DNA of 59,375 bases from Actinomycetota bacterium (GTDB taxonomy: Bacteria; Actinomycetota; Acidimicrobiia; Acidimicrobiales; Ilumatobacteraceae): positions 1 to 59,375 of the forward strand of contig WLHL01000005.1 of the NCBI GenBank assembly GCA_009702755.1, in the 5' to 3' direction. The notes beneath the pieces are model-generated. The model was given only the letters and a program-made list of their open reading frames with translations, searched no databases and was not told the DNA's origin. Each line of letters opens with the position of its first letter. Positions within the stretch are counted from its first letter, which is position 1. Positions 1-59,375 of this stretch are shown here, piece by piece. The translations under genes were made by a program, and so were the position numbers.

Positions 1-76
1 GCAGTTCGAACCGTGCTTGACTGATGTTGCGGGAACTTCCCGCCATGTCTCGGCGTCATACAGACACCGACCGAGA

Positions 77-97
77 GTGTTCTCAACGGGAGAACAC
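77..97. promoter_or_regulatory. 21-bp palindrome just upstream of the first whiB gene
   Basis: Perfect inverted repeat with 8-bp arms, GTGTTCTC and GAGAACAC, and a 5-base spacer. It ends four bases before the GAGGAG ribosome binding site (101-106) of the WhiB gene that starts at 111. It could be a repressor operator or, if transcribed, an 8-bp hairpin in the 5' leader. A palindrome of the same 8+5+8 geometry but different sequence lies upstream of the second whiB gene. Confidence 0.55.
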
Positions 98-110
98 AGC
101 GAGGAGAGTC

Positions 111-401
111 ATGAAACTCACAGTGACAGTCAATAACGAAACAGAGAAGCCTCTGCCGTTCGACGACTCACCAACAGCGTGGATGGCACAGGGCAATTGT
201 CGCAATTACCCACCAGCCACGTTCTTCCCTTCCGACGGTGTCGGCGTTGATCGCGCTCGCGCAATCTGCAAGGGATGCCCGGTGGGAGACACGTGCTTGG
301 AATATGCGTTAGAACAGCGCATTGAGCACGGTGTTTGGGGCGGATGCTCCGAGCGCGAGCGTCGCCGCATTCTGAAGCGCCGTCGCGGCATTGAAGTTTG
401 A
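111..401 (+). CDS. WhiB-family iron-sulfur transcription factor
   Basis: 96-residue WhiB-like protein. The family binds a [4Fe-4S] cluster through four cysteines and acts as a redox- or NO-sensitive regulator, often bound to the primary sigma factor. Cys30, Cys53, Cys56 and Cys62 give the usual C-x(n)-C-x2-C-x5-C pattern, followed by the GVWGG turn (74-78) and a basic, Arg-rich DNA-contacting tail. The start at 111 is preferred over longer in-frame starts because GAGGAG lies at 101-106 and upstream residues do not match the family. An extra cysteine (Cys79) follows the turn. The gene converges on tatA with a hairpin between. WhiB proteins are essentially confined to Actinobacteria, which supports the lineage assignment. 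The subclass cannot be fixed by eye. Confidence 0.93.
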   Translation: MKLTVTVNNETEKPLPFDDSPTAWMAQGNCRNYPPATFFPSDGVGVDRARAICKGCPVGDTCLEYALEQRIEHGVWGGCSERERRRILKRRRGIEV

Positions 402-402
402 T

Positions 403-425
403 TCGTCGGTCGTCACGACCGACGA
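403..425. terminator. Hairpin between convergent whiB and tatA
   Basis: Perfect 10-bp stem TCGTCGGTCG / CGACCGACGA with a 3-base loop, in the 28-base gap between two converging genes. There is no clear U-tract on either strand, so it is a likely bidirectional terminator or mRNA 3'-end stabiliser, not a textbook intrinsic terminator. Confidence 0.55.
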
Positions 426-429
426 GCGG

Positions 430-591
430 TTACTTCGACTCTGACGAGTCGTTGTCGCTCTTGCCCTCTTCCATGGCCTTCTTCAGCTCACGCTGAGCAG
501 AGCCAAGGTTCTTAGCCAACTTCGGCAACTGGCTGCCTCCGAACAAGACCAAGACAATTGCTGCAACGATAAAAAGTTCGGTGGATCCCAT
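430..591 (-). CDS. tatA: Sec-independent translocase subunit TatA/E
   Basis: 53-residue TatA-type protein of the twin-arginine export pathway, which carries folded proteins across the cytoplasmic membrane. It starts MGSTELFIVA, followed by a short transmembrane helix, the FGG hinge with SQLPKLAKNLG, an amphipathic helix and an acidic tail (NDSSESK). The start at 591 gives the canonical N terminus; an upstream in-frame extension would put polar residues before the helix and is rejected. At 53 residues it is shorter than most TatA proteins but within range. It is divergent from the formimidoyltransferase gene with 53 bases between. No tatB or tatC is in the window. Confidence 0.85.
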   Translation of the reverse strand: MGSTELFIVAAIVLVLFGGSQLPKLAKNLGSAQRELKKAMEEGKSDNDSSESK

Positions 592-644
592 GGGCAAAAC
601 CCTACCAGTAGCAGTGGCACGGACGCCCTCGTCCTTGCTAAGCA

Positions 645-1433
645 ATGAGGGTGTTGGAATGTGTCGTCAATGTGAGCGAAGGTCGCGACACCGCCGTGCT
701 TGCAGCTCTTTCCGACTCCGTCGCCCCGTACCTCCTCGATGTTCATTCAGATGCTGATCACAACCGATCCGTATTCACGCTGATTGGCGAAGAGGCTCCC
801 CGTCTCCTTGCATCTCGGGCACTGCAACTCATGAACATCAACGACCACAGTGGTGTCCATCCTCGCCTCGGCATCGTTGATGTTGTTCCATTTGTCCCTT
901 TGTTTGATGCGCAATGGTCTGATGCAGAGCGCGCACGAAATGACTTTGCACAGTGGGCTGCTGCAGAACTACAAGTGCCGTGTTTTCTCTACGGAGACGA
1001 ACGGACACTGCCTGACATCCGTCGTACGGCTTGGAGTTCGCTCGTGCCAGACGTTGGGCCATCAAAGCCACATCACACGGCAGGGGCAATGTGCGTGGGA
1101 GTTCGACAACCACTCATTGCATACAACGTGTGGCTCGCTGGAGTTGATCTTGCAACGACAAAAGCAATCGCATCTGCCGTGCGCAGCGAGTCGATTCGCA
1201 CATTGGGATTACAAGTCGGCGAATTCACTCAAGTGAGCATCAATTTGGTGATGCCAGAGATTTCGAATCCCGCTGACGCTTTCGATGCAGTGCGACAACA
1301 TACAGAGATTCATCATTGTGAATTGGTGGGGTTGATACCCCGTGACATTCTGCTTTCAATTCCGGCAGGTCGCTGGGAGGAGTTAGACCTCGCGGAAGAC
1401 AGAACGATTGAGTGGCGGTTAGAGAACCGCTAA
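645..1433 (+). CDS. ftcD: Glutamate formimidoyltransferase-like protein
   Basis: 262-residue protein matching the formimidoyltransferase domain of FTCD, which transfers the formimino group of N-formimino-glutamate to tetrahydrofolate, feeding one-carbon metabolism. Diagnostic stretches are ECVVNVSEGRD at the N terminus, SDADHNRSVFTLIG near residues 35-50 and HSGVHPRLGIVDVVPFVPL near 70-90, matching the family's SDPDHNR and HPRMGALDV signatures. It lacks the cyclodeaminase half found in animal enzymes and is shorter than the roughly 300 residues of the two-subdomain transferase, mostly at the C-terminal end. No histidine-utilisation genes adjoin it, so the substrate is inferred from homology only. 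The ATG at 645 has a weak ribosome binding site. It converges on the second whiB gene. Confidence 0.8.
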   Translation: MRVLECVVNVSEGRDTAVLAALSDSVAPYLLDVHSDADHNRSVFTLIGEEAPRLLASRALQLMNINDHSGVHPRLGIVDVVPFVPLFDAQWSDAERARNDFAQWAAAELQVPCFLYGDERTLPDIRRTAWSSLVPDVGPSKPHHTAGAMCVGVRQPLIAYNVWLAGVDLATTKAIASAVRSESIRTLGLQVGEFTQVSINLVMPEISNPADAFDAVRQHTEIHHCELVGLIPRDILLSIPAGRWEELDLAEDRTIEWRLENR

Positions 1434-1449
1434 CGGCAATTAGCCGTTA
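1431..1449. terminator. Hairpin across the stop codons of ftcD and the second whiB
   Basis: Stem TAACGGC / GCCGTTA (7 bp) with loop AATTA. It includes the TAA stop of the plus-strand gene (1431-1433) and the TAA stop of the minus-strand gene (1440-1442). It is a compact shared 3' end for two convergent genes without a U-tract, so terminator activity is inferred from position and symmetry. Confidence 0.45.
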
Positions 1450-1715
1450 ATCACACGACGCGTGTCTTGAGCACGCTGACGACGAAGGCGACGGCGCTCA
1501 CGCTCGGAGAGGCCACCCCAGATACCGAACTTTTCGCCATTCGCTAATGCGTATTCAAGGCACTCACCGCGGACGACACAGCCCTTGCAGACTTCTTTGG
1601 CTTCACGGGTGCTGGCACCGCGCTCGGGGAAGAACAAGTCAGGGTCGACACCAAGGCAGTTGGCGGCGTCTTGCCAGCCACGTTCTTGGCTAAAGGTCTC
1701 AGTGTCTCCGTGCAT
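1440..1715 (-). CDS. WhiB-family iron-sulfur transcription factor (second copy)
   Basis: 91-residue WhiB-like regulator. Cluster ligands are Cys20, Cys43, Cys46 and Cys52, followed by GIWGG (64-68) and a basic tail (SERERRRLRRQR). The start at 1715 is chosen because GGGAGG lies five bases upstream; a longer in-frame start at 1760 lacks this support. The spacing and the DAANC-LGVDPDLFFPE stretch resemble the WhiB2/WhiD-type proteins linked to septation and cell division in other actinobacteria, but that subclass assignment is a judgement by eye. A 21-bp palindrome lies about 80 bases upstream of the start codon. Confidence 0.92.
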   Translation of the reverse strand: MHGDTETFSQERGWQDAANCLGVDPDLFFPERGASTREAKEVCKGCVVRGECLEYALANGEKFGIWGGLSERERRRLRRQRAQDTRRVING

Positions 1716-1772
1716 GTGTGCCTCCCAGCGTGGGGCCGAAGCGACTCCCCAAGGGGACATCGACTTGCGACC

Positions 1773-1813
1773 CTGTAATTACAGCGATGTCATTGTGTCA
1801 AAAACTGACACAA
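1773..1813 (-). promoter_or_regulatory. Candidate control region of the second whiB gene: two palindromes
   Basis: Two perfect inverted repeats lie between the whiB start (1715) and the end of the VWA gene (1837). TTGTGTCA / TGACACAA with a 5-base spacer spans 1793-1813, and the 12-bp palindrome CTGTAATTACAG spans 1773-1784. On the minus strand the first contains TTGACA, a possible -35 element, but no well-spaced -10 hexamer was found. The outer palindrome loosely resembles CRP/FNR-type sites without matching either consensus. Confidence 0.45.
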
Positions 1814-1836
1814 AATGCAATTCCGCAGGGTGAGAA

Positions 1837-3837
1837 TTAGCGAGAACGGGCTGTTCTACGACGATTTTCTAAGAAATCGACCAGAACATAGTCACCAAGA
1901 GTGTCTGCAGAGGTGAAAAAAGCTCTGCCTTTATTGATTTCTGCCATCTGTTCGATGATTTGACGCAGAGATCCACTCGCATCGAGGACAAATGAATTCA
2001 ATGTGATTCCCTCTTTTGTGAGGCGCATCACTTCACGCATTGCCAGCTCCACCGACTCTTGAATGTACGGATACGTGAAGACCGGATAGCCCTCGGGAGT
2101 GATGTGAGAGGTGGGTTCACCATCGGTGATCATGATGATCTGCTTCGTTCCTGCCTTGCCGGCCAGCTGCTTACGAGCCAATGCAAATGCGTGGTGCATG
2201 TTGGTGCCGTACTCACGATCCCAACTCACTTCGGGCAACTGATCTGGACGCAACGGATACGCAATGCTGCTAAATCCGATGATGGATAAGAAGTCACGCG
2301 GAAACTGTGAGCTGATGAGCGAATGCATTGCAATCGCAACCTTCTTTGCAGGCACGAAACGATCTGCCTGCACCATCGAGAACGACAAGTCGAGCAACAG
2401 AACTGTCGATGCTTGTGTGGTGTGTTCGGTGCGCTCAATTTCAAAGTCTTCTGGCGAGAGACGCACGGGAGTGCCGGAACCTTGACGCGAAATTGCGTTG
2501 CGAATAGTGCGCTGCAAGTCGAGGCGGAATGGATCACCAAATTCATACGGCTTCGAGTCGTACGTGCGCTCGTGTCCACTGCCCTCGCGCGGAATGCGAT
2601 GTTGGCCCAACTTGTCTTTCGACAACTTGTTGAACATTTCTCGCAACGCGTTATTGCCAATCGCACGCAAGCCACGTGGGGTGACTTCAAGGCGGCCTTC
2701 TTTGTTGTTGATGAGGCCAGCCTCTTCCAACACCTTGGTCATTTCGGCCAGCTTTTGTAGGGACTTTGCAGCGCTATCGCCCAATAAATCCCGCACTTTG
2801 TCAATATCAACTTCGGACAGCTGCGCTGGGCTTGCGGCCTGGCGCATCATCGCTTCCATGTCGTTTAACTGGCCCATTTCAGCCATTGCCTGCATTGCTT
2901 GCTGCATGTCCATGGGTTGTTCACCACGGAAGTTGTAGCCCTGACCATTGCCTGGCTGAGGGAACATCTGCGACAACTTCTCACCAAGCTGTTGCATCTG
3001 CCAACTGAGGTCCATGTCTTCCATGAGCTGATCAGAGAGCTGCTGCATTTGAGATCGCTGTTCCGGAGTGAGCGAGTTCATGAAATCCTGCATCGCTTGC
3101 ATGCGCTGCGCCATGTTCTCGAGCAACTCATCAAGTGTTTGAGGATTCTCAGGGAAGAAGTCACCGAACTCTTCCATGAACTTTTCAAACTCAGGGTCTT
3201 CACCCTGTTCGCGCTTCTCAATCATCTGATTGAGTGCCGCCATCATGTCCTTCATGCGGGCCATGTCTTCGGGGGTCATGTTCTGCATGCCCTCAGACAT
3301 CTGATCAACAACCTGTTGCATCATCTGCTGGCGCAACTTGTCGAGCATCTCTTCAAAGCGCTCTTTTGCTTCCTGTGATTCAAAGTCGTAACTCTGTAAC
3401 TCACGCACGAGACCAGCGAGATCTTCCGGCATCATGTCGAGACGGAAGTTGCGTTCCATCGCAGCATCACGCGCTGTCTCAGCGCGGCGTTCATCGCCAC
3501 TTGCTTCAGCATCGCGCACAGCATTTTCGACAGCATGGCGTTCTTCATCCACGATGTCTTTCAGAGCATCAGCAATTTCCGAATACACACCGCCAAGGTC
3601 GCCGCTCTCTTCGAGTTCCTTCTTGCGCTGACGGATGCGGTCCATCATTTCGCGAAGACCTTCTATGCGATTCCCGTCTTTGTCGGTCATTCCTTCACGC
3701 ATCAGGCGCCGTAATGCGGCTTGCAGGTCGCCGTGCATCAGCAAATCATCGGTTAATTCATCGAGAATCTCATCAGCATTGACGCTGTACCCCGTTTGCG
3801 TTCCATCCCAGCGGGAATAGGTGAACCGTGCAGACAT
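1837..3837 (-). CDS. VWA-domain protein paired with a MoxR-type AAA ATPase
   Basis: 666-residue cytoplasmic protein with no signal peptide or membrane segment. Residues 1-460 are helical, highly charged and unusually rich in Met and Gln (especially 160-330). The C-terminal von Willebrand A domain carries a full MIDAS: DLSFS (Asp483-Ser487), the Thr of YGTNMH (near 545) and TDGEP (Asp572). Such proteins work with a MoxR ATPase, apparently as a metal-dependent chaperone or assembly pair. The matching ATPase lies at 4433-5860 on the same strand, with an oppositely oriented cyclase gene between. Size and neighbourhood resemble M. tuberculosis Rv0959, beside the Mg-chelatase-like Rv0958. The client is unknown. 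It is not a chlorophyll-pathway chelatase, since no tetrapyrrole genes are nearby. Confidence 0.85.
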   Translation of the reverse strand: MSARFTYSRWDGTQTGYSVNADEILDELTDDLLMHGDLQAALRRLMREGMTDKDGNRIEGLREMMDRIRQRKKELEESGDLGGVYSEIADALKDIVDEERHAVENAVRDAEASGDERRAETARDAAMERNFRLDMMPEDLAGLVRELQSYDFESQEAKERFEEMLDKLRQQMMQQVVDQMSEGMQNMTPEDMARMKDMMAALNQMIEKREQGEDPEFEKFMEEFGDFFPENPQTLDELLENMAQRMQAMQDFMNSLTPEQRSQMQQLSDQLMEDMDLSWQMQQLGEKLSQMFPQPGNGQGYNFRGEQPMDMQQAMQAMAEMGQLNDMEAMMRQAASPAQLSEVDIDKVRDLLGDSAAKSLQKLAEMTKVLEEAGLINNKEGRLEVTPRGLRAIGNNALREMFNKLSKDKLGQHRIPREGSGHERTYDSKPYEFGDPFRLDLQRTIRNAISRQGSGTPVRLSPEDFEIERTEHTTQASTVLLLDLSFSMVQADRFVPAKKVAIAMHSLISSQFPRDFLSIIGFSSIAYPLRPDQLPEVSWDREYGTNMHHAFALARKQLAGKAGTKQIIMITDGEPTSHITPEGYPVFTYPYIQESVELAMREVMRLTKEGITLNSFVLDASGSLRQIIEQMAEINKGRAFFTSADTLGDYVLVDFLENRRRTARSR

Positions 3838-3872
3838 ATCCGCAACCTACTTGTTCTAAGGTGTAGGTCAGC

Positions 3873-4424
3873 ATGCGAGTACCAAGAACATTTGTATTCG
3901 TCGACATCTCTGGTTTCACCAATTTCACGACCGAGAATGGCGACGACGCCGCCGGTCGCCTTTTGGCGTCCTGGCGAGCCGTTACTCGCGACGTTGCCTC
4001 GGAAACAGGTGTCCGCATCGCCAAATGGCTGGGTGACGGTTGCATGATCGTGGCTGTGGACCAGCGAGATGCCGTCACGTTCTCCTTGGAGCTCCAGAAG
4101 CGCTCTGCGACGGCCTGTGCGCCCCTCAGCATCCGCATCGGTATGGCTTCGGGCCTTGCCCTTCTCTTTGAAGGTGACGACTACATCGGAACCGCCGTAA
4201 ACATGGCTGCGCGCCTCTGTGACGCCGCTGAGCCGTACGAGGTCATCATTCCGACCGAACAGGTCGAAAACCTGCCTGAGGGCGTTATCACGACCCCTCA
4301 CGTGGCTCTCACACTGCGTGGCCTGAACGAGGCCATCCCTGTGGTGACACTCACGGGCGAAGCCTCAAATGCTGCGCGCAACGACACGGGCGAGTTGTGG
4401 ACTCGCTCCCCGTTCGTCGTTTAG
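3873..4424 (+). CDS. Class III adenylate cyclase, catalytic domain only
   Basis: 183-residue soluble nucleotide cyclase consisting of one catalytic domain. The two metal-binding aspartates are in FVDISGFT (Asp11) and KWLGDG (Asp55). The transition-state Asn and Arg are in VNMAAR (Asn110, Arg114). Lys51 and Asp103 occupy the positions that select adenine, so ATP rather than GTP is the predicted substrate. Class III cyclases act as dimers, and since all catalytic residues are on this chain a homodimer is expected. No sensory or HAMP domain is attached. The gene is inserted between the VWA and MoxR genes in the opposite orientation, with 35 bases to the VWA start and 8 to the MoxR stop, so it shares a divergent promoter region with the VWA gene. 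Confidence 0.85.
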   Translation: MRVPRTFVFVDISGFTNFTTENGDDAAGRLLASWRAVTRDVASETGVRIAKWLGDGCMIVAVDQRDAVTFSLELQKRSATACAPLSIRIGMASGLALLFEGDDYIGTAVNMAARLCDAAEPYEVIIPTEQVENLPEGVITTPHVALTLRGLNEAIPVVTLTGEASNAARNDTGELWTRSPFVV

Positions 4425-4432
4425 TTATTCAA

Positions 4433-5860
4433 CTACTTCGAGCGTGAACGGTACGTGGCTTTGCCGCCCGATGCGTCTTTGTTGAGACGACGAGTGAGGT
4501 GCAGACCTTCAAGGATGAACTCCACTGCACTAGCAACAACTGCAGGTGTCTGATCGCCACCGGTGATGGTGTTGATCGGGCCAGTGAGCGATGGAATATC
4601 GCTGACGAGCTTCACGAGTTCTGTTGACGGAACGTCTTCACCAACATGAGCAATCGCACCTGTCTCAAACGCTGTGACAACCTCGGTCATTGTGATGCCA
4701 GCTGTTGCTTCGCGATACACCTGGAACACTGCATCAGAGATGAGACGCTCGAGAATCATTGATTCACGACCTTCTTCAAGGCTTTCGATTTCTACTTTGC
4801 CGCCAGTGGACGCTGCGAGTGCACCAAGGTCGCTCACGCGTGGCGCAACGTTGCGCTCCCCTGCACGCAATGCGCGACGCACTGCATTTGCACTGAGGAT
4901 TTCAATGTTGCTGACCGACAAGCGCACGCTGACACCGCTGCGCTGATTCACCATCGCACTCTCGCGTGCTTGATGTGAGAACGTCGCAATGATGCGCTCC
5001 ATGAACGCAGGCATTGTGACTTGCACATCGCCAATGGATGCAGGGCGAGCTTCCTGGCGCATGATCGCAATTTCAGTATCGATTTCCAACGGATAGTGCG
5101 TGCGAATCTGGCTACCAAAGCGATCCTTTAGTGGCGTAATGATGCGGCCACGGTTGGTGTAATCCTCTGGGTTTGCAGAGGCAACGAGCAATACGTCAAT
5201 CGGAAGATTGATCTTGTACCCACGAATCTGCACATCACGTTCTTCAAGAATGTTGAGCAAGCCCACTTGGATGCGCTCAGACAAGTCAGGCAATTCGTTA
5301 ATCGCAAAGATGCCGCGGTTCGTGCGTGGAACAAGGCCGTAATGCAAGGTGAGTTCGTCACTGAGGTAACGACCTTCGGCCACCTTGATGGGGTCGACTT
5401 CACCAATGAGGTCAGAGATTGATGTGTCAGGTGTTGCCAACTTCTCACCTGAACGTTCGCTGCGATGCACCCACGTAATCGGTGTGTTGTCGCCTTCGGC
5501 TTCCACAAGATTCTTTGCATGACGAGACACCGGGTTGTACGGGTCATCGTTGATCTCGCTGCCCGTCACAATCGGCATCCATTCATCAAGAAGATCAGTG
5601 AGTGAACGAATCATGCGTGTCTTTGCTTGACCGCGTTCGCCGAGGAACACCACGTCGTGGCCGGCGAGAAGAGCGTTTTCGAGCTGCGGCATGACGGTGT
5701 CTTCATAGCCCATCACACCTTCAAAGAGTGGCTTGCCTTCAGAAATGTTGCGCACGGCATTGGTGCGCAACTCTTCTTTCACCGGCACCGACTTCCAGCC
5801 AGAGGCACGAAGCGCTCCGAGAGTGGTGGGCAGGGACGCTGGCACTTCAGGCTTTGTCAT
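4433..5860 (-). CDS. MoxR-type / Mg-chelatase-like AAA+ ATPase
   Basis: 475-residue AAA+ ATPase. It shows a Walker A motif GERGQAKT (74-81), a Walker B segment GIFAINELPDL with Asn-Glu in place of the usual Asp-Glu (Asn188, Glu189), and a sensor-1 region VASANPEDYTNRGR near 227-239 followed by a conserved PLKDRF. This is the MoxR/ChlI branch often annotated as magnesium chelatase in actinobacteria. It probably remodels or loads a client together with the VWA protein at 1837-3837. The pair resembles M. tuberculosis Rv0958/Rv0959, which lie close to purH and sucCD there; purH and sucCD are also in this window, about 14-18 kb away. The client is unknown. Confidence 0.85.
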   Translation of the reverse strand: MTKPEVPASLPTTLGALRASGWKSVPVKEELRTNAVRNISEGKPLFEGVMGYEDTVMPQLENALLAGHDVVFLGERGQAKTRMIRSLTDLLDEWMPIVTGSEINDDPYNPVSRHAKNLVEAEGDNTPITWVHRSERSGEKLATPDTSISDLIGEVDPIKVAEGRYLSDELTLHYGLVPRTNRGIFAINELPDLSERIQVGLLNILEERDVQIRGYKINLPIDVLLVASANPEDYTNRGRIITPLKDRFGSQIRTHYPLEIDTEIAIMRQEARPASIGDVQVTMPAFMERIIATFSHQARESAMVNQRSGVSVRLSVSNIEILSANAVRRALRAGERNVAPRVSDLGALAASTGGKVEIESLEEGRESMILERLISDAVFQVYREATAGITMTEVVTAFETGAIAHVGEDVPSTELVKLVSDIPSLTGPINTITGGDQTPAVVASAVEFILEGLHLTRRLNKDASGGKATYRSRSK

Positions 5861-5919
5861 AGTGCGACAGTACCGCCCGCATCCTCAAGACCACCTAGCG
5901 AAACCTCAAAAGCAATCGT

Positions 5920-5958
5920 GAAAAACGAAAGGGCCGAGGCAAATGCCCCGGCCCTTTC
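5920..5958 (-). terminator. Intrinsic terminator of sdhCAB
   Basis: On the minus strand a strong hairpin, GAAAGGGCCG / CGGCCCTTTC plus an inner GGC/GCC separated by one mismatch, is followed by GTTTTTC. It lies 17 bases beyond the sdhB stop codon and has the stem and U-tract expected of Rho-independent termination. It also separates the sdh operon from the MoxR gene downstream. Confidence 0.85.
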
Positions 5959-5974
5959 ATACTTCGTGGTGCAA

Positions 5975-6751
5975 TTACTTGCGAGCGAGGTCCTTGCGGT
6001 TCGAGAACTTTGCCTTGCGGTAGTCCTTGTGCATGAGTGCAATGACGTCGATGCTGATTTCTTTCGGGCACGCAGCTTCACATTCACCGTGGTTGGTGCA
6101 TGAGCCGAAGTAGTCGTCCATTGTCTCCACCATTGTCTCCACGCGGCTGAAGCGCTCTGCTTGGCCCTGTGGCAAACGATTGAGGTGAGCAACCTTTGCT
6201 GCGGTGAACAAGTTCGCTGCGCCATTAGGGCACGCAGCAACACATGCGCCGCAACCGATGCACTCCGCCGAGTCCATCGCTGCATCAGCGACAGTCTTCG
6301 CAATCGGAATCAGGTTCGCATCTGGTGCACCACCAGTTTCGGCAGTGATGTAACCACCAGACTCGATAATGCGGTCGAACGCTGAACGATCAACCATGAG
6401 GTCCTTGATGAGCGGGAATGCAGATGCACGCCATGGCTCAATCGTGATGACTGCGTTGTCCTGGAACTGACGCATGTGCAACTGACACGTTGCCGTGCCG
6501 CGCTGTGGGCCATGTGCCTGACCGTCGATCATCAGCGAGCAGGTTCCGCAAATTCCTTCACGGCAGTCATGGTCGAAGACGACAGCTTCTTTGCCAGCGT
6601 GCACCAAGTTGTCGTTCAAGATGTCGAGCATCTCAAGGAACGATGCCTCATCGGTAATCTCATCGATGACGTGTGTCTCGAAGTTGCCCTTTGCCTGTGG
6701 GCCGTCTTGGCGCCAGATCTTGAGCGTGATGTTCTTAAGGTTGTGACTCAC
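5975..6751 (-). CDS. sdhB: Succinate dehydrogenase / fumarate reductase iron-sulfur subunit
   Basis: 258-residue electron-transfer subunit that passes electrons from the flavoprotein to quinone via three clusters. The [2Fe-2S] ligands are Cys63, Cys68, Cys71 and Cys89 (CREGICGTC, then C). The [4Fe-4S] ligands are in [11 protein letters not shown] (164-174). The [3Fe-4S] ligands are in [11 protein letters not shown] (218-228). It starts with GTG at 6751, overlapping the sdhA stop by four bases (GTGA), so the two are translationally coupled. The sequence is closest in style to the B-type complexes that use a single multi-heme cytochrome b subunit. An intrinsic terminator follows. Confidence 0.95.
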
Positions 6752-8700
6752 TTGTAGCTCCTGGTTGCGAGGTGAACTTCTTCAAATTCAAGTTTTTCAA
6801 CGTTGAGGTTTGGCTTCATCGGATCGCCACCCCACTGATATGCCGAAACGTGGCAGTAGTTCTCGTCGTCACGAAGTGCTTCGCCTTCTTCGGTCTGGTA
6901 TTCCGAGCGGAAGTGTCCGCCACAGCTTTCTTCACGGTCAAGTGCGTCGCGGCACATGAGCATTCCGAGTTGGAAGAAGTCATCAACGCGACCAGCCTTC
7001 TCGAGCGTCTGGTTCATGCTTTCGCCGTTACCCGTGACGCACAGGTCAGTCTTGAATTCTTCATACAACGCTGGGAGATCAGAGAGTGCCTTGGTGAGGC
7101 CTTCTTTGGTGCGCTCCATGCCGCAGTAATCCCAAATGATCTTGCCGAGTTCACGGTGGAAGTGGTCAGGAGACTTTGTTCCACCAGTCGACAAGTAGCC
7201 GTTGAAGCGCAAACGAGCGGCTTCTTCAGCAGCCTTGAACTCTGGGTGATCAGTACCAGGGATGGACTTGTTCAGCATCGGAGCCAAGTAGTTACCGATT
7301 GTGTACGGCAACACGAAGTATCCGTCTGACAAACCTTGCATGAGCGCAGAAGCACCCAAGCGGTTCGCACCGTGGTCGGAGAAGTTCGCTTCACCTGCGG
7401 CGTACAAACCAGGGATGTTTGTCATGAGTTCGTAGTCCACCCAGAGACCGCCCATTGTGTAATGGCTTGCTGGGTAGATGCGCATGGGTTGTTCGTATGG
7501 GTTCTCGCCGGCGATGCGCTCGTACATCTCAAAGAGGTTTCCGTAACGCTCTTCCACAACATCGCGACCAAGACGGTTGATGGCATCTGCAAAGTCGAGG
7601 TACACACCATTCTTCTTCGGACCAACGCCCTGACCCTTGTCGACGAGACGCTTTGCAGCACGAGACGAAATGTCACGAGGTGCAAGGTTGCCGAACGATG
7701 GGTACAAACGCTCGAGGTAGTAGTCACGCTCGTTCTCTGGCACTTCGTGCGCAGGGCGTGTCTCGTTGGGGTTTGTTGGAACCCAGACACGACCGTCGTT
7801 ACGAAGTGATTCAGACATGAGCGTGAGCTTTGACTGACTGTCATCGCTCTGCGGAATACATGTGGGGTGAATCTGTGTGTAGCAAGGGTTGGCGAACAAT
7901 GCACCCTTGCGATGTGCACGCCATGCAGCAGTGACGTTACATGCCATTGCGTTTGTCGACAAGAAGAATGCGTTTCCGTATCCGCCTGTTGCAAGCACAA
8001 CTGCGTGTGCAGCGTGTGACTGCAGTTCACCGGTTACCAGGTCGCGTACAACGATGCCTGATGCATGGCCGTCAATGACAACGATGTCGATCAACTCAGT
8101 GCGGTTGAACAAACGAATGCCACCGAGTCCGACTTGACGTGAGAACTGCTGGTACGCACCGAGCAACAGCTGCTGACCTGTTTGGCCACGTGCGTAGAAC
8201 GTACGGCTGACTTGAGCACCACCGAAGGAACGGTTGTCCAAAAGACCACCGTATTCACGGGCGAATGGAACACCCTGGGCCACCATCTGGTCGATGATGT
8301 CAACACTGTTCTCGGCAAGACGGTGCACGTTTGCTTCGCGTGCGCGGAAGTCGCCGCCCTTGACGGTGTCGTAGAACAAACGATGGATGCTGTCACCATC
8401 ACCCTTGTAGTTCTTCGCACCGTTGATGCCGCCCTGTGCAGCAATCGAGTGCGCGCGACGTGCAGAGTCATGGAAGGTGAATGCATCGACTTGATAGCCA
8501 AGTTCCGCCATTGTTGCTGCAGCAGATGCTCCAGCAAGTCCGGTTCCGACAACGATGACTTTGAACTTGCGTTTGTTGTTGGGGTTCACCAACTTCATGT
8601 TCTCTTTGTACGAAGTCCACTTCTCAGCCATTGGACCGGCGGGAATCTTGCTATCAAGTTGAACTGTGTTCTGCGTAAGCAGTTGATCTGTGAGGCTCAT
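6748..8700 (-). CDS. sdhA: Succinate dehydrogenase / fumarate reductase flavoprotein subunit
   Basis: 650-residue catalytic subunit that oxidises succinate to fumarate in the TCA cycle. It has a dinucleotide-binding fold GTGLAGASA (52-60) and the covalent FAD attachment site in [11 protein letters not shown], where His84 is the flavin-linked histidine. Substrate-site stretches such as [17 protein letters not shown] and the C-terminal [13 protein letters not shown] region are intact. At about 650 residues it is longer than E. coli SdhA (588) and typical of the B-type subfamily. It lies 18 bases after sdhC and overlaps sdhB by four bases. Confidence 0.95.
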
Positions 8701-8718
8701 GAGTATTGCTTTCTACGA

Positions 8719-9498
8719 TCAGGCGACAATGCCGGCCATGACGGCGATGGGGAATGACACGTTGCCGATGACAACGACTGCGGCAAAACCTGTCGCGAAT
8801 GCGCGGCGCCACTTGTTGAAGCGAGGGTTGTTCCAGCCAAATGACTGGAAGATGCTCCATGCGCCGTGGAAAAGGTGCAGACCAAGCAACACGTTTGCCA
8901 AGACATAGAACAACGCAACCGGTGTGCGCTGGAAGCTGTAAACGATGCTGTCGTAGACAGCTTTCACAGATTCAGTGTCACCCTCGTGAACAACCATCTT
9001 GCCGGTTTCTGAGTTGACCACACCGAAGGTGAGGTCAAGAAGGTGCCAGATGAGGAAGGCGAGAATGACTAAACCTGACAGGCGCATCGTGCGGCTTGCG
9101 AAGTTGGCGATTTGGTAGTCGCGAGCACTCTGGTACTTCACAGGGCGAGCCTTGCGATTCAACATCGTGAGCGAGTAAGCGGCATGCAAGTGCAGTAACA
9201 ACATGGTGATAAGACCACCGCGAAGGATCCACAACACGTAGCCCTTCGGCGCGATGGGATACAACAACGTCTGCAACCAGTGCGCGTAATGATCAAGGTC
9301 TGCTGCACCGAAGTACATCTTGAGGTTTCCGATCATGTGGAACAGGACAAAGCCCATCATTCCGATGCCAGTTGCTCCCATGACGTACTTCTTGCCCACC
9401 GCGGTGGAATAGAGGTCAATCAGGAAGGGACGACGCTTCTTTGATCGAGTGGCGGTTCCGGTGACCGGACCGCGCTGGCTCGTTACTACTTGTGCCAT
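8719..9498 (-). CDS. sdhC: Succinate dehydrogenase cytochrome b subunit (B-type)
   Basis: 259-residue membrane anchor with five predicted transmembrane helices, of the fused type that replaces separate SdhC and SdhD. Histidines in LFHMIGN, LLHLHAAYS, IWHLLDL and HLFHGAWS are positioned to ligate two b hemes. The start at 9498 is preferred because AAGGAG lies eight bases upstream and the N terminus (MAQVVTSQRG) is then a normal cytoplasmic tail; a longer in-frame start 32 residues upstream lacks a binding site. It is the first gene of the sdhC-sdhA-sdhB operon and is divergent from hppA across about 210 bases. Confidence 0.9.
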   Translation of the reverse strand: MAQVVTSQRGPVTGTATRSKKRRPFLIDLYSTAVGKKYVMGATGIGMMGFVLFHMIGNLKMYFGAADLDHYAHWLQTLLYPIAPKGYVLWILRGGLITMLLLHLHAAYSLTMLNRKARPVKYQSARDYQIANFASRTMRLSGLVILAFLIWHLLDLTFGVVNSETGKMVVHEGDTESVKAVYDSIVYSFQRTPVALFYVLANVLLGLHLFHGAWSIFQSFGWNNPRFNKWRRAFATGFAAVVVIGNVSFPIAVMAGIVA

Positions 9499-9706
9499 GT
9501 AAAGGGACTCCTTGCCGGCTGGGGCTTCCAGCGGTGCAATTGCGAAGGAAACGGTACCTCTAATGGCCCCCTCATGGGAAACCAAACCCGTCACAGGGGT
9601 AAATCAGACGATTCGCCACCCATGTGCCCACCTTCACTACTGTTTCCCTGTCCACTTAGCGGGCTCAGCCAAAAGGCGGGCCCCGTAACCTGCCAGGAGT
9701 TTTTCG
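9499..9706. promoter_or_regulatory. Divergent intergenic region between sdhC and hppA
   Basis: The longest gene-free stretch in the window (208 bases). It must hold the promoters of both the sdh operon (minus) and hppA (plus), and it contains the ribosome binding sites of both genes (AAGGAG for sdhC, AGGAG at 9695-9699 for hppA). No convincing -35/-10 pair or palindrome could be picked by eye. Confidence 0.5.
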
Positions 9707-12079
9707 GTGTCAGGAATATTTGCAGCTGAGGGCGGATACCAGGAGTTCGTGCTCAAGGGCGGAGAATGGTTGGTGTTGTGGCTTGCAGCCGCAGCAGCAG
9801 TTCTCGCTATCGCCGTTGGCCTTTTCTTGGTCCGCTCCGTAATGGCGGCCGACGAAGGTACGCCCAAGATGAAAGAGATTGCTCTCGCAATCCAGGAAGG
9901 CGCTCTCGCTTATCTCAAGCGTCAGTTCAAGACCATCGGACTCATTTTGATTCCGCTGGCCGTCATCGTTTTCATCACATCAACAAAGGTGCTGAAAAGC
10001 GACGGAGTCACTGTGGCCTTGTCACAGGCACAAGCCGGAATCTGGCGAACAGTTGCCTTCATTCTTGGTGGCGTGTTCTCCGGTTTGATCGGTTACATCG
10101 GTATGACCCTTGCAACTCGAGGCAACGTGCGTACCGCCGCTGCAGCTCTCACTGGCTCTATGCCAAAGGCACTTGACGTCGCATTCCGTACCGGTGGTGT
10201 TGCCGGCATGTTCACCGTGGGACTTGGTCTCATTGGTGCAACAGGCATCATCATGATCTTCCAAAACACCTCCAGCGTCATTCTCGTTGGTTTCGGTTTC
10301 GGTGGATCTTTGTTGGCGCTCTTCCTTCGCGTCGGCGGTGGCATTTTCACAAAGGCTGCTGACGTCGGTGCTGACCTCGTTGGAAAAGTCGAAGCTGGTA
10401 TTCCCGAAGACGACCCACGCAACCCAGCAACCATTGCTGACAACGTGGGCGACAACGTGGGCGACTGCGCTGGTATGGCTGCCGACTTGTTCGAGAGCTA
10501 TGAAGTCACATTGATTGCTTCAATCATTCTCGGTGTTGCTGCATTCAACTCCATTGGTTTGAACCCAGCACTCGGACTTGTGTTCCCTATTGCTGCTCAA
10601 GCAATTGGTGTTATCGCATCTATCGCTGGTGTCTTTGCTGTGAAGGCAAAGGAAGGCGAGATGGACGCATTGAAGCCGATCAACAAAGGCTTCCTTGTTG
10701 CAGGTCTCATCACTCTTGCGGGCACTCTCGCTCTCTCGTTGTTGTACGTGAAGAACGATGTGACATCGATGCCACTTGATCAGATCAAGGAAAAGGGTGT
10801 TGACGCAATGAGTGGCGCCGGTTGGCGCGTCTTTGGTGCCATCGCAATTGGTCTTGTTCTTGCTCAGCTCGTCAGTCGACTCACTGAGTACTACACCTCA
10901 ACGCACTTCCGTCCTGTGAAGGAAATTGCAGAGTCGGCAGAGACTGGCCCAGCAACAGCAGTGCTTTCAGGCACTGCCTACGGACTTGAATCAAGCGTGT
11001 ACGCAGTCATCGCCATTGCTATTGCAATCGGTGTTGCACTCGCACTTGGTGGCGGCAACCTCACGTTCTCGCTCTACCTCGTTGCTCTCACCGGTATGGG
11101 CATGTTGTCCACCACTGGTGTGATCGTGTCTGAAGACACCTTCGGACCCGTGTCTGACAACGCTGCAGGTATTGCAGAAATGTCCGGTGAGTTCCACGGT
11201 GAACCAGAAAAGATCATGGTCAGCCTTGACGCAGTCGGTAACACCACCAAGGCAGTTACCAAGGGCTTCGCAATTGGTTCAGCAGTGATTGCTGCAGTTG
11301 CATTGTTTGCATCATTCATCGAGACAGCCGGTGGCAACTTGAAGAACGCCAAGGGCGAACTTCTTGTCGACACCGTGACAAACCTCGCTGATGGTGTGTT
11401 CAAGCTTCCTGAGTTGGCAATTAACGTTGCTGATCCGAAGATCTTCATTGGTCTTCTTCTCGGTGGCGCTGTGCCATTCCTTTTCTCAGCTCTTGCTATT
11501 CGTGCCGTTGGCCGCACCGCTGGTGTGGTTGTGCAGGAAGTGCGTAACCAGTTCCGCGATGGCGGAATCATGGCCGGCACAAAGAAGCCTGAGTACGGCC
11601 CTGTTATTGACATCTGTACTGAAGCATCACTGCGCGAGTTGGCAACACCAGCACTTCTTGCAGTGCTCACACCGATCATCGTCGGATTCGGTATTGGTTG
11701 GCAGGCACTCGGTGGATTCCTCGCAGCAGGAATTCTCACTGGCCAGCTCATGGCGAACTACCTCAGCAATGCAGGTGGTGCATGGGACAACGCCAAGAAG
11801 TACATCGAAGACGGCCATCACGGCGGTAAGGGTTCCGACCCATACAAGGCAGCAGTTGTTGCCGACACTGTTGGTGACCCATTCAAGGACACTGCAGGCC
11901 CCGCACTCAACCCACTCATCAAGGTGATGAACTTGGTGTCGTTGTTGATGCTTCCTGCAATCATCACTAGCCAGGATGATGATGCAAAGCGTCTCCTCAT
12001 TGCTGGCATTGCAACAGCGATTCTTGCTGGATCGGTATATCGATCCAGTCGTCAGAGCAACACCATTTCAGTGAACTAA
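9707..12079 (+). CDS. hppA: K+-independent membrane-bound proton-pumping pyrophosphatase
   Basis: 790-residue integral membrane pump with about 16 hydrophobic helices that couples pyrophosphate hydrolysis to H+ translocation. The pyrophosphate/Mg-binding region runs from ADVGADLVGKVEAGI (from about 218) through DDPRNPATIADNVGDNVGDC (235-254). The GNTTKAVTKG segment (511-520) has Lys at 515 and Thr at 518, the pair that marks the K+-independent subfamily; K+-dependent pumps, including Na+ pumps, have Ala and usually Gly there. A proton pump is therefore predicted. It starts with GTG at 9707 behind AGGAG (9695-9699). It probably conserves energy from biosynthetic pyrophosphate. A strong hairpin follows the stop. 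Confidence 0.95.
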   Translation: MSGIFAAEGGYQEFVLKGGEWLVLWLAAAAAVLAIAVGLFLVRSVMAADEGTPKMKEIALAIQEGALAYLKRQFKTIGLILIPLAVIVFITSTKVLKSDGVTVALSQAQAGIWRTVAFILGGVFSGLIGYIGMTLATRGNVRTAAAALTGSMPKALDVAFRTGGVAGMFTVGLGLIGATGIIMIFQNTSSVILVGFGFGGSLLALFLRVGGGIFTKAADVGADLVGKVEAGIPEDDPRNPATIADNVGDNVGDCAGMAADLFESYEVTLIASIILGVAAFNSIGLNPALGLVFPIAAQAIGVIASIAGVFAVKAKEGEMDALKPINKGFLVAGLITLAGTLALSLLYVKNDVTSMPLDQIKEKGVDAMSGAGWRVFGAIAIGLVLAQLVSRLTEYYTSTHFRPVKEIAESAETGPATAVLSGTAYGLESSVYAVIAIAIAIGVALALGGGNLTFSLYLVALTGMGMLSTTGVIVSEDTFGPVSDNAAGIAEMSGEFHGEPEKIMVSLDAVGNTTKAVTKGFAIGSAVIAAVALFASFIETAGGNLKNAKGELLVDTVTNLADGVFKLPELAINVADPKIFIGLLLGGAVPFLFSALAIRAVGRTAGVVVQEVRNQFRDGGIMAGTKKPEYGPVIDICTEASLRELATPALLAVLTPIIVGFGIGWQALGGFLAAGILTGQLMANYLSNAGGAWDNAKKYIEDGHHGGKGSDPYKAAVVADTVGDPFKDTAGPALNPLIKVMNLVSLLMLPAIITSQDDDAKRLLIAGIATAILAGSVYRSSRQSNTISVN

Positions 12080-12092
12080 ACGCACTGTCGTT

Positions 12093-12124
12093 AAAGGGCC
12101 CGAGCAGCAATGCTCGGGCCCTTT
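12093..12124 (+). terminator. Terminator hairpin after hppA
   Basis: Perfect 14-bp stem AAAGGGCCCGAGCA / TGCTCGGGCCCTTT with loop GCAA, 13 bases after the hppA stop. The three U residues at the 3' end belong to the stem and no long U-tract follows, but stem strength and position support termination. Confidence 0.75.
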
Positions 12125-12150
12125 GCTATTACCCCACTAGCGTTCTTCGA

Positions 12151-12786
12151 ATGCTCGCTTTGTTAAACCCAGAAGACCTTCTTGCCAGCGGAGGAATTCT
12201 CTTACTCGGAGCAATTGTTTTTGCCGAGTCCGGATTACTCATCGGATTCTTCTTGCCCGGAGACTCGCTGCTTTTCATCGCTGGGTTCTTTTCAAGCAGC
12301 GCCGCAGCAGAGGTCTCTGACGTCAAGTTGTCTTTGCCACTTGTCATTCTTGTGTCGACGGCGATGGCAATTATCGGCGACCAAGTGGGATACGTCATTG
12401 GCAATAAGGCTGGACCAGCGATGTTCAATCGACCCAAGTCGCGATTGTTTGATCCTGCGCATGTCGTCAAAGCACAAAGCTTCTTCGACAAGTACGGAGC
12501 GCGCACCATCATCCTTGCGCGCTTCATCCCTATAGTTCGCACGTTCGCCCCTGTTGTCGCGGGTGTGGGCAACATGCACTACCGCACCTTTGTTCGCTAC
12601 AACATCATCGGTGGCATTCTGTGGGGCACCGGATTGCCGCTGCTCGGCTACTTCCTTGGTCAATTCGAGATCGTCAAGAACAACATTGAAATTGCAGTTC
12701 TCGCCGTTGTCTTTATCTCGGTTCTTCCTGTCGTGATTGAACTCATCAACCACCGTCGTAAAAAATCACAGCATTCGGCAGACTGA
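12151..12786 (+). CDS. DedA-family membrane protein
   Basis: 211-residue polytopic membrane protein. The family signatures are visible: ESGLLIGFFLPGDSLL near 26-41 and ARFIPIVRTFAPVVAG near 125-140. These match the reentrant-loop regions of DedA/VTT-fold proteins, which include undecaprenyl-phosphate and lipid flippases. The conserved acidic residue (Glu26) and the paired arginines of the second motif are present. The C terminus is basic (NHRRKKSQ). Substrate is not fixed by sequence; lipid-carrier recycling is the family-level expectation. It is followed three bases later by the SCP2-like gene, with which it is probably co-transcribed. Confidence 0.88.
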   Translation: MLALLNPEDLLASGGILLLGAIVFAESGLLIGFFLPGDSLLFIAGFFSSSAAAEVSDVKLSLPLVILVSTAMAIIGDQVGYVIGNKAGPAMFNRPKSRLFDPAHVVKAQSFFDKYGARTIILARFIPIVRTFAPVVAGVGNMHYRTFVRYNIIGGILWGTGLPLLGYFLGQFEIVKNNIEIAVLAVVFISVLPVVIELINHRRKKSQHSAD

Positions 12787-12789
12787 ATC

Positions 12790-13179
12790 ATGCGCTATCT
12801 CAGCCTGGAATGGATCGAAGCGATGCAAGCACACGTTGCTGCGTCGGAGTCGTTGAAGCAACTTGCGTCAACGCATTCCATCGGAGTCACACAAGTCGTC
12901 ACCGATGGGCCAGAGGGCACCATCGTGTATCACCTACAAGTAGGTGACGGGATTGCAGAATTCGCCGCTGGTCCTGCAGCCAATGAAAGTGTCCGCATGG
13001 AACAGACGTGGCAAACCTCTGTAGATGTTGCCACCGAAACTGTGCCAGCCCAAGAAGTCTTCATGAAGGGCCTCGTCAAAATCACGGGCGATCCTCAAAG
13101 CATCATGGACAACGTCGCAGTCTTCGCCGCGCTCGACACCGCATTTGCCGCAGTACGCGGCATCACCGACTACCGGTAA
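12790..13179 (+). CDS. SCP2-like sterol-carrier-fold protein
   Basis: 129-residue soluble protein with features of the SCP2 domain: an N-terminal helix, a GTIVYHLQVGDG strand pair and FMKGLVKITGDPQ, which corresponds to the conserved G-x-[LI]-K-[IV]-x-GD turn of SCP2 proteins. Family members bind lipids or acyl-CoAs in a hydrophobic tunnel. No catalytic residues can be assigned. It follows dedA by three bases and abuts the convergent tauB stop codon with no gap. The assignment rests on the fold-like pattern of a short protein, so confidence is moderate. Confidence 0.65.
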   Translation: MRYLSLEWIEAMQAHVAASESLKQLASTHSIGVTQVVTDGPEGTIVYHLQVGDGIAEFAAGPAANESVRMEQTWQTSVDVATETVPAQEVFMKGLVKITGDPQSIMDNVAVFAALDTAFAAVRGITDYR

Positions 13180-13986
13180 TCAGTGGGCGCCAATCATGGC
13201 GCGTAACTCGTGGCACTGATTCACAAATGTCGGATCAGCACGCACTTCCGTGATTGGCTCTCGGGCGTGTGCGAATGGCAGTTCTTGGTCGTGAATCACA
13301 CGACCTGGTCGAGGACTCATCACCAACACTCGGCTTCCTAACAGGACAGCCTCTTCGACACTGTGTGTCACGAACACAAATGTGCGACCAGTCTCTTGCC
13401 AGATACGACGAATTTCGGCTTGCAATGATTCACGTGTCAGCGCATCCAACGCTCCGAATGGCTCGTCAAGCAGTAGCACTTCGGGATCAACAGCCAGAGC
13501 GCGTGCAATCTGACAGCGCTGCTGCATACCCCCGGAAAGCTCTGTCACACGATGTTGCGCAAAGTCGGAGAGATGAACTCGTTCGAGTTCCTCTGCAATC
13601 CGTTTCTTTCTTTCGTCCTTCGGCATGCCGTTAATTCGTAAACCCAACGCAACATTGTCTTCAACAGAGAGCCACGGCAAAAGAGACGACGATTGCTGAA
13701 AGACCAGACCGCGATGACGAGATGGGCCGACGATGCGGGCATCTCCGATTGTGAGGATTCCCGAAGTCGGAATTCGCAACCCAGCGATTAACTCCAGAAG
13801 AGTGGACTTTCCACATCCTGATGGGCCAAGGAGAACTGTGAACTCCCCTCCAGGAATCTCAACATTGATTCCCTCAAGAGCGACGACCGGCCCCGCATCA
13901 CTGATGTATTCATGAGTCACATCATGAACAGCAATGGCACGGCCGAGATGCCTCTCGACCGTGCCTTCATCGTGCTGTTGCGTCAT
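13180..13986 (-). CDS. tauB: ABC transporter ATP-binding protein, taurine/sulfonate type
   Basis: 268-residue ATPase with Walker A GPSGCGKST, Q-loop QQSSSLLPWL, ABC signature LSGGMQQR, Walker B VLLLDEPFGALD and switch His in THSVEEA. This is the TauB/SsuB/NrtD subfamily of importers for taurine, alkanesulfonates, nitrate or related small anions. It begins immediately after the tauA stop codon (TAAATG) and is the last gene of the permease - binding protein - ATPase operon. The taurine call depends on the adjacent binding protein. No TauD dioxygenase or desulfonation enzyme is nearby. Confidence 0.9.
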   Translation of the reverse strand: MTQQHDEGTVERHLGRAIAVHDVTHEYISDAGPVVALEGINVEIPGGEFTVLLGPSGCGKSTLLELIAGLRIPTSGILTIGDARIVGPSRHRGLVFQQSSSLLPWLSVEDNVALGLRINGMPKDERKKRIAEELERVHLSDFAQHRVTELSGGMQQRCQIARALAVDPEVLLLDEPFGALDALTRESLQAEIRRIWQETGRTFVFVTHSVEEAVLLGSRVLVMSPRPGRVIHDQELPFAHAREPITEVRADPTFVNQCHELRAMIGAH

Positions 13987-15018
13987 TTACTTCGCCGCAG
14001 AGGCATATGTCGTCAAGATTGCAGCGTTATAAGCAGCTTCTTCCTTGACCGACTCAATCTTCCCGAGCTTCAAGTTGAACTCTGCTGCAGCAAAGAGATT
14101 GCGAGCAAGTCCACCGCCCAAGTACTCAGCTCCTGCCTGTTCTGAGGCGTTCAGGAAAATGAGTTCCGACAACTGCTTCTTTGCATCGGCTGCAGGAATG
14201 TTCAGTTCTGCAGCAATCGATGCTGCTGCACCATCAACGTCTTCGCGGATCTTTGTCACCGCTGCGTTCTGCTGGTTCAACCATGTCTGAAGCGCTGCGG
14301 GGTATTTCGTAGCAAACGACGTTGTCACGACCGCAAGGTCATACGTGGTCTTGCCCTTCTTCGACAGGTCTTCACTGGAAATGAGAACCTTGCCACCATC
14401 TGCAGTGAGCTTTGCCAAGACTGGATTCCAGACATATGCAGCGTCAATATCGCCTTGCTGCCATGCAGCGAGAATTGCATCTGGTTCGCTGTCAATGACC
14501 TTGACATCGCTCTCTGACAAACCGGCGTCTTCCAACGCAGCCAACAAGCTGTAGTGACTTGTCGATGCAAATGGAGTGGCAACAGTCTTGCCCTTGAGAT
14601 CAGCAATTGAATTGATTCCACTCTTCGCTGCAAGTGCTTCGGCCTTACCGATGACATCGAAAATCCAAGGAATCTGATACTCGATACCGCTTGAGATTCC
14701 ACGAGATGCAGGACTTGATCCAACAAGTCCGATGTCAATTGCTCCCGCAAGAATTGCTTCATTCACAGAGCCACCGGAATCGAACAACTTCCACTCAACT
14801 GAGACTGCATCACCAAATGCTTCCTCCAACAATCCGTCATGCTTCACCACAAGGTCGCCGTTCGGAATGTTCTGGTAGCCAATGACAATCTTTTCTGGCA
14901 AGCCCGTTGACTCACCGGCATTGGATGAATCATCGTTGCTTCCGCATGCTGCAGAGACGACTGCCAGCGCAGCGGCAGCTGTGAAGATGCCGATTTTTGC
15001 CAATGTTTTCTTCTTCAT
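13987..15018 (-). CDS. tauA: Substrate-binding lipoprotein, taurine type
   Basis: 343-residue periplasmic-type binding protein tethered as a lipoprotein: basic MKKK start, hydrophobic helix and a lipobox VSAAC (Cys25), followed by a Gly/Ser/Asn linker. The body matches TauA closely, notably GKTVATPFASTSHYSLLAAL and AAWQQGDIDAAYVWNPVL, equivalent to the THYSLLAAL and YVWAP segments of E. coli TauA. The start at 15018 is preferred over an in-frame GTG at 15060 that overlaps the tauC stop, because it gives a proper signal peptide and has GAAAGAG upstream. Taurine or a similar sulfonate is predicted. Confidence 0.88.
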   Translation of the reverse strand: MKKKTLAKIGIFTAAAALAVVSAACGSNDDSSNAGESTGLPEKIVIGYQNIPNGDLVVKHDGLLEEAFGDAVSVEWKLFDSGGSVNEAILAGAIDIGLVGSSPASRGISSGIEYQIPWIFDVIGKAEALAAKSGINSIADLKGKTVATPFASTSHYSLLAALEDAGLSESDVKVIDSEPDAILAAWQQGDIDAAYVWNPVLAKLTADGGKVLISSEDLSKKGKTTYDLAVVTTSFATKYPAALQTWLNQQNAAVTKIREDVDGAAASIAAELNIPAADAKKQLSELIFLNASEQAGAEYLGGGLARNLFAAAEFNLKLGKIESVKEEAAYNAAILTTYASAAK

Positions 15019-15056
15019 AGTTTTCTCTTTCGTTGTAGATGTATTGAGATCTGTAT

Positions 15057-15929
15057 TCACCAGCGTCCGTACCAGCCGGCGTATTTCTTTTCGAATTGGC
15101 GAATGCCATAGTCAAGAAGAACTGCAGTAATGCCAATGACGATGACGCACAAAATGGCCACATCGCTTCGTAATTCTTTTTTGGTTGCCCATGCGAGGCC
15201 ACCGATACCGGGAATGCCATTTGATGTTTCTGCAGCAACGATGGTTGTCCACGCAAAACCAACGGCGACGCGAAGTCCCGTAATGAGATCTGGAACCACT
15301 GATGGCAGCACGACGTAACGAACGACTTGCGCATTGTTGGCACCAAGAACAAGTGATGCATTAATGCGCTCGATGCGTGTTGATGCGACACCCGCAGCAA
15401 CTGACAACGAGATCGGCGCGAACGCTGCGAGGAACAACAACCACACCTTCGAGGTGTCATCGATACCGAACCAAATAATCAACAAACTGAAATAGCCAAG
15501 TGGCGGCAGGCTGCGCAAGAACGACACGATGGGGCCAGCGAATCGTTCAAATGGACGCCACAGGCCGAGTGCAAGCCCCAGTGGTGCGCCCACAACAAGA
15601 GCCCAGGCCACACCACGAACAATGCGCCACAAGCTGGCCCACAAGTGTTCCCAGAGGTAATACCCGCTGAGTCCCGGCCGGCCATCGTGCTCGGTTACCG
15701 ACTGTACGAAGGCATGCCAGACCTGGCTCGGCGACGGCAAGATCAACTCGCTCCAGATGCCCACTGCAGTGAGAGCCCACCAGAGGCCCACCACGGTGCC
15801 TGTCGCTGCCACGGGGTAGAACCAAGACGGAATGCTCCCCTTCGGGGCTTCCTGGCCCCTCTGGCGCGCGCTGACCCAAGACGGGGCTCGGCCATCGGTG
15901 GCCTGAGTTGTCTGAAGTGGTGGGGTCAT
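15057..15929 (-). CDS. tauC: ABC transporter permease, taurine/sulfonate type
   Basis: 290-residue inner-membrane permease with about six transmembrane segments. The EAA-type cytoplasmic loop that docks the ATPase is visible around VLGANNAQVVRYVVLPSVVP and the following GLRVAVGFAWTT. The N-terminal 35 residues are polar and cytoplasmic. The first gene of the operon, it lies 38 bases before tauA. The upstream gap (15930-16074) holds the mdh terminator and presumably the operon promoter. Confidence 0.9.
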   Translation of the reverse strand: MTPPLQTTQATDGRAPSWVSARQRGQEAPKGSIPSWFYPVAATGTVVGLWWALTAVGIWSELILPSPSQVWHAFVQSVTEHDGRPGLSGYYLWEHLWASLWRIVRGVAWALVVGAPLGLALGLWRPFERFAGPIVSFLRSLPPLGYFSLLIIWFGIDDTSKVWLLFLAAFAPISLSVAAGVASTRIERINASLVLGANNAQVVRYVVLPSVVPDLITGLRVAVGFAWTTIVAAETSNGIPGIGGLAWATKKELRSDVAILCVIVIGITAVLLDYGIRQFEKKYAGWYGRW

Positions 15930-16010
15930 GGGTCTGAGTATTCCTGATAATTCCGACTGGTTAAGTCAGGTATTCAATCAGGCAGGTCGGCTCCTTGGCA
16001 ACTCGGGCCA

Positions 16011-16056
16011 GCAAAAAAGAAAAAGGGCCCACCGGGGTGACCCCAGCAGACCCTTT
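16011..16056 (-). terminator. Intrinsic terminator of mdh
   Basis: On the minus strand the outer stem AAAGGG / CCCTTT encloses an inner GGGG/CCCC hairpin and is followed by a U-rich run (TTTTTCTTTTTT). It begins about 18 bases beyond the mdh stop, separating mdh from the taurine transporter operon. Confidence 0.75.
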
Positions 16057-16074
16057 CTTTCGAAAGCGTGAGGC

Positions 16075-17061
16075 TTAGATCAGGCCAAGCTTCTTGACTT
16101 CATCGCGCTCTTCCACCAACTCAGCAGCAGATGCATCGATGCGTGCACGGCTGAAATCGTCAATGTCGAGACCTTGAACGATGCTGTACTTGCCGTCCTT
16201 ACAGACGCATGGGAACGACGAGATGATGCCCTCTGGAACGCCATAGCTGCCATCGGATGGAATTGCCATGGAGACCCAGTCGCCTTCTGGTGTTCCGAGT
16301 ACCCATGAATTCATGTGATCAATTGCTGCGTTCGCTGCAGATGCTGCAGATGACAAACCACGTGCCTTGATGATTGCTGCGCCACGCTTTGCAACGGTGG
16401 GGATGAAATCATTTTCGATCCATGCCTGATCGTTCACAAGTGCTGCTGCATTCTGACCATTCACTTCGCAATGGAAGAGGTCGGGATACTGCGTGCTCGA
16501 GTGGTTGCCCCAAATGGTCATCTTTTTGATGTCAGTGACGGACTTGCCAACCTTGGTTGCCAACTGTGTGAGTGCACGGTTGTGGTCAAGGCGTGTCATC
16601 GCTGTGAAGCGGCTGGGGTCAAGGCCTTTTGCGTTATTCATTGCAATGACTGCATTGGTGTTTGCTGGGTTACCAACAACAAGAACCTTGACGTCCTTCT
16701 TTGCGGCTGCACCAAGTGCTTGACCTTGTGGCTTAAAGATTCCGCCATTTGCACTGAGAAGATCTCCGCGCTCCATGCCGTCTTTACGTGGCATTGCACC
16801 AACGAGGAATGCTGCATCAGCATCACCAAATGCAGTCTCTGCATTATCGGTGCACACAACGCCAGCGAGAAGCGGGAATGCACAGTCATCAAGTTCCATA
16901 CGCACACCTTCAAGTGCACCAAGTGCAGGCGTGATCTCAAGGAGCTGCAAGATGACGGGTGTGTTTGGACCAAACACGGCACCGGAAGCGATACGGAAAA
17001 GGAGGCTGTAGCCAATCTGGCCGGCTGCACCGGTGACGGCAATACGAACGGGAGTTGTCAT
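16075..17061 (-). CDS. mdh: Malate dehydrogenase
   Basis: 328-residue NAD-dependent malate dehydrogenase interconverting malate and oxaloacetate in the TCA cycle. Motifs: dinucleotide-binding [12 protein letters not shown] at the N terminus, substrate-contacting [16 protein letters not shown] and the catalytic histidine in [13 protein letters not shown]. The start at 17061 gives the usual length (327-329 residues) of this actinobacterial and proteobacterial form; an in-frame extension of ten residues upstream is not family-like. The ribosome binding site is poor. A terminator with a U-tract follows. Confidence 0.95.
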
Positions 17062-17104
17062 GCCTTCAGCGTAGGCGCGCACGCAGTCCAATTCCGAATA
17101 TCAG

Positions 17105-17118
17105 GGGCGAATTCGCCC
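17105..17118. terminator. Short palindrome between acyltransferase and mdh genes
   Basis: Perfect palindrome GGGCGAATTCGCCC, six bases after the stop of the minus-strand acyltransferase gene. As RNA it would form a five-pair GC stem with an AATT loop. The following sequence is only weakly U-rich, so this is a possible terminator or a DNA site near the mdh start. Confidence 0.35.
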
Positions 17119-17124
17119 GTGAAA

Positions 17125-19056
17125 TCAGCGACCCAAGGCCTTCAGGATGAAACCGACGTAGTTGTCCTGGCCCACGGCATTCGGATGGATGCCATCAGAG
17201 GCAAACCAATCCTTTCGCCCCTTCGATAGGGCTTCCCAGTCGAGAATCGTGACGTTCGGATACTTCAGGGGTAACGCTGTGATGATCGCATTGTTCTTGT
17301 CTGAGTATTGGCTTCCAGGCACACGCACAGTGAGGACAATGACTCGTTGAACCTTCGACAATGGTTTCATCACCAAGTCGAATGTTGACTCCGTCGTACG
17401 GCCATTCGTGCCGAGGTGGATCACAACGTTGCTTCCTAATTCACCTGTCTTGTTGCGGTAGTCGAGCACTTGAGCGCCTGATGACACTTGACGATTCTTT
17501 GCGGCATCAACGGTGATGCCATACGACGTGAGTTTGCGTGCCGACCCCAACATCACAGAGTCACCTACTGCAAAGACATCAAACTTTGTTGTGGGAACAG
17601 TGGTGGGAGTGACAACGGGAACTGTGGTGGAACCCACAGGCACTGTTGTGGGTGGGATAGTGACGACGGCACCAGAGTTTTCATCGAGGTTGCCAGCGAC
17701 TTCTTCAGGCATCACGCGCGCACCCGCCATGCTGACAATGGAGAACACGGGAACAATCGCAAGAGTTGCAAGCACAACTGGCAATGGGCCGCGCACTCCT
17801 CCATTGCGAGCTCGCCATGATCGATATGCAGCCAAGGCACGACCGGTTCGAATGGGTGTTTCAATGAATTGATACGACGCTTCCGTTATCACCACTGTGA
17901 TTGCCATCAGTGCTACAAATTCGCGCGGCTCCAATGGCATGCCTGCACTCTTGCGATAAGCCTGGAAGACAACCCAGTGATACAGGTACAAACCGTAGGA
18001 ACGCTTCCCTATCCACACCAACAACGGAGTACCGATGACGTACTTCCCAAGACGTGAACGTGGGTGAGTGACAGTGGCGATCACCAGAATCGTTGCGAGT
18101 GCGACAAGGACAAGACCACCGCGATATAACAGTGCATACCCTTCGGTTCCGGCTTCTGTTGAAACAGTTTCATGGAATTGCCAGCACATGTACCCCAGCG
18201 CTGCGAGACCCACGATGCCCAAGAGATCAAGGCCGTTTGCATTGGCTCCGGCACGTCCGCGTCGAATAGACCACGGACGCCAAGCAGTTGCAAGTGCTGC
18301 ACCCAACAACAGTCCCGAAGCGCGTGACACCGTGCCCAAGTACAAGAAATCTGTACGCAGGACATCACGACCAAAGAACGACATGAACTGTTCTGGTGTC
18401 TTTTCAATTGTGTCAATAGGTCCAGTGCGGAAAACAACTGCCGTGTAGATAGCGATAGCAGCAGCAAGGACTGTAAAGAAAACACCGATCACGGGAAGTG
18501 TGCGTGAGCGCATATTACGCAAGAGCACAAACATCACCAGTGGCCAGATGATGTAGAACTGCTCCTCCACTGCAAGTGACCACAGATGGCGAAGCGGTGC
18601 AAACTCCGCAGAGCTTGTGTACGACGAACCGGTCCACACTTGGAACCAGTTAGAGACATAGAAAAATCCACCGACAACATCGCCACGCAAACGACCGAGG
18701 CGATCCCGTTCGAACATGGCGCAATACGTGATGGTGCCAATCAACAGTGTGAAAAGCGCTGGCAAAAGTCGGCGAGCTCGGCGCACCCAGAAATCAGTCA
18801 GTGATACGGACCCAGAGCGTTCACGTTCCGCGATGAGAAGCAACGTAATGAGATATCCCGAAATCACAAAGAACACTTCGACACCGAGGAAGCCCCCACC
18901 CAACCATTCGCGATTTGCGTGATAGGTGATGACTGCAATCACGGCAAGCGCACGAAGACCATCAAGTCCAGGCACATACGGAACGACCGGACCACGTCGT
19001 ACTCCCGAAGACGGGGTGCCGCTCATGGGCGCAAAAGTATGTTCTGCATTACTCAT
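17125..19056 (-). CDS. Acyltransferase-3 / SGNH fusion, cell-surface O-acetyltransferase
   Basis: 643-residue OafA-like protein. Residues 25-430 form the polytopic acyltransferase-3 domain, with PGLDGLRALAV and the EVFFVISGYLITLLL stretch typical of the family, and arginines in VRRARRLLPAL. After a Thr/Val/Pro linker (about 455-490) the C-terminal SGNH domain shows block I VGDSVMLGS, the GTNG block and block V DGIHPNAVG with catalytic Asp and His. Such proteins move acetyl groups across the membrane and onto surface polysaccharide, peptidoglycan or lipid. The acceptor is not predictable. It is last in a minus-strand run after metF (12-base gap). Confidence 0.88.
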   Translation of the reverse strand: MSNAEHTFAPMSGTPSSGVRRGPVVPYVPGLDGLRALAVIAVITYHANREWLGGGFLGVEVFFVISGYLITLLLIAERERSGSVSLTDFWVRRARRLLPALFTLLIGTITYCAMFERDRLGRLRGDVVGGFFYVSNWFQVWTGSSYTSSAEFAPLRHLWSLAVEEQFYIIWPLVMFVLLRNMRSRTLPVIGVFFTVLAAAIAIYTAVVFRTGPIDTIEKTPEQFMSFFGRDVLRTDFLYLGTVSRASGLLLGAALATAWRPWSIRRGRAGANANGLDLLGIVGLAALGYMCWQFHETVSTEAGTEGYALLYRGGLVLVALATILVIATVTHPRSRLGKYVIGTPLLVWIGKRSYGLYLYHWVVFQAYRKSAGMPLEPREFVALMAITVVITEASYQFIETPIRTGRALAAYRSWRARNGGVRGPLPVVLATLAIVPVFSIVSMAGARVMPEEVAGNLDENSGAVVTIPPTTVPVGSTTVPVVTPTTVPTTKFDVFAVGDSVMLGSARKLTSYGITVDAAKNRQVSSGAQVLDYRNKTGELGSNVVIHLGTNGRTTESTFDLVMKPLSKVQRVIVLTVRVPGSQYSDKNNAIITALPLKYPNVTILDWEALSKGRKDWFASDGIHPNAVGQDNYVGFILKALGR

Positions 19057-19068
19057 AGCGAGAAAAGG

Positions 19069-19929
19069 TCAGACGACCGGAAGGCCCAGTTGGGCGTAGA
19101 TCTCCAAAGTGGCTGTTGATTTATTCATTGTGTAGAAATGCAATCCCGGTGCACCTGCTTCTAACAACTGTGCGCTGAGTTCTGTCGCTGCCTCAACACC
19201 GATGCGACGAACATCTTCAGGCGAGGTGCCCGATTCCAATCGTTCACGCAACCATGCAGGGAATGCAGCGCCAGATAGTTCTGCCATTCGCTCAACCTGC
19301 GCAATGTTTGTAACGGGCATGATGCCCGGCACAACAGGCTTGGTGATGCCTAAATCTGCAAGGTCATTCACCAAGGACAAGTAGTGATCAAGGTCAAAAA
19401 AGAATTGCGTGGTTGCAAAATCTGCAGCGCGCAGTTTGTCGGCTAGATGCCGGCGATCCGTTGCCAAGTCTGGAGAACGCGGGTGGCCTTCAGGGTGAGC
19501 CGCAACTCCGATGCATAGATTGCCGATCTCTTTGAGATGTTCAATGAGATCAGTGGCGTAGACGTAGTCACTTGGACGAGCATCAGCAGGATCTTTAGGA
19601 GGATCACCGGCGAGGGCAAGAACATTCACGATGCCAGCATCTGTGTACGTCGAGATGATGTCAGCAATTTCCGCACGAGTGTGACCCACACATGTGAGGT
19701 GCGCCATTGGCGGAATGTTTGTCTCTTTGCGTACCCACAACACTGTGTCGCGAGTGTGTTCACGGGTGGAGCCGCCGGCTCCGTATGTCACGGAAACGAA
19801 GGACGGCGCAAGAGGTTCGAGTTCTGCAATGGTGCGACCCAAAGACAAAGAGCCCGCAGCAGATTTTGGCGGAGAGAACTCAAACGAGAACGTACGTCCC
19901 GTTGCAAGAAGGTCTCCGATTCGTGCCAT
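19069..19929 (-). CDS. metF: 5,10-methylenetetrahydrofolate reductase
   Basis: 286-residue flavoenzyme that reduces 5,10-methylene-THF to 5-methyl-THF for methionine synthesis. The N-terminal FSFEFSPPKS carries the catalytic Glu of the family, and FVSVTYGAGGST, LTCVGHTR, VLALAGDPP and FATTQFFFD match successive strands of the TIM barrel. Length is normal for bacterial MetF. It follows purH by 20 bases and probably belongs to the same transcript, grouping two folate one-carbon enzymes. Confidence 0.93.
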   Translation of the reverse strand: MARIGDLLATGRTFSFEFSPPKSAAGSLSLGRTIAELEPLAPSFVSVTYGAGGSTREHTRDTVLWVRKETNIPPMAHLTCVGHTRAEIADIISTYTDAGIVNVLALAGDPPKDPADARPSDYVYATDLIEHLKEIGNLCIGVAAHPEGHPRSPDLATDRRHLADKLRAADFATTQFFFDLDHYLSLVNDLADLGITKPVVPGIMPVTNIAQVERMAELSGAAFPAWLRERLESGTSPEDVRRIGVEAATELSAQLLEAGAPGLHFYTMNKSTATLEIYAQLGLPVV

Positions 19930-19949
19930 TTGTTCAGTCTACGGGCTGG

Positions 19950-21458
19950 CTAGTGGCGGAAGTGGCGTGTTCCGGTGAGCACCATGGCAATGCCATGAGT
20001 GTTGGCCGCCGTGATGGATGCAGAATCCCGCACACTGCCACCGGGTTGGATAACGGCAGTGACGCCAGCGGCGGCCAACGCTTCGACCGTATCGCCGAAT
20101 GGGAAAAACGCATCACTCGCAGCGACAGAACCTTTCGCAGATTGCCCTGCACGGCCGATTGCAATGCGTGCTGCATCGACTCGGTTTGGTTGCCCACCAC
20201 CGACGCCAACAACAACATCACCATTCGCAAGAACGATTGCATTGCTCCATGTCGCTGCAACTGTTTGCCATGCAAGAAGGAGGCTCTGCCATTCTTCAGC
20301 AGTGGGAGCACGATCGGTAGCAATTGTGAAGTCATCGAGTGGCTCATCAACTTCGTCGACCGACTGCACAAGGAGACCACCGTCAATAGAGCGAACGTTG
20401 ATTGCCATGGAATTGAATGGCGCAACAGCCTCTAACAACCGCAAGTTTTCCTTGCCACTGAGAATTTCCAATGCGTCAGCTGAGAAAGATGGTGCGATGA
20501 CTACTTCAGTAAAGACCTTGGAAATCTCCAATGCAGTTTCAGCATTCACTTCACCATTGACTGCAATGATTCCACCAAATGCACTGATGGGATCTGCCTC
20601 GTGTGCACGCATATACGCCTGCAAGATGGTCTCACCCAGCGCAACACCACACGGGTTGGCATGCTTCACGACCACTGCTGCAGGACGATCAAATCGTGAG
20701 ACCAATTGCCAAGCGGCTTCTGTATCGAACACATTGAGATACGACATCTCTTTGCCGTTTAACTGCTGTGCGGAGTCCCACCAGCTTTCAACACCTGGCA
20801 AGCGATAGCGCGCACCAGTCTGATGCGGGTTTTCTCCGTATCGAAGCACTTCGGCACGTTCCGCCACCATGGTGAGAATCGGCGGCACTGTTGCGCTTGC
20901 TCGGTCAGGACTCTCATCAGCAAGCCACGATGCAATCGCTGCGTCGTATGCACTGGTAATTCGAAACGCCTTCTGAGCGAGAATACGACGCGCACTGATA
21001 CCGAAGTATCCGCCTTCAATCATTTCAAGAACATCGGCATAGTCGGCGGTATCAACTACAACACCGACGTGCGCAAAATTCTTTGCAGCTGCACGAACCA
21101 TTGCGGGCCCGCCAACGTCAATCAGTTCAACACTGGGCTTGGAACCAAATGGGTACAAGTTGACAACGACGAGATCGATTTCTTCGATGCCGTGCTTCTC
21201 AAGTTCTTCGAGATGTTCTGGCTTGTCACGATCCGCCAAGATGCCACCGTGCACATTGGGGTGCAACGTGACAACGCGGTGATCAAGAATCGGATCAAGT
21301 CCAGTGAGTTCAGCGACATCAGTGACGTCGATGCCTGCATCAGTCAATGCCTTCGCAGTGCCTCCGCTTGAGAGAAGAGTCCACCCGAGAGCACGCAACG
21401 CCGAGGCGAACTCGACGATGCCAGTTTTGTCGTAAACGGAAAGTAGTGCGCGTGGCAC
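19950..21458 (-). CDS. purH: Bifunctional AICAR transformylase / IMP cyclohydrolase
   Basis: 502-residue enzyme for the last two steps of de novo IMP synthesis, formylating AICAR with 10-formyl-THF and then closing the ring. The N-terminal cyclohydrolase domain begins RALLSVYDKTGIVEFA and includes GGPAMVRAAAKN. The transformylase half contains VVKHANPCGVA, with the catalytic Lys-His, and SDAFFPFGD near the C terminus. It starts with GTG directly against the sucD stop codon. Unlike many actinobacteria, purN does not precede it here. Confidence 0.95.
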   Translation of the reverse strand: MPRALLSVYDKTGIVEFASALRALGWTLLSSGGTAKALTDAGIDVTDVAELTGLDPILDHRVVTLHPNVHGGILADRDKPEHLEELEKHGIEEIDLVVVNLYPFGSKPSVELIDVGGPAMVRAAAKNFAHVGVVVDTADYADVLEMIEGGYFGISARRILAQKAFRITSAYDAAIASWLADESPDRASATVPPILTMVAERAEVLRYGENPHQTGARYRLPGVESWWDSAQQLNGKEMSYLNVFDTEAAWQLVSRFDRPAAVVVKHANPCGVALGETILQAYMRAHEADPISAFGGIIAVNGEVNAETALEISKVFTEVVIAPSFSADALEILSGKENLRLLEAVAPFNSMAINVRSIDGGLLVQSVDEVDEPLDDFTIATDRAPTAEEWQSLLLAWQTVAATWSNAIVLANGDVVVGVGGGQPNRVDAARIAIGRAGQSAKGSVAASDAFFPFGDTVEALAAAGVTAVIQPGGSVRDSASITAANTHGIAMVLTGTRHFRH

Positions 21459-22358
21459 TCAGCGAAGTCCAGCGACGATTTCTGCCATGAGCGAACCGGC
21501 TTCGGTTGGGTTTTGGCCCACCTTCACGCCGGCGTCACGCAATGCGTCCATCTTGCCCTGCGCTGTTCCCTTACCGCCAGAAACGATGGCGCCAGCATGG
21601 CCCATCTTCTTGCCTGCAGGTGCAGTCACACCAGCGATGTACGCCGACATTGGCTTTGTCACATTTGCCTTGATGAACTCAGCTGCTTCTTCTTCAGCTG
21701 AGCCACCAATTTCACCAATCATGATGATGGCGTGAGTCTCAGGATCATTCTGGAATTCACGCAAGCAATCGATGAACGATGTACCTGGCACTGGGTCTCC
21801 ACCGATACCAACACATGTTGATACGCCGATGCCGCGCTGCTTGAGTTCATACAGTGCTTGGTACGTGAGTGTTCCGGAACGTGACACGATGCCCACGTTT
21901 GGACCACTTGCCGAAGGAAGCTCTGCAATTTCACCAGCAGTAATACCGATGTTGCACTTACCTGGGCTAATGATGCCTGGGCAGTTTGGACCGAGCAAAC
22001 GCACCTTCGGGAAATCACGAACAAGCGTGTTGTAGGTGCGAGCTTCGTCCTGTGCAGGAATTCCTTCAGTAATGCACACGATGAAAGAAATGCCTGCAGC
22101 AGCTGCTTCCAAAATTGCAGCAGACGCTGCCTTTGGTGGAACAGTCACGAACGATGCTGTTGCACCAGTAGCTGCGACTGCTTCTGCAACGCTGTTGTAC
22201 ACGGGGATGCCTTCGACATCGGTGCCACCCTTGCCTGGTGTCACACCAGCTACAACTTGTGTGCCGTATGCCTTGTTACGAAGTCCGTGGTACTTGCCTT
22301 GGCCTCCGGTGAGACCTTGGACGATGACCTTGGTGTTTTGATCGACGAAAATTGCCAT
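21459..22358 (-). CDS. sucD: Succinyl-CoA ligase, alpha subunit
   Basis: 299-residue CoA-binding subunit of the TCA-cycle enzyme that interconverts succinyl-CoA and succinate with nucleotide phosphorylation. It shows VIVQGLTGGQGKYH at the N terminus, the LLGPNCPGII segment and the phospho-histidine region in AGKKMGHAGAIVSGG. Its ribosome binding site (AAGGA) overlaps the sucC stop, consistent with coupled translation and 1:1 subunit supply. Confidence 0.95.
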   Translation of the reverse strand: MAIFVDQNTKVIVQGLTGGQGKYHGLRNKAYGTQVVAGVTPGKGGTDVEGIPVYNSVAEAVAATGATASFVTVPPKAASAAILEAAAAGISFIVCITEGIPAQDEARTYNTLVRDFPKVRLLGPNCPGIISPGKCNIGITAGEIAELPSASGPNVGIVSRSGTLTYQALYELKQRGIGVSTCVGIGGDPVPGTSFIDCLREFQNDPETHAIIMIGEIGGSAEEEAAEFIKANVTKPMSAYIAGVTAPAGKKMGHAGAIVSGGKGTAQGKMDALRDAGVKVGQNPTEAGSLMAEIVAGLR

Positions 22359-22369
22359 GACTGTGGTCC

Positions 22370-23515
22370 TTACTTCGCGAGTGCCACGGCGGCCTCTGCG
22401 GCCTCGAGCATTGTTGGCTTGCTGGTGAGCTTTGATTCGGGGATACCTGCATTGGCAAGGATCGAACGACCCTCTTCTGCATTGGTTCCGTCGAGTCGAA
22501 TAACGATTGGTGCGCGCAGGTCGACGCGGCCGAGGGCTTCCACGATGCCCTTTGCCACTTCTTCACCACGAGTGATGCCACCGAAGATGTTGATGAAGAT
22601 GCTCTTCACTGCTTTGTCAGAGTTGATCACTTCGAGTGCGCTCGCCATGAGGTCAGCGTTTGCTCCACCACCGATGTCGAGGAAGTTTGCAGCAGTGCCA
22701 CCGACTTGGTTCACCACGTCGAGTGTGCTCATCGCAAGACCAGCACCGTTGGCAATGATGCCCACTGTGCCTTCGAGGCCGATGTACTGAAGACCTTTTT
22801 CGCGTGCAAGCTTTTCGCGTGCATCAAGTTCTTCTGTTGCCTTGAACTCTTCCCACTCTGGGTGACGGAAGTCTGCGTTTGCATCAAGGCTGACCTTGGC
22901 GTCAAGAGCGTGCACTTCGCCAGTTGGCTTCAAGATGAGTGGGTTGATTTCTGCGAGGTCGCAGTCACCTTCAACGAAGCAGCGATACAACTTCACCAGA
23001 ATGTCTGCAACGCCTTGCTGTGCCTTCTCAGGAATCTTTGCGTCAACAGCAGCCTTCATGGCGCCAGCAGCGGAAAGACCATCAACCGGATCAATGTGCA
23101 ACATGAGAATCGCAGCAGGATTCGTTGCAGCGACTTCTTCGATTTCAACGCCACCCTCTTTGGACAACATGAGAAGGTGCTTCTTTGCGCCACGGTCAAG
23201 AGTGAATGATGCGTAGTACTCCTCAGCAATATCGCTGGCGTTCTCTACCCATACGCGCTTGACGACATGGCCTTTGATGTCCATACCCAAGATGTTTCCG
23301 GCGTGTGTGCGCACTTCGTCAGCGTTGTTTGCCAACTTGATGCCGCCTGCTTTGCCGCGTCCACCAACTTGTACCTGTGCCTTCACAACAACTGGATATC
23401 CAGCTGCATCTGCTGCGGCAACAGCTTGATCAACAGTGACAGCAACGTCGCCCTTCGACACGGGGATGTCGTAGCGAGCGAAGTACTGCTTGCCCTGATA
23501 TTCAAAAAGGTCCAT
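22370..23515 (-). CDS. sucC: Succinyl-CoA ligase, beta subunit
   Basis: 381-residue ATP-grasp subunit that binds nucleotide and succinate. It starts MDLFEYQGKQYFARYDIPV; the ATP-grasp region contains VVKAQVQVGGRGKAGG, and AEINPLIL and NIFGGITRGEEVAKG are the usual Mg/nucleotide and succinate-site segments. GGAG lies seven bases before the ATG. It is placed between the B12-binding gene (18-base gap) and sucD (11-base gap). Confidence 0.95.
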   Translation of the reverse strand: MDLFEYQGKQYFARYDIPVSKGDVAVTVDQAVAAADAAGYPVVVKAQVQVGGRGKAGGIKLANNADEVRTHAGNILGMDIKGHVVKRVWVENASDIAEEYYASFTLDRGAKKHLLMLSKEGGVEIEEVAATNPAAILMLHIDPVDGLSAAGAMKAAVDAKIPEKAQQGVADILVKLYRCFVEGDCDLAEINPLILKPTGEVHALDAKVSLDANADFRHPEWEEFKATEELDAREKLAREKGLQYIGLEGTVGIIANGAGLAMSTLDVVNQVGGTAANFLDIGGGANADLMASALEVINSDKAVKSIFINIFGGITRGEEVAKGIVEALGRVDLRAPIVIRLDGTNAEEGRSILANAGIPESKLTSKPTMLEAAEAAVALAK

Positions 23516-23533
23516 GAGTTACTCCATGTCTTT

Positions 23534-23935
23534 CTATTCGCGGCCGTCGAGTGCCTCTTCAAGCCATTGTGCAATGGCCTTCAAAGAGGAACCTGGGCCA
23601 AAGATGTTTCCAACGCCCTGCTCGCGAAGTGCGCGTGCATCAGCATCGGGGATCACGCCACCGCCGAACACGAGCACGTCGCCCATGTCGCGGTTACGCA
23701 GTTCTTCCATTGTTCGCGGGAACAGTGTGTTGTGAGCGCCCGACAACAGCGAGAGACCCACTGCATCGGCATCTTCTTGCAGAACAGTTTCTGCAATCTG
23801 CTCTGGGGTCTGGTGCAGACCTGTATAAATCACTTCAAAACCATGGTCACGCAATGCACGTGTAATGGTTTTCGCGCCACGGTCATGGCCATCGAGACCA
23901 GGTTTGGCGACAACAACTCGGTAGGGGCGCTTCAC
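23534..23935 (-). CDS. Stand-alone B12-binding domain, methylmalonyl-CoA mutase C-terminal type
   Basis: 133-residue cobalamin-binding domain. VVAKPGLDGHDRGAK carries the DxHxxG motif whose His coordinates cobalt from below, GLSLLSGAH supplies the nucleotide-tail Ser, and FGGGVIP is the third conserved loop. The closest relatives are the separate small subunit or C-terminal domain of methylmalonyl-CoA (or related acyl-CoA) mutases. The catalytic large subunit is not in the window. Placement directly upstream of sucCD fits a route from methylmalonyl-CoA to succinyl-CoA to succinate. It starts with GTG and has no recognisable ribosome binding site. Confidence 0.87.
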   Translation of the reverse strand: MKRPYRVVVAKPGLDGHDRGAKTITRALRDHGFEVIYTGLHQTPEQIAETVLQEDADAVGLSLLSGAHNTLFPRTMEELRNRDMGDVLVFGGGVIPDADARALREQGVGNIFGPGSSLKAIAQWLEEALDGRE

Positions 23936-23992
23936 AGAAAGGAAACCCTACGCTGAATAGGCGTTCCCGTACCAACCCGCCACAATGGGGGT

Positions 23993-24499
23993 ATGCGTAA
24001 GCCCCGCCTCCGAACCCCCCTCGCCCGAGCCGTTGTGCCCGTCTTGGCGGGAATTGCCTTCTTTTGCGTCTTTTTTACAGGCCTGTGGGTCGCGGCCTCG
24101 GTCATCAATAGTCGCGCCACCCCTAGTTCGTCTGTGGCCAACAAGGTCTTCGAAGTAGGCAAAGTCGAGTCCATGGCCAAGGCCGTTGCTGAAGACGGGC
24201 CTCTCCTCTTCCCCGACCTCAAGAGCCCCGACGGGGTTCGCTCTATTGTTTTGGACCACACCGGAGCTGACCCAGCAAAGGGATGGCGTGTGTATTACGG
24301 CTACCCATCAGATCTCGGCCCCACCTGTCTTGTCACTCACACAAAAGGTGCACGCACATTCACTGACTGCAATCAACGCACTGTGACCGTCGATCAACTG
24401 GAGAAACCAGCCAATGTTCGACCCATTGTCGAGAACAAGAAGACCTTGTACATCGACTTACGAGACGCCAGCGCGACCGCAACAACACTTGCCCCATAA
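23993..24499 (+). CDS. Membrane-anchored protein of unknown function
   Basis: 168-residue protein not recognised as a known family. A basic N terminus (MRKPRLRTPLAR) precedes one hydrophobic helix at about 15-40, giving an N-in, C-out anchor with an extracytoplasmic domain of roughly 125 residues. Two cysteines in the outer domain (CLVTHTKGARTFTDCNQR, near 112-126) could form a disulfide. The spacing recalls a Rieske-like loop but the His ligands are missing. The tail is Ala/Thr-rich. It is divergent from the B12-binding gene and convergent with the flavodoxin gene, so it appears to be a single-gene unit. Confidence 0.7.
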   Translation: MRKPRLRTPLARAVVPVLAGIAFFCVFFTGLWVAASVINSRATPSSSVANKVFEVGKVESMAKAVAEDGPLLFPDLKSPDGVRSIVLDHTGADPAKGWRVYYGYPSDLGPTCLVTHTKGARTFTDCNQRTVTVDQLEKPANVRPIVENKKTLYIDLRDASATATTLAP

Positions 24500-24513
24500 C
24501 TACGGGGCGATGA

Positions 24514-24939
24514 CTACTTGACTGTTGAGTCAGTCAGGCGAATTGCAAACTCTTCTGCATGTGCTGCGAGCTTGCTGCGATGAAGAGCGAGTCCACCGAC
24601 GACTTCTGCACCGCGTGATTCCAGAGTGCGGGTCATCACATCGAGTGAGCCACCAGGATTGAGCGCAAAGGTGCAAAAAGCCGCAGCCTTCTTTCCGGCC
24701 ATTGCTGGCAACGCACGAAGACGGTCGACAGCCCATGGCGCTTGACCGACAACAAACAGTCCGTGCACCCATGTGCCAACGATGACCATGTCTGCATCTT
24801 GGATGGACTTGTGATCAGGGTTTCGTACGGGCGAGAGACCGGTGATGGACCAGTTCTCTTGTTGCAGGTTGGCTGCGATGCGCTCGCCGGCCTTCCACGT
24901 GTTGCCAGTGAGACTCTCGATAAGGATGGCTGCCTTCAT
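24514..24939 (-). CDS. Flavodoxin-like protein
   Basis: 141-residue flavodoxin-fold protein. The FMN phosphate loop SLTGNTWKAGE follows the first strand as in flavodoxins (T/S-x-T-G-N-T), and VIVGTWVHGLFVVGQAPW supplies the second FMN-contacting loop. The start at 24939 begins right at the first beta strand; a longer in-frame start exists but adds non-family residues. It could carry electrons or be a flavodoxin-type domain of a larger redox system. The P450 3 kb away uses a dedicated ferredoxin. It lies 41 bases after pcrA. Confidence 0.8.
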   Translation of the reverse strand: MKAAILIESLTGNTWKAGERIAANLQQENWSITGLSPVRNPDHKSIQDADMVIVGTWVHGLFVVGQAPWAVDRLRALPAMAGKKAAAFCTFALNPGGSLDVMTRTLESRGAEVVGGLALHRSKLAAHAEEFAIRLTDSTVK

Positions 24940-24980
24940 GTCTTTATTTCTACTACCCACGCGGGCGGAAACGAGATTTC

Positions 24981-27242
24981 TTAGAGCTTTTTGAGAGGTG
25001 CCCACGCCAAAGCAAGGTGTTTTGTTCCGCGTTCGCGGAAGCGCACAGCAACTTCAGCCTTATCACCCGTGCCCTTGATTTCAATCACGACACCTTCGCC
25101 GAACACTGCATGTTCGACGTCGTCGCCAACCTTGAGATCGACAAGATGGTCGGTGTTGCGTGGTTCGGATGGAGCACGCACAGCACGTTCAGCACGCTTG
25201 GCACCATACGTACGCCCTGAAGGTTCTTCATCACGACGGCGATACGACGGCAAGTCATCATCCCAACTGCTGGTTGATGACGAACGGCCATAGACACGAG
25301 AGTGATCGGTGCCAGAGTCGACATTGCCCTGTCGATCAAACAGTTCTTCAGGAATTTCTGACAAGAACCGCGATGGTGGGTTGTACGACGACTGACCAAA
25401 CAACATGCGATGCCATGCGTGAGACACAAATAACTTCTCGCGCGCGCGAGTGAGCCCCACATAAGCAAGGCGACGTTCTTCTTCTAGTTCGTTCGGATCA
25501 TTCAATGCTCGGCTGTGCGGGAAGATTCCTTCTTCACATCCAACCAAGAACACAACTGGGTACTCAAGACCCTTCGCCGAGTGCAATGTCATCAGAACAA
25601 TGTGATTCTCGTTATCGAGATCATCGGTATCTGCAACCAATGCAACTTGTTCAAGGAACTCTTCCACCTGCGTGTATTCGGCAGCAGAACCAATGAGTTC
25701 TTCAATGTTTTCAAGACGCCCAGCGGCTTCGACAGAATCTTCATTCTCCAACTCATTGAGATAGCCACTGTTATTCATGGCGATTTCAATCAGAGCGGCG
25801 GGACCATCGGCCATTGCCACATGCATCATGTCGATGAGCGTGACGAAAGAGGTAATGCCTTTGCTTGCGGAACCGCTCACGCCCGCTTCACTAGCCCGAC
25901 GCATTGCATCAACAAACGAAACGCCTTCGGCTGCAGCGAATGCATCGAGCTTGCCAATACTCGTGTCACCGATTCCACGCTTCGGCACATTCAGCACACG
26001 CTTAATGCTGATCTCATCAAGTGGGTTTACGCCAGCCTTGAGATACGCAATCGCATCTTTGATTTCACGGCGATCGTAAAACTTGGTGCCGCCCACAACC
26101 TTGTACGGAATGCTGTAGCGCATGAACGCTTCTTCCATCGCGCGGCTTTGCGCATTGGTGCGATACATGATGGCGATGTCGCCCCACGAGCGACCATCTT
26201 TTTCCTGTAACTCTTTTGCAGTCTTTGCAACCCACGATGATTCGTCGTATTCATCTTCTGCGAAGTAACGCACAATGCGATCGCCTTGCCCGGCTGAAGT
26301 CCAGAGATCTTTCGGCCGGCGACCAACGTTTTGCGAAATCACTGCATTCGCTGCGGAAAGAATTGTCTGCGTACTGCGATAGTTCTGCGCGAGCACGACA
26401 ACCGTGGCTTCACCAAAGGCGCTTTCGAATGCATCAATGTTGCGAAGGTCCGCACCTCGGAATTTGTAGATGCTTTGATCGCTATCGCCCACCACACACA
26501 CGTTCTTGTGCAGTTCACCAAGCAACAGAACAATACGATTCTGCGCTTGATTGGTGTCCTGGTATTCGTCAATCAAGATGTGCTTGAAACGGTCTTGATA
26601 CATGCGCAAGATCTCAGGGTGTTCTTCGAACAACCGAACAACATTCACCAAGAGGTCATCAAAGTCCATTGCACCAGCGCGCTTCAGACGCGCCTGATAC
26701 TCGGTGTAGATCTCTGCATGTCGACGCATGATGATGTGCTCGGCGCCATCGTGTGCACGGGCCGTTGTGACTAATTCGTTCTTCCACAAACTGATGCGAG
26801 ATTGTGCAGCACCAGCTGGATATTTCTTGACATCAAGACCCATGTCACGAATGACATAGCCAATCAGACGCTTGGAATCTTGCGAGTCGTAAATCGTGAA
26901 CTGCTTGGGGTACTCAATGAGCTCGGCATGTTGACGCAGAATGCGCACACACGTTTTGTGAAACGTGGTGACCCACATTGACTTCGCGACAGGGCCAACA
27001 AGATCTGCAACGCGATGTCGCATTTCTTCAGCGGCCTTATTCGTGAAGGTGATCGCCAAAAGTTCTTGCGGGTGAATGCCCTGGGAAATCAGCCATGCAA
27101 TGCGCTGCGTGAGCACACGGGTTTTTCCTGAACCAGCACCGGCAACCACCAGCAACGGCCCACCAGGGTGATACACCGCCTCTTCTTGATCGGGGTTGAG
27201 CGGGATGCTGACCCCAGATGAGGCGTGTTCAAACTGAGACAT
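24981..27242 (-). CDS. pcrA: ATP-dependent DNA helicase, UvrD/PcrA type
   Basis: 753-residue superfamily 1A helicase acting 3'-5' in DNA repair and replication. Motifs seen: Q-motif region LNPDQEEAV, Walker A GAGSGKT, LAITFTNKAAEEM (Ia), IDEYQDTN (II), GDSDQSIYKFRGAD (III), VLAQNYRST (IV), LMTLHSAKGLEYPVVFL (V) and GLTRAREKLF (VI). The C-terminal 60 residues (from VGDDVEHAVFGEGVV) form the Tudor-like RNA-polymerase-binding domain of PcrA/UvrD. The start at 27242 (MSQFEHAS) is chosen over an in-frame upstream start that would add 38 residues overlapping the P450 gene. Confidence 0.95.
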   Translation of the reverse strand: MSQFEHASSGVSIPLNPDQEEAVYHPGGPLLVVAGAGSGKTRVLTQRIAWLISQGIHPQELLAITFTNKAAEEMRHRVADLVGPVAKSMWVTTFHKTCVRILRQHAELIEYPKQFTIYDSQDSKRLIGYVIRDMGLDVKKYPAGAAQSRISLWKNELVTTARAHDGAEHIIMRRHAEIYTEYQARLKRAGAMDFDDLLVNVVRLFEEHPEILRMYQDRFKHILIDEYQDTNQAQNRIVLLLGELHKNVCVVGDSDQSIYKFRGADLRNIDAFESAFGEATVVVLAQNYRSTQTILSAANAVISQNVGRRPKDLWTSAGQGDRIVRYFAEDEYDESSWVAKTAKELQEKDGRSWGDIAIMYRTNAQSRAMEEAFMRYSIPYKVVGGTKFYDRREIKDAIAYLKAGVNPLDEISIKRVLNVPKRGIGDTSIGKLDAFAAAEGVSFVDAMRRASEAGVSGSASKGITSFVTLIDMMHVAMADGPAALIEIAMNNSGYLNELENEDSVEAAGRLENIEELIGSAAEYTQVEEFLEQVALVADTDDLDNENHIVLMTLHSAKGLEYPVVFLVGCEEGIFPHSRALNDPNELEEERRLAYVGLTRAREKLFVSHAWHRMLFGQSSYNPPSRFLSEIPEELFDRQGNVDSGTDHSRVYGRSSSTSSWDDDLPSYRRRDEEPSGRTYGAKRAERAVRAPSEPRNTDHLVDLKVGDDVEHAVFGEGVVIEIKGTGDKAEVAVRFRERGTKHLALAWAPLKKL

Positions 27243-27274
27243 GGCTCCGCCAGTGTAGATGCGGGTTGTGTCGT

Positions 27275-27287
27275 GGGCCGAAGGCCC
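27275..27287 (-). terminator. Small hairpin between P450 and pcrA
   Basis: GGGCC / GGCCC stem with a 3-base loop, six bases past the P450 stop on the minus strand. No U-tract follows, so it may only attenuate or stabilise the 3' end of the ferredoxin-P450 message. Confidence 0.35.
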
Positions 27288-27292
27288 GGTGA

Positions 27293-28537
27293 TTATCCGC
27301 GAGCTTTGATTTTGAATGGCAAGTTGCGGGGACCGCGAACCTGGCCAGTGCTCCACGTGACTTGCTCGGTTGTGTCCAACTCAAAGTCAGGGAAGCGCTT
27401 GAGGAAGACCTCAATTGCAACATTCATTTCCAAGCGAGCAAGGTTGGAACCGATGCAACGGTGGATACCAAGACCGAAAGCCGCGTGACGGTTTTCTTCG
27501 CGCTCGATATCGACAACTGCTGGATTCGCAAACTGATTCTCGTCACGGTTTGCCGCAGGGAAAGGAAGAAGAACGCGGTCCTCTTTCTTCATCTGAACAC
27601 CATGGAATTCCATGTCGTCAGTGACCATGCGAGCCATGGTGACAGGCGCATACGCACGAAGGAACTCTTCAACGGCCATTGGAATCTTGCCTGGGTTCTC
27701 GACGAGACGACGACGGTCAACAGGGTTCGACGCAAGGTGCCACAACGAGGAACCAATGCCACTCCATGTGGTGTCGATGCCAGCGATGATGAGCAACAAG
27801 ATGGTGCCGAAGACGTGGCGAGGAGAAAGTTTCTCGCCAAAGATTTCAGCGTCCAACAAGTAGCTGGTCAAGTCATCCTGTGGATTCGCGATGTGCTCTT
27901 CGATGTGCTTGGTGAGGTATTCATCCATTGCCATGAATTGCGCCAAACGCTCTTCACTGCGCTCTGCACCGATACCGCCAAGAACCATGTCGACCCATCC
28001 GCGGAAACGGTCGGCATCGGACAATGGCAAGCCCACCATTTGTGCCACAACAAGAACAGGAATGTGCTGTGTGTACTGCACAGCAGCGTCGATTGCATCG
28101 ACATCACCCATGTCATCAATGAGCTTGTTACAAATCTCTTCAACTTCTTTGCGCAGTGGGTCAATCACCTTTGGTGAGAACGCTGGCAACAAAAGACGAC
28201 GCGCATCTGCGTGGAATGGGGGGTCAGAAGAAATTGGTGGCACTGGTCCAATTGGAGCGCCCAAAGCATCTGGATCTTCCAAGAGTGCTTCGCTTGGCTT
28301 CAACTGCTGCACAACAGGAGTAAGGCTGGAGAAACGTGTTGGATCGTATGCAATCTCTTTCACAAGATCGTGCGTGAGAGGCAACCACACACCGCCATAA
28401 CGCTCTGTGTGCGCAATGGGGCAACCTGCAGCTTTGAGGTCATCCCAAATCTGGTGAATGTTGTTGTTGTATGCCGGTGAACCGTGGTCGAAGTCTGTCG
28501 CCCAATCAGTAACCGGACCGTAAATGGTTTCGCTCAT
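27293..28537 (-). CDS. Cytochrome P450
   Basis: 414-residue soluble bacterial P450 monooxygenase. I-helix oxygen-binding motif IAGIDTTW (251-258), with the acid-alcohol pair Asp255-Thr256/257. K-helix ExxR in EEFLR (Glu291, Arg294). Heme-binding FGLGIHRCIG with the thiolate Cys361. The substrate is not predictable from these motifs. It follows its ferredoxin gene by three bases, so the pair is certainly co-transcribed. No ferredoxin reductase is nearby. Confidence 0.95.
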   Translation of the reverse strand: MSETIYGPVTDWATDFDHGSPAYNNNIHQIWDDLKAAGCPIAHTERYGGVWLPLTHDLVKEIAYDPTRFSSLTPVVQQLKPSEALLEDPDALGAPIGPVPPISSDPPFHADARRLLLPAFSPKVIDPLRKEVEEICNKLIDDMGDVDAIDAAVQYTQHIPVLVVAQMVGLPLSDADRFRGWVDMVLGGIGAERSEERLAQFMAMDEYLTKHIEEHIANPQDDLTSYLLDAEIFGEKLSPRHVFGTILLLIIAGIDTTWSGIGSSLWHLASNPVDRRRLVENPGKIPMAVEEFLRAYAPVTMARMVTDDMEFHGVQMKKEDRVLLPFPAANRDENQFANPAVVDIEREENRHAAFGLGIHRCIGSNLARLEMNVAIEVFLKRFPDFELDTTEQVTWSTGQVRGPRNLPFKIKARG

Positions 28538-28540
28538 GAC

Positions 28541-28735
28541 TTAATCCTCAATCGTGATTGCGAACTCAGGACAGTTGGCAACTGCTAGGCGTGCCTTGTC
28601 TTCAAGACCAGATGGCACAATGCCATCGTTCAATTCGAAAGCGTTGCCGAGATCGTCAACGTCGAACAATTCTGGGGCCAACGCGTAGCAGCGGTTGTGG
28701 CCTTGGCACTTTGATGAATCTACGTGTACTCGCAT
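28541..28735 (-). CDS. Ferredoxin, [3Fe-4S]-type P450 partner
   Basis: 64-residue ferredoxin with Cys-x5-Cys (CQGHNRC, Cys10 and Cys16) and the distal Cys-Pro (NCPEFA, near Cys54), the three-cysteine pattern of [3Fe-4S] ferredoxins that serve actinobacterial P450s. It is acidic in the centre (LFDVDDLGN), as expected for a docking surface. It is placed directly upstream of the P450, to which it presumably delivers electrons. Confidence 0.92.
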   Translation of the reverse strand: MRVHVDSSKCQGHNRCYALAPELFDVDDLGNAFELNDGIVPSGLEDKARLAVANCPEFAITIED

Positions 28736-28771
28736 ATGCCTAGCGTAGAAGGAAGGAGAGGAAAATTCACC

Positions 28772-29500
28772 ATGGGAGCAAGTTCATTTGTGGTCATGTT
28801 GCCGCCCTCCGAAGGCAAAGCGGAAGCCGGCACGACCAAGACGAAATATGCGAATGATTCGGGAGCATTCGGCGCCTCCCTGGGTCAATACCGCACGGAC
28901 ATCGCACGTACCCTCGCGGCTCAGTCCGGTGGCGACGCCAAACTGCTCGGGGTCAAGGGGGATCTACTGGCACGGGCCCAACTTGCGAACCGCACACTCA
29001 TCGGTGCCCCTACATTGCCCGCCTGGCAGCGCTACACCGGGGTGGTCTGGGACCACCTCGACCTGGCTGGGCTTCCCGCATCCACTCGCACTGCTGTCAC
29101 CAAACGCATCATTGTTCCCTCAGGGTTTGCCGGCCTCGTTCGTGCCGATGACCCACTGCCCGACTATCGCTTGAAGATGGGAGCTCGACTTGCTCCATTC
29201 GGTCTCTTGTCGACGTGGTGGCGAGATGACCTCACCGATGCACTGCTTGCACACACAAAGAAGTCACCCATCGTTGATTTGCTCCCGCAAGAGCATCGCG
29301 CCGCCATCGACTGGTCGCGAATCAGCACTCTGGTGCGCATTGACCTGGTGTCGAAATCGGGCGGCATCGTTGGTGGGCACAATGCAAAAGCCGCCAAGGG
29401 CCTCCTCGCACAACACTTGCTCTTGTCCAGCGGAACAGATTTTGAGCGTATGGTTTCCACATTCGCCCATCCTGATTACACAGCAAAGGTCAGTTCATGA
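28772..29500 (+). CDS. yaaA: YaaA/UPF0246-family peroxide-stress protein
   Basis: 242-residue protein of the YaaA (DUF328) family. The MLPPSEGKA N-terminal motif is the actinobacterial form of the family signature, and WDHLDLAGLP, GFAGLVRADDPLPDYRLKMG and the C-terminal KAAKGLLAQHLL are consistent. In E. coli YaaA limits iron-driven oxidative damage and binds DNA. The start at 28772 is set by GGAAGGAGAGG at 28751-28761; an earlier in-frame ATG at 28736 precedes that site. It overlaps the SDR gene by four bases (ATGA) and is divergent from the ferredoxin gene. Confidence 0.82.
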   Translation: MGASSFVVMLPPSEGKAEAGTTKTKYANDSGAFGASLGQYRTDIARTLAAQSGGDAKLLGVKGDLLARAQLANRTLIGAPTLPAWQRYTGVVWDHLDLAGLPASTRTAVTKRIIVPSGFAGLVRADDPLPDYRLKMGARLAPFGLLSTWWRDDLTDALLAHTKKSPIVDLLPQEHRAAIDWSRISTLVRIDLVSKSGGIVGGHNAKAAKGLLAQHLLLSSGTDFERMVSTFAHPDYTAKVSS

Positions 29501-30273
29501 CATCAACAGATTTATTCTCGCTCGAAGGGAAAACTGCAATCATCACTGGCGGTAGCCGCGGGCTGGGCCGAGAAATGGCGCTGGCATTTGCTGAACACGG
29601 CGCAAACATTGTTGTGGCAAGTCGCAAAGTGGAGAACTGTGAATCAGTTGCCGAGGAAGTACGTGCCCTTGGTCGCCGAGCACTCGCTGTTGGGTATCAC
29701 GCTGCATCGTGGGATGACGCAGGTCGATTAGCCAACGAATCAATCGCAGAGTTTGGTCGCATTGACATCCTCGTCAACAACGCTGGCATGTCGCCTCTGT
29801 ATTCATCCCTTGTTGATGTCACAGAAGATTTGTATGACAAGGTTCTCGGCGTCAACCTCAAAGGACCATTTCGGTTGTCAACTCTTCTTGGCACACACAT
29901 GACAACTCCTGACGCCGACAATGTGATTCATGGTGGGGCAATCATCAATGTCTCCTCCACTTCGAGTCAGCGCCCGTCACCGAACGAAGTGATTTACGGT
30001 GCCGCAAAAGCTGCCATCAACACGTTGACCATTGGTCTCGCACGAACATATGGGCCTCATGTGCGCGTGAACTGCATCGTGCCCGGACCATTCCTCACTG
30101 ATATCTCTAAAGCGTGGGACATGGAACAGTTCAATGCGCGTGCAAAGACCGCATATTCAATGCAGCGTGGTGGCGAGCCCCACGAAATTGTCGGAGCTGC
30201 GTTGTATCTAGCAAGCAAGGCAAGCAGTTACACCACTGGCATGTTGTTGAACGTTGACGGCGGGCCGCGCTAA
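29497..30273 (+). CDS. Short-chain dehydrogenase/reductase
   Basis: 258-residue classical SDR. NAD(P)-binding TGGSRGLGREMA (about residues 14-25), the NNAG motif near 92-95, and the catalytic Ser of NVSSTSS plus YGAAK (Tyr and Lys of the active site). The Arg in ASRKVEN after the second strand suggests NADP preference. The substrate is unknown. It is translationally coupled to yaaA by a 4-base overlap and converges on the dienelactone hydrolase gene six bases later. Confidence 0.9.
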   Translation: MTSTDLFSLEGKTAIITGGSRGLGREMALAFAEHGANIVVASRKVENCESVAEEVRALGRRALAVGYHAASWDDAGRLANESIAEFGRIDILVNNAGMSPLYSSLVDVTEDLYDKVLGVNLKGPFRLSTLLGTHMTTPDADNVIHGGAIINVSSTSSQRPSPNEVIYGAAKAAINTLTIGLARTYGPHVRVNCIVPGPFLTDISKAWDMEQFNARAKTAYSMQRGGEPHEIVGAALYLASKASSYTTGMLLNVDGGPR

Positions 30274-30279
30274 GCGCAG

Positions 30280-31014
30280 CTACAAAAGTTTCTCAGCAAA
30301 GAAGTCCAACACTCGTTGCACACTTGCTTCATCACGCTGTTCTGTCAACACGCTGTGATCTTTTGGTGATTGTGATGGCAACTCAATCGCAATGAATGCA
30401 TCGCCGAGCAAGGTGCGGAGCGAATCAAAACGATTACCCACCAATTTGTCTTGCGTGAAACGAAGTCCCAGAACCTCGCATCCGTTTGCTGCACGTTGAG
30501 CAACGACAACCGCGTCATCGGGTGACAAATTGAGATCTGCACCACGAGCTTTCCCAACGGTGAATGGCATTGAAGGTTGCGATAACACCGGAGCAACCAT
30601 GATGTCGTCAACCATCATGCCCAAGGCGAATCCACCAGAGAAACACATTCCCACGGCACCAACACCCTTGCCCCCCACTTCTTGATGAAGCGAGCGGGCC
30701 AATGCACGGAGCCACGCGATGATCGGCGAGGTTTTCTGTAAAGCCATATTGGTGAACTCTTTCGAGATACACACCTTCAACATGGATGATGCGATGTATT
30801 TGCCAGATACTTCTTGTCCTGGCGTACCGACCAAGTTCGGCATCACGACTGTGAAACCAGCGTTCACTACATCGTCTGCAAAACGTTCAACGGCAGGAGT
30901 AATGCCAGGAATCTCATGCACCACGATGACAACCGGCCCCGAACCTTTGCGATAGGTATCGCGAGTCAACGTCGCTGCCGTAAACGATCCTTTTACCCAC
31001 GTCTCAAGAGCCAT
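30280..31014 (-). CDS. Dienelactone hydrolase family protein
   Basis: 244-residue alpha/beta hydrolase of the dienelactone hydrolase group. VVHEIPGITP gives the oxyanion-side HE motif, GMCFSGGFALGM contains the nucleophile Cys of the family, and DHSVLTEQ near the C terminus supplies the His. Members hydrolyse lactones and esters in aromatic breakdown and elsewhere; the substrate here is not known. It is followed in the same orientation, five bases from the kinase-like gene at 31020-32039 upstream of it. Confidence 0.82.
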   Translation of the reverse strand: MALETWVKGSFTAATLTRDTYRKGSGPVVIVVHEIPGITPAVERFADDVVNAGFTVVMPNLVGTPGQEVSGKYIASSMLKVCISKEFTNMALQKTSPIIAWLRALARSLHQEVGGKGVGAVGMCFSGGFALGMMVDDIMVAPVLSQPSMPFTVGKARGADLNLSPDDAVVVAQRAANGCEVLGLRFTQDKLVGNRFDSLRTLLGDAFIAIELPSQSPKDHSVLTEQRDEASVQRVLDFFAEKLL

Positions 31015-31019
31015 TGCAG

Positions 31020-32039
31020 TTACCCCTTAATCGCAACGAGTGCGGATTCAGCCAACGTTTCGACCGTGAGTTTCATTGGCTCAAGATCAATCTGTTGATC
31101 TCCCATTGCACCGTGTAGGTATCGCGCGTAGACGCCTTCGCAAATCACGGCAAGACGGAAACTTGCAAACGCTTTGTAATAACCAATGTTTGAACAATCT
31201 CGTCCCGTGCGTGTTGCATATCGCTCCACCAGATGCTCGAACGTTGGAAAACCTTCAATGCCTGAAGGGTCGGTGCCGCGCATGTTCGGCATTCCTGGGT
31301 CTGTCCAATAGATCCCGACATAACCAAGGTCTGCAAGAGGGTCACCCAAAGTGCACAACTCCCAATCGAGCACTGCTGCGATTCGACCGTTCTCAACATC
31401 GGTGAGACAGTTGCCGAATCGGTAATCCCCATGCGCAATCGAAACACCTTGCTGTGCAGGAATGTTGTTTCCGAGAAGCGCAGCAACTTCATCAATAGAG
31501 GGAAGATCGCGAGTCTTTGAGTTAGCCCATTGCGTCGACCAACGCTTTACTTGGCGTTCCACGTAACCATCGCGCTTTGCTAAATCACCAAGACCAACCT
31601 CATCAACATCAACTGCATGGAGATCAGCTAACACATCAATGAGATCCTCTGAAGCCTGCAGACGATGTTCAACTGACAAGAGAGTTCCCTTTTCAGGGCT
31701 ATCAAGAACAACTCCGGGGACATATGCCATGACATAGAACGGGGCGCCATTCACTTCAACGTCTGTACACAGCCCCAGTGTGCGTGGCACGGGAACATTG
31801 GATTGCCCAACTGCCGAGATCAAACGATGCTCACGCGCCATGTCGTGGGCAGTTGCGAGAACGTGTCCCATCGGCGGGCGGCGCAAGACCATTTGCATGC
31901 CATTCGCATCAACGACTCGGAACGTGATGTTGCTACGACCACCAGCGATGAGGTGGTACGTATACGGACCCTGTGCCTCTTCAATGTTGGCAGTGAGCCA
32001 TTTCTCTACGCGTTCTACATCGATGCCCTGCATGGACAT
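31020..32039 (-). CDS. Aminoglycoside phosphotransferase-like (ACAD10/11-type) kinase
   Basis: 339-residue protein kinase-like-fold phosphotransferase. LIAGGRSNITFRV is the N-lobe signature of the ACAD10/11-type APH branch, SIAHGDYRFGNCL the catalytic HGDxxxxN loop and VLDWELCTLGDPLADLGY the metal-binding Asp with the GDP motif. In many actinobacteria this branch sits beside acyl-CoA dehydrogenases and is thought to phosphorylate hydroxyacyl-CoA or related intermediates; no such dehydrogenase lies here. Antibiotic resistance is not implied. Confidence 0.85.
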   Translation of the reverse strand: MSMQGIDVERVEKWLTANIEEAQGPYTYHLIAGGRSNITFRVVDANGMQMVLRRPPMGHVLATAHDMAREHRLISAVGQSNVPVPRTLGLCTDVEVNGAPFYVMAYVPGVVLDSPEKGTLLSVEHRLQASEDLIDVLADLHAVDVDEVGLGDLAKRDGYVERQVKRWSTQWANSKTRDLPSIDEVAALLGNNIPAQQGVSIAHGDYRFGNCLTDVENGRIAAVLDWELCTLGDPLADLGYVGIYWTDPGMPNMRGTDPSGIEGFPTFEHLVERYATRTGRDCSNIGYYKAFASFRLAVICEGVYARYLHGAMGDQQIDLEPMKLTVETLAESALVAIKG

Positions 32040-32054
32040 TGACCGTAGTAGCAG

Positions 32055-33155
32055 TTAGCGAGGACGAACGACGCCGACGACTTTCCACCAACGGATTGGG
32101 CCCACTTTGACAACATCACCAGTCTGAGGAGCATGCACCATGGTGCCGTTGCCCAAGTAAATGCCCACGTGGTGAATGGGTGAACCCGTAAAAATCAGGT
32201 CCCCTGCCTGGGCCATCTGCTTTGGAATCTTGGGAAGAGCGTTGTACTGACGACGAGAGTTTCGAGGTAGTCCGACACCTGCTTTGCCCCACGCATAGGT
32301 GGTGAGTCCAGAGCAGTCGAATGCTTTGCCAGGAGAACTTTGACCGTAGCGATACGGCACACCCAGTTGAGTTAAGGCGGCACGTACTGCAGTTTGTGCA
32401 CGAGCAGAGACTGAAGGAATATTCCCGTACTTCTTCTGAAGCGAGGAGTACTTGCTCTTGAAGCCCGCAGCCTCGCGTTGGGAATCAGCAAGTGCTTGAG
32501 CATCACGCCGTTGACGTTCTTCACGAAGCAAATCTGCGAGGTCTCCTTGCACCGATGACTGCAATTCCAAATATCGAGCAGAAAGGCTCTCAGCGGCACC
32601 TTGTCGACTCTTCACATCTTCGGCAAGTGACTCAGCTTGTTTGCGCTTCTTCTCCAGCACAACTTTCTTCTTACTTAATTCAATTGCTGTCGAATCAAGA
32701 GAGTCCGTCGTCAATGACCCTTGGTTCATCGCAATGGAAGTGAGCTGCCCACGCTGCAATGCATCTTGCACACCACCCGACGATGCAAAAAGATTCGTCA
32801 GAGTCGAGTTACGACCGCCATGCATGAACTGTGTGACGGCCGAGTTGTACAACGTGCCGCGCATCTCGGCTAGTTCGGCTTCGGCGGCGGCAACATCTGC
32901 TTGCGCCTGCTTAATCTCCACGGACAAATCTGCCTGGGTCTGCAGAGCCTCGGAGTAGTCCTCGCCCAACATGCCCATCTGCTCGGCCAGTTTTTCTAGC
33001 TGATCCGCGATGTTGGCGGCCTGGGCTCGCTTTTGGTCGATGGAGTCAGCCGAGACCTTCCCTGGCATCACCGCGGGGACCAATATGAGAGAGGTCATCA
33101 GAACGCCCCAGACAGCGGACCTCATGGGTCTACGGGGGCGCCGGGTCGAAAACAT
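32055..33155 (-). CDS. Secreted NlpC/P60 peptidoglycan hydrolase with coiled-coil
   Basis: 366-residue exported cell-wall hydrolase. Basic N terminus, signal peptide (about 12-36, ending near VSADS), a coiled-coil region (about 38-240) and the NlpC/P60 domain (about 250-366). The catalytic triad-type residues are Cys281 (FDCSGL), His329 (HHVGIY) and His341 (VHAPQ). The architecture matches RipA-type endopeptidases that cleave stem peptides during division; the coiled coil probably controls access to the active site. The ATG at 33155 is favoured because AAGGGG lies just upstream, within the hairpin described separately. Confidence 0.92.
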   Translation of the reverse strand: MFSTRRPRRPMRSAVWGVLMTSLILVPAVMPGKVSADSIDQKRAQAANIADQLEKLAEQMGMLGEDYSEALQTQADLSVEIKQAQADVAAAEAELAEMRGTLYNSAVTQFMHGGRNSTLTNLFASSGGVQDALQRGQLTSIAMNQGSLTTDSLDSTAIELSKKKVVLEKKRKQAESLAEDVKSRQGAAESLSARYLELQSSVQGDLADLLREERQRRDAQALADSQREAAGFKSKYSSLQKKYGNIPSVSARAQTAVRAALTQLGVPYRYGQSSPGKAFDCSGLTTYAWGKAGVGLPRNSRRQYNALPKIPKQMAQAGDLIFTGSPIHHVGIYLGNGTMVHAPQTGDVVKVGPIRWWKVVGVVRPR

Positions 33156-33214
33156 GACCCCTTCAGGGTAGTTGCATCACTGAAAAACGAGGGGTCGCAC
33201 GGGCTGAAACCCCT
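33156..33214 (-). promoter_or_regulatory. Switch-like mRNA leader of the NlpC/P60 gene
   Basis: In mRNA order, segment A is AGGGGT (33214-33209), segment B ACCCCT (33195-33190) and segment C AGGGGTC (33162-33156). C contains the ribosome binding site and abuts the ATG at 33155. B is complementary to both A and C. B-C pairing is extended by TTCAG/CTGAA (33184-33180 with 33166-33162), giving an 11-pair hairpin with a six-base bulge that hides the binding site; A-B pairing would free it. Such mutually exclusive pairing is characteristic of regulatory leaders. No known aptamer was recognised. Confidence 0.5.
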
Positions 33215-33225
33215 GCTGTATAAGG

Positions 33226-33246
33226 GAAATAACCTCCCGAGAGGTC
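33226..33246 (-). terminator. Probable terminator of guaA
   Basis: ACCTC / GAGGT stem with a four-base loop (33232-33245), seven bases beyond the guaA stop and followed on the minus strand by TATTTCCC. It is short and only modestly U-rich, so it is probably a weak terminator; read-through would feed the NlpC/P60 leader. Confidence 0.45.
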
Positions 33247-33252
33247 ACAGCC

Positions 33253-34815
33253 CTACTCCCATTCAATGGTTCCGGGCGGCTTTGACGTCACGTCGTATAC
33301 CACCCGATTGATACCCGGCACTTCGTTGATGATGCGGTTCGACATCTTCTCGAGCAGGTCATAGGGCAAACGAGCCCAGTCGGCCGTCATGGCATCGTCG
33401 CTGGTGACTGCACGAATGATGATGGGGCGGCCATAGGTGCGCTCGTCTCCCATCACGCCCACGCTGCGGATATCTGCCAACACTGCGAACGACTGCCAGA
33501 TCTCGCGCTCGAGACCCGCGGCCTTGACCTCATGACGAACTATCTCATCTGCGTGCTGCAGGGTCGCGACCTTGTCTGGCGTCACCTCTCCAATGATTCG
33601 CACACCAAGACCTGGGCCTGGGAACGGCTGGCGCCACACGATGTCATCAGCCAATCCAAGTTCAATGCCCACTTTTCGCACCTCGTCTTTGAAGAGGGCG
33701 CGAAGTGGTTCACACAACTGCAGCTCCATGTCGTCGGGCAGTCCGCCAACATTGTGATGGCTCTTGATCACTGCAGCCGTGCCATCGTGTCCACCGCTCT
33801 CGACAATGTCTGGGTACAACGTTCCCTGCACCAAGAACTTTGCATCAGTGATGCCCCCAGTGTGCTCTTCAAAAATACGCACGAACAATTCACCGATTGC
33901 TTTGCGCTTTGCTTCTGGCTCAGTGATGCCCTGCAACTTCTCAAAGAAACGATCACCCGCATCAACATGAATCAATTCAATTCCCATGCTTCGGCGGAAT
34001 GTTTCAACGACTTGTTCACTCTCACCGCGACGCATCAGACCTGTGTCGACATATACGCATGTGAGTTGTGAGCCAATCGCACGATGCACTAACGCTGCAG
34101 CGACAGATGAATCAACACCGCCCGACAGTCCACAGATTGCTCGTTCTGCTCCTACTTGTTCACGAATTGCAGCAATCTGGTCCTCAACAATGTTCGCCAT
34201 TGTCCAGTCCTGACGGCATCCAGCAACTTCCACAAGGAAGCGCACAAGGAGATCTTGACCGTGCGTGGAATGAACGACTTCAGGGTGATGCTGCACGCCA
34301 TAGATGCGACGGTCATTGTTTTCAATGATTGCATTTGGTGCATCAGGAGTTGATCCGGTGGCGACGAAGCCCTGTGGAACTTCGCTCACAAAATCAAAGT
34401 GGCTCATCCACACATCAAGCGTTGCAGGAGCATTGTCGGGCAAGAGCGAAGACTGTCCATCGCGCGTCAATGTTGCACGGCCATATTCACCGCGACCACC
34501 TCGATCAACAACGCCACCCAATTGCTGAGCTACTAACTGGCAGCCGTAACAAATTCCGAGAATGGGTATGCCCATGTCATAAATGGCAGGGTCAAGAATG
34601 GGGGCGCCATCGACATGCACACTCTTGGGACCGCCCGACAAAATGATGGCCTTGGGAGCCTTGGCGCGCACCTCGTCAGCTGTGATGCGATGCGGGACTA
34701 TTTCCGAATAAACCAAAGCCTCACGCACTCGACGAGCGATGAGCTGCGCATATTGAGCCCCAAAATCCACAACAAGGACGACATCGTGCTGACCTGAGGA
34801 GTTATTTGCGCTCAT
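33253..34815 (-). CDS. guaA: GMP synthase (glutamine-hydrolysing)
   Basis: 520-residue enzyme converting XMP to GMP. N-terminal class I glutaminase with nucleophile Cys89 (GICYGCQ) and the His-Pro-Glu of QHHPEVVHS; the ATP pyrophosphatase domain has SGGVDSS; the C-terminal dimerisation domain ends [17 protein letters not shown], the standard GuaA tail. The ATG at 34815, with AGGGTGG upstream, is preferred over an in-frame GTG four codons earlier. It is divergent from the small membrane-protein gene at 34854. Confidence 0.96.
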
Positions 34816-34853
34816 GATTTGTTCCACCCTAGTTGGCGTGTGACGATGTCTCT

Positions 34854-35207
34854 ATGCCCCGTTTTGCCCCACTCGCTTGTGCCGTTCTTCTCACCGTTGC
34901 ACCATTCGGAGCATCTGCCGTTCACGCTGCTGATTCTGTTGATACGACGATTCCGACATCGCCTGATTCAACCTTTGTATACGACCTAGAAAAGGAACCT
35001 TCTGATTGCATTGGGTTTCTTCCCAAGCCCGGATGTGGGAAAAAACCGGAACAATCTGGGGACCGCGGCGGATCTCTTCAGTACCTCACATTCCTCGTGA
35101 TGATTGCTGGAGTCGGCACCATTGCAACTGTTTTGATTCGCAATGTGATGAAACGAGACCGCGCGATAGCAGCGAAGATGGCGAAGGACGAAAACGCTTC
35201 CGATTAG
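34854..35207 (+). CDS. Small exported single-pass membrane protein, unknown
   Basis: 117-residue protein of no recognised family. Residues 1-25 are a signal peptide (FAPLACAVLLTVAPFGASA, cleavage near VHA-AD), then a Pro/Thr/Asp-rich outside segment with two cysteines (DCIGFLPKPGCGKK), a transmembrane helix (about 72-94) and a basic cytoplasmic tail. The predicted topology is outside N terminus, inside C terminus. The start at 34854 is chosen because it gives a clean signal peptide; an in-frame TTG upstream adds seven polar residues. Nine bases separate it from the EamA transporter, so co-transcription is likely. Confidence 0.7.
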   Translation: MPRFAPLACAVLLTVAPFGASAVHAADSVDTTIPTSPDSTFVYDLEKEPSDCIGFLPKPGCGKKPEQSGDRGGSLQYLTFLVMIAGVGTIATVLIRNVMKRDRAIAAKMAKDENASD

Positions 35208-35216
35208 CGTTTGCCT

Positions 35217-36077
35217 ATGGGCATCATCTTCATTCTCATCAGTGGTGCCGCATTTGGGTTACTGCCATGGTTTGCTCGCACGGCATATGACCATGGAACA
35301 GAACCGTTAGGCATGCTCGCTGTTCGCTTCACCTTTGCATCAATTCTTCTCCTCGCCGTTCACAGTTTTCGCAAGAAAGAAATCTCTCTTCCATCAAAAA
35401 AACTGAGCATTCAACTGTTTCTCCTTGGTGCAGTTGGCTACGCACCTCAGGCCACCTTTTTCTTCTTCGGCGTTGAACGGATAGACACCAGTCTTGCCAC
35501 CGTGATTTTCTATACGTACCCAGCGTTCGTTGTGCTCGCTAGTTGGGTTGTGTTTCGACACACGCCCAGTGTGCGTATGGCTGTGTGCCTCATCGTGGCG
35601 GTGCTGGGAACCGCATTGACTGCAGGTCAGATTTCAACAGGCTCTGGGCTCGGAGTAGCACTGATGTTTGGTGCATCTATCTGGTACACCGGCTACATCC
35701 TGATCAGCAGCAAGATCACTGGACAATCAGGAGCTTTTGTCTCACTTACCTATGTGATGGTCGGAGCTGCAGTCAGCCACTTATTGCTTCTGGCCCTTTT
35801 GCGCCCGTCGCTTCCACAAGACACAACTGGGTGGCTTGCTGTGTTCGCGGCAGCAATCATCTCCACTGTTGTTGCAATGGGATTCTTCTTTGCCGGCGTG
35901 TCACGCATTGGACCCGGAGAAGCGGCCGTTTTCAGCACCATAGAACCCGTTGTCTCTATCGCAGTCGGGGTGTATGCCCTTGACGAAAATCTCACCACGA
36001 CGCGCATTATCGGCGCTTTGTGTGTTCTCGTCAGCGTTGCTGTGCTGGCTCAGTTATCGCGAGCAGATACGAAATAG
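35217..36077 (+). CDS. EamA/DMT-superfamily permease
   Basis: 286-residue protein with ten predicted transmembrane helices in two EamA repeats. Typical segments are AAFGLLPWFARTAYDHG near the N terminus, LAVRFTFAS, the first-repeat end TVIFYTYPAFVVLASW and the second-repeat end AVFSTIEPVVSIAVGVYAL. Members export small metabolites, amino acids or nucleotide precursors; the substrate is not predictable. The ATG at 35217 is preferred over a TTG two codons earlier. Its 3' end overlaps the convergent gene at 36050 by 28 bases. Confidence 0.9.
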   Translation: MGIIFILISGAAFGLLPWFARTAYDHGTEPLGMLAVRFTFASILLLAVHSFRKKEISLPSKKLSIQLFLLGAVGYAPQATFFFFGVERIDTSLATVIFYTYPAFVVLASWVVFRHTPSVRMAVCLIVAVLGTALTAGQISTGSGLGVALMFGASIWYTGYILISSKITGQSGAFVSLTYVMVGAAVSHLLLLALLRPSLPQDTTGWLAVFAAAIISTVVAMGFFFAGVSRIGPGEAAVFSTIEPVVSIAVGVYALDENLTTTRIIGALCVLVSVAVLAQLSRADTK

Positions 36078-36583
36078 AACTCAAGCGCAGAGAGCATTTC
36101 TGCATACGTTGCTTCTGTGCGCTCAGCACGAGAGGTTTCCCACCACGTGATGCGCATTGCCAGAACCGTAAGAAAGGCAAGAACTGCGGCGTCGGTGAGT
36201 GCAACGTGGCCTAATGACCACACTTCAGCGAAGGATTCACCAGGGTTTGTTTGCCAGAACCACAAGAAGTTGGCACTGGCCTGCTGATTTTGCAAGTACA
36301 AAGCAAATGGTCCAATCACTTGGGACAATGCCAGCCATGTGAGAAGAATCGGCAAGAACAATGCACCAGCACGAATCACTAACAACAGACGTGGTGTCTC
36401 TGAACGAAAGGGAAGAATTTGCTCAACGTTGACTTTGGACCACTCACGTTGATTGCGATTGCTCCGTAGATCATCCACAAATACACGTGCGCTCGCACCA
36501 AGTGTTTCCGTTTGCTTTGAGATGGTTAACCACTTATCGACAGCATCAACAGCGTCAGAGTGGGCGGCAGCGGACATTGACAT
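36050..36583 (-). CDS. Two-helix membrane protein, third gene of an envelope operon
   Basis: 177-residue protein of no recognised family. Soluble, charged N-terminal 60 residues, a hydrophobic region at about 65-93 (containing LPILLTW and VIGPF), an intervening segment rich in aromatic residues, a second helix at about 124-148, and a helical charged C terminus. AGGAG five bases before the ATG overlaps the stop region of the preceding gene. Because that gene encodes a MotB-like subunit, this could be its MotA/ExbB-like partner, but it lacks the four helices of MotA and no diagnostic motif was found; that role is only an inference. Its end overlaps the convergent EamA gene. Confidence 0.75.
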   Translation of the reverse strand: MSMSAAAHSDAVDAVDKWLTISKQTETLGASARVFVDDLRSNRNQREWSKVNVEQILPFRSETPRLLLVIRAGALFLPILLTWLALSQVIGPFALYLQNQQASANFLWFWQTNPGESFAEVWSLGHVALTDAAVLAFLTVLAMRITWWETSRAERTEATYAEMLSALEFYFVSARDN

Positions 36584-36591
36584 GGGGACTC

Positions 36592-37131
36592 CTAACGAGT
36601 GCAGTCTTCTTGAAGTTGTGGACCGCTGAACAACAAATATGTGACCATGAGATACGAGCCTGCGCCACCAACCGTGGTTGCAACGCCATTCACACGAACA
36701 GAACGCGCTCCGGCTGTGCGCATCTCAACTTGCTGCAACAACGGAGTGCTTGCGCGAAGTTGCGAGAGAATTCCTTGCGCGCGATTATCGCCTGCGCCAG
36801 GTGATTCGGAACCGCTAAAGCCACCCATGACAATGACAAGACCCGGCTTTGAAGAGTCAGGTGACCAGCCACGCTTGGCGATCTCAGCTGCCACCGCGCT
36901 TTCAATGGCTACACCACCTGCGCGGATGTTCCCTGGCACACGGACAGCGAACTCAGCGCAACTCAATTGAAAAGTTTTCTGAGCTGCTGGCGACCCAGAC
37001 GCAGGAGATGTTGTAACTGCAGCAGAACCGAGGCCCACAATCATGAGCGCAAGGAACAAGTCGGCATAGATCCAGCCTGCGCCTTCTTCGCCTGAGTTCG
37101 ATTTACGGCGAAAGCCAAAGCCCCTAGCCAC
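36592..37131 (-). CDS. MotB/ZorB-like single-pass protein with OmpA-like domain
   Basis: 179-residue protein. A basic N terminus is followed by a single transmembrane helix beginning GWIYADLFLALMIVG (19-33). The Y-A-D (Asp24) followed by a hydrophobic helix closely parallels MotB (AYADFMTAMMA), where the Asp carries protons in the stator channel. Residues 55-170 look like a degenerate OmpA-like fold: a strand LVIVMGGFS (98-106), then DNRAQGILSQL (115-125), resembling the NxxLSxxRA helix of OmpA domains, but peptidoglycan-contact residues are not clearly kept. It starts with GTG overlapping the surface-protein stop by eight bases. No flagellar or Zorya nuclease genes are near. Confidence 0.7.
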   Translation of the reverse strand: MARGFGFRRKSNSGEEGAGWIYADLFLALMIVGLGSAAVTTSPASGSPAAQKTFQLSCAEFAVRVPGNIRAGGVAIESAVAAEIAKRGWSPDSSKPGLVIVMGGFSGSESPGAGDNRAQGILSQLRASTPLLQQVEMRTAGARSVRVNGVATTVGGAGSYLMVTYLLFSGPQLQEDCTR

Positions 37132-39433
37132 GTGCCGTTTTCTTACGGCGACGAAGAGTTGTCGGAATCACGAGTCCCATGATAATCGCCAATGCGATTG
37201 GGAGGGCAATCAAGAGCTTCCCAGTTGTTGAAAGCCCCGAGGATTCATACCCAACAATGATGCCAAGTGCGACAAGAGCATCGGCTCCGGCTGCACTCGT
37301 GCCATCAACCACGAATCGATGATTGCCTTCCTCGAGCATGGACGACAACTTGATGTTCTCAACAACTTTTCCGTTGGAGTCAGCCTTCACAGTTGCAAGC
37401 AGTTGCGGTGTGGAGAACATCCACACTTCAACATCTTGATTTGAGGCAAAACCAGTACCTTCGATCGATACAGAATTGCCACCGGTCAGTCGAAGATTTC
37501 CTTCGGAGTCCAATGGAACAATCGTTCCGTCCTGCGCAATGCCATTGAACGTCACGCTGACCCCGGCCGCACCTACCGTGACGCGATTATTTGTCCGTGT
37601 CACAGATGCAGTTGTTTCTTTGCCGTCAATCACAAGGACGCCTGCACCTGGGTTGGCTGTCGGTGCATCTGGTGCAGGGATTGTTGTAGTGGTTGTAGTC
37701 GTTGTTGAAACTCTGGAAGGCACCGTCGTTGCAGTGGCCATAGTTGAAACTTTGGGAGGAACAGTCGTCGTGCTCCCCGTAGTTCCGCCTGACGATGCAT
37801 CTGCAGTACCTCCACCGGTTACCAGACCGTTCGAATCTGCAGGAACCGTTGTCGTGGTTGTTGTTGCATCTTGTGCACGACCACTAGCGGTAGCACTCGA
37901 TGCTCGGAAGCCACTACGTGCAGATGTAATCGTCACTGTCGATGTGCCGGAAGCAGAAAGTCCAGTCACCGTCACTTCTCCAGCCGAGTGCGTTGCAATT
38001 GCCCCATTCGTTGCGCTCACTGAATAGGTGTAGCTGTTCGAAAAATTCGTAATCGAGAATGTAAATCCAACGACAGTTGAAGTCGTCGAAGAGAATGTCG
38101 GTGTCGGCGCATCGGGTGGATCTGACACAGTGAGAGAGAAGGTGTCAGAAGAAGACCCTCCCACATTTGTTGCTGTAATTGTGTAGGTCGTTGTTGCACG
38201 GACTGCAGTAGGCGTGCCCGTTATCAAACCAGTGGATGTTGAAAAACTCAAACCTGCCGCCAGCGTTGATGGGCTAATCGAATATGACGTTGGTGTGCCA
38301 CCAGTGTTTGAGATGGAATACAAACCGCTGACGGCATTATCGACATTCGCTGTTGCGGAAGAACGCGATAGCGATATCGACGGAGCCTCCACACGAGTCG
38401 CCATCACAATGGTGCGTCCTACCGAGGTATTGGGGGTCGTAGACGGATAAGTCAACGATGAAATGTTTCCATCACTCAATCGGATGATGCTGACGCCACT
38501 ACCAGTGACTGCGTAGAGATAATCACCATCTGGAGTCAGAGCTATGCCACCTTCACCACATCCCACGGCATACGTATCGAGAACGGTTCCGTCCGAGACG
38601 CGAACTTTCTTAATGTTTGACCCGTTCGATAGATACAAGAAATTCCCGTCCGCGCTTACCGCAGCTGGTGCTGCGGCACCCACTGGAATCAATCGTGTGT
38701 ATGTATCGGTTGAGGAGTCGATAATGGCAATGCCATTGTTTGTTCCAACAAAGATGTTGGTTCCCACGGGAGATGCAACTGTCCATGATGGAGAACTCCA
38801 TGCAGCGTTACTAATTTCAGTAATGGTGCTACCTGTTGCAGCGTCTAAGACCCCGACGTTTTGGAACCTATCTTGCATTGGTACGTAGATCTTTGAATCA
38901 TCTTGCGACAAAGCGAATGCAGACTGCGTCGCGTAGGGACGATAACCCGGTGACAACACTTGCCACACGATGGAGTTATCGGACAATTTGTACTTGACTC
39001 GGTAGTAACCCATCACTACGTACATGTACTGATCGTCTTGACTCACTTTCATGGCTGTTCCACCAAAAGGAAGAAGAGAGAAAGTCCCTGTTGCTGTGTC
39101 AATTGCAGCAGCATTGCCCTGGCAAGATGCAGCGTTGTACACCTTTGTGCCAGCGTTGTTCACCGTGTTTGTCATTCGATTGCAACGCCAGTTGTTCTGC
39201 GACGGCTGGAAATCGCCGACTGATGTACCCCACGACTGCGTCGATGTGTTCACAACATGCGAAAAGTGACCATTCTCCGACGAGAGATAGGCATAGGTCG
39301 GTGGGGCGACAGCATCTGCAGGGCTGGACTTAATGGCAACTGGGACGGCGGCGGCAAGCGCGCTGACTCCTACCACTGTCGCGGCTAGGAAGATTCGACG
39401 TAAGCCTAAGAAAACTGACATAAGTATGAACAT
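37124..39433 (-). CDS. Cell-surface beta-propeller / Ig-repeat protein with C-terminal anchor
   Basis: 769-residue exported protein. Signal peptide (about 1-42). Residues 45-345 show repeated GVLDAATGSTI / GIAIIDSSTDTYT / VRVSDGTVLDTYAV-type blades typical of YVTN-like beta propellers. Residues 350-437 form a putative Ig domain (GLSFSTSTGLITGTPT). Thr-rich linkers run from about 523 to 595. Residues 600-728 form a bacterial surface domain (SVSIEGTGFASNQDVEVWMF). A transmembrane helix (739-759) and an RRRKK tail end the chain. It has four cysteines in the N-terminal half. It is the first gene of the three-gene operon; its stop overlaps the MotB-like start. AGGAC lies five bases before the ATG. 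Confidence 0.85.
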   Translation of the reverse strand: MFILMSVFLGLRRIFLAATVVGVSALAAAVPVAIKSSPADAVAPPTYAYLSSENGHFSHVVNTSTQSWGTSVGDFQPSQNNWRCNRMTNTVNNAGTKVYNAASCQGNAAAIDTATGTFSLLPFGGTAMKVSQDDQYMYVVMGYYRVKYKLSDNSIVWQVLSPGYRPYATQSAFALSQDDSKIYVPMQDRFQNVGVLDAATGSTITEISNAAWSSPSWTVASPVGTNIFVGTNNGIAIIDSSTDTYTRLIPVGAAAPAAVSADGNFLYLSNGSNIKKVRVSDGTVLDTYAVGCGEGGIALTPDGDYLYAVTGSGVSIIRLSDGNISSLTYPSTTPNTSVGRTIVMATRVEAPSISLSRSSATANVDNAVSGLYSISNTGGTPTSYSISPSTLAAGLSFSTSTGLITGTPTAVRATTTYTITATNVGGSSSDTFSLTVSDPPDAPTPTFSSTTSTVVGFTFSITNFSNSYTYSVSATNGAIATHSAGEVTVTGLSASGTSTVTITSARSGFRASSATASGRAQDATTTTTTVPADSNGLVTGGGTADASSGGTTGSTTTVPPKVSTMATATTVPSRVSTTTTTTTTIPAPDAPTANPGAGVLVIDGKETTASVTRTNNRVTVGAAGVSVTFNGIAQDGTIVPLDSEGNLRLTGGNSVSIEGTGFASNQDVEVWMFSTPQLLATVKADSNGKVVENIKLSSMLEEGNHRFVVDGTSAAGADALVALGIIVGYESSGLSTTGKLLIALPIALAIIMGLVIPTTLRRRKKTARG

Positions 39434-39522
39434 AACAGTCCTAGGCTCTTAACTAACAGTCATCGTCTCTTGTTTATCTTTGATAGGTATTGTCTTCCCA
39501 GGTACAGTCAGGGTCTCAACTT
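39434..39522. promoter_or_regulatory. Divergent region between the envelope operon and tetR
   Basis: 89 A/T-richer bases that must carry promoters for both the surface-protein operon (minus) and the TetR gene (plus). Adjacency makes the operon a candidate TetR target, but no palindrome long enough to call as a TetR operator was found. Confidence 0.4.
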
Positions 39523-40107
39523 ATGGTCAAGTCAACGACTCCTCAAAAAACAAAACGTCGCTCACCCATTACGCGGGCCGAAGGTGAACGCCGTCTCATC
39601 GAGGCGGCGTATCAGTTGGTTCATGAACGCCCATTCTCAGAGGTAGGAGTGCGCGACATTGCAGCACTTGCCGATGTCAACCACGGATTTGTTCACACAT
39701 GGTTTGGATCAAAGAATGACCTCCTCCTGGCTGTTGTCCGCCGCCAATTTCTTGAATTGGCAGAGACTGTTCAGCGAGCAGAGCCTGGCCAACCAGCAAT
39801 CAATTTCTTTGACCCGAACGTCGTTATTGTTGTTCGGCTGGTGCTGTGGCTCAACCTTGAGGGTGTCGACACGAGCGGACTCTTCAACGACATGCCCATT
39901 CTGGATGCTCTCACCGTGCGATACATCGACGTCGAGAAAATTGATCCGGCGATTGCCCGACAAACAGCAATCCAAGCAATCTCGATTGGTCTCGGTGCCG
40001 GAACATTTGCCCCCATCCTTGGCATGGAAACTCCAGCCGATGTTTTGCCGATTATGGACCTCTGGCGCCACGTCATCGGGTTGTTGGGCAAGTATCCACC
40101 CGCATAG
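39523..40107 (+). CDS. TetR-family transcriptional regulator
   Basis: 194-residue repressor-type protein. The N-terminal helix-turn-helix spans about 20-65, with GVRDIAALADVNHGFVHTWFGSKNDLL matching the TetR recognition region (shown here in part: HTWFGSKNDLL). The C-terminal two-thirds is the helical ligand and dimer domain. The ATG at 39523 is preferred; an upstream in-frame TTG adds residues before the basic start (MVKSTTPQKTKRR). It lies divergent from the envelope operon and 46 bases upstream of the FMN riboswitch; autoregulation and control of the divergent operon are plausible but unproven. Confidence 0.88.
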   Translation: MVKSTTPQKTKRRSPITRAEGERRLIEAAYQLVHERPFSEVGVRDIAALADVNHGFVHTWFGSKNDLLLAVVRRQFLELAETVQRAEPGQPAINFFDPNVVIVVRLVLWLNLEGVDTSGLFNDMPILDALTVRYIDVEKIDPAIARQTAIQAISIGLGAGTFAPILGMETPADVLPIMDLWRHVIGLLGKYPPA

Positions 40108-40153
40108 CCTGAACTCGTTCAGTTTCGGCTGGGCAGTACATATTCAAAACACC

Positions 40154-40274
40154 CCTTGCAGGGTCGGGTGAAAGTCCCAACCGGCGGTACAGCCCGCGAA
40201 CCCCACCACTTCGGTGATGGGGCCGACTCAGTGAAATTCTGAGGCCGACGGTCAGAGTCCGGATGGGAGCAAGG
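40154..40274 (+). ncRNA. FMN riboswitch (RFN element)
   Basis: A clear RFN element. Conserved blocks include GGGTGAAAGTCCC, AACCGGCGGTACAGCCCGCGA, GGCCGACTCAGTGAAATTCTGA (quoted in part), GGCCGACGGT and AGTCCGGATGGGAG. The closing P1 helix pairs CCTTGC (40154-40159) with GCAAGG (40269-40274). The AAGG of P1 is also the ribosome binding site of ribD (ATG at 40282), so FMN binding should hide it and block translation of the riboflavin operon directly. Confidence 0.95.
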
Positions 40275-40281
40275 ACACAAC

Positions 40282-41286
40282 ATGACCAACCACGAGGCGC
40301 TTATGCGCCGTGCCATGCATATGGCTGAGACAGCGCGCCTTCACGCGCGTCCCAATCCGTGGGTCGGTGCTGTCCTTGTTTGTGCAGATGGTGCAGTACA
40401 CGAAGGCTCCACGCAATCCCCTGGCAATGCACACGCTGAAATTATTGCGTTACAGTCCGCAGCCACTGCTGGTGATTCCACAGTTGGCGCCACTTTGTAC
40501 ACCACGCTCGAACCGTGCTCGCACACAGGCCGTACTGGTCCATGTACCGAAGCGATCATTGCCGCAGGAATCACACACGTGGTCAGTGCCATTACAGATC
40601 CAGATGTAAAAGTTACCGGCACCGGTTTCACTGCACTGCGCGCAGCTGGTGTTGAAGTCACTGTGGGCGTGTTGGCTGAAGACGTCACCCGCCAACTACA
40701 GCCGTACCTGCATCACCGTCGCACTGGTCGTCCGTTCGTCATGGTGAAGATGGCAACAACACTCGATGCACGAACATCAATTCCCAACGGTCCTCGTTGG
40801 TTAACCGGAGATGCTGCACGCACACGAGTTCACCAATTGCGCGCTGAAAGCGACGCCATTGTTGTCGGTGCCGGAACAGTCCGTACTGACGACCCCGAGC
40901 TCACCGTGCGCCATGTAGATGGTCCGTCGCCACGGCGCATTGTGTTGTCGCACAACCCGATTCCAGTAAATGCGAAAGTCCACCCATGCACCGTGTGGTC
41001 ATCTGACCTTGATCAACTACTCGACACTCTCGGCGCAGAAGGTGTCATTCAATTAATGGTGGAAGGCGGCCCGACAGTGGCAACCGCATTTCATGAACAA
41101 GGCCTCGTTCATCAATACGTCTTTCATGTCGCGCCAATTGTTTCTGGCAACGATGAAGCACCTGGCGTCTTCGTTGGTGATGTACAGCAAGAACTCTCGC
41201 ACTTTCAAGTGGTCTCGACCACAGCGTTGGGCGATGACGTAGAAATCGTTTTAGAACCTCTTAAAGAGAAAGTTGGAGCATCATGA
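40282..41286 (+). CDS. ribD: Bifunctional pyrimidine deaminase / reductase of riboflavin synthesis
   Basis: 334-residue RibD performing two successive steps after GTP cyclohydrolase II. The N-terminal deaminase has zinc-binding HAE (His51, Glu53) and PC...C (Cys79 in EPCSH and Cys88 in GPC). The C-terminal NADPH-dependent reductase begins at about 150 ([11 protein letters not shown]) and includes [15 protein letters not shown] and MVEGGPTVA. First gene after the FMN riboswitch; it overlaps ribBA by four bases (ATGA). Confidence 0.95.
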
Positions 41287-42518
41287 GCGAATCAGGTCTT
41301 GATCCCATTGAAGATGTCATTGCCGCAATGGCTCGTGGCGAAATCATTGTCATGGTTGACGATGAAGACCGCGAGAACGAAGGCGACTTCATCATGGCTG
41401 CCGAACATGCAACGCCTGAAAAGCTTGCCTTCATCGTTCGCTACTCCACTGGAGTCATCTGTGCGCCGCTGACTCGCGAGCGCTCTGAGGAACTTCGTCT
41501 TCCGCTCATGGTGGAGCAGAACACGGAGAGCCAGCGGACCGCATACACCATCACTGTTGACCTCATCGAGGGAACAACAACGGGCATTAGCGCTGCTGAT
41601 CGTGCCGCAACAGTGCGCGGCATCGCGGACCCCAATGTTGACTACAAAGCATTCGCTCGCCCTGGACACATCTTTCCGTTACGCGCCCGTACGGGCGGCG
41701 TGCTGAAGCGTGCAGGCCACACCGAGGCAGCCGTTGACCTTGCGCGACTTGCTGGTTGCGAGCCCGTCGGCGTTATCTGTGAAATTCAAAACGACGACGG
41801 CACCATGATGCGCTTGCCAGAACTACGTAAGTTCTGCAAAGAGCATGGTTTGTTGTTGTCTTCTATCGAACAACTCATTGAGTACCGCCGACACAATGAA
41901 CGCCTGGTGGAGCGCATGGGCGAAGCAGTTGTGCCAACGGAATACGGCTCGTTCAAGTGTGTGGCATACCGCAGCACGATTGATGGCATTGAACACCTTG
42001 CGTTTGTCAAGGGCGATGTCACCGGAACTGAGCCAGTCCTCGTCCGCGTGCACAGCGAGTGTCTTACTGGCGATGTATTCAGTTCACGTCGCTGCGACTG
42101 CGGTCCACAGTTAGCTGCTGCAATGAGCATCGTCGACAATGCAGGAAGCGGAGTCATCGTGTATCTGCGTGGTCATGAAGGTCGCGGCATCGGAATCGGT
42201 CACAAGATTCGTGCGTACTCTTTGCAAGATCAAGGCCGTGACACCGTTGATGCCAATACAGAACTCGGCCTGCCTGTTGACAGCCGCGAATACGGCATCG
42301 GTGCACAAATTCTTGCGGACCTCGGCGTGCGCGATATTCGCCTCATGACCAATAACCCAGCAAAGTACGGCGGTCTCGGTGGCTATGGTCTCAGCGTGGT
42401 CGAACGTGTTCCGCTGAACACTGTGCCCACACCAGAGAACGAGGCCTACCTTCGCACCAAGCGCGAGCGTATGGGTCACCTCATCGAATTCGACAACGGA
42501 AACGGAGCAACAAAATGA
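41283..42518 (+). CDS. ribBA: 3,4-DHBP synthase / GTP cyclohydrolase II fusion
   Basis: 411-residue bifunctional enzyme providing both precursors of riboflavin. DHBP synthase (1-205) has [21 protein letters not shown] and [16 protein letters not shown] with the catalytic residues intact. GTP cyclohydrolase II (206-411) has the zinc cysteines in [15 protein letters not shown] and the catalytic region RGHEGRGIG with Asp/Arg nearby. Both halves look functional. It overlaps ribD upstream and ribH downstream by four bases each. Confidence 0.95.
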
Positions 42519-42997
42519 CACGAGCAGGATCAAGCAGTGCAATTCCTGACCTTGACGGAAAGGGTCTGCGCATTGCCATCATCGGTGCGCGCTTCAATGA
42601 CCACATCGTGACCAACTTGCGTGACGGCGCCCTTCGCGGACTTGAACGCCTCGGTGTCGCTGATAACGACATCATGGAGTCATGGGTACCAGGCGCATTT
42701 GAACTTCCGTTGGCAGCCAAAGTGCTCGCAGAGACTGGCAAAGTCGATGCCATCATCTGCCTCGGAACTGTCATCAAGGGCGACACGCCGCATTTCGATT
42801 ATGTCTGTGGTGAAGCAGCACGAGGCATTCAAGATGCGCAACTTGCCACTGGCATCCCCGTGATGTTTGGCGTTCTCACTGTCAACACAGAGCAGCAGGC
42901 GATTGATCGCAGTGGACCTGGTATCGACAACAAGGGCGACGAAGCTGCCGTGGGTGCAGTCGAGATGGCTCTTCTTGTGAAGTGCCTCACCGCATAA
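42515..42997 (+). CDS. ribH: 6,7-dimethyl-8-ribityllumazine synthase
   Basis: 160-residue lumazine synthase condensing the RibA/RibD product with [18 protein letters not shown], the [11 protein letters not shown] loop and the [16 protein letters not shown] segment with catalytic His are family-defining. Normal length for icosahedral lumazine synthases. Last recognisable riboflavin gene of the operon; riboflavin synthase (ribE) is not present between ribD and ribBA, where actinobacteria often carry it. Confidence 0.95.
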
Positions 42998-43059
42998 CTT
43001 CACAAATCATTGCCATGCGGCACACTTCGCGCACACTTGGTTATGTCCAGGAGGTGTGC

Positions 43060-43494
43060 ATGACAGTTCTTTGCACTCTTTTCGCCACCGCATGTTTGTC
43101 GGTGTCCGCTTCCCCTATTCCCCCTGCGCACGCTGTTGCCGAATCGCTTGTCTTCAAAAAGTCTCTGACATCGTTTATCTCCTCCGCCGATAATCCGAAA
43201 AGGGACGAACGACTGAACTGGACAACCGATGGATGTTCAGCTCCGATCATCGGAAGTAGTGGAAGAACATTCAACTTCTACGATGCATGTCGCCGTCATG
43301 ACTTTGCGTATCGCAACTTCTTGAGACTTGATAATGGCAAGTGGTGGAATGAATCATTTCGAGCCCGCGTTGATGCAGTCTTCAAAAGAGATATGACGTC
43401 AGATTGCGTGAAGCGAACTGCAATTGACAAAAGATCATGCATGGCCTGGGTCAGAATCTTTTACGAAACGGTTCGCGCCTATTCCGGCAAATAG
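43060..43494 (+). CDS. Secreted prokaryotic phospholipase A2
   Basis: 144-residue secreted enzyme with a signal peptide (about 1-25, cut near AHA) and the prokaryotic PLA2 signature: WTTDGCSAP (Cys59) and DACRRHDFAYRN, where His80-Asp81 form the catalytic His and calcium-adjacent Asp. Cys59, Cys77, Cys116 and Cys127 can make the two disulfides known from Streptomyces PLA2. The start at 43060 has AGGAGG at 43049-43054; longer in-frame starts begin inside the ribH end. The enzyme would release fatty acid from phospholipids outside the cell. It follows ribH on the same strand but is probably a separate unit. Confidence 0.87.
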   Translation: MTVLCTLFATACLSVSASPIPPAHAVAESLVFKKSLTSFISSADNPKRDERLNWTTDGCSAPIIGSSGRTFNFYDACRRHDFAYRNFLRLDNGKWWNESFRARVDAVFKRDMTSDCVKRTAIDKRSCMAWVRIFYETVRAYSGK

Positions 43495-43527
43495 CCACAC
43501 AGAGAGAGATGTTGTGAAAGCCCGCGA

Positions 43528-44211
43528 CTAGGCAGTGACAACATCAATGAGTTGACGAAGAATCCGTCCGGTTGCACCCCACACGGTTTCATCATCCAAT
43601 TCAAAAAAATGAATGTTGATGTCACCTTGTGGACGTGCCCACCACTCATTTCTGTACGTGTCTTCTCGGGCAAGATCATGCAGTGGGGTCATGAATACCC
43701 GCGCAACTTCAGCTTCTTCAAGAACGAAATCTGGAATGCCGTCGACACGAGCAACAACAGGAATAATCAGGCTGTTGCTGACAAAAGTTGTCAGCGGATC
43801 TAACTCTCCGATGATGTGCACACGTTCAGGCTGCAGCCCAATCTCTTCGTGTGCTTCACGAATCGCAGCTTCATGAACTGATTCAGATTCTTCAACACGT
43901 CCACCAGGAAACGAGATTTGGCCTGGATGATTGCGAAGGTGATCTGTGCGACGAGTGAGAATCACACTGGGGCCTTCGGGAGTATCCACGATTGTCACTA
44001 AGACAGCAGACACGCGCGCGGTGATGACCCATTCTTGTGACATTTCGACGCTGTCTTCATTGCGTTCAACAACGTGAGAGGACAACGCCTTCAGGACATG
44101 AGCGTGATCACGTAATTGTGGATTGCTTGACGACAGCCATGAAGGGGCTTCGCCTTCACGCCATTGTGTAGGACGCGGAATGACTTGATTGCCACCGCGT
44201 CGACGAATCAC
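43528..44211 (-). CDS. NUDIX hydrolase, CoA-pyrophosphatase-like
   Basis: 227-residue NUDIX protein. The box GGRVEESESVHEAAIREAHE followed by EIGL fits Gx5Ex7REUxEExGU. The upstream ILTRRTDHLRNHPGQISFPGG is the pattern of NudL/CoA pyrophosphatases, which cleave CoA and acyl-CoA diphosphates. The N-terminal 60 residues are an extra segment without a recognised domain. It starts with GTG, overlapping the stop of the 56-residue gene by four bases (44208-44211). Confidence 0.85.
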   Translation of the reverse strand: MIRRRGGNQVIPRPTQWREGEAPSWLSSSNPQLRDHAHVLKALSSHVVERNEDSVEMSQEWVITARVSAVLVTIVDTPEGPSVILTRRTDHLRNHPGQISFPGGRVEESESVHEAAIREAHEEIGLQPERVHIIGELDPLTTFVSNSLIIPVVARVDGIPDFVLEEAEVARVFMTPLHDLAREDTYRNEWWARPQGDINIHFFELDDETVWGATGRILRQLIDVVTA

Positions 44212-44378
44212 TGTGCTGTGGGTGTCCAGCCCGATGCCTTCAACTCAGCAAGAATCTCTGCAAGACCAGCGGTCTTCAGGTTGGCAAGAACACGGCCGGG
44301 CATTTCTTCGCCCTTTTCCCATGCTTCCCATGCGGTAATCAGTTTGTTGAGATCAGGTGCTGGTCGCTCAAATGCCAT
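44208..44378 (-). CDS. 56-residue protein coupled to the NUDIX gene
   Basis: Short gene, ATG at 44378 and TGA at 44208-44210. The product begins MAFERPAPDLNKLITAWEAW, continues with EKGEEMPGRVLANLKTAG (24-40 region) and ends SGWTPTAQ. It is predicted to be a compact helical, soluble protein with three tryptophans. Support for reality: an 11-base overlap with the upstream membrane-protein gene, a 4-base GTGA overlap with the NUDIX gene, and codon-like composition. No family is recognised; it may be a partner or small regulator of the NUDIX enzyme. Confidence 0.75.
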   Translation of the reverse strand: MAFERPAPDLNKLITAWEAWEKGEEMPGRVLANLKTAGLAEILAELKASGWTPTAQ

Positions 44379-44715
44379 GCCCGAAGCGTACCGAGACGAA
44401 GCCCTGAGTACCCGCTAGACCAATCAACATTGCACGAGTCGCAACATCGACATCAATCACAACGGCAGCAACCATCGCTAACAGCGCCAGACCAATGCCA
44501 AGAATTTGATGAACACGTCCGTTTGTTAAACGAAAAGCTGATAGCGGTGCCTTGACCGATGCGGCATTGAGGATGACAAGGCCGGCGAATACAGCGGGGA
44601 CCATCGGTGTGCTGGACTGCGCAGCTGCGCTAGCCAGTGCAAAACCGATGATGTATTCAAGCGTTTGGCTGATCCACAGATGACGAGCCTTTGGTGCCTT
44701 CTCCGGTGAATTCAT
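44368..44715 (-). CDS. Small polytopic membrane protein, unknown
   Basis: 115-residue protein with four hydrophobic segments (about 16-33, 38-56, 68-88 and 91-108) and a polar N terminus. No family recognised by eye. It is the first gene of a tightly overlapping set with the 56-residue gene and the NUDIX hydrolase, on the minus strand downstream of the groEL terminator. Ion channel, transporter subunit or stress-membrane roles are all possible; nothing in the sequence decides. Confidence 0.75.
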   Translation of the reverse strand: MNSPEKAPKARHLWISQTLEYIIGFALASAAAQSSTPMVPAVFAGLVILNAASVKAPLSAFRLTNGRVHQILGIGLALLAMVAAVVIDVDVATRAMLIGLAGTQGFVSVRFGHGI

Positions 44716-44739
44716 GGAGTCAACCGTAGGCGGAAATGA

Positions 44740-44773
44740 TTAATGGCCCGGACCATACGGTCCGGGCCATTAA
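44740..44773 (-). terminator. Terminator hairpin after groEL
   Basis: Perfect 15-bp stem TTAATGGCCCGGACC / GGTCCGGGCCATTAA with loop ATAC (plus strand: 44740-44754 and 44759-44773), 54 bases beyond the groEL stop. No long U-tract follows on the minus strand (ATCATTTCC), yet the stem is very stable and precisely placed between two units. Confidence 0.7.
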
Positions 44774-44827
44774 CGGGAGGCTCTATGTACAACCGACCGA
44801 AATCGGCTGTTATTCCCAGGGGTTGAT

Positions 44828-46764
<1,937 letters not shown>

Positions 46765-46825
46765 GGTTTCCTCCGATGAATCGGCATTTCGAAAATGGAC
46801 TCCGTCCTGGCGAGCCAGTCCGGCG

Positions 46826-46852
46826 TTAGCACTCGAGGAGTGCGACTGCTAA
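46826..46852. promoter_or_regulatory. CIRCE operator (HrcA-binding site) of groESL
   Basis: TTAGCACTC - 9 bases - GACTGCTAA on the plus strand, matching the CIRCE consensus TTAGCACTC-N9-GAGTGCTAA except for one base in the right arm. It lies 62 bases upstream of groES and just after the promoter -10 element, where HrcA would block transcription under non-stress conditions. The hrcA gene is not in the window. Confidence 0.9.
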
Positions 46853-46880
46853 TGATACGGACGGGGCAGGCGCCTAGCAA
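46852..46880 (-). promoter_or_regulatory. groESL promoter
   Basis: On the minus strand, TTGCTA (46880-46875) and TATCAT (46857-46852) are separated by exactly 17 bases, a good sigma-70-type promoter. The -10 abuts the CIRCE operator. The -35 overlaps the stop codon of maf (46874-46876), so groESL has its own start within the end of the long upstream run. Confidence 0.7.
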
Positions 46881-47473
46881 CCGAGACCGAGAAGACGGGC
46901 AGTTTCTTGGAGGGGCAGCCCGATGATGTTGCTCATCGACCCCCTCGTCGAGGCCACCAAAGTGCCCCCGAGACCCTGAATGGCGTAGGAACCGGCCTTG
47001 CCCTGCCATTCCCCCGTGCCGATGTACCAGTCCAGGAGGGCATCCGTGACCGGCTCAAAGGTGACCATCGATGTCACGACGAGGGATTCGGACCTTTCCG
47101 GCCCGATGACGGCCACCCCCGTGTGCACCCGATGGGTACGGGCACTGAGAGCTTTCAACATGCGACGCGCTTCCGTTTCATCAACGGGCTGTCCAAAGAT
47201 GACGCCGTCGAGATCCACCGTCGTGTCTGCACCCAACACAAGTGCATCAGTTGCTAATCGCTCTTGCACTGCTCGGGCTTTCGACGAAGCAAGACGCTTC
47301 ACGTACTGCGCAGGTTCTTCACCCGTGAGTGGTGTTTCGTCAATGTCGGCAGGAACAACATCTGCAGTGATTCCTAATTGTGCAATGAGTTCAATCCGAC
47401 GCGGTGAGCGTGATGCCAACACCACATGAAGATTCTGTTGATCAGCCACCACTGACGGCAGTCTCGTGTGCAT
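46874..47473 (-). CDS. maf: Maf-family nucleotide pyrophosphatase
   Basis: 199-residue Maf protein, which hydrolyses non-canonical or modified nucleoside triphosphates and has been tied to septum control. VVLASRSPRRIELIAQLGI is the phosphate-binding N-terminal motif, and GADTTVDLDG the metal-binding core. An ATG at 47473 is used here; it overlaps the dus gene by 32 bases, and a GTG nearer the dus stop is also possible. Last gene of the long run that begins with rpsI. Confidence 0.9.
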   Translation of the reverse strand: MHTRLPSVVADQQNLHVVLASRSPRRIELIAQLGITADVVPADIDETPLTGEEPAQYVKRLASSKARAVQERLATDALVLGADTTVDLDGVIFGQPVDETEARRMLKALSARTHRVHTGVAVIGPERSESLVVTSMVTFEPVTDALLDWYIGTGEWQGKAGSYAIQGLGGTLVASTRGSMSNIIGLPLQETARLLGLGC

Positions 47474-48578
47474 CGTCAGGCAATGTCATGTCATCACGAT
47501 TCTCTAAGTAGCCCTCGGGAAGAACCACTTTGATTGGGCCATTGGTGTGGCCGCGTGCAAGACGTTCGCCACCAGGCACGAGTCTCATAGAGCGATCTAG
47601 TCGTGCACCGATTGCTTGCAGTTCTGCAAGTGACGCAACTGTTGCAAATGAACGACGTACTTCAGACCCCACGGGGAAACCGGTGAGATACCAACCACAG
47701 TGCTTGCGGAAATTACGGATACCAAACTCGGGCCCCATGATTGCCATCAGACCTTGTGCATGCTCCACCATCACATCGAGAACAAAACCCAAGTCGGGCG
47801 ATTGTTGAATCTCGTTCCCAGAAAATGCATCAATAAGATCACGGAACAACCATGGCTTGCCTAAGCAACCACGTCCGACGACAACTCCATCGCAACCGGT
47901 TTCATCCATCATGCGCAATGCATCGGTTGCTTCCCAAATGTCTCCGTTACCAAGAACAGGAATACTGGTGACTGCCTGCTTGAGTTCTGCGATGTACTCC
48001 CAATGCGCATTGCCGCCATAGTGCTGCTCTGCTGTGCGCGCGTGAAGAGCAATCATGGCAATGCCTTCGTCTTCTGCGGCCTTGCCCGTGTCGAGGAACG
48101 TTGTGATGTCGTCATTGATACCAATGCGGAACTTGCAGGTGATGGGAACACCAAATGGCTTTGCAGCATCGACTGCTGCTCGCATGATGGCGCGAGTCAA
48201 ATTGCGCTTCACAGGAACAGCAGCACCACCACCTTTCCGAGTGACCTTGTTCGCTGGGCAACCAAAGTTCATATCGATGTGATCAGCAATGTCTTGTTCA
48301 CACAACGCACGTACTGCACGACCCACAAAATCAGGGTCGCTTCCGTAAATCTGCAAACTGCGGAAGTCTTCATCGGGGCCGAATGCCACCATTTTCTTGG
48401 TCTTTTCGTTACCGTGCACCAACGCAGCAGCCATCACCATTTCGCTGACATACACAAGTCCGGGACCAAACGTACGACATTGTGCACGGAACGGAATGTT
48501 GGTGACTCCGGCCATTGGTGCCAAGACAACAGGAATCGGGAACTCGCGACCACGAAGGACAAGAGGCATGCGTGTCAT
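47442..48578 (-). CDS. dusB: tRNA-dihydrouridine synthase
   Basis: 378-residue flavoenzyme that reduces uridine in the tRNA D-loop. LAPMAGVTN is the FMN-binding start, NFGCPANKV carries the catalytic Cys, and CKFRIGIND and HARTAEQHY are the tRNA- and FMN-contacting segments of the Dus barrel. The ATG at 48578 gives an ATGA overlap with tsaD and has AGAGGTG upstream, so it is preferred over a start 14 codons earlier. The DusB-type subclass is inferred. In M. tuberculosis dus and maf do not lie between tsaD and groES. Confidence 0.9.
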   Translation of the reverse strand: MTRMPLVLRGREFPIPVVLAPMAGVTNIPFRAQCRTFGPGLVYVSEMVMAAALVHGNEKTKKMVAFGPDEDFRSLQIYGSDPDFVGRAVRALCEQDIADHIDMNFGCPANKVTRKGGGAAVPVKRNLTRAIMRAAVDAAKPFGVPITCKFRIGINDDITTFLDTGKAAEDEGIAMIALHARTAEQHYGGNAHWEYIAELKQAVTSIPVLGNGDIWEATDALRMMDETGCDGVVVGRGCLGKPWLFRDLIDAFSGNEIQQSPDLGFVLDVMVEHAQGLMAIMGPEFGIRNFRKHCGWYLTGFPVGSEVRRSFATVASLAELQAIGARLDRSMRLVPGGERLARGHTNGPIKVVLPEGYLENRDDMTLPDDAHETAVSGG

Positions 48579-49600
48579 CGCGGCACCTCTGCCAACTTCA
48601 AGTTCGGATATGCGCCGCAATCCAATTCACGAGGCCCATCCGACTTCAGGCGATGCCATGCAGCAGCTGCGATCATTGCAGCGTTGTCTGTACACATGGC
48701 ACGGCTGGGCAGCGCCACCTTGAATCCGGCTTCTCCCCCACGACGACTCATTTCATAACGCAAGAAAGAGTTGGCGGATACCCCTCCACCGAGCACGATC
48801 CCCTGCGCACCCACTTGCTGCGCAGCCTTAATTGTTTTTGCGCACAGCACATCGACCACTGCCGCTTGAAATGATGCAGCAATATCAACATTAGACATCT
48901 CAGGATTTTTACGAACGTGATTAATCACTGATGTCTTTAGTCCAGAGAAAGAAACGTCAAGGCCATCGTGCATCATCGCTCGTGGGAATTCCACAGCATG
49001 CGGATTGCCTTCTGAAGCGATGCGATCAATCACTGGACCGCCGGGGTAACCAAGATCGAGATAGCGCGCGACCTTGTCGTAGGCCTCGCCTGCAGCATCA
49101 TCAATGGTGCGACCAAGAACTGTGTAGTCACCATGACCCTTCATGTGGATGATCATGGTGTGACCACCCGAGACAAGCAGGACAACGAGCGGGAACTCCA
49201 AGGTTGGGTCATCAAGAAGCCCGGCATACAAGTGAGCTTCCAAGTGGTTCACACCAATAAATGGTTTATCCCATACCAAAGCCAGTGACTTTGCAGCCGA
49301 GACCCCAACAAGAAGTGCACCAATCAAACCAGGCCCAGCCGTTGCTGCAACGGCATCAATTCGAGAAGGCAAAATGCCTGCTTCTGCAATCGCCGCATCA
49401 ATCACAGAAACGATTGATTCCAAGTGTGCGCGGCTCGCAACCTCTGGCACAACACCACCAAAACGAGCATGAATGTCGATTTGGCTAGAGACAATTGACG
49501 ACAACACATCGTTGCCACCCATCACAATTGATGCAGCGGTCTCATCACAGCTTGTTTCAATGGCCAGTACAACCGTTGACTCAGTGACTTCGAAACTCAT
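48575..49600 (-). CDS. tsaD: tRNA t6A threonylcarbamoyltransferase TsaD
   Basis: 341-residue catalytic subunit for the threonylcarbamoyl modification of A37 in ANN-decoding tRNAs. IETSCDETAASIV is the ASKHA nucleotide motif. Metal ligands are in NHLEAH (His119, His123). VSGGHTMI and GGGVSANSFLR are further family blocks. Coupled by 4-base overlaps to rimI upstream and dus downstream. Confidence 0.96.
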   Translation of the reverse strand: MSFEVTESTVVLAIETSCDETAASIVMGGNDVLSSIVSSQIDIHARFGGVVPEVASRAHLESIVSVIDAAIAEAGILPSRIDAVAATAGPGLIGALLVGVSAAKSLALVWDKPFIGVNHLEAHLYAGLLDDPTLEFPLVVLLVSGGHTMIIHMKGHGDYTVLGRTIDDAAGEAYDKVARYLDLGYPGGPVIDRIASEGNPHAVEFPRAMMHDGLDVSFSGLKTSVINHVRKNPEMSNVDIAASFQAAVVDVLCAKTIKAAQQVGAQGIVLGGGVSANSFLRYEMSRRGGEAGFKVALPSRAMCTDNAAMIAAAAWHRLKSDGPRELDCGAYPNLKLAEVPR

Positions 49601-50124
49601 GAACGCCTCGATTCAATCAATGCAATTCGTTCCATGAACTCTGGCGTATCAACACCATGCGCCCACATGATGATCGCATCATCAGTGTTCTCGTAGTACT
49701 TCTTGCGAATTCCCGCAGGAACAAAACCAAAACGGCGATAAAGATTCTGCGCAGCAGTGTTGGTGTGGCGCACTTCAAGAGTCATCGCAGTACACCCACG
49801 ATCATGAGCCAGGATTGCAAGGTCCAACATCATCTCTGTTGCAACACCTCGACCCTGCCACTCAGGGTCCACGGCGATGTTCGTGACATGCGCATCGTCT
49901 CCGGCAAACATCAAGCCGCCGTAGCCCACCATGGTGTCGCCAACATAAGCAACGAGGTAGTAACGAGATCCCGCACGCATCTGCTGCAGTTCACTCACGA
50001 ATGTCCGATGAGTCCATGGTCGAGGATAAATCTGTTCCTCAATGTCCATCACCCGGCGGAGATGCCGACGACGCAATGTCTCTGTTGTCAAAGCGTCAAT
50101 GGAACGCTCGCGCATGAAACTCAT
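49597..50124 (-). CDS. rimI: Ribosomal-protein-alanine N-acetyltransferase RimI
   Basis: 175-residue GNAT acetyltransferase. The acetyl-CoA loop is in WQGRGVATEMM, and EVRHTNTAAQNLYRRFGF is the standard C-terminal helix region. RimI acetylates ribosomal S18 and, in actinobacteria, is consistently found between tsaB and tsaD. The ATG at 50124 gives a 4-base ATGA overlap with tsaB; a longer frame upstream is rejected. Confidence 0.92.
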   Translation of the reverse strand: MSFMRERSIDALTTETLRRRHLRRVMDIEEQIYPRPWTHRTFVSELQQMRAGSRYYLVAYVGDTMVGYGGLMFAGDDAHVTNIAVDPEWQGRGVATEMMLDLAILAHDRGCTAMTLEVRHTNTAAQNLYRRFGFVPAGIRKKYYENTDDAIIMWAHGVDTPEFMERIALIESRRS

Positions 50125-50825
50125 CGTGATCCCTGACGAGTCTTCCAATTGATTTCCGCATCAGGTGCGCGCAAATACATTGGCTGCAATTGCATTGCGG
50201 TCACGGTTTCATCAGCCATCACCCGATGGCCGCCCAAAGTGACAACAGAAGTCGCAGATGGGAACAAGGCATCACGACCCACTAGTTGCGTCCATGGGGA
50301 GGCCTCGAATAGTTCTGCGTGTCGATCGAATCCAGAACCAACACAGATGGTGTCTTCAGCACGATCCGCAAGATGCACTGCCAAATCCTCAGGAGAAGAA
50401 ACGACTGGCTCCGTCAAGCGCTGTGGCTCCATGCCAACACCACGCATGCGGTACAAGGACCAGTACACCTCTCCACGTCGTGCATCAAGAGCTGCTGCAA
50501 CGGTGAGTTCGCTCATCTCGGCGTTCATTGCTAGGGCATCAAGACTGCACACTGGCACCAAAGGAATTTCTAATGCCCATGCCATTGATTGTGCCGTTGC
50601 CATCCCAACACGCATTCCCGTGAAGAGTCCAGGACCAACATCAACTGCAATTGCTGACAAGTCGGTCATCTCAATGCCCGCTTGTTGCATTGCAAATCGA
50701 ATCATCGGTGTGAGTGACTCAGCATGTCGACGATCACTTGCCACCATTGTGTGAGCACGAATACCACGATGGTCTCCGAGAGCGACTTCGACATGCTCGA
50801 CGGCAGTTTCAATTCCGAGAATCAT
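50121..50825 (-). CDS. tsaB: t6A synthesis protein TsaB
   Basis: 234-residue ASKHA-fold paralogue of TsaD, required as its partner in t6A synthesis but not itself catalytic. ILGIETAVEHVEVAL at the N terminus, VGPGLFTGMRVGMATAQ and ALDARRGEVYW are family blocks. The ATG at 50825 overlaps the tsaE stop by a single base (TGATG); upstream in-frame starts fall inside tsaE. Confidence 0.93.
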   Translation of the reverse strand: MILGIETAVEHVEVALGDHRGIRAHTMVASDRRHAESLTPMIRFAMQQAGIEMTDLSAIAVDVGPGLFTGMRVGMATAQSMAWALEIPLVPVCSLDALAMNAEMSELTVAAALDARRGEVYWSLYRMRGVGMEPQRLTEPVVSSPEDLAVHLADRAEDTICVGSGFDRHAELFEASPWTQLVGRDALFPSATSVVTLGGHRVMADETVTAMQLQPMYLRAPDAEINWKTRQGSR

Positions 50826-51316
50826 CAGTGGACACTCCATTGACGTAATGATTCTCGCAATTTGTCCCAACGAGTGTCCCACCCATGACCTTCGACGGAA
50901 ATGACAATGTCACGCGCATCATCATCGTCTTCGTCATGGGACAATTCGATGGTCAACGAATCTCCGATGACATCTGCGGCGACGTCTCCCCACTCCACAA
51001 GAGCAACTGCACCGAGATCGACTTGTTCGCGCAATCCAAGGTCAGCAACTTCGCCCATACTGTTCAGGCGATACAGGTCGGCATGTAGAACTGGAATGCG
51101 ACCACTGTTATACGAATGCACCAGTGTGAATGTGGGCGAGGACACCTGATCCTCTTCACTCACGCCAAGTGCACGAGTGAAACCAACCGTAAATGCAGTC
51201 TTTCCTGCACCCATGTCCCCTGCGAGAACAATGATGTCTCGAGGTCGCACGAGGCCAGCAATCACTCCTGCAATCGCATGAGTTGTCGCAACAGAATCGG
51301 AACGGAGATCAATCAT
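50825..51316 (-). CDS. tsaE: t6A synthesis ATPase TsaE
   Basis: 163-residue P-loop ATPase that resets the TsaBD complex. Walker A is GDMGAGKTAF, SSPTFTLVHSY and HADLYRL are the usual switch and Walker-B-side motifs, and LVEWGD is the conserved core strand. It overlaps alr by four bases upstream. With tsaB and tsaD this gives three of the four bacterial t6A genes; tsaC is elsewhere. Confidence 0.94.
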   Translation of the reverse strand: MIDLRSDSVATTHAIAGVIAGLVRPRDIIVLAGDMGAGKTAFTVGFTRALGVSEEDQVSSPTFTLVHSYNSGRIPVLHADLYRLNSMGEVADLGLREQVDLGAVALVEWGDVAADVIGDSLTIELSHDEDDDDARDIVISVEGHGWDTRWDKLRESLRQWSVH

Positions 51317-52443
51317 TGATATCTCCGAAAAACACGCTCTCCGATTCCGCAGACAATTTCGTATCCGATTGTTCCGAGCGCATCAGCCCAGTTGTCGGCT
51401 GTCACTACATGCTCGCCTTGACGACCAATCAACACGACTTCATCACCCACGGTGACATCAAAGTCATTTCCGCAATCCAGCATCAATTGATCCATCGTGA
51501 TGGTGCCTGCGAGCGAACGAGGAACGCCATTGACGAGAACCTGAATATCTGAATCGATCAACGAACGCGGTACACCATCGGCATAACCAATGGGAACTGT
51601 CGCAATCAAAGACGTTGTAGCTAGTGGGCGGCGAAGACCGTAGGAAACTGCTTCGCCCTTCTCTACTAAGCGCACAGCAGACACTCTGCCCTTTAATGAC
51701 AGAGCGGGGATGAGACCTTGGCATTGTTCCGCGACACCTGGCCCTGGGAGCAATCCATACATTGCGATGCCCAGTCGCACCATCGAGAAACGCGCATCTG
51801 GGTTGACTAACGCAGCCGCACTGTTCGCAGCATGCACCATTGGTGGTTCGATACCGGCCGCTGCACATTGCGCCAGCACATCATTGAACAAAGAGAGTTG
51901 TTTCTCATTGGCTGGATGACTCGGTTCATCTGCAACTGCAAAGTGCGTGTAGATGCCTTCAATTGCCAGCGACTCAAACGACTGGATGTATCGCGCAAGA
52001 TTCAAAGCTTCCGAGGGCGCCACACCCACGCGATGCATGCCGGTGTCGATTTTGATGTGAACAGGAACTTTGCGATCTGCAGCTTCTGCTGCACGTGCAA
52101 CGACAGCCGCACCGCGTGTTGATGCAATTGTCGGCGTGAGTCCGTACCCCACCAGAAACTCTGTCATCTCGGCAGGCTGTTCACTCAACACGAGAATGGG
52201 TGCGGTGATTCCTGCACGACGAAGTGCAACACCTTCATCAGTGATTGCGACACATAAACCTGTTGCTCCCGCAGCGAGTGCTGCCTGTGCCACTGGGATA
52301 GCACCGTGTCCGTAGGCATTTGCCTTCACAACAGCCCATACCTGAGCGGGAGCCACGCGTTGAGCAACGATTGCAACATTGTGCTGGATGAGCCCCATGT
52401 GTACGTCGGCCCACGCCCAGCGACCAGAAAAATCAATTGACAT
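51313..52443 (-). CDS. alr: Alanine racemase
   Basis: 376-residue PLP enzyme making D-alanine for peptidoglycan. The PLP lysine is Lys40 in VVKANAYGHG, GIYTHFAVADE and MYGLLPG (with the catalytic-side Tyr region) are standard, and IPIGYADGVPR-type sequence (VPIGYADGVPR) is present. It overlaps nnrD upstream by 11 bases and tsaE downstream by 4. Confidence 0.95.
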   Translation of the reverse strand: MSIDFSGRWAWADVHMGLIQHNVAIVAQRVAPAQVWAVVKANAYGHGAIPVAQAALAAGATGLCVAITDEGVALRRAGITAPILVLSEQPAEMTEFLVGYGLTPTIASTRGAAVVARAAEAADRKVPVHIKIDTGMHRVGVAPSEALNLARYIQSFESLAIEGIYTHFAVADEPSHPANEKQLSLFNDVLAQCAAAGIEPPMVHAANSAAALVNPDARFSMVRLGIAMYGLLPGPGVAEQCQGLIPALSLKGRVSAVRLVEKGEAVSYGLRRPLATTSLIATVPIGYADGVPRSLIDSDIQVLVNGVPRSLAGTITMDQLMLDCGNDFDVTVGDEVVLIGRQGEHVVTADNWADALGTIGYEIVCGIGERVFRRYQ

Positions 52444-53824
52444 GATGAGCCACCTCGGTGAGAACTTCCGAAATTAGTGCAACAACATCACGAGCAATGG
52501 CACCTTCATGAGAGCACGATGATCCTGCCATGCCATGAACAAACGAGGCCGCAGCTGCTGCTTCATGTGCGGACAGTCCCCGCGCAAGGAACGCACCGAT
52601 AATGCCTGACAACACATCCCCGCTTCCAGCCGTCGCTAAGCGCTCATCGCCTGTGGCAACCAAGTACACAGCGCCATCTGGATCAGCGACAACTGTGGTG
52701 GGACCCTTACGGAGAATGGTGCAATTGGTCCGTGCAGCAAGTTCTCGAGTTGCAGCAATGCGATCGGTATTGGCAACATCACCACCTAGTGCAGCGAACT
52801 CTCCATCGTGTGGCGTCAGAATCGTTGCTGACGTACGAGCAAGTAACACCGAATGACCGGCGCCGGGATCAACGGATGCGCCAATGCCATCGCCATCAAT
52901 CACGACAGGTACATCGCATGACGACAACACAGCGCGTACTTCAGTTCCGATGTCATCGCCGCGACCTAATCCGGGACCAATCACCAAAGCTGCAAAACGA
53001 TTGATATCTGCTGCTATGTCAACTGCCCAGTTCTGAACAGGCAGCGCACGTCCCACCACTTCTGTCGGCGGTGTCACAGCATTCATATCGCCGCGCCATG
53101 ACAAGTGCACCATTCCAGCACCAGCACGCATTGCTGCTGCACTCACTAATGATGCAGCGCCAGCCATGCCGACGCTTCCTGCAATGACTCGTACAGCGTG
53201 ATCCCACTTGTGCGCACGACGGTCTCGCGGAGGCAACCAGGTTGCAACATCAGAAGACTCAACTAGAAACGTGCTCACATCATCAATGGGGTCAATGCCA
53301 ACATCAACAACATCAATCTCGCCGCACAATGAAGGGCCGTCACCGAACAACATCCCGGTCTTTACGGCAGCAAAGGTGACAGTGCGATCCGCAACGAGAA
53401 CGCCGCCTTCGACAGTTCCATCGAGTGCATTGAGTCCACTAGGGATGTCGACTGCGAGAACGGGAACATCAAGAACATATGGTGGCGACCAAGTGCCGCG
53501 AAAACCAATCCCGTATGCAGCATCAATCACCAGGTCTGTGACGAGTGAATCAATGATGTGGCCCGCAACCTCGGAGGCGTCAAGAATCTGCACACTGGCA
53601 CCCCATTCGGTTAACCACTCTGCGGCGACTCGTCCATCGTCCCCGTTATGGCCCTTGCCTGCGATGACAAGAACACGACGACCGTAGGTGCCTCCCAACA
53701 TGGTGCGAGCAACACGAGCAACCGCATGACCAGCACGTCTGATGAAAACATCTCCGCCACCCACAGACTCCAATGCAGCGGAGTCGGCAGCACGCATCTG
53801 CTCAGGGGTGAGGACAGGAATCAC
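52433..53824 (-). CDS. nnrD: Bifunctional NAD(P)H-hydrate epimerase / dehydratase
   Basis: 463-residue repair enzyme that restores damaged, hydrated NAD(P)H. The N-terminal YjeF_N epimerase (1-200) includes GKGHNGDDGRVAAEWL and VDIPSGLNALDG. The C-terminal dehydratase (210-463) has GPGLGRGDD, TPHDGEFAAL and the ATP-site GSGDVLSGIIGA. Both halves appear intact. Placed between acpS and alr, as in other actinobacteria. Confidence 0.94.
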   Translation of the reverse strand: MIPVLTPEQMRAADSAALESVGGGDVFIRRAGHAVARVARTMLGGTYGRRVLVIAGKGHNGDDGRVAAEWLTEWGASVQILDASEVAGHIIDSLVTDLVIDAAYGIGFRGTWSPPYVLDVPVLAVDIPSGLNALDGTVEGGVLVADRTVTFAAVKTGMLFGDGPSLCGEIDVVDVGIDPIDDVSTFLVESSDVATWLPPRDRRAHKWDHAVRVIAGSVGMAGAASLVSAAAMRAGAGMVHLSWRGDMNAVTPPTEVVGRALPVQNWAVDIAADINRFAALVIGPGLGRGDDIGTEVRAVLSSCDVPVVIDGDGIGASVDPGAGHSVLLARTSATILTPHDGEFAALGGDVANTDRIAATRELAARTNCTILRKGPTTVVADPDGAVYLVATGDERLATAGSGDVLSGIIGAFLARGLSAHEAAAAASFVHGMAGSSCSHEGAIARDVVALISEVLTEVAHHVN

Positions 53825-53849
53825 CCTGTCAGCGTATGAGGGAAATGGC

Positions 53850-54215
53850 CTAGAGGGCGGCGACGACAGCCATCGCGACTGTGTCGGTATGGGTGATGGA
53901 GACGTGCCAACCGCCCACGCCTTGAGAATCAGCCAATTGCTGAGCCCGACCGGTCACCTGTAATCCAGGCGCACCCGATGGAAGCTTTTCAACCGATACG
54001 TCATGGAAGTCAAAAGCTCCGAGACCCACACCCAATGCCTTCATGGTTGCTTCTCTCACAGCAAACCGTGCAGCGAGAGACGGTGCGTCATCTGAACGCT
54101 CTGCCAATGAAGCGAGTTCTTCAGCAGTGAAGAGACGAGTGCGCAAGTTGGGACGACGCGACAAGAGATCACGGAATCGTGCAATGTCGACTGCATCAAT
54201 TCCGATTCCACGCAT
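53850..54215 (-). CDS. acpS: Holo-[acyl-carrier-protein] synthase
   Basis: 121-residue AcpS that transfers phosphopantetheine from CoA to acyl carrier protein. GIGIDAVDIARF carries the Mg-binding Asp, FAVREATMKALG the Glu and catalytic Lys, and GGWHVSITHTD the conserved SxTH strand. Start at 54215 (MRGIGIDAV) is the normal N terminus, five bases after the GlmS-like stop. Confidence 0.94.
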   Translation of the reverse strand: MRGIGIDAVDIARFRDLLSRRPNLRTRLFTAEELASLAERSDDAPSLAARFAVREATMKALGVGLGAFDFHDVSVEKLPSGAPGLQVTGRAQQLADSQGVGGWHVSITHTDTVAMAVVAAL

Positions 54216-54220
54216 TGCGT

Positions 54221-57200
54221 CTACGCCTCGGTGCGCCACAGGTTGGCGCTCTCAGAAACAGGAAGAATCAACAAGTCTTCAATCGAGACTTCTCCAAGGC
54301 GTTCTTCGCGGAAGGAACCCTCTGTCTCAGTGACCCAGTCAACAAGACGGTCATACCTGCGGTCGTAGCCCTGCAGCACCTGGCGCACTGCCGACGGTGA
54401 CATCTGTGCGCGGAACTGTACGTGCAACAAAGTGATTCCTACTGTGACTGCACCGTGTACCTCGGGGACAAAAATGACAGTGCGAGAGTCCTTGCGGCCA
54501 CGGGCAACAAGAAGTTCTTGTTCAGCGGCAACACGACGCTTTGTTCCGACCAATGTTGGGTTTGTCTCCACGCGAGATGACAACGTGAGAGCAAGACCAC
54601 CACGATCAAGAATCTCAATAGTGGATGTTGATGATTGCGGATCACCAATCACTGCATAACGAGTAAACCCGGTGACAGATTCCACTGCGGCATCAAGCGA
54701 TGCAAGAACTTTGAGAATTTCGTACGGAACATGTTCGCGTGCAGAACCTGCATCAAGCACTGCGCGAACAAGCGTGCGGTCCAGAAGGCCTTCCTCGCTT
54801 CGTGAAATACCTACGGTGACAGTCTTGGCTTGATGCTTGATTGCATCAATTGGCCGAGTCAATTCATCAATTGCATGCGTGAGGGCATTAATCAGATCTT
54901 CGAGCAATGTTGCAGGAGAAGCTGCTTTCCCGGTTTCACGTTGATATGCCTGCAAAGGCTGTGGCCCCGTGATGACACGCAGTAACGACACCACTGCAAC
55001 AGCTGTTGATGCCTCAAGATTTCCGTTGTACTGACCCGTCTGAAGAGCAGCGAAGAATCCACGCGCTGTTGCGACGATTTCACGCTCAACACGAAGCAAT
55101 GCATCATCTCCATCGCCGCCACGTTCCACAACATGGTCAATCACTTCACGAAGCGCACGTAATGGACGTGCCAATTCATCAATCGCCAATGCAGCTTCGT
55201 ACCCGAATAGGTGACCCACCATTGAGGAAAGAACAAAGGCAATCGCTGGGTCAGAGACAGGAACAGTGATCACTGCAGAAGCGGCATCAAAACGAGTCTC
55301 GCCCTCTGTTGCAATCACAATCGGTTCTGCTTTGTGCGCTTTAAAGATGGCAACTTCTTTGGCAACGTCAGTGGCAGTTCCCTCTGAAAGACCCGCAGCA
55401 CACACAAGAATCATTGGCTCACAAGAAAGGTCAATGTGCTTTTTGTCTTCGGTGACATCACACGAGATTGACTTGTAACACAGCTCTGACAACTTGATTC
55501 GTACTTCATGGGCAGCAACGGTGTTCGGTCCACTGCCAACAACAGCCCAATAGCGACGAGATGGAGCAAATGCGCGAGCGACAACACCAATCTCTGCACG
55601 CTTTGCAATCACTGCTTCCATCGAAGCTGGCATCTGCACCAGAGAGTCAAGGATGCGGTGCATGCGATCATTGTCGGCAAGTCCCGTTGCACGAGCAATG
55701 GCGCACGACAGAACTGCACCTGCAGCTACCTGGGCATAGAACGCCTTCGTACTCGCAACACTCATCTCAACGTCGCGACCATCGCTGGTGTAGTACACAC
55801 CGTGCGCTTTGCTCGCGAGTTCACTGCCGCGGCGGTTCACAATCGCGAGTACTGCAGCACCGCGTGATGCAACAAGATCAACCGTGCGATTTGTATCGGT
55901 GGTCGTACCGCTTTGGCTCACTGCAATGACCAACATGTCGGACATGTCTTGATGCATGCCAAAGCCAGAAAGCTCAGTTGCAGTTAATGCCTCAACATGT
56001 ACTGAAGAATCAAGCAACGAGTTGAGAACAGGAACCAAAGAAGTGCCGGCAACTGCCGCCGTGCCTTGACCAATCACTCGAATACGCGTGATGCTGCGAT
56101 TCGACAGTCGTTCAATGATGGAAGCAGGCAAAGTGAACTCATCAAGGTCAGGGACCAACTTGCCATTGACCAAAGATGTGCGACCACGAATTGTCTTTCG
56201 GAAGCTTCGCGGTGCTTCTCCAATTTCCTTCAGAAGGAAATGCGGAGAGTCTCCTCGGTCGATGTCGCGCGTCGTGACTTCTGCAGTCTGGACACTCTTG
56301 TCCGTCAAAGAAATTTCAGTGCCGTCATAGGCGTACATGGAAACGCCGGCGAGACTGCCCGCACCCGATGCCGACAGGCGCATGACTTGTCCGCGAGATG
56401 ACGGCTGATCCGCATGAATGGGTGTTTCGCCGTCGAGACGCACATACTGCAATGTTTCTTCAACGGTGCCGTATGGCTCGCTGGCCACAATGAATCGATC
56501 TTCTGCGAGACCGACATAGAGCCCCTGGCCACTGCCGTGCAATGCCAAGTAAAAATCGTCAGGTTCATCTGCATTGCTGTACCCAATCGCAACAGAACCC
56601 TCGAACTGAGTGACTGCATTGAGAAACGCATCAAGCGTTGACATGCCATTGGCGCGGCCTCGATCAACAAGGGCTGGAATGACCTTTGCGTCAGTGGTGA
56701 TCGGATCTGCAAAGCGCAGGTTGTGGCGAGTCTTTAACTCAGCATGGTTATCAACGTCGCCATTCAATACAGCAACAGATACAGCTGTGTTGTCTCCTGT
56801 TATCTCTTCGCCATTGACAGGGTGAGCATTTGGTTCCGAGATGATGCCCACACTTGCCCAGCGAGTGTGGCCCAACACCGATGTCCGCGACCCTTCCACA
56901 GCAAGTGCACGACGAAGGAGGTCATCAGATGCAAGAGCCTCACGCATGTGGCGAGTGTTGTCTCCCAGTTCACCAATTTCTGCAGCGGCTTTGTACACAA
57001 AAACAAGAGTGCTTCCAGAATGACGAACGCTCTTGTTCGTAAACAACGGATCACTTGTTCGTTGCGCAAGTGCATCAGCCATCTCTGCAGGCAGATTCTT
57101 GAAGACCGGTGATGACACAATCACACTGATGCCAGCGGAATCTCGACCACGCACTTCCATGCGGTCAATTGCCGACAGAGATTGTTGGATGCTCAGGTAT

Positions 57201-57619
57201 CCGGCAAGCGAGGAAACTGATGCTGCCTCTCCAGCAAGTGCGTGCACTGCATCTGCTGTGCGGAGGCGATCACGACGGATTGCCCAGGAGGCATCACGAA
57301 CGCGAGACAAGCGGAGTGCTTCAGCATCCAAGGTGACCGTATCGACGTGCAGCGCATCAATCCGTGCTTCTTCGTTGTCGGCCATGGCATCGAGAACATC
57401 GAGACGAGACAAAATCTCACGAATCAGAGTCACGTTGCCGGCGAGGGTTTGCATTCCGGCATCACCGCGCAGCAATTGATCCGCCGCCATCAAGGCATCA
57501 GCGACAGCCGCCATGTCGGTCCCGGCCGCAAGAGCGGAATCAAGAAGAACAAGGACTTCAGAGGGCGCAGGCGCAGTTCGCGTGCATGGTCGGGGAAGGA
57601 TTCCGATAATGCCGCACAT
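54221..57619 (-). CDS. glmS: Extended GlmS-like glutamine amidotransferase / double-SIS protein
   Basis: 1132 residues against about 610 for normal GlmS (fructose-6-phosphate to glucosamine-6-phosphate). N-terminal nucleophile Cys2 (MCGIIGIL). About 130 extra helical residues (12-150) before RGRDSAG (157-163). HTRWASVG (251-258), with Val257 where GlmS has His77. NG (286-287) and Asp310 retained. KEIGEAPRSFRKTIRGR (464-480) precedes SIS1, with SQSGTTTDTN (568-577) and VASTKAFYAQ. SIS2 keeps Lys709, Glu712 and His728. The sequence then continues about 300 residues. AKTVTV at 931-936 mirrors the GlmS tail AKSVTVE, whose Lys forms the Schiff base. Position between glmM and acpS matches mycobacterial glmS. 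Confidence 0.82.
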   Translation of the reverse strand: MCGIIGILPRPCTRTAPAPSEVLVLLDSALAAGTDMAAVADALMAADQLLRGDAGMQTLAGNVTLIREILSRLDVLDAMADNEEARIDALHVDTVTLDAEALRLSRVRDASWAIRRDRLRTADAVHALAGEAASVSSLAGYLSIQQSLSAIDRMEVRGRDSAGISVIVSSPVFKNLPAEMADALAQRTSDPLFTNKSVRHSGSTLVFVYKAAAEIGELGDNTRHMREALASDDLLRRALAVEGSRTSVLGHTRWASVGIISEPNAHPVNGEEITGDNTAVSVAVLNGDVDNHAELKTRHNLRFADPITTDAKVIPALVDRGRANGMSTLDAFLNAVTQFEGSVAIGYSNADEPDDFYLALHGSGQGLYVGLAEDRFIVASEPYGTVEETLQYVRLDGETPIHADQPSSRGQVMRLSASGAGSLAGVSMYAYDGTEISLTDKSVQTAEVTTRDIDRGDSPHFLLKEIGEAPRSFRKTIRGRTSLVNGKLVPDLDEFTLPASIIERLSNRSITRIRVIGQGTAAVAGTSLVPVLNSLLDSSVHVEALTATELSGFGMHQDMSDMLVIAVSQSGTTTDTNRTVDLVASRGAAVLAIVNRRGSELASKAHGVYYTSDGRDVEMSVASTKAFYAQVAAGAVLSCAIARATGLADNDRMHRILDSLVQMPASMEAVIAKRAEIGVVARAFAPSRRYWAVVGSGPNTVAAHEVRIKLSELCYKSISCDVTEDKKHIDLSCEPMILVCAAGLSEGTATDVAKEVAIFKAHKAEPIVIATEGETRFDAASAVITVPVSDPAIAFVLSSMVGHLFGYEAALAIDELARPLRALREVIDHVVERGGDGDDALLRVEREIVATARGFFAALQTGQYNGNLEASTAVAVVSLLRVITGPQPLQAYQRETGKAASPATLLEDLINALTHAIDELTRPIDAIKHQAKTVTVGISRSEEGLLDRTLVRAVLDAGSAREHVPYEILKVLASLDAAVESVTGFTRYAVIGDPQSSTSTIEILDRGGLALTLSSRVETNPTLVGTKRRVAAEQELLVARGRKDSRTVIFVPEVHGAVTVGITLLHVQFRAQMSPSAVRQVLQGYDRRYDRLVDWVTETEGSFREERLGEVSIEDLLILPVSESANLWRTEA

Positions 57620-57650
57620 CAGAGCAGTTTACTGAGAACCCAAGGGGTGC

Positions 57651-58982
57651 TCAGTGAGCGCCCTCCACGGCGCCACCATGTTGTGCAATTACAGCATTTG
57701 CGAGGGTCAAAGCACTCGATAATGCCAGCGATTCAGTTTGAGCTTCCACCATCACACGCACCAATGGCTCTGTGCCGGACGCACGAACGAGAACTCGGCC
57801 ATCAGACCCTAAAGATTCTTCTACAGCGTGAATTGCTTCAGCGATGTCACTCACAGGATCAAAGACACGCTCAGTTGTGCGCACGTTGATCAGCATTTGT
57901 GGATACGACTGCATCACCGTGATTGCTTGATCAAGAGAAACATGAGAGCGAGCAAGAGATTCAATGAGAACGAGTGCTGCAAGCAAGCCATCACCCGTTG
58001 TGGCGAGAGCGCGATGAATAATGTGACCGCTCTGTTCACCGCCCAGAACAAAGTCGTATTCCTCAAGAGCGGCAAGAACGCTGCGGTCACCAACTGGTGT
58101 CACAACAACATCCACACCAAGTTCAGACATCGCACGATGGAACCCAAGATTCGTCATCACTGTGACAGCAACACCTTTGTTACGCAACAAACCTCGCTGA
58201 GCAAGATCAGCTGCTGCAATCGCCATGACGTAGTCGCCATCAACAACAACACCGCTGCCAGTGACTGCCATCAAACGATCGCCATCACCGTCAAATGCAA
58301 TACCGATGTCTGCACCTTCAGCAATCACTCGGGCTACTAAGCCCGAAGTCGATGTTGCTCCGCACTTGTCGTTGATGTTGCGGCCATTCGGCTCTGCATT
58401 CATCACCACAACATCGGCATCCGTGGAGGTAAACAACGCGGGTGCTGCAGAACTCATTGCACCATTGGCACAATCAAGAACAATTCGCATGCCAGCAAAT
58501 GCGCTGCCAACTGTGTTCAAACGGTGCTGCACGTATTCATCAACAATGTGCGAAGCATCGTGCACAGTGCCCAGCGCAACAGGGGCTGGTTCGGCAACAA
58601 GCGCGTGCCACTGTCGTTCGATATCAATTTGTTCGCTGTCAGAAAGTTTTGACCCACCGGCAGCAAACACTTTGATGCCGTTGTCAGTCCATGGATTATG
58701 CGATGCAGTGATTGCAATCGCGACCCACTGATGATGCTCTGCAGCGAATGCAATTGCCGGTGTAGGCGCTACACCCATCTGGTGCACCGTGACACCTTCA
58801 GCAGCACATCCGTCAATGATTGCTTGCTCTAATGCAGGGCCGCTCTCACGCGTGTCTCTTCCCACCACAACAGCAGTGGGTTGAAGAACGCGTGCGACTG
58901 CGCGTGCAAGGTCACGAGCAAGAGCAGGAGTGAGCTCGTCGATCGCGACGCCACGGACACCGTCGGTACCGAAGTGAAGCAT
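57651..58982 (-). CDS. glmM: Phosphoglucosamine mutase
   Basis: 443-residue mutase converting glucosamine-6-phosphate to the 1-phosphate for UDP-GlcNAc synthesis. MLHFGTDGVRG start, phosphoserine Ser94 in ITASHNPWTDNGIK, metal loop AFDGDGDRL, sugar loop GGEQSGH and the phosphate-binding RASGTEPLVRVM. All residues expected for activity are present. It precedes the GlmS-like gene by 31 bases, so the two successive pathway steps are adjacent. Confidence 0.96.
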   Translation of the reverse strand: MLHFGTDGVRGVAIDELTPALARDLARAVARVLQPTAVVVGRDTRESGPALEQAIIDGCAAEGVTVHQMGVAPTPAIAFAAEHHQWVAIAITASHNPWTDNGIKVFAAGGSKLSDSEQIDIERQWHALVAEPAPVALGTVHDASHIVDEYVQHRLNTVGSAFAGMRIVLDCANGAMSSAAPALFTSTDADVVVMNAEPNGRNINDKCGATSTSGLVARVIAEGADIGIAFDGDGDRLMAVTGSGVVVDGDYVMAIAAADLAQRGLLRNKGVAVTVMTNLGFHRAMSELGVDVVVTPVGDRSVLAALEEYDFVLGGEQSGHIIHRALATTGDGLLAALVLIESLARSHVSLDQAITVMQSYPQMLINVRTTERVFDPVSDIAEAIHAVEESLGSDGRVLVRASGTEPLVRVMVEAQTESLALSSALTLANAVIAQHGGAVEGAH

Positions 58983-59029
58983 TGGATGTGTTCCCTAAAA
59001 AGCCGTGCAACGCACGACGCGCCAGATGA

Positions 59030-59375
59030 TCAGCGCTTGGTGAATTGAGGAGCCTTACGGGCCTTCTTGAGACCGTACTTCTTGCTTTCCTTACGACGTG
59101 AGTCGCGAGTAAGAAGGCCAGCCTTCTTCAAAGCAGGACGTGTCTCAGGATCAATCTCAATGAGCGAGCGTGCGATCGCCATGCGCAATGCGCCGGCTTG
59201 ACCGTTGACACCGCCACCAAAGATGTTTGCGTTGACGTCGAAAGATTCTTCGCGCTCAACAACGCGCAATGCTTCGGTGACAACCATGCGCTGCGTTGCT
59301 GTTGTGAAGTACGCCTCGATGGGCTTTCCGTTCACAACGATCTTGCCGCTGCCATGACGAACAACGGCGCGTGCA
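59030..59375 (-). CDS. rpsI: 30S ribosomal protein S9, 5' end cut by the window
   Basis: The reading frame runs past the window edge, so the N terminus is missing. Visible protein begins RAVVRHGSGKIVVNGKP, equivalent to the VRLVPGSGKIxVNG segment of S9, and ends with the basic tail GLKKARKAPQFTKR, the conserved KxRRxxQFSKR end. VNGQAGALRMAIARSLIEI is also diagnostic. rplM (L13) would be expected just outside the window. Confidence 0.95.
   Translation of the reverse strand, partial: ARAVVRHGSGKIVVNGKPIEAYFTTATQRMVVTEALRVVEREESFDVNANIFGGGVNGQAGALRMAIARSLIEIDPETRPALKKAGLLTRDSRRKESKKYGLKKARKAPQFTKR

Follow-up and report, generated by a model that had tools for sequence, protein, structure and literature searches.

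What becomes of glucosamine-6-phosphate (GlcN-6-P) synthase when its gene is nearly doubled in length and its catalytic C-tail comes to lie inside the chain? GlmS commits fructose-6-phosphate to peptidoglycan and is a drug target, and the C-tail of the normal enzyme is a free end that closes over the sugar. The question is raised by a locus from an Ilumatobacteraceae bacterium of the order Acidimicrobiales (contig WLHL01000005.1), where a protein of 1132 residues occupies the place of GlmS; positions are given for the window, i.e. the whole 59,375-nt stretch of DNA that was analyzed. Bacterial GlmS subunits are about 600-700 residues long (range 589-716), and the enzyme is controlled mainly at the RNA level (PMC9272926). 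The analysis presented here leads us to regard the long protein as probably the organism's only GlcN-6-P synthase, a remodeled GlmS in which a PAS/GAF-like domain, possibly a sensor, is tethered to the active-site lid.

The ORF map confirms that the gene stands in the syntenic position of glmS, after glmM and before acpS (Table 1). Its reading frame runs on the minus strand from an ATG at 57619 to a stop ending at 54221, comprises 1132 codons and starts with MCGIIG, whereas the plus-strand translation is riddled with stop codons; a spacer of 31 nt separates it from glmM, and it slightly overlaps the acpS frame. With 1132 residues as compared to about 609 in E. coli GlmS, the product is nearly twice the normal size, as had been noticed from the sequence, and it exceeds the range given above for GlmS, whose chain ends at the C-tail. 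Pfam finds an amidotransferase domain (GATase_6) and SIS domains, and the NCBIfam GlmS equivalog TIGR01135 aligns to residues 243-812 at 224 bits, which is below its cut-off of 418. Judged by its sequence, the long form is homologous to GlmS and appears GlmS-like in its working, yet it falls outside the family's size and score criteria. The frame cannot be put down to chance, as many genomes conserve it over its whole length: the long form is present, complete or cut by a contig end, in all but one of 36 sampled relatives of the same genus or family. It also occurs in many named MAGs of Acidimicrobiia and Acidimicrobiales, where at least 552 relatives were confirmed and the top 80 retained; the close relatives by name, among the matches listed, are Ilumatobacteraceae MAGs.

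Table 1. The long-form glmS gene, the parts of its product and its neighbors, in window coordinates.
Feature	Position	Strand	Evidence
Long-form glmS, 1132 aa: glutaminase, two SIS, two helical inserts, C-terminal PAS/GAF-like domain	54221..57619	-	ORF; Pfam GATase_6 and SIS; NCBIfam GlmS models below cut-off
Residues 1-8, MCGIIGIL, nucleophile Cys2 strand	57596..57619	-	C2 invariant in 43/43 long, 26/26 normal
Residues 9-138, helical insert between strand 1 and helix 1 of glutaminase domain	57206..57595	-	alignment; helices in model
Residues 139-449, glutaminase (Ntn amidotransferase) with R157, R253, N286-G287, D310	56273..57205	-	Pfam; alignment; structure match
Residues 450-815, isomerase (two SIS) with S568-Q569-S570-T573, E705, K709, E712, H728	55175..56272	-	Pfam; alignment; structure match
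Residues 816-930, helical insert between last SIS helix and catalytic C-tail	54830..55174	-	alignment; helices in model
Residues 931-936, AKTVTV, catalytic C-tail with Lys932 (E. coli Lys603)	54812..54829	-	invariant in 43/43
Residues 937-1132, extension behind C-tail; PAS/GAF-like domain about 945-1132	54224..54811	-	model, Foldseek
glmM (next pathway enzyme), directly upstream of long glmS	57651..58982	-	ORF; glmM linkage in most loci
acpS, directly downstream of long glmS	53850..54239	-	ORF; locus comparison

The additions were compared in an alignment of 43 long forms (1114-1167 residues, from Acidimicrobiia and a few other Actinomycetota) and 26 normal GlmS proteins. The insert of about 130 residues that the sequence-only reading had placed right after the Cys2 strand (residues 9-138) is a family-wide feature, as it spans 128-151 residues across the 43 long forms and is absent from normal GlmS; it yields no Pfam match above cut-off. 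The second helical insert corresponds to a mere short linker in normal GlmS. A third addition had been missed: about 48 extra residues lie between RGRDSAG (R-loop) and HTRWAS (Q-loop), such that the span from E155 to H251 measures 96 residues versus 47 in E. coli GlmS, and this stretch is widened in all 43 long forms. As described earlier, AKTVTV is followed by 196 residues, and this tail measures 188-199 residues in all 43 long forms. Directly after the C-tail, where normal GlmS has its terminal Glu, the motif GISR (residues 937-940; 54800-54811, minus strand) is invariant in the aligned long forms.

The known catalytic residues have been retained throughout this enlargement. The glutaminase residues that mark a GlmS (Cys2, Arg253, Asn286-Gly287 and Asp310) are invariant in all 43 long forms, as are Glu705 (E. 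coli E481), Lys709 (K485), Glu712 (E488), His728 (H504) and Lys932 (K603). In E. coli numbering, the invariant set further includes C1, R26, R73, W74, H86, N98-G99 and D123, along with S347-Q348-S349-T352, K503, A602-K603 and V605-T606-V607, and the residues that bind glutamine and the sugar phosphate are invariant or nearly so. The residues named as catalytic for GlmS are Cys1, Glu488, His504 and Lys603 (PMC9272926). Since every one of them is kept, the initial description of the active site as 'mixed' was too pessimistic, while the residues that it listed as retained (Cys2, Arg253, Asn286-Gly287, Asp310, Lys709, Glu712 and His728) are indeed invariant; Glu705 and Lys932 are of equal importance. 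The replacement of the E. coli His77 equivalent by Val257, also noticed at that stage, extends to the whole family (Val in 41 of the 43 long forms, Met in the other 2), but is no argument for a dead enzyme, as an alanine occupies this position in E. coli PurF, whose glutaminase chemistry is the same. Of the 93 alignment columns that are fixed within both groups, 64 are identical and 29 are fixed to different residues. The latter include (normal>long) C300>Q518, E351>T572, G500>E724, G505>I729 and H97>L285, as well as Y28>R159 in the R-loop and a change in the surroundings of H504 from GELKHG to EDKKHI, and their distribution suggests that the lid region has been retuned as a whole.

To place these residues in three dimensions, we used an AlphaFold model of long GlmS built from 51 sequences of its own family (mean pLDDT 85, pTM 0.75). 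Over residues 2-938 the model matches human GFAT-1 with a Z of 41 and E. coli GlmS with a Z of 40, i.e. the predicted catalytic part has the overall fold of the family, and in the comparison with 2j6h the matched ends are 2..937 on 1..608. Specifically, the glutaminase domain matches 1xff with a Z of 31.1 and an rmsd of 1.6, and the isomerase matches 7dnr and 2zj3 with Z values of 40-41. Structure prediction had been proposed as a way to see whether Lys932 reaches the SIS active site. The model is consistent with Lys932 occupying the place of Lys603 in the chain; its reach to the sugar is left unpredicted along with the rest of the lid geometry, as the C-tail (923-943) and the His-loop (714-727) have pLDDT values below 50.

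Across genomes, the long form and normal GlmS alternate. A profile of residues 937-1132 detected the long form in 57 of 148 Acidimicrobiia genomes, the GlmS equivalog scored above its cut-off in 83, and the two sets do not overlap. In the 57 long-form genomes the best equivalog E-values range from 1e-37 to 1e-76, and all listed long forms fall under the TIGR01135 cut-off. In a phylum scan, the extension was found in 31 of 396 Actinomycetota genomes, plus one weak match (E 5e-4), and it also occurs outside Acidimicrobiia (families f40, f47, f67 and f70). Both forms are present together in one of the 31 extension-bearing genomes (G102, locus L144); its size of 6.5 Mb and 5% contamination suggest a mixed bin, with a real double set being possible. 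A normal-length glmS elsewhere in the source genome, which together with loss of activity would have made the long protein a paralogue of other function, was searched for, and no second GlmS was found in this 1.84-Mb assembly. Such a copy could be missed, as the assembly is only 85% complete; relatives at 96-98% completeness give the same pattern. The glmM-glmS-acpS neighborhood is found at most loci of long and normal forms alike, with the f70 copies lying elsewhere. No long form was seen in viral contigs, and plasmids carry only ordinary GlmS (26-28% identical among the matches listed). In one genome a single frameshift breaks the long glmS on a 2-Mb contig (L045, G046:C1:1176000-1187000), near residue 733 and past the His-loop; what looked like a split gene is a full-length homologue with this one frameshift, which is probably an indel introduced in assembly. 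From its residues and its distribution, we consider it very probable that long GlmS is a working synthase.

The domain behind the C-tail, when modeled alone, reaches a pLDDT of 94.3. Its best structural match is the PAS-type region (residues 174-361) of 7jsr, the large glutamate dehydrogenase L-GDH180 from M. smegmatis (Foldseek E 8.4e-4; Z 9.3 over 162 residues, rmsd 4.6, 14% identity), and GAF domains rank next with Z values of 8.0-8.6. The scores are moderate and the whole domain aligned for 7jsr only; the predicted likeness to PAS/GAF domains is one of fold. A Pfam scan of the C-terminal domains of 52 members returned no PAS or GAF match and no Pfam family, the matches at 0.001-0.01 in single members (DUF7124, KH_DEAH11 and others) being scattered, and a sequence search of the PDB gave no credible relative. 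A comparison with the N-terminal part of large GDH by hhalign was likewise negative. PAS sequences are poorly conserved, and the PAS-type domain of L-GDH180 has been proposed by its authors to be a metabolic sensor (PMC8175468). Both proteins are enzymes of glutamate/ammonia metabolism in Actinomycetota that carry such an appendage, but in L-GDH180 it is N-terminal and located beside ACT-like domains, whereas in long GlmS it is C-terminal. We judge the chances that the added domain has a sensor or regulatory role to be about even.

In the mechanism that we favor, which draws on the invariant residues, Cys2 would hydrolyze glutamine, the ammonia set free would travel along the Trp254/C-tail channel, and fructose-6-phosphate would be converted to GlcN-6-P at the SIS domains by means of Glu712, His728 and Lys932. 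The lid would be tied at both ends, by about 115 helical residues before it and by the PAS/GAF-like domain behind it. This domain may bind a metabolite or partner and, via the C-tail tether, promote or block lid closure, with the result that allosteric control would couple activity to the ligand or partner. To our knowledge, control of this kind is not known in ordinary bacterial GlmS. The earlier proposal of a working but remodeled enzyme, perhaps with added regulation, fits the retained catalytic residues, the lack of a second GlmS among the genes found, the alternation with normal GlmS, the glmM linkage and the predicted PAS/GAF-like fold. In the known enzymes, the sugar pocket lies under the C-tail, and human GFAT-1 is disturbed by tags at its termini (PMC7000685), but human GFAT2 tolerates a C-terminal His-tag (PMC7948480), and a long C-terminus therefore need not be regulatory.

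The main rival explanation is a working GlmS whose C-terminal domain and helical inserts are structural, setting the oligomer or stabilizing the fold and sensing nothing. PAS/GAF folds double as dimerization modules, and the helical inserts, which are among the least conserved regions of long GlmS, resemble coiled-coil or packing elements, both of which speak for this explanation; however, the C-tail lid and its flanks (TRPIDAIKHQAKTVTVGISR), which link to the C-terminal domain, form the most conserved stretch of the protein, and the domain itself contains many invariant charged residues (e.g. R961, R1016, K1027, D1044, R1046, R1088, E1098 and E1100), both of which argue against it. We regard a purely structural role as unlikely, while taking it more seriously than the other alternatives.

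A change of reaction is a second alternative, for which the family tree is relevant. The long forms constitute one clade (support 100); the branch that leads to it measures 6.2 changes per column (quick method), which is too long for the root to be placed. Identity in the core is 50-91% within the long forms, 37-92% within normal GlmS from several phyla and 24-34% between the two, and no intermediate forms were seen. We read this pattern as one abrupt remodeling that was followed by strong constraint, and a degree of lateral spread is suggested by copies from other classes that are nested among the long forms. The long branch, and the 29 otherwise fixed GlmS positions that are fixed differently, make it possible that the protein is an amidotransferase of other specificity, with a different keto-sugar phosphate acceptor or product, and that GlcN-6-P is made otherwise. 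However, the strict alternation with normal GlmS makes a changed reaction unlikely, the long form adjoins glmM at most loci, a search of the source genome for a NagB-type deaminase (PF01182) gave no match, and sugar-phosphate and catalytic residues are kept. With S568-Q569-S570-T573, E712, H728 and K932 all in place, the suggestion of a different acceptor sugar gains no support, though the 29 fixed differences leave some room for it; we consider this alternative improbable.

We likewise give little credence to a cut of the chain behind the C-tail (at about V936/G937), which would restore a free C-terminus and release the last domain as a separate protein. The invariant GISR directly after AKTVTV could mark such a site, and the low pLDDT suggests an exposed or mobile stretch; but invariance of GISR is equally expected of a coupling linker, we know of no protease or self-cleavage motif for this site, and the phylum scan found no stand-alone gene for the domain, its only occurrences apart from a GlmS-sized ORF being shortened frames in fragmented assemblies and one weak match. 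It is highly improbable that the C-terminal domain is an added enzyme, e.g. an acetyltransferase making up for the short GlmU of Acidimicrobiales, as this GlmU, which ends near E. coli residue 345 in long-form members of the order, is equally short in its normal-GlmS genomes, GlmU is full-length where the long form occurs in other orders and classes, and the fold matches PAS/GAF best. Since the two traits do not co-occur across orders, short GlmU and long GlmS appear unlinked, and compensation was rejected on this ground. The shortened GlmU, which lacks the second half of the acetyltransferase domain (L187, L189, L190, L193 and L194, corresponding to G038, G049, G021, G091 and G031; class scan), is a separate observation, made in long- and short-GlmS Acidimicrobiales alike, whereas other orders have the full-length protein. 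In the same-family genomes G036 (98% complete) and G032 (96%) and in the source genome, no GlmU match better than about 1e-17 was found.

As a remodeled GlmS with a putative tethered sensor, the protein shares with bacterial GlmS (E. coli, TIGR01135, PDB 1jxa/2j6h) the Ntn glutaminase, the two SIS domains, all catalytic residues, the C-tail and the linkage to glmM, but differs from the E. coli enzyme in its length, its three inserts and a C-tail that is internal and followed by about 196 residues. Human GFAT-1 (6r4e etc.) has the same catalytic fold, and GFAT is also an elaborated, regulated GlmS; however, UDP-GlcNAc regulates it by acting at the isomerase domain and interdomain linker, and its chain stops at the C-loop, whereas the additions of the long form lie elsewhere and are of a different kind. 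The GlmR/YvcK-YvcJ system of Bacillus subtilis, like the control proposed here, acts on GlmS at the protein level, responding to UDP-GlcNAc (PMC7525490), but does so through separate regulator proteins, whereas the putative sensor of long GlmS is fused to the enzyme. No paper on long GlmS was found in the open-access literature, and no Pfam family or NCBIfam equivalog was found for its new parts or architecture. Tentatively, and at somewhat less than even chances, we propose that long GlmS represents a separate lineage in which a PAS/GAF-like sensor is built into the chain as a continuation of the lid, and through it a metabolite would directly gate entry to cell-wall amino-sugar synthesis; it would then parallel, in bacteria and by another route, the eukaryotic GFAT with its feedback regulation, having become fixed instead of ordinary GlmS in much of Acidimicrobiia. 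The nearly double-sized form stands in for normal GlmS in about 40% of the genomes sampled from this class, and it is an exception to the apparent rule that a GlmS chain has its end at the catalytic C-tail. A large environmental lineage thus has a GlmS that equivalog models overlook, and the long form makes protein-level regulation of bacterial GlmS open to test.
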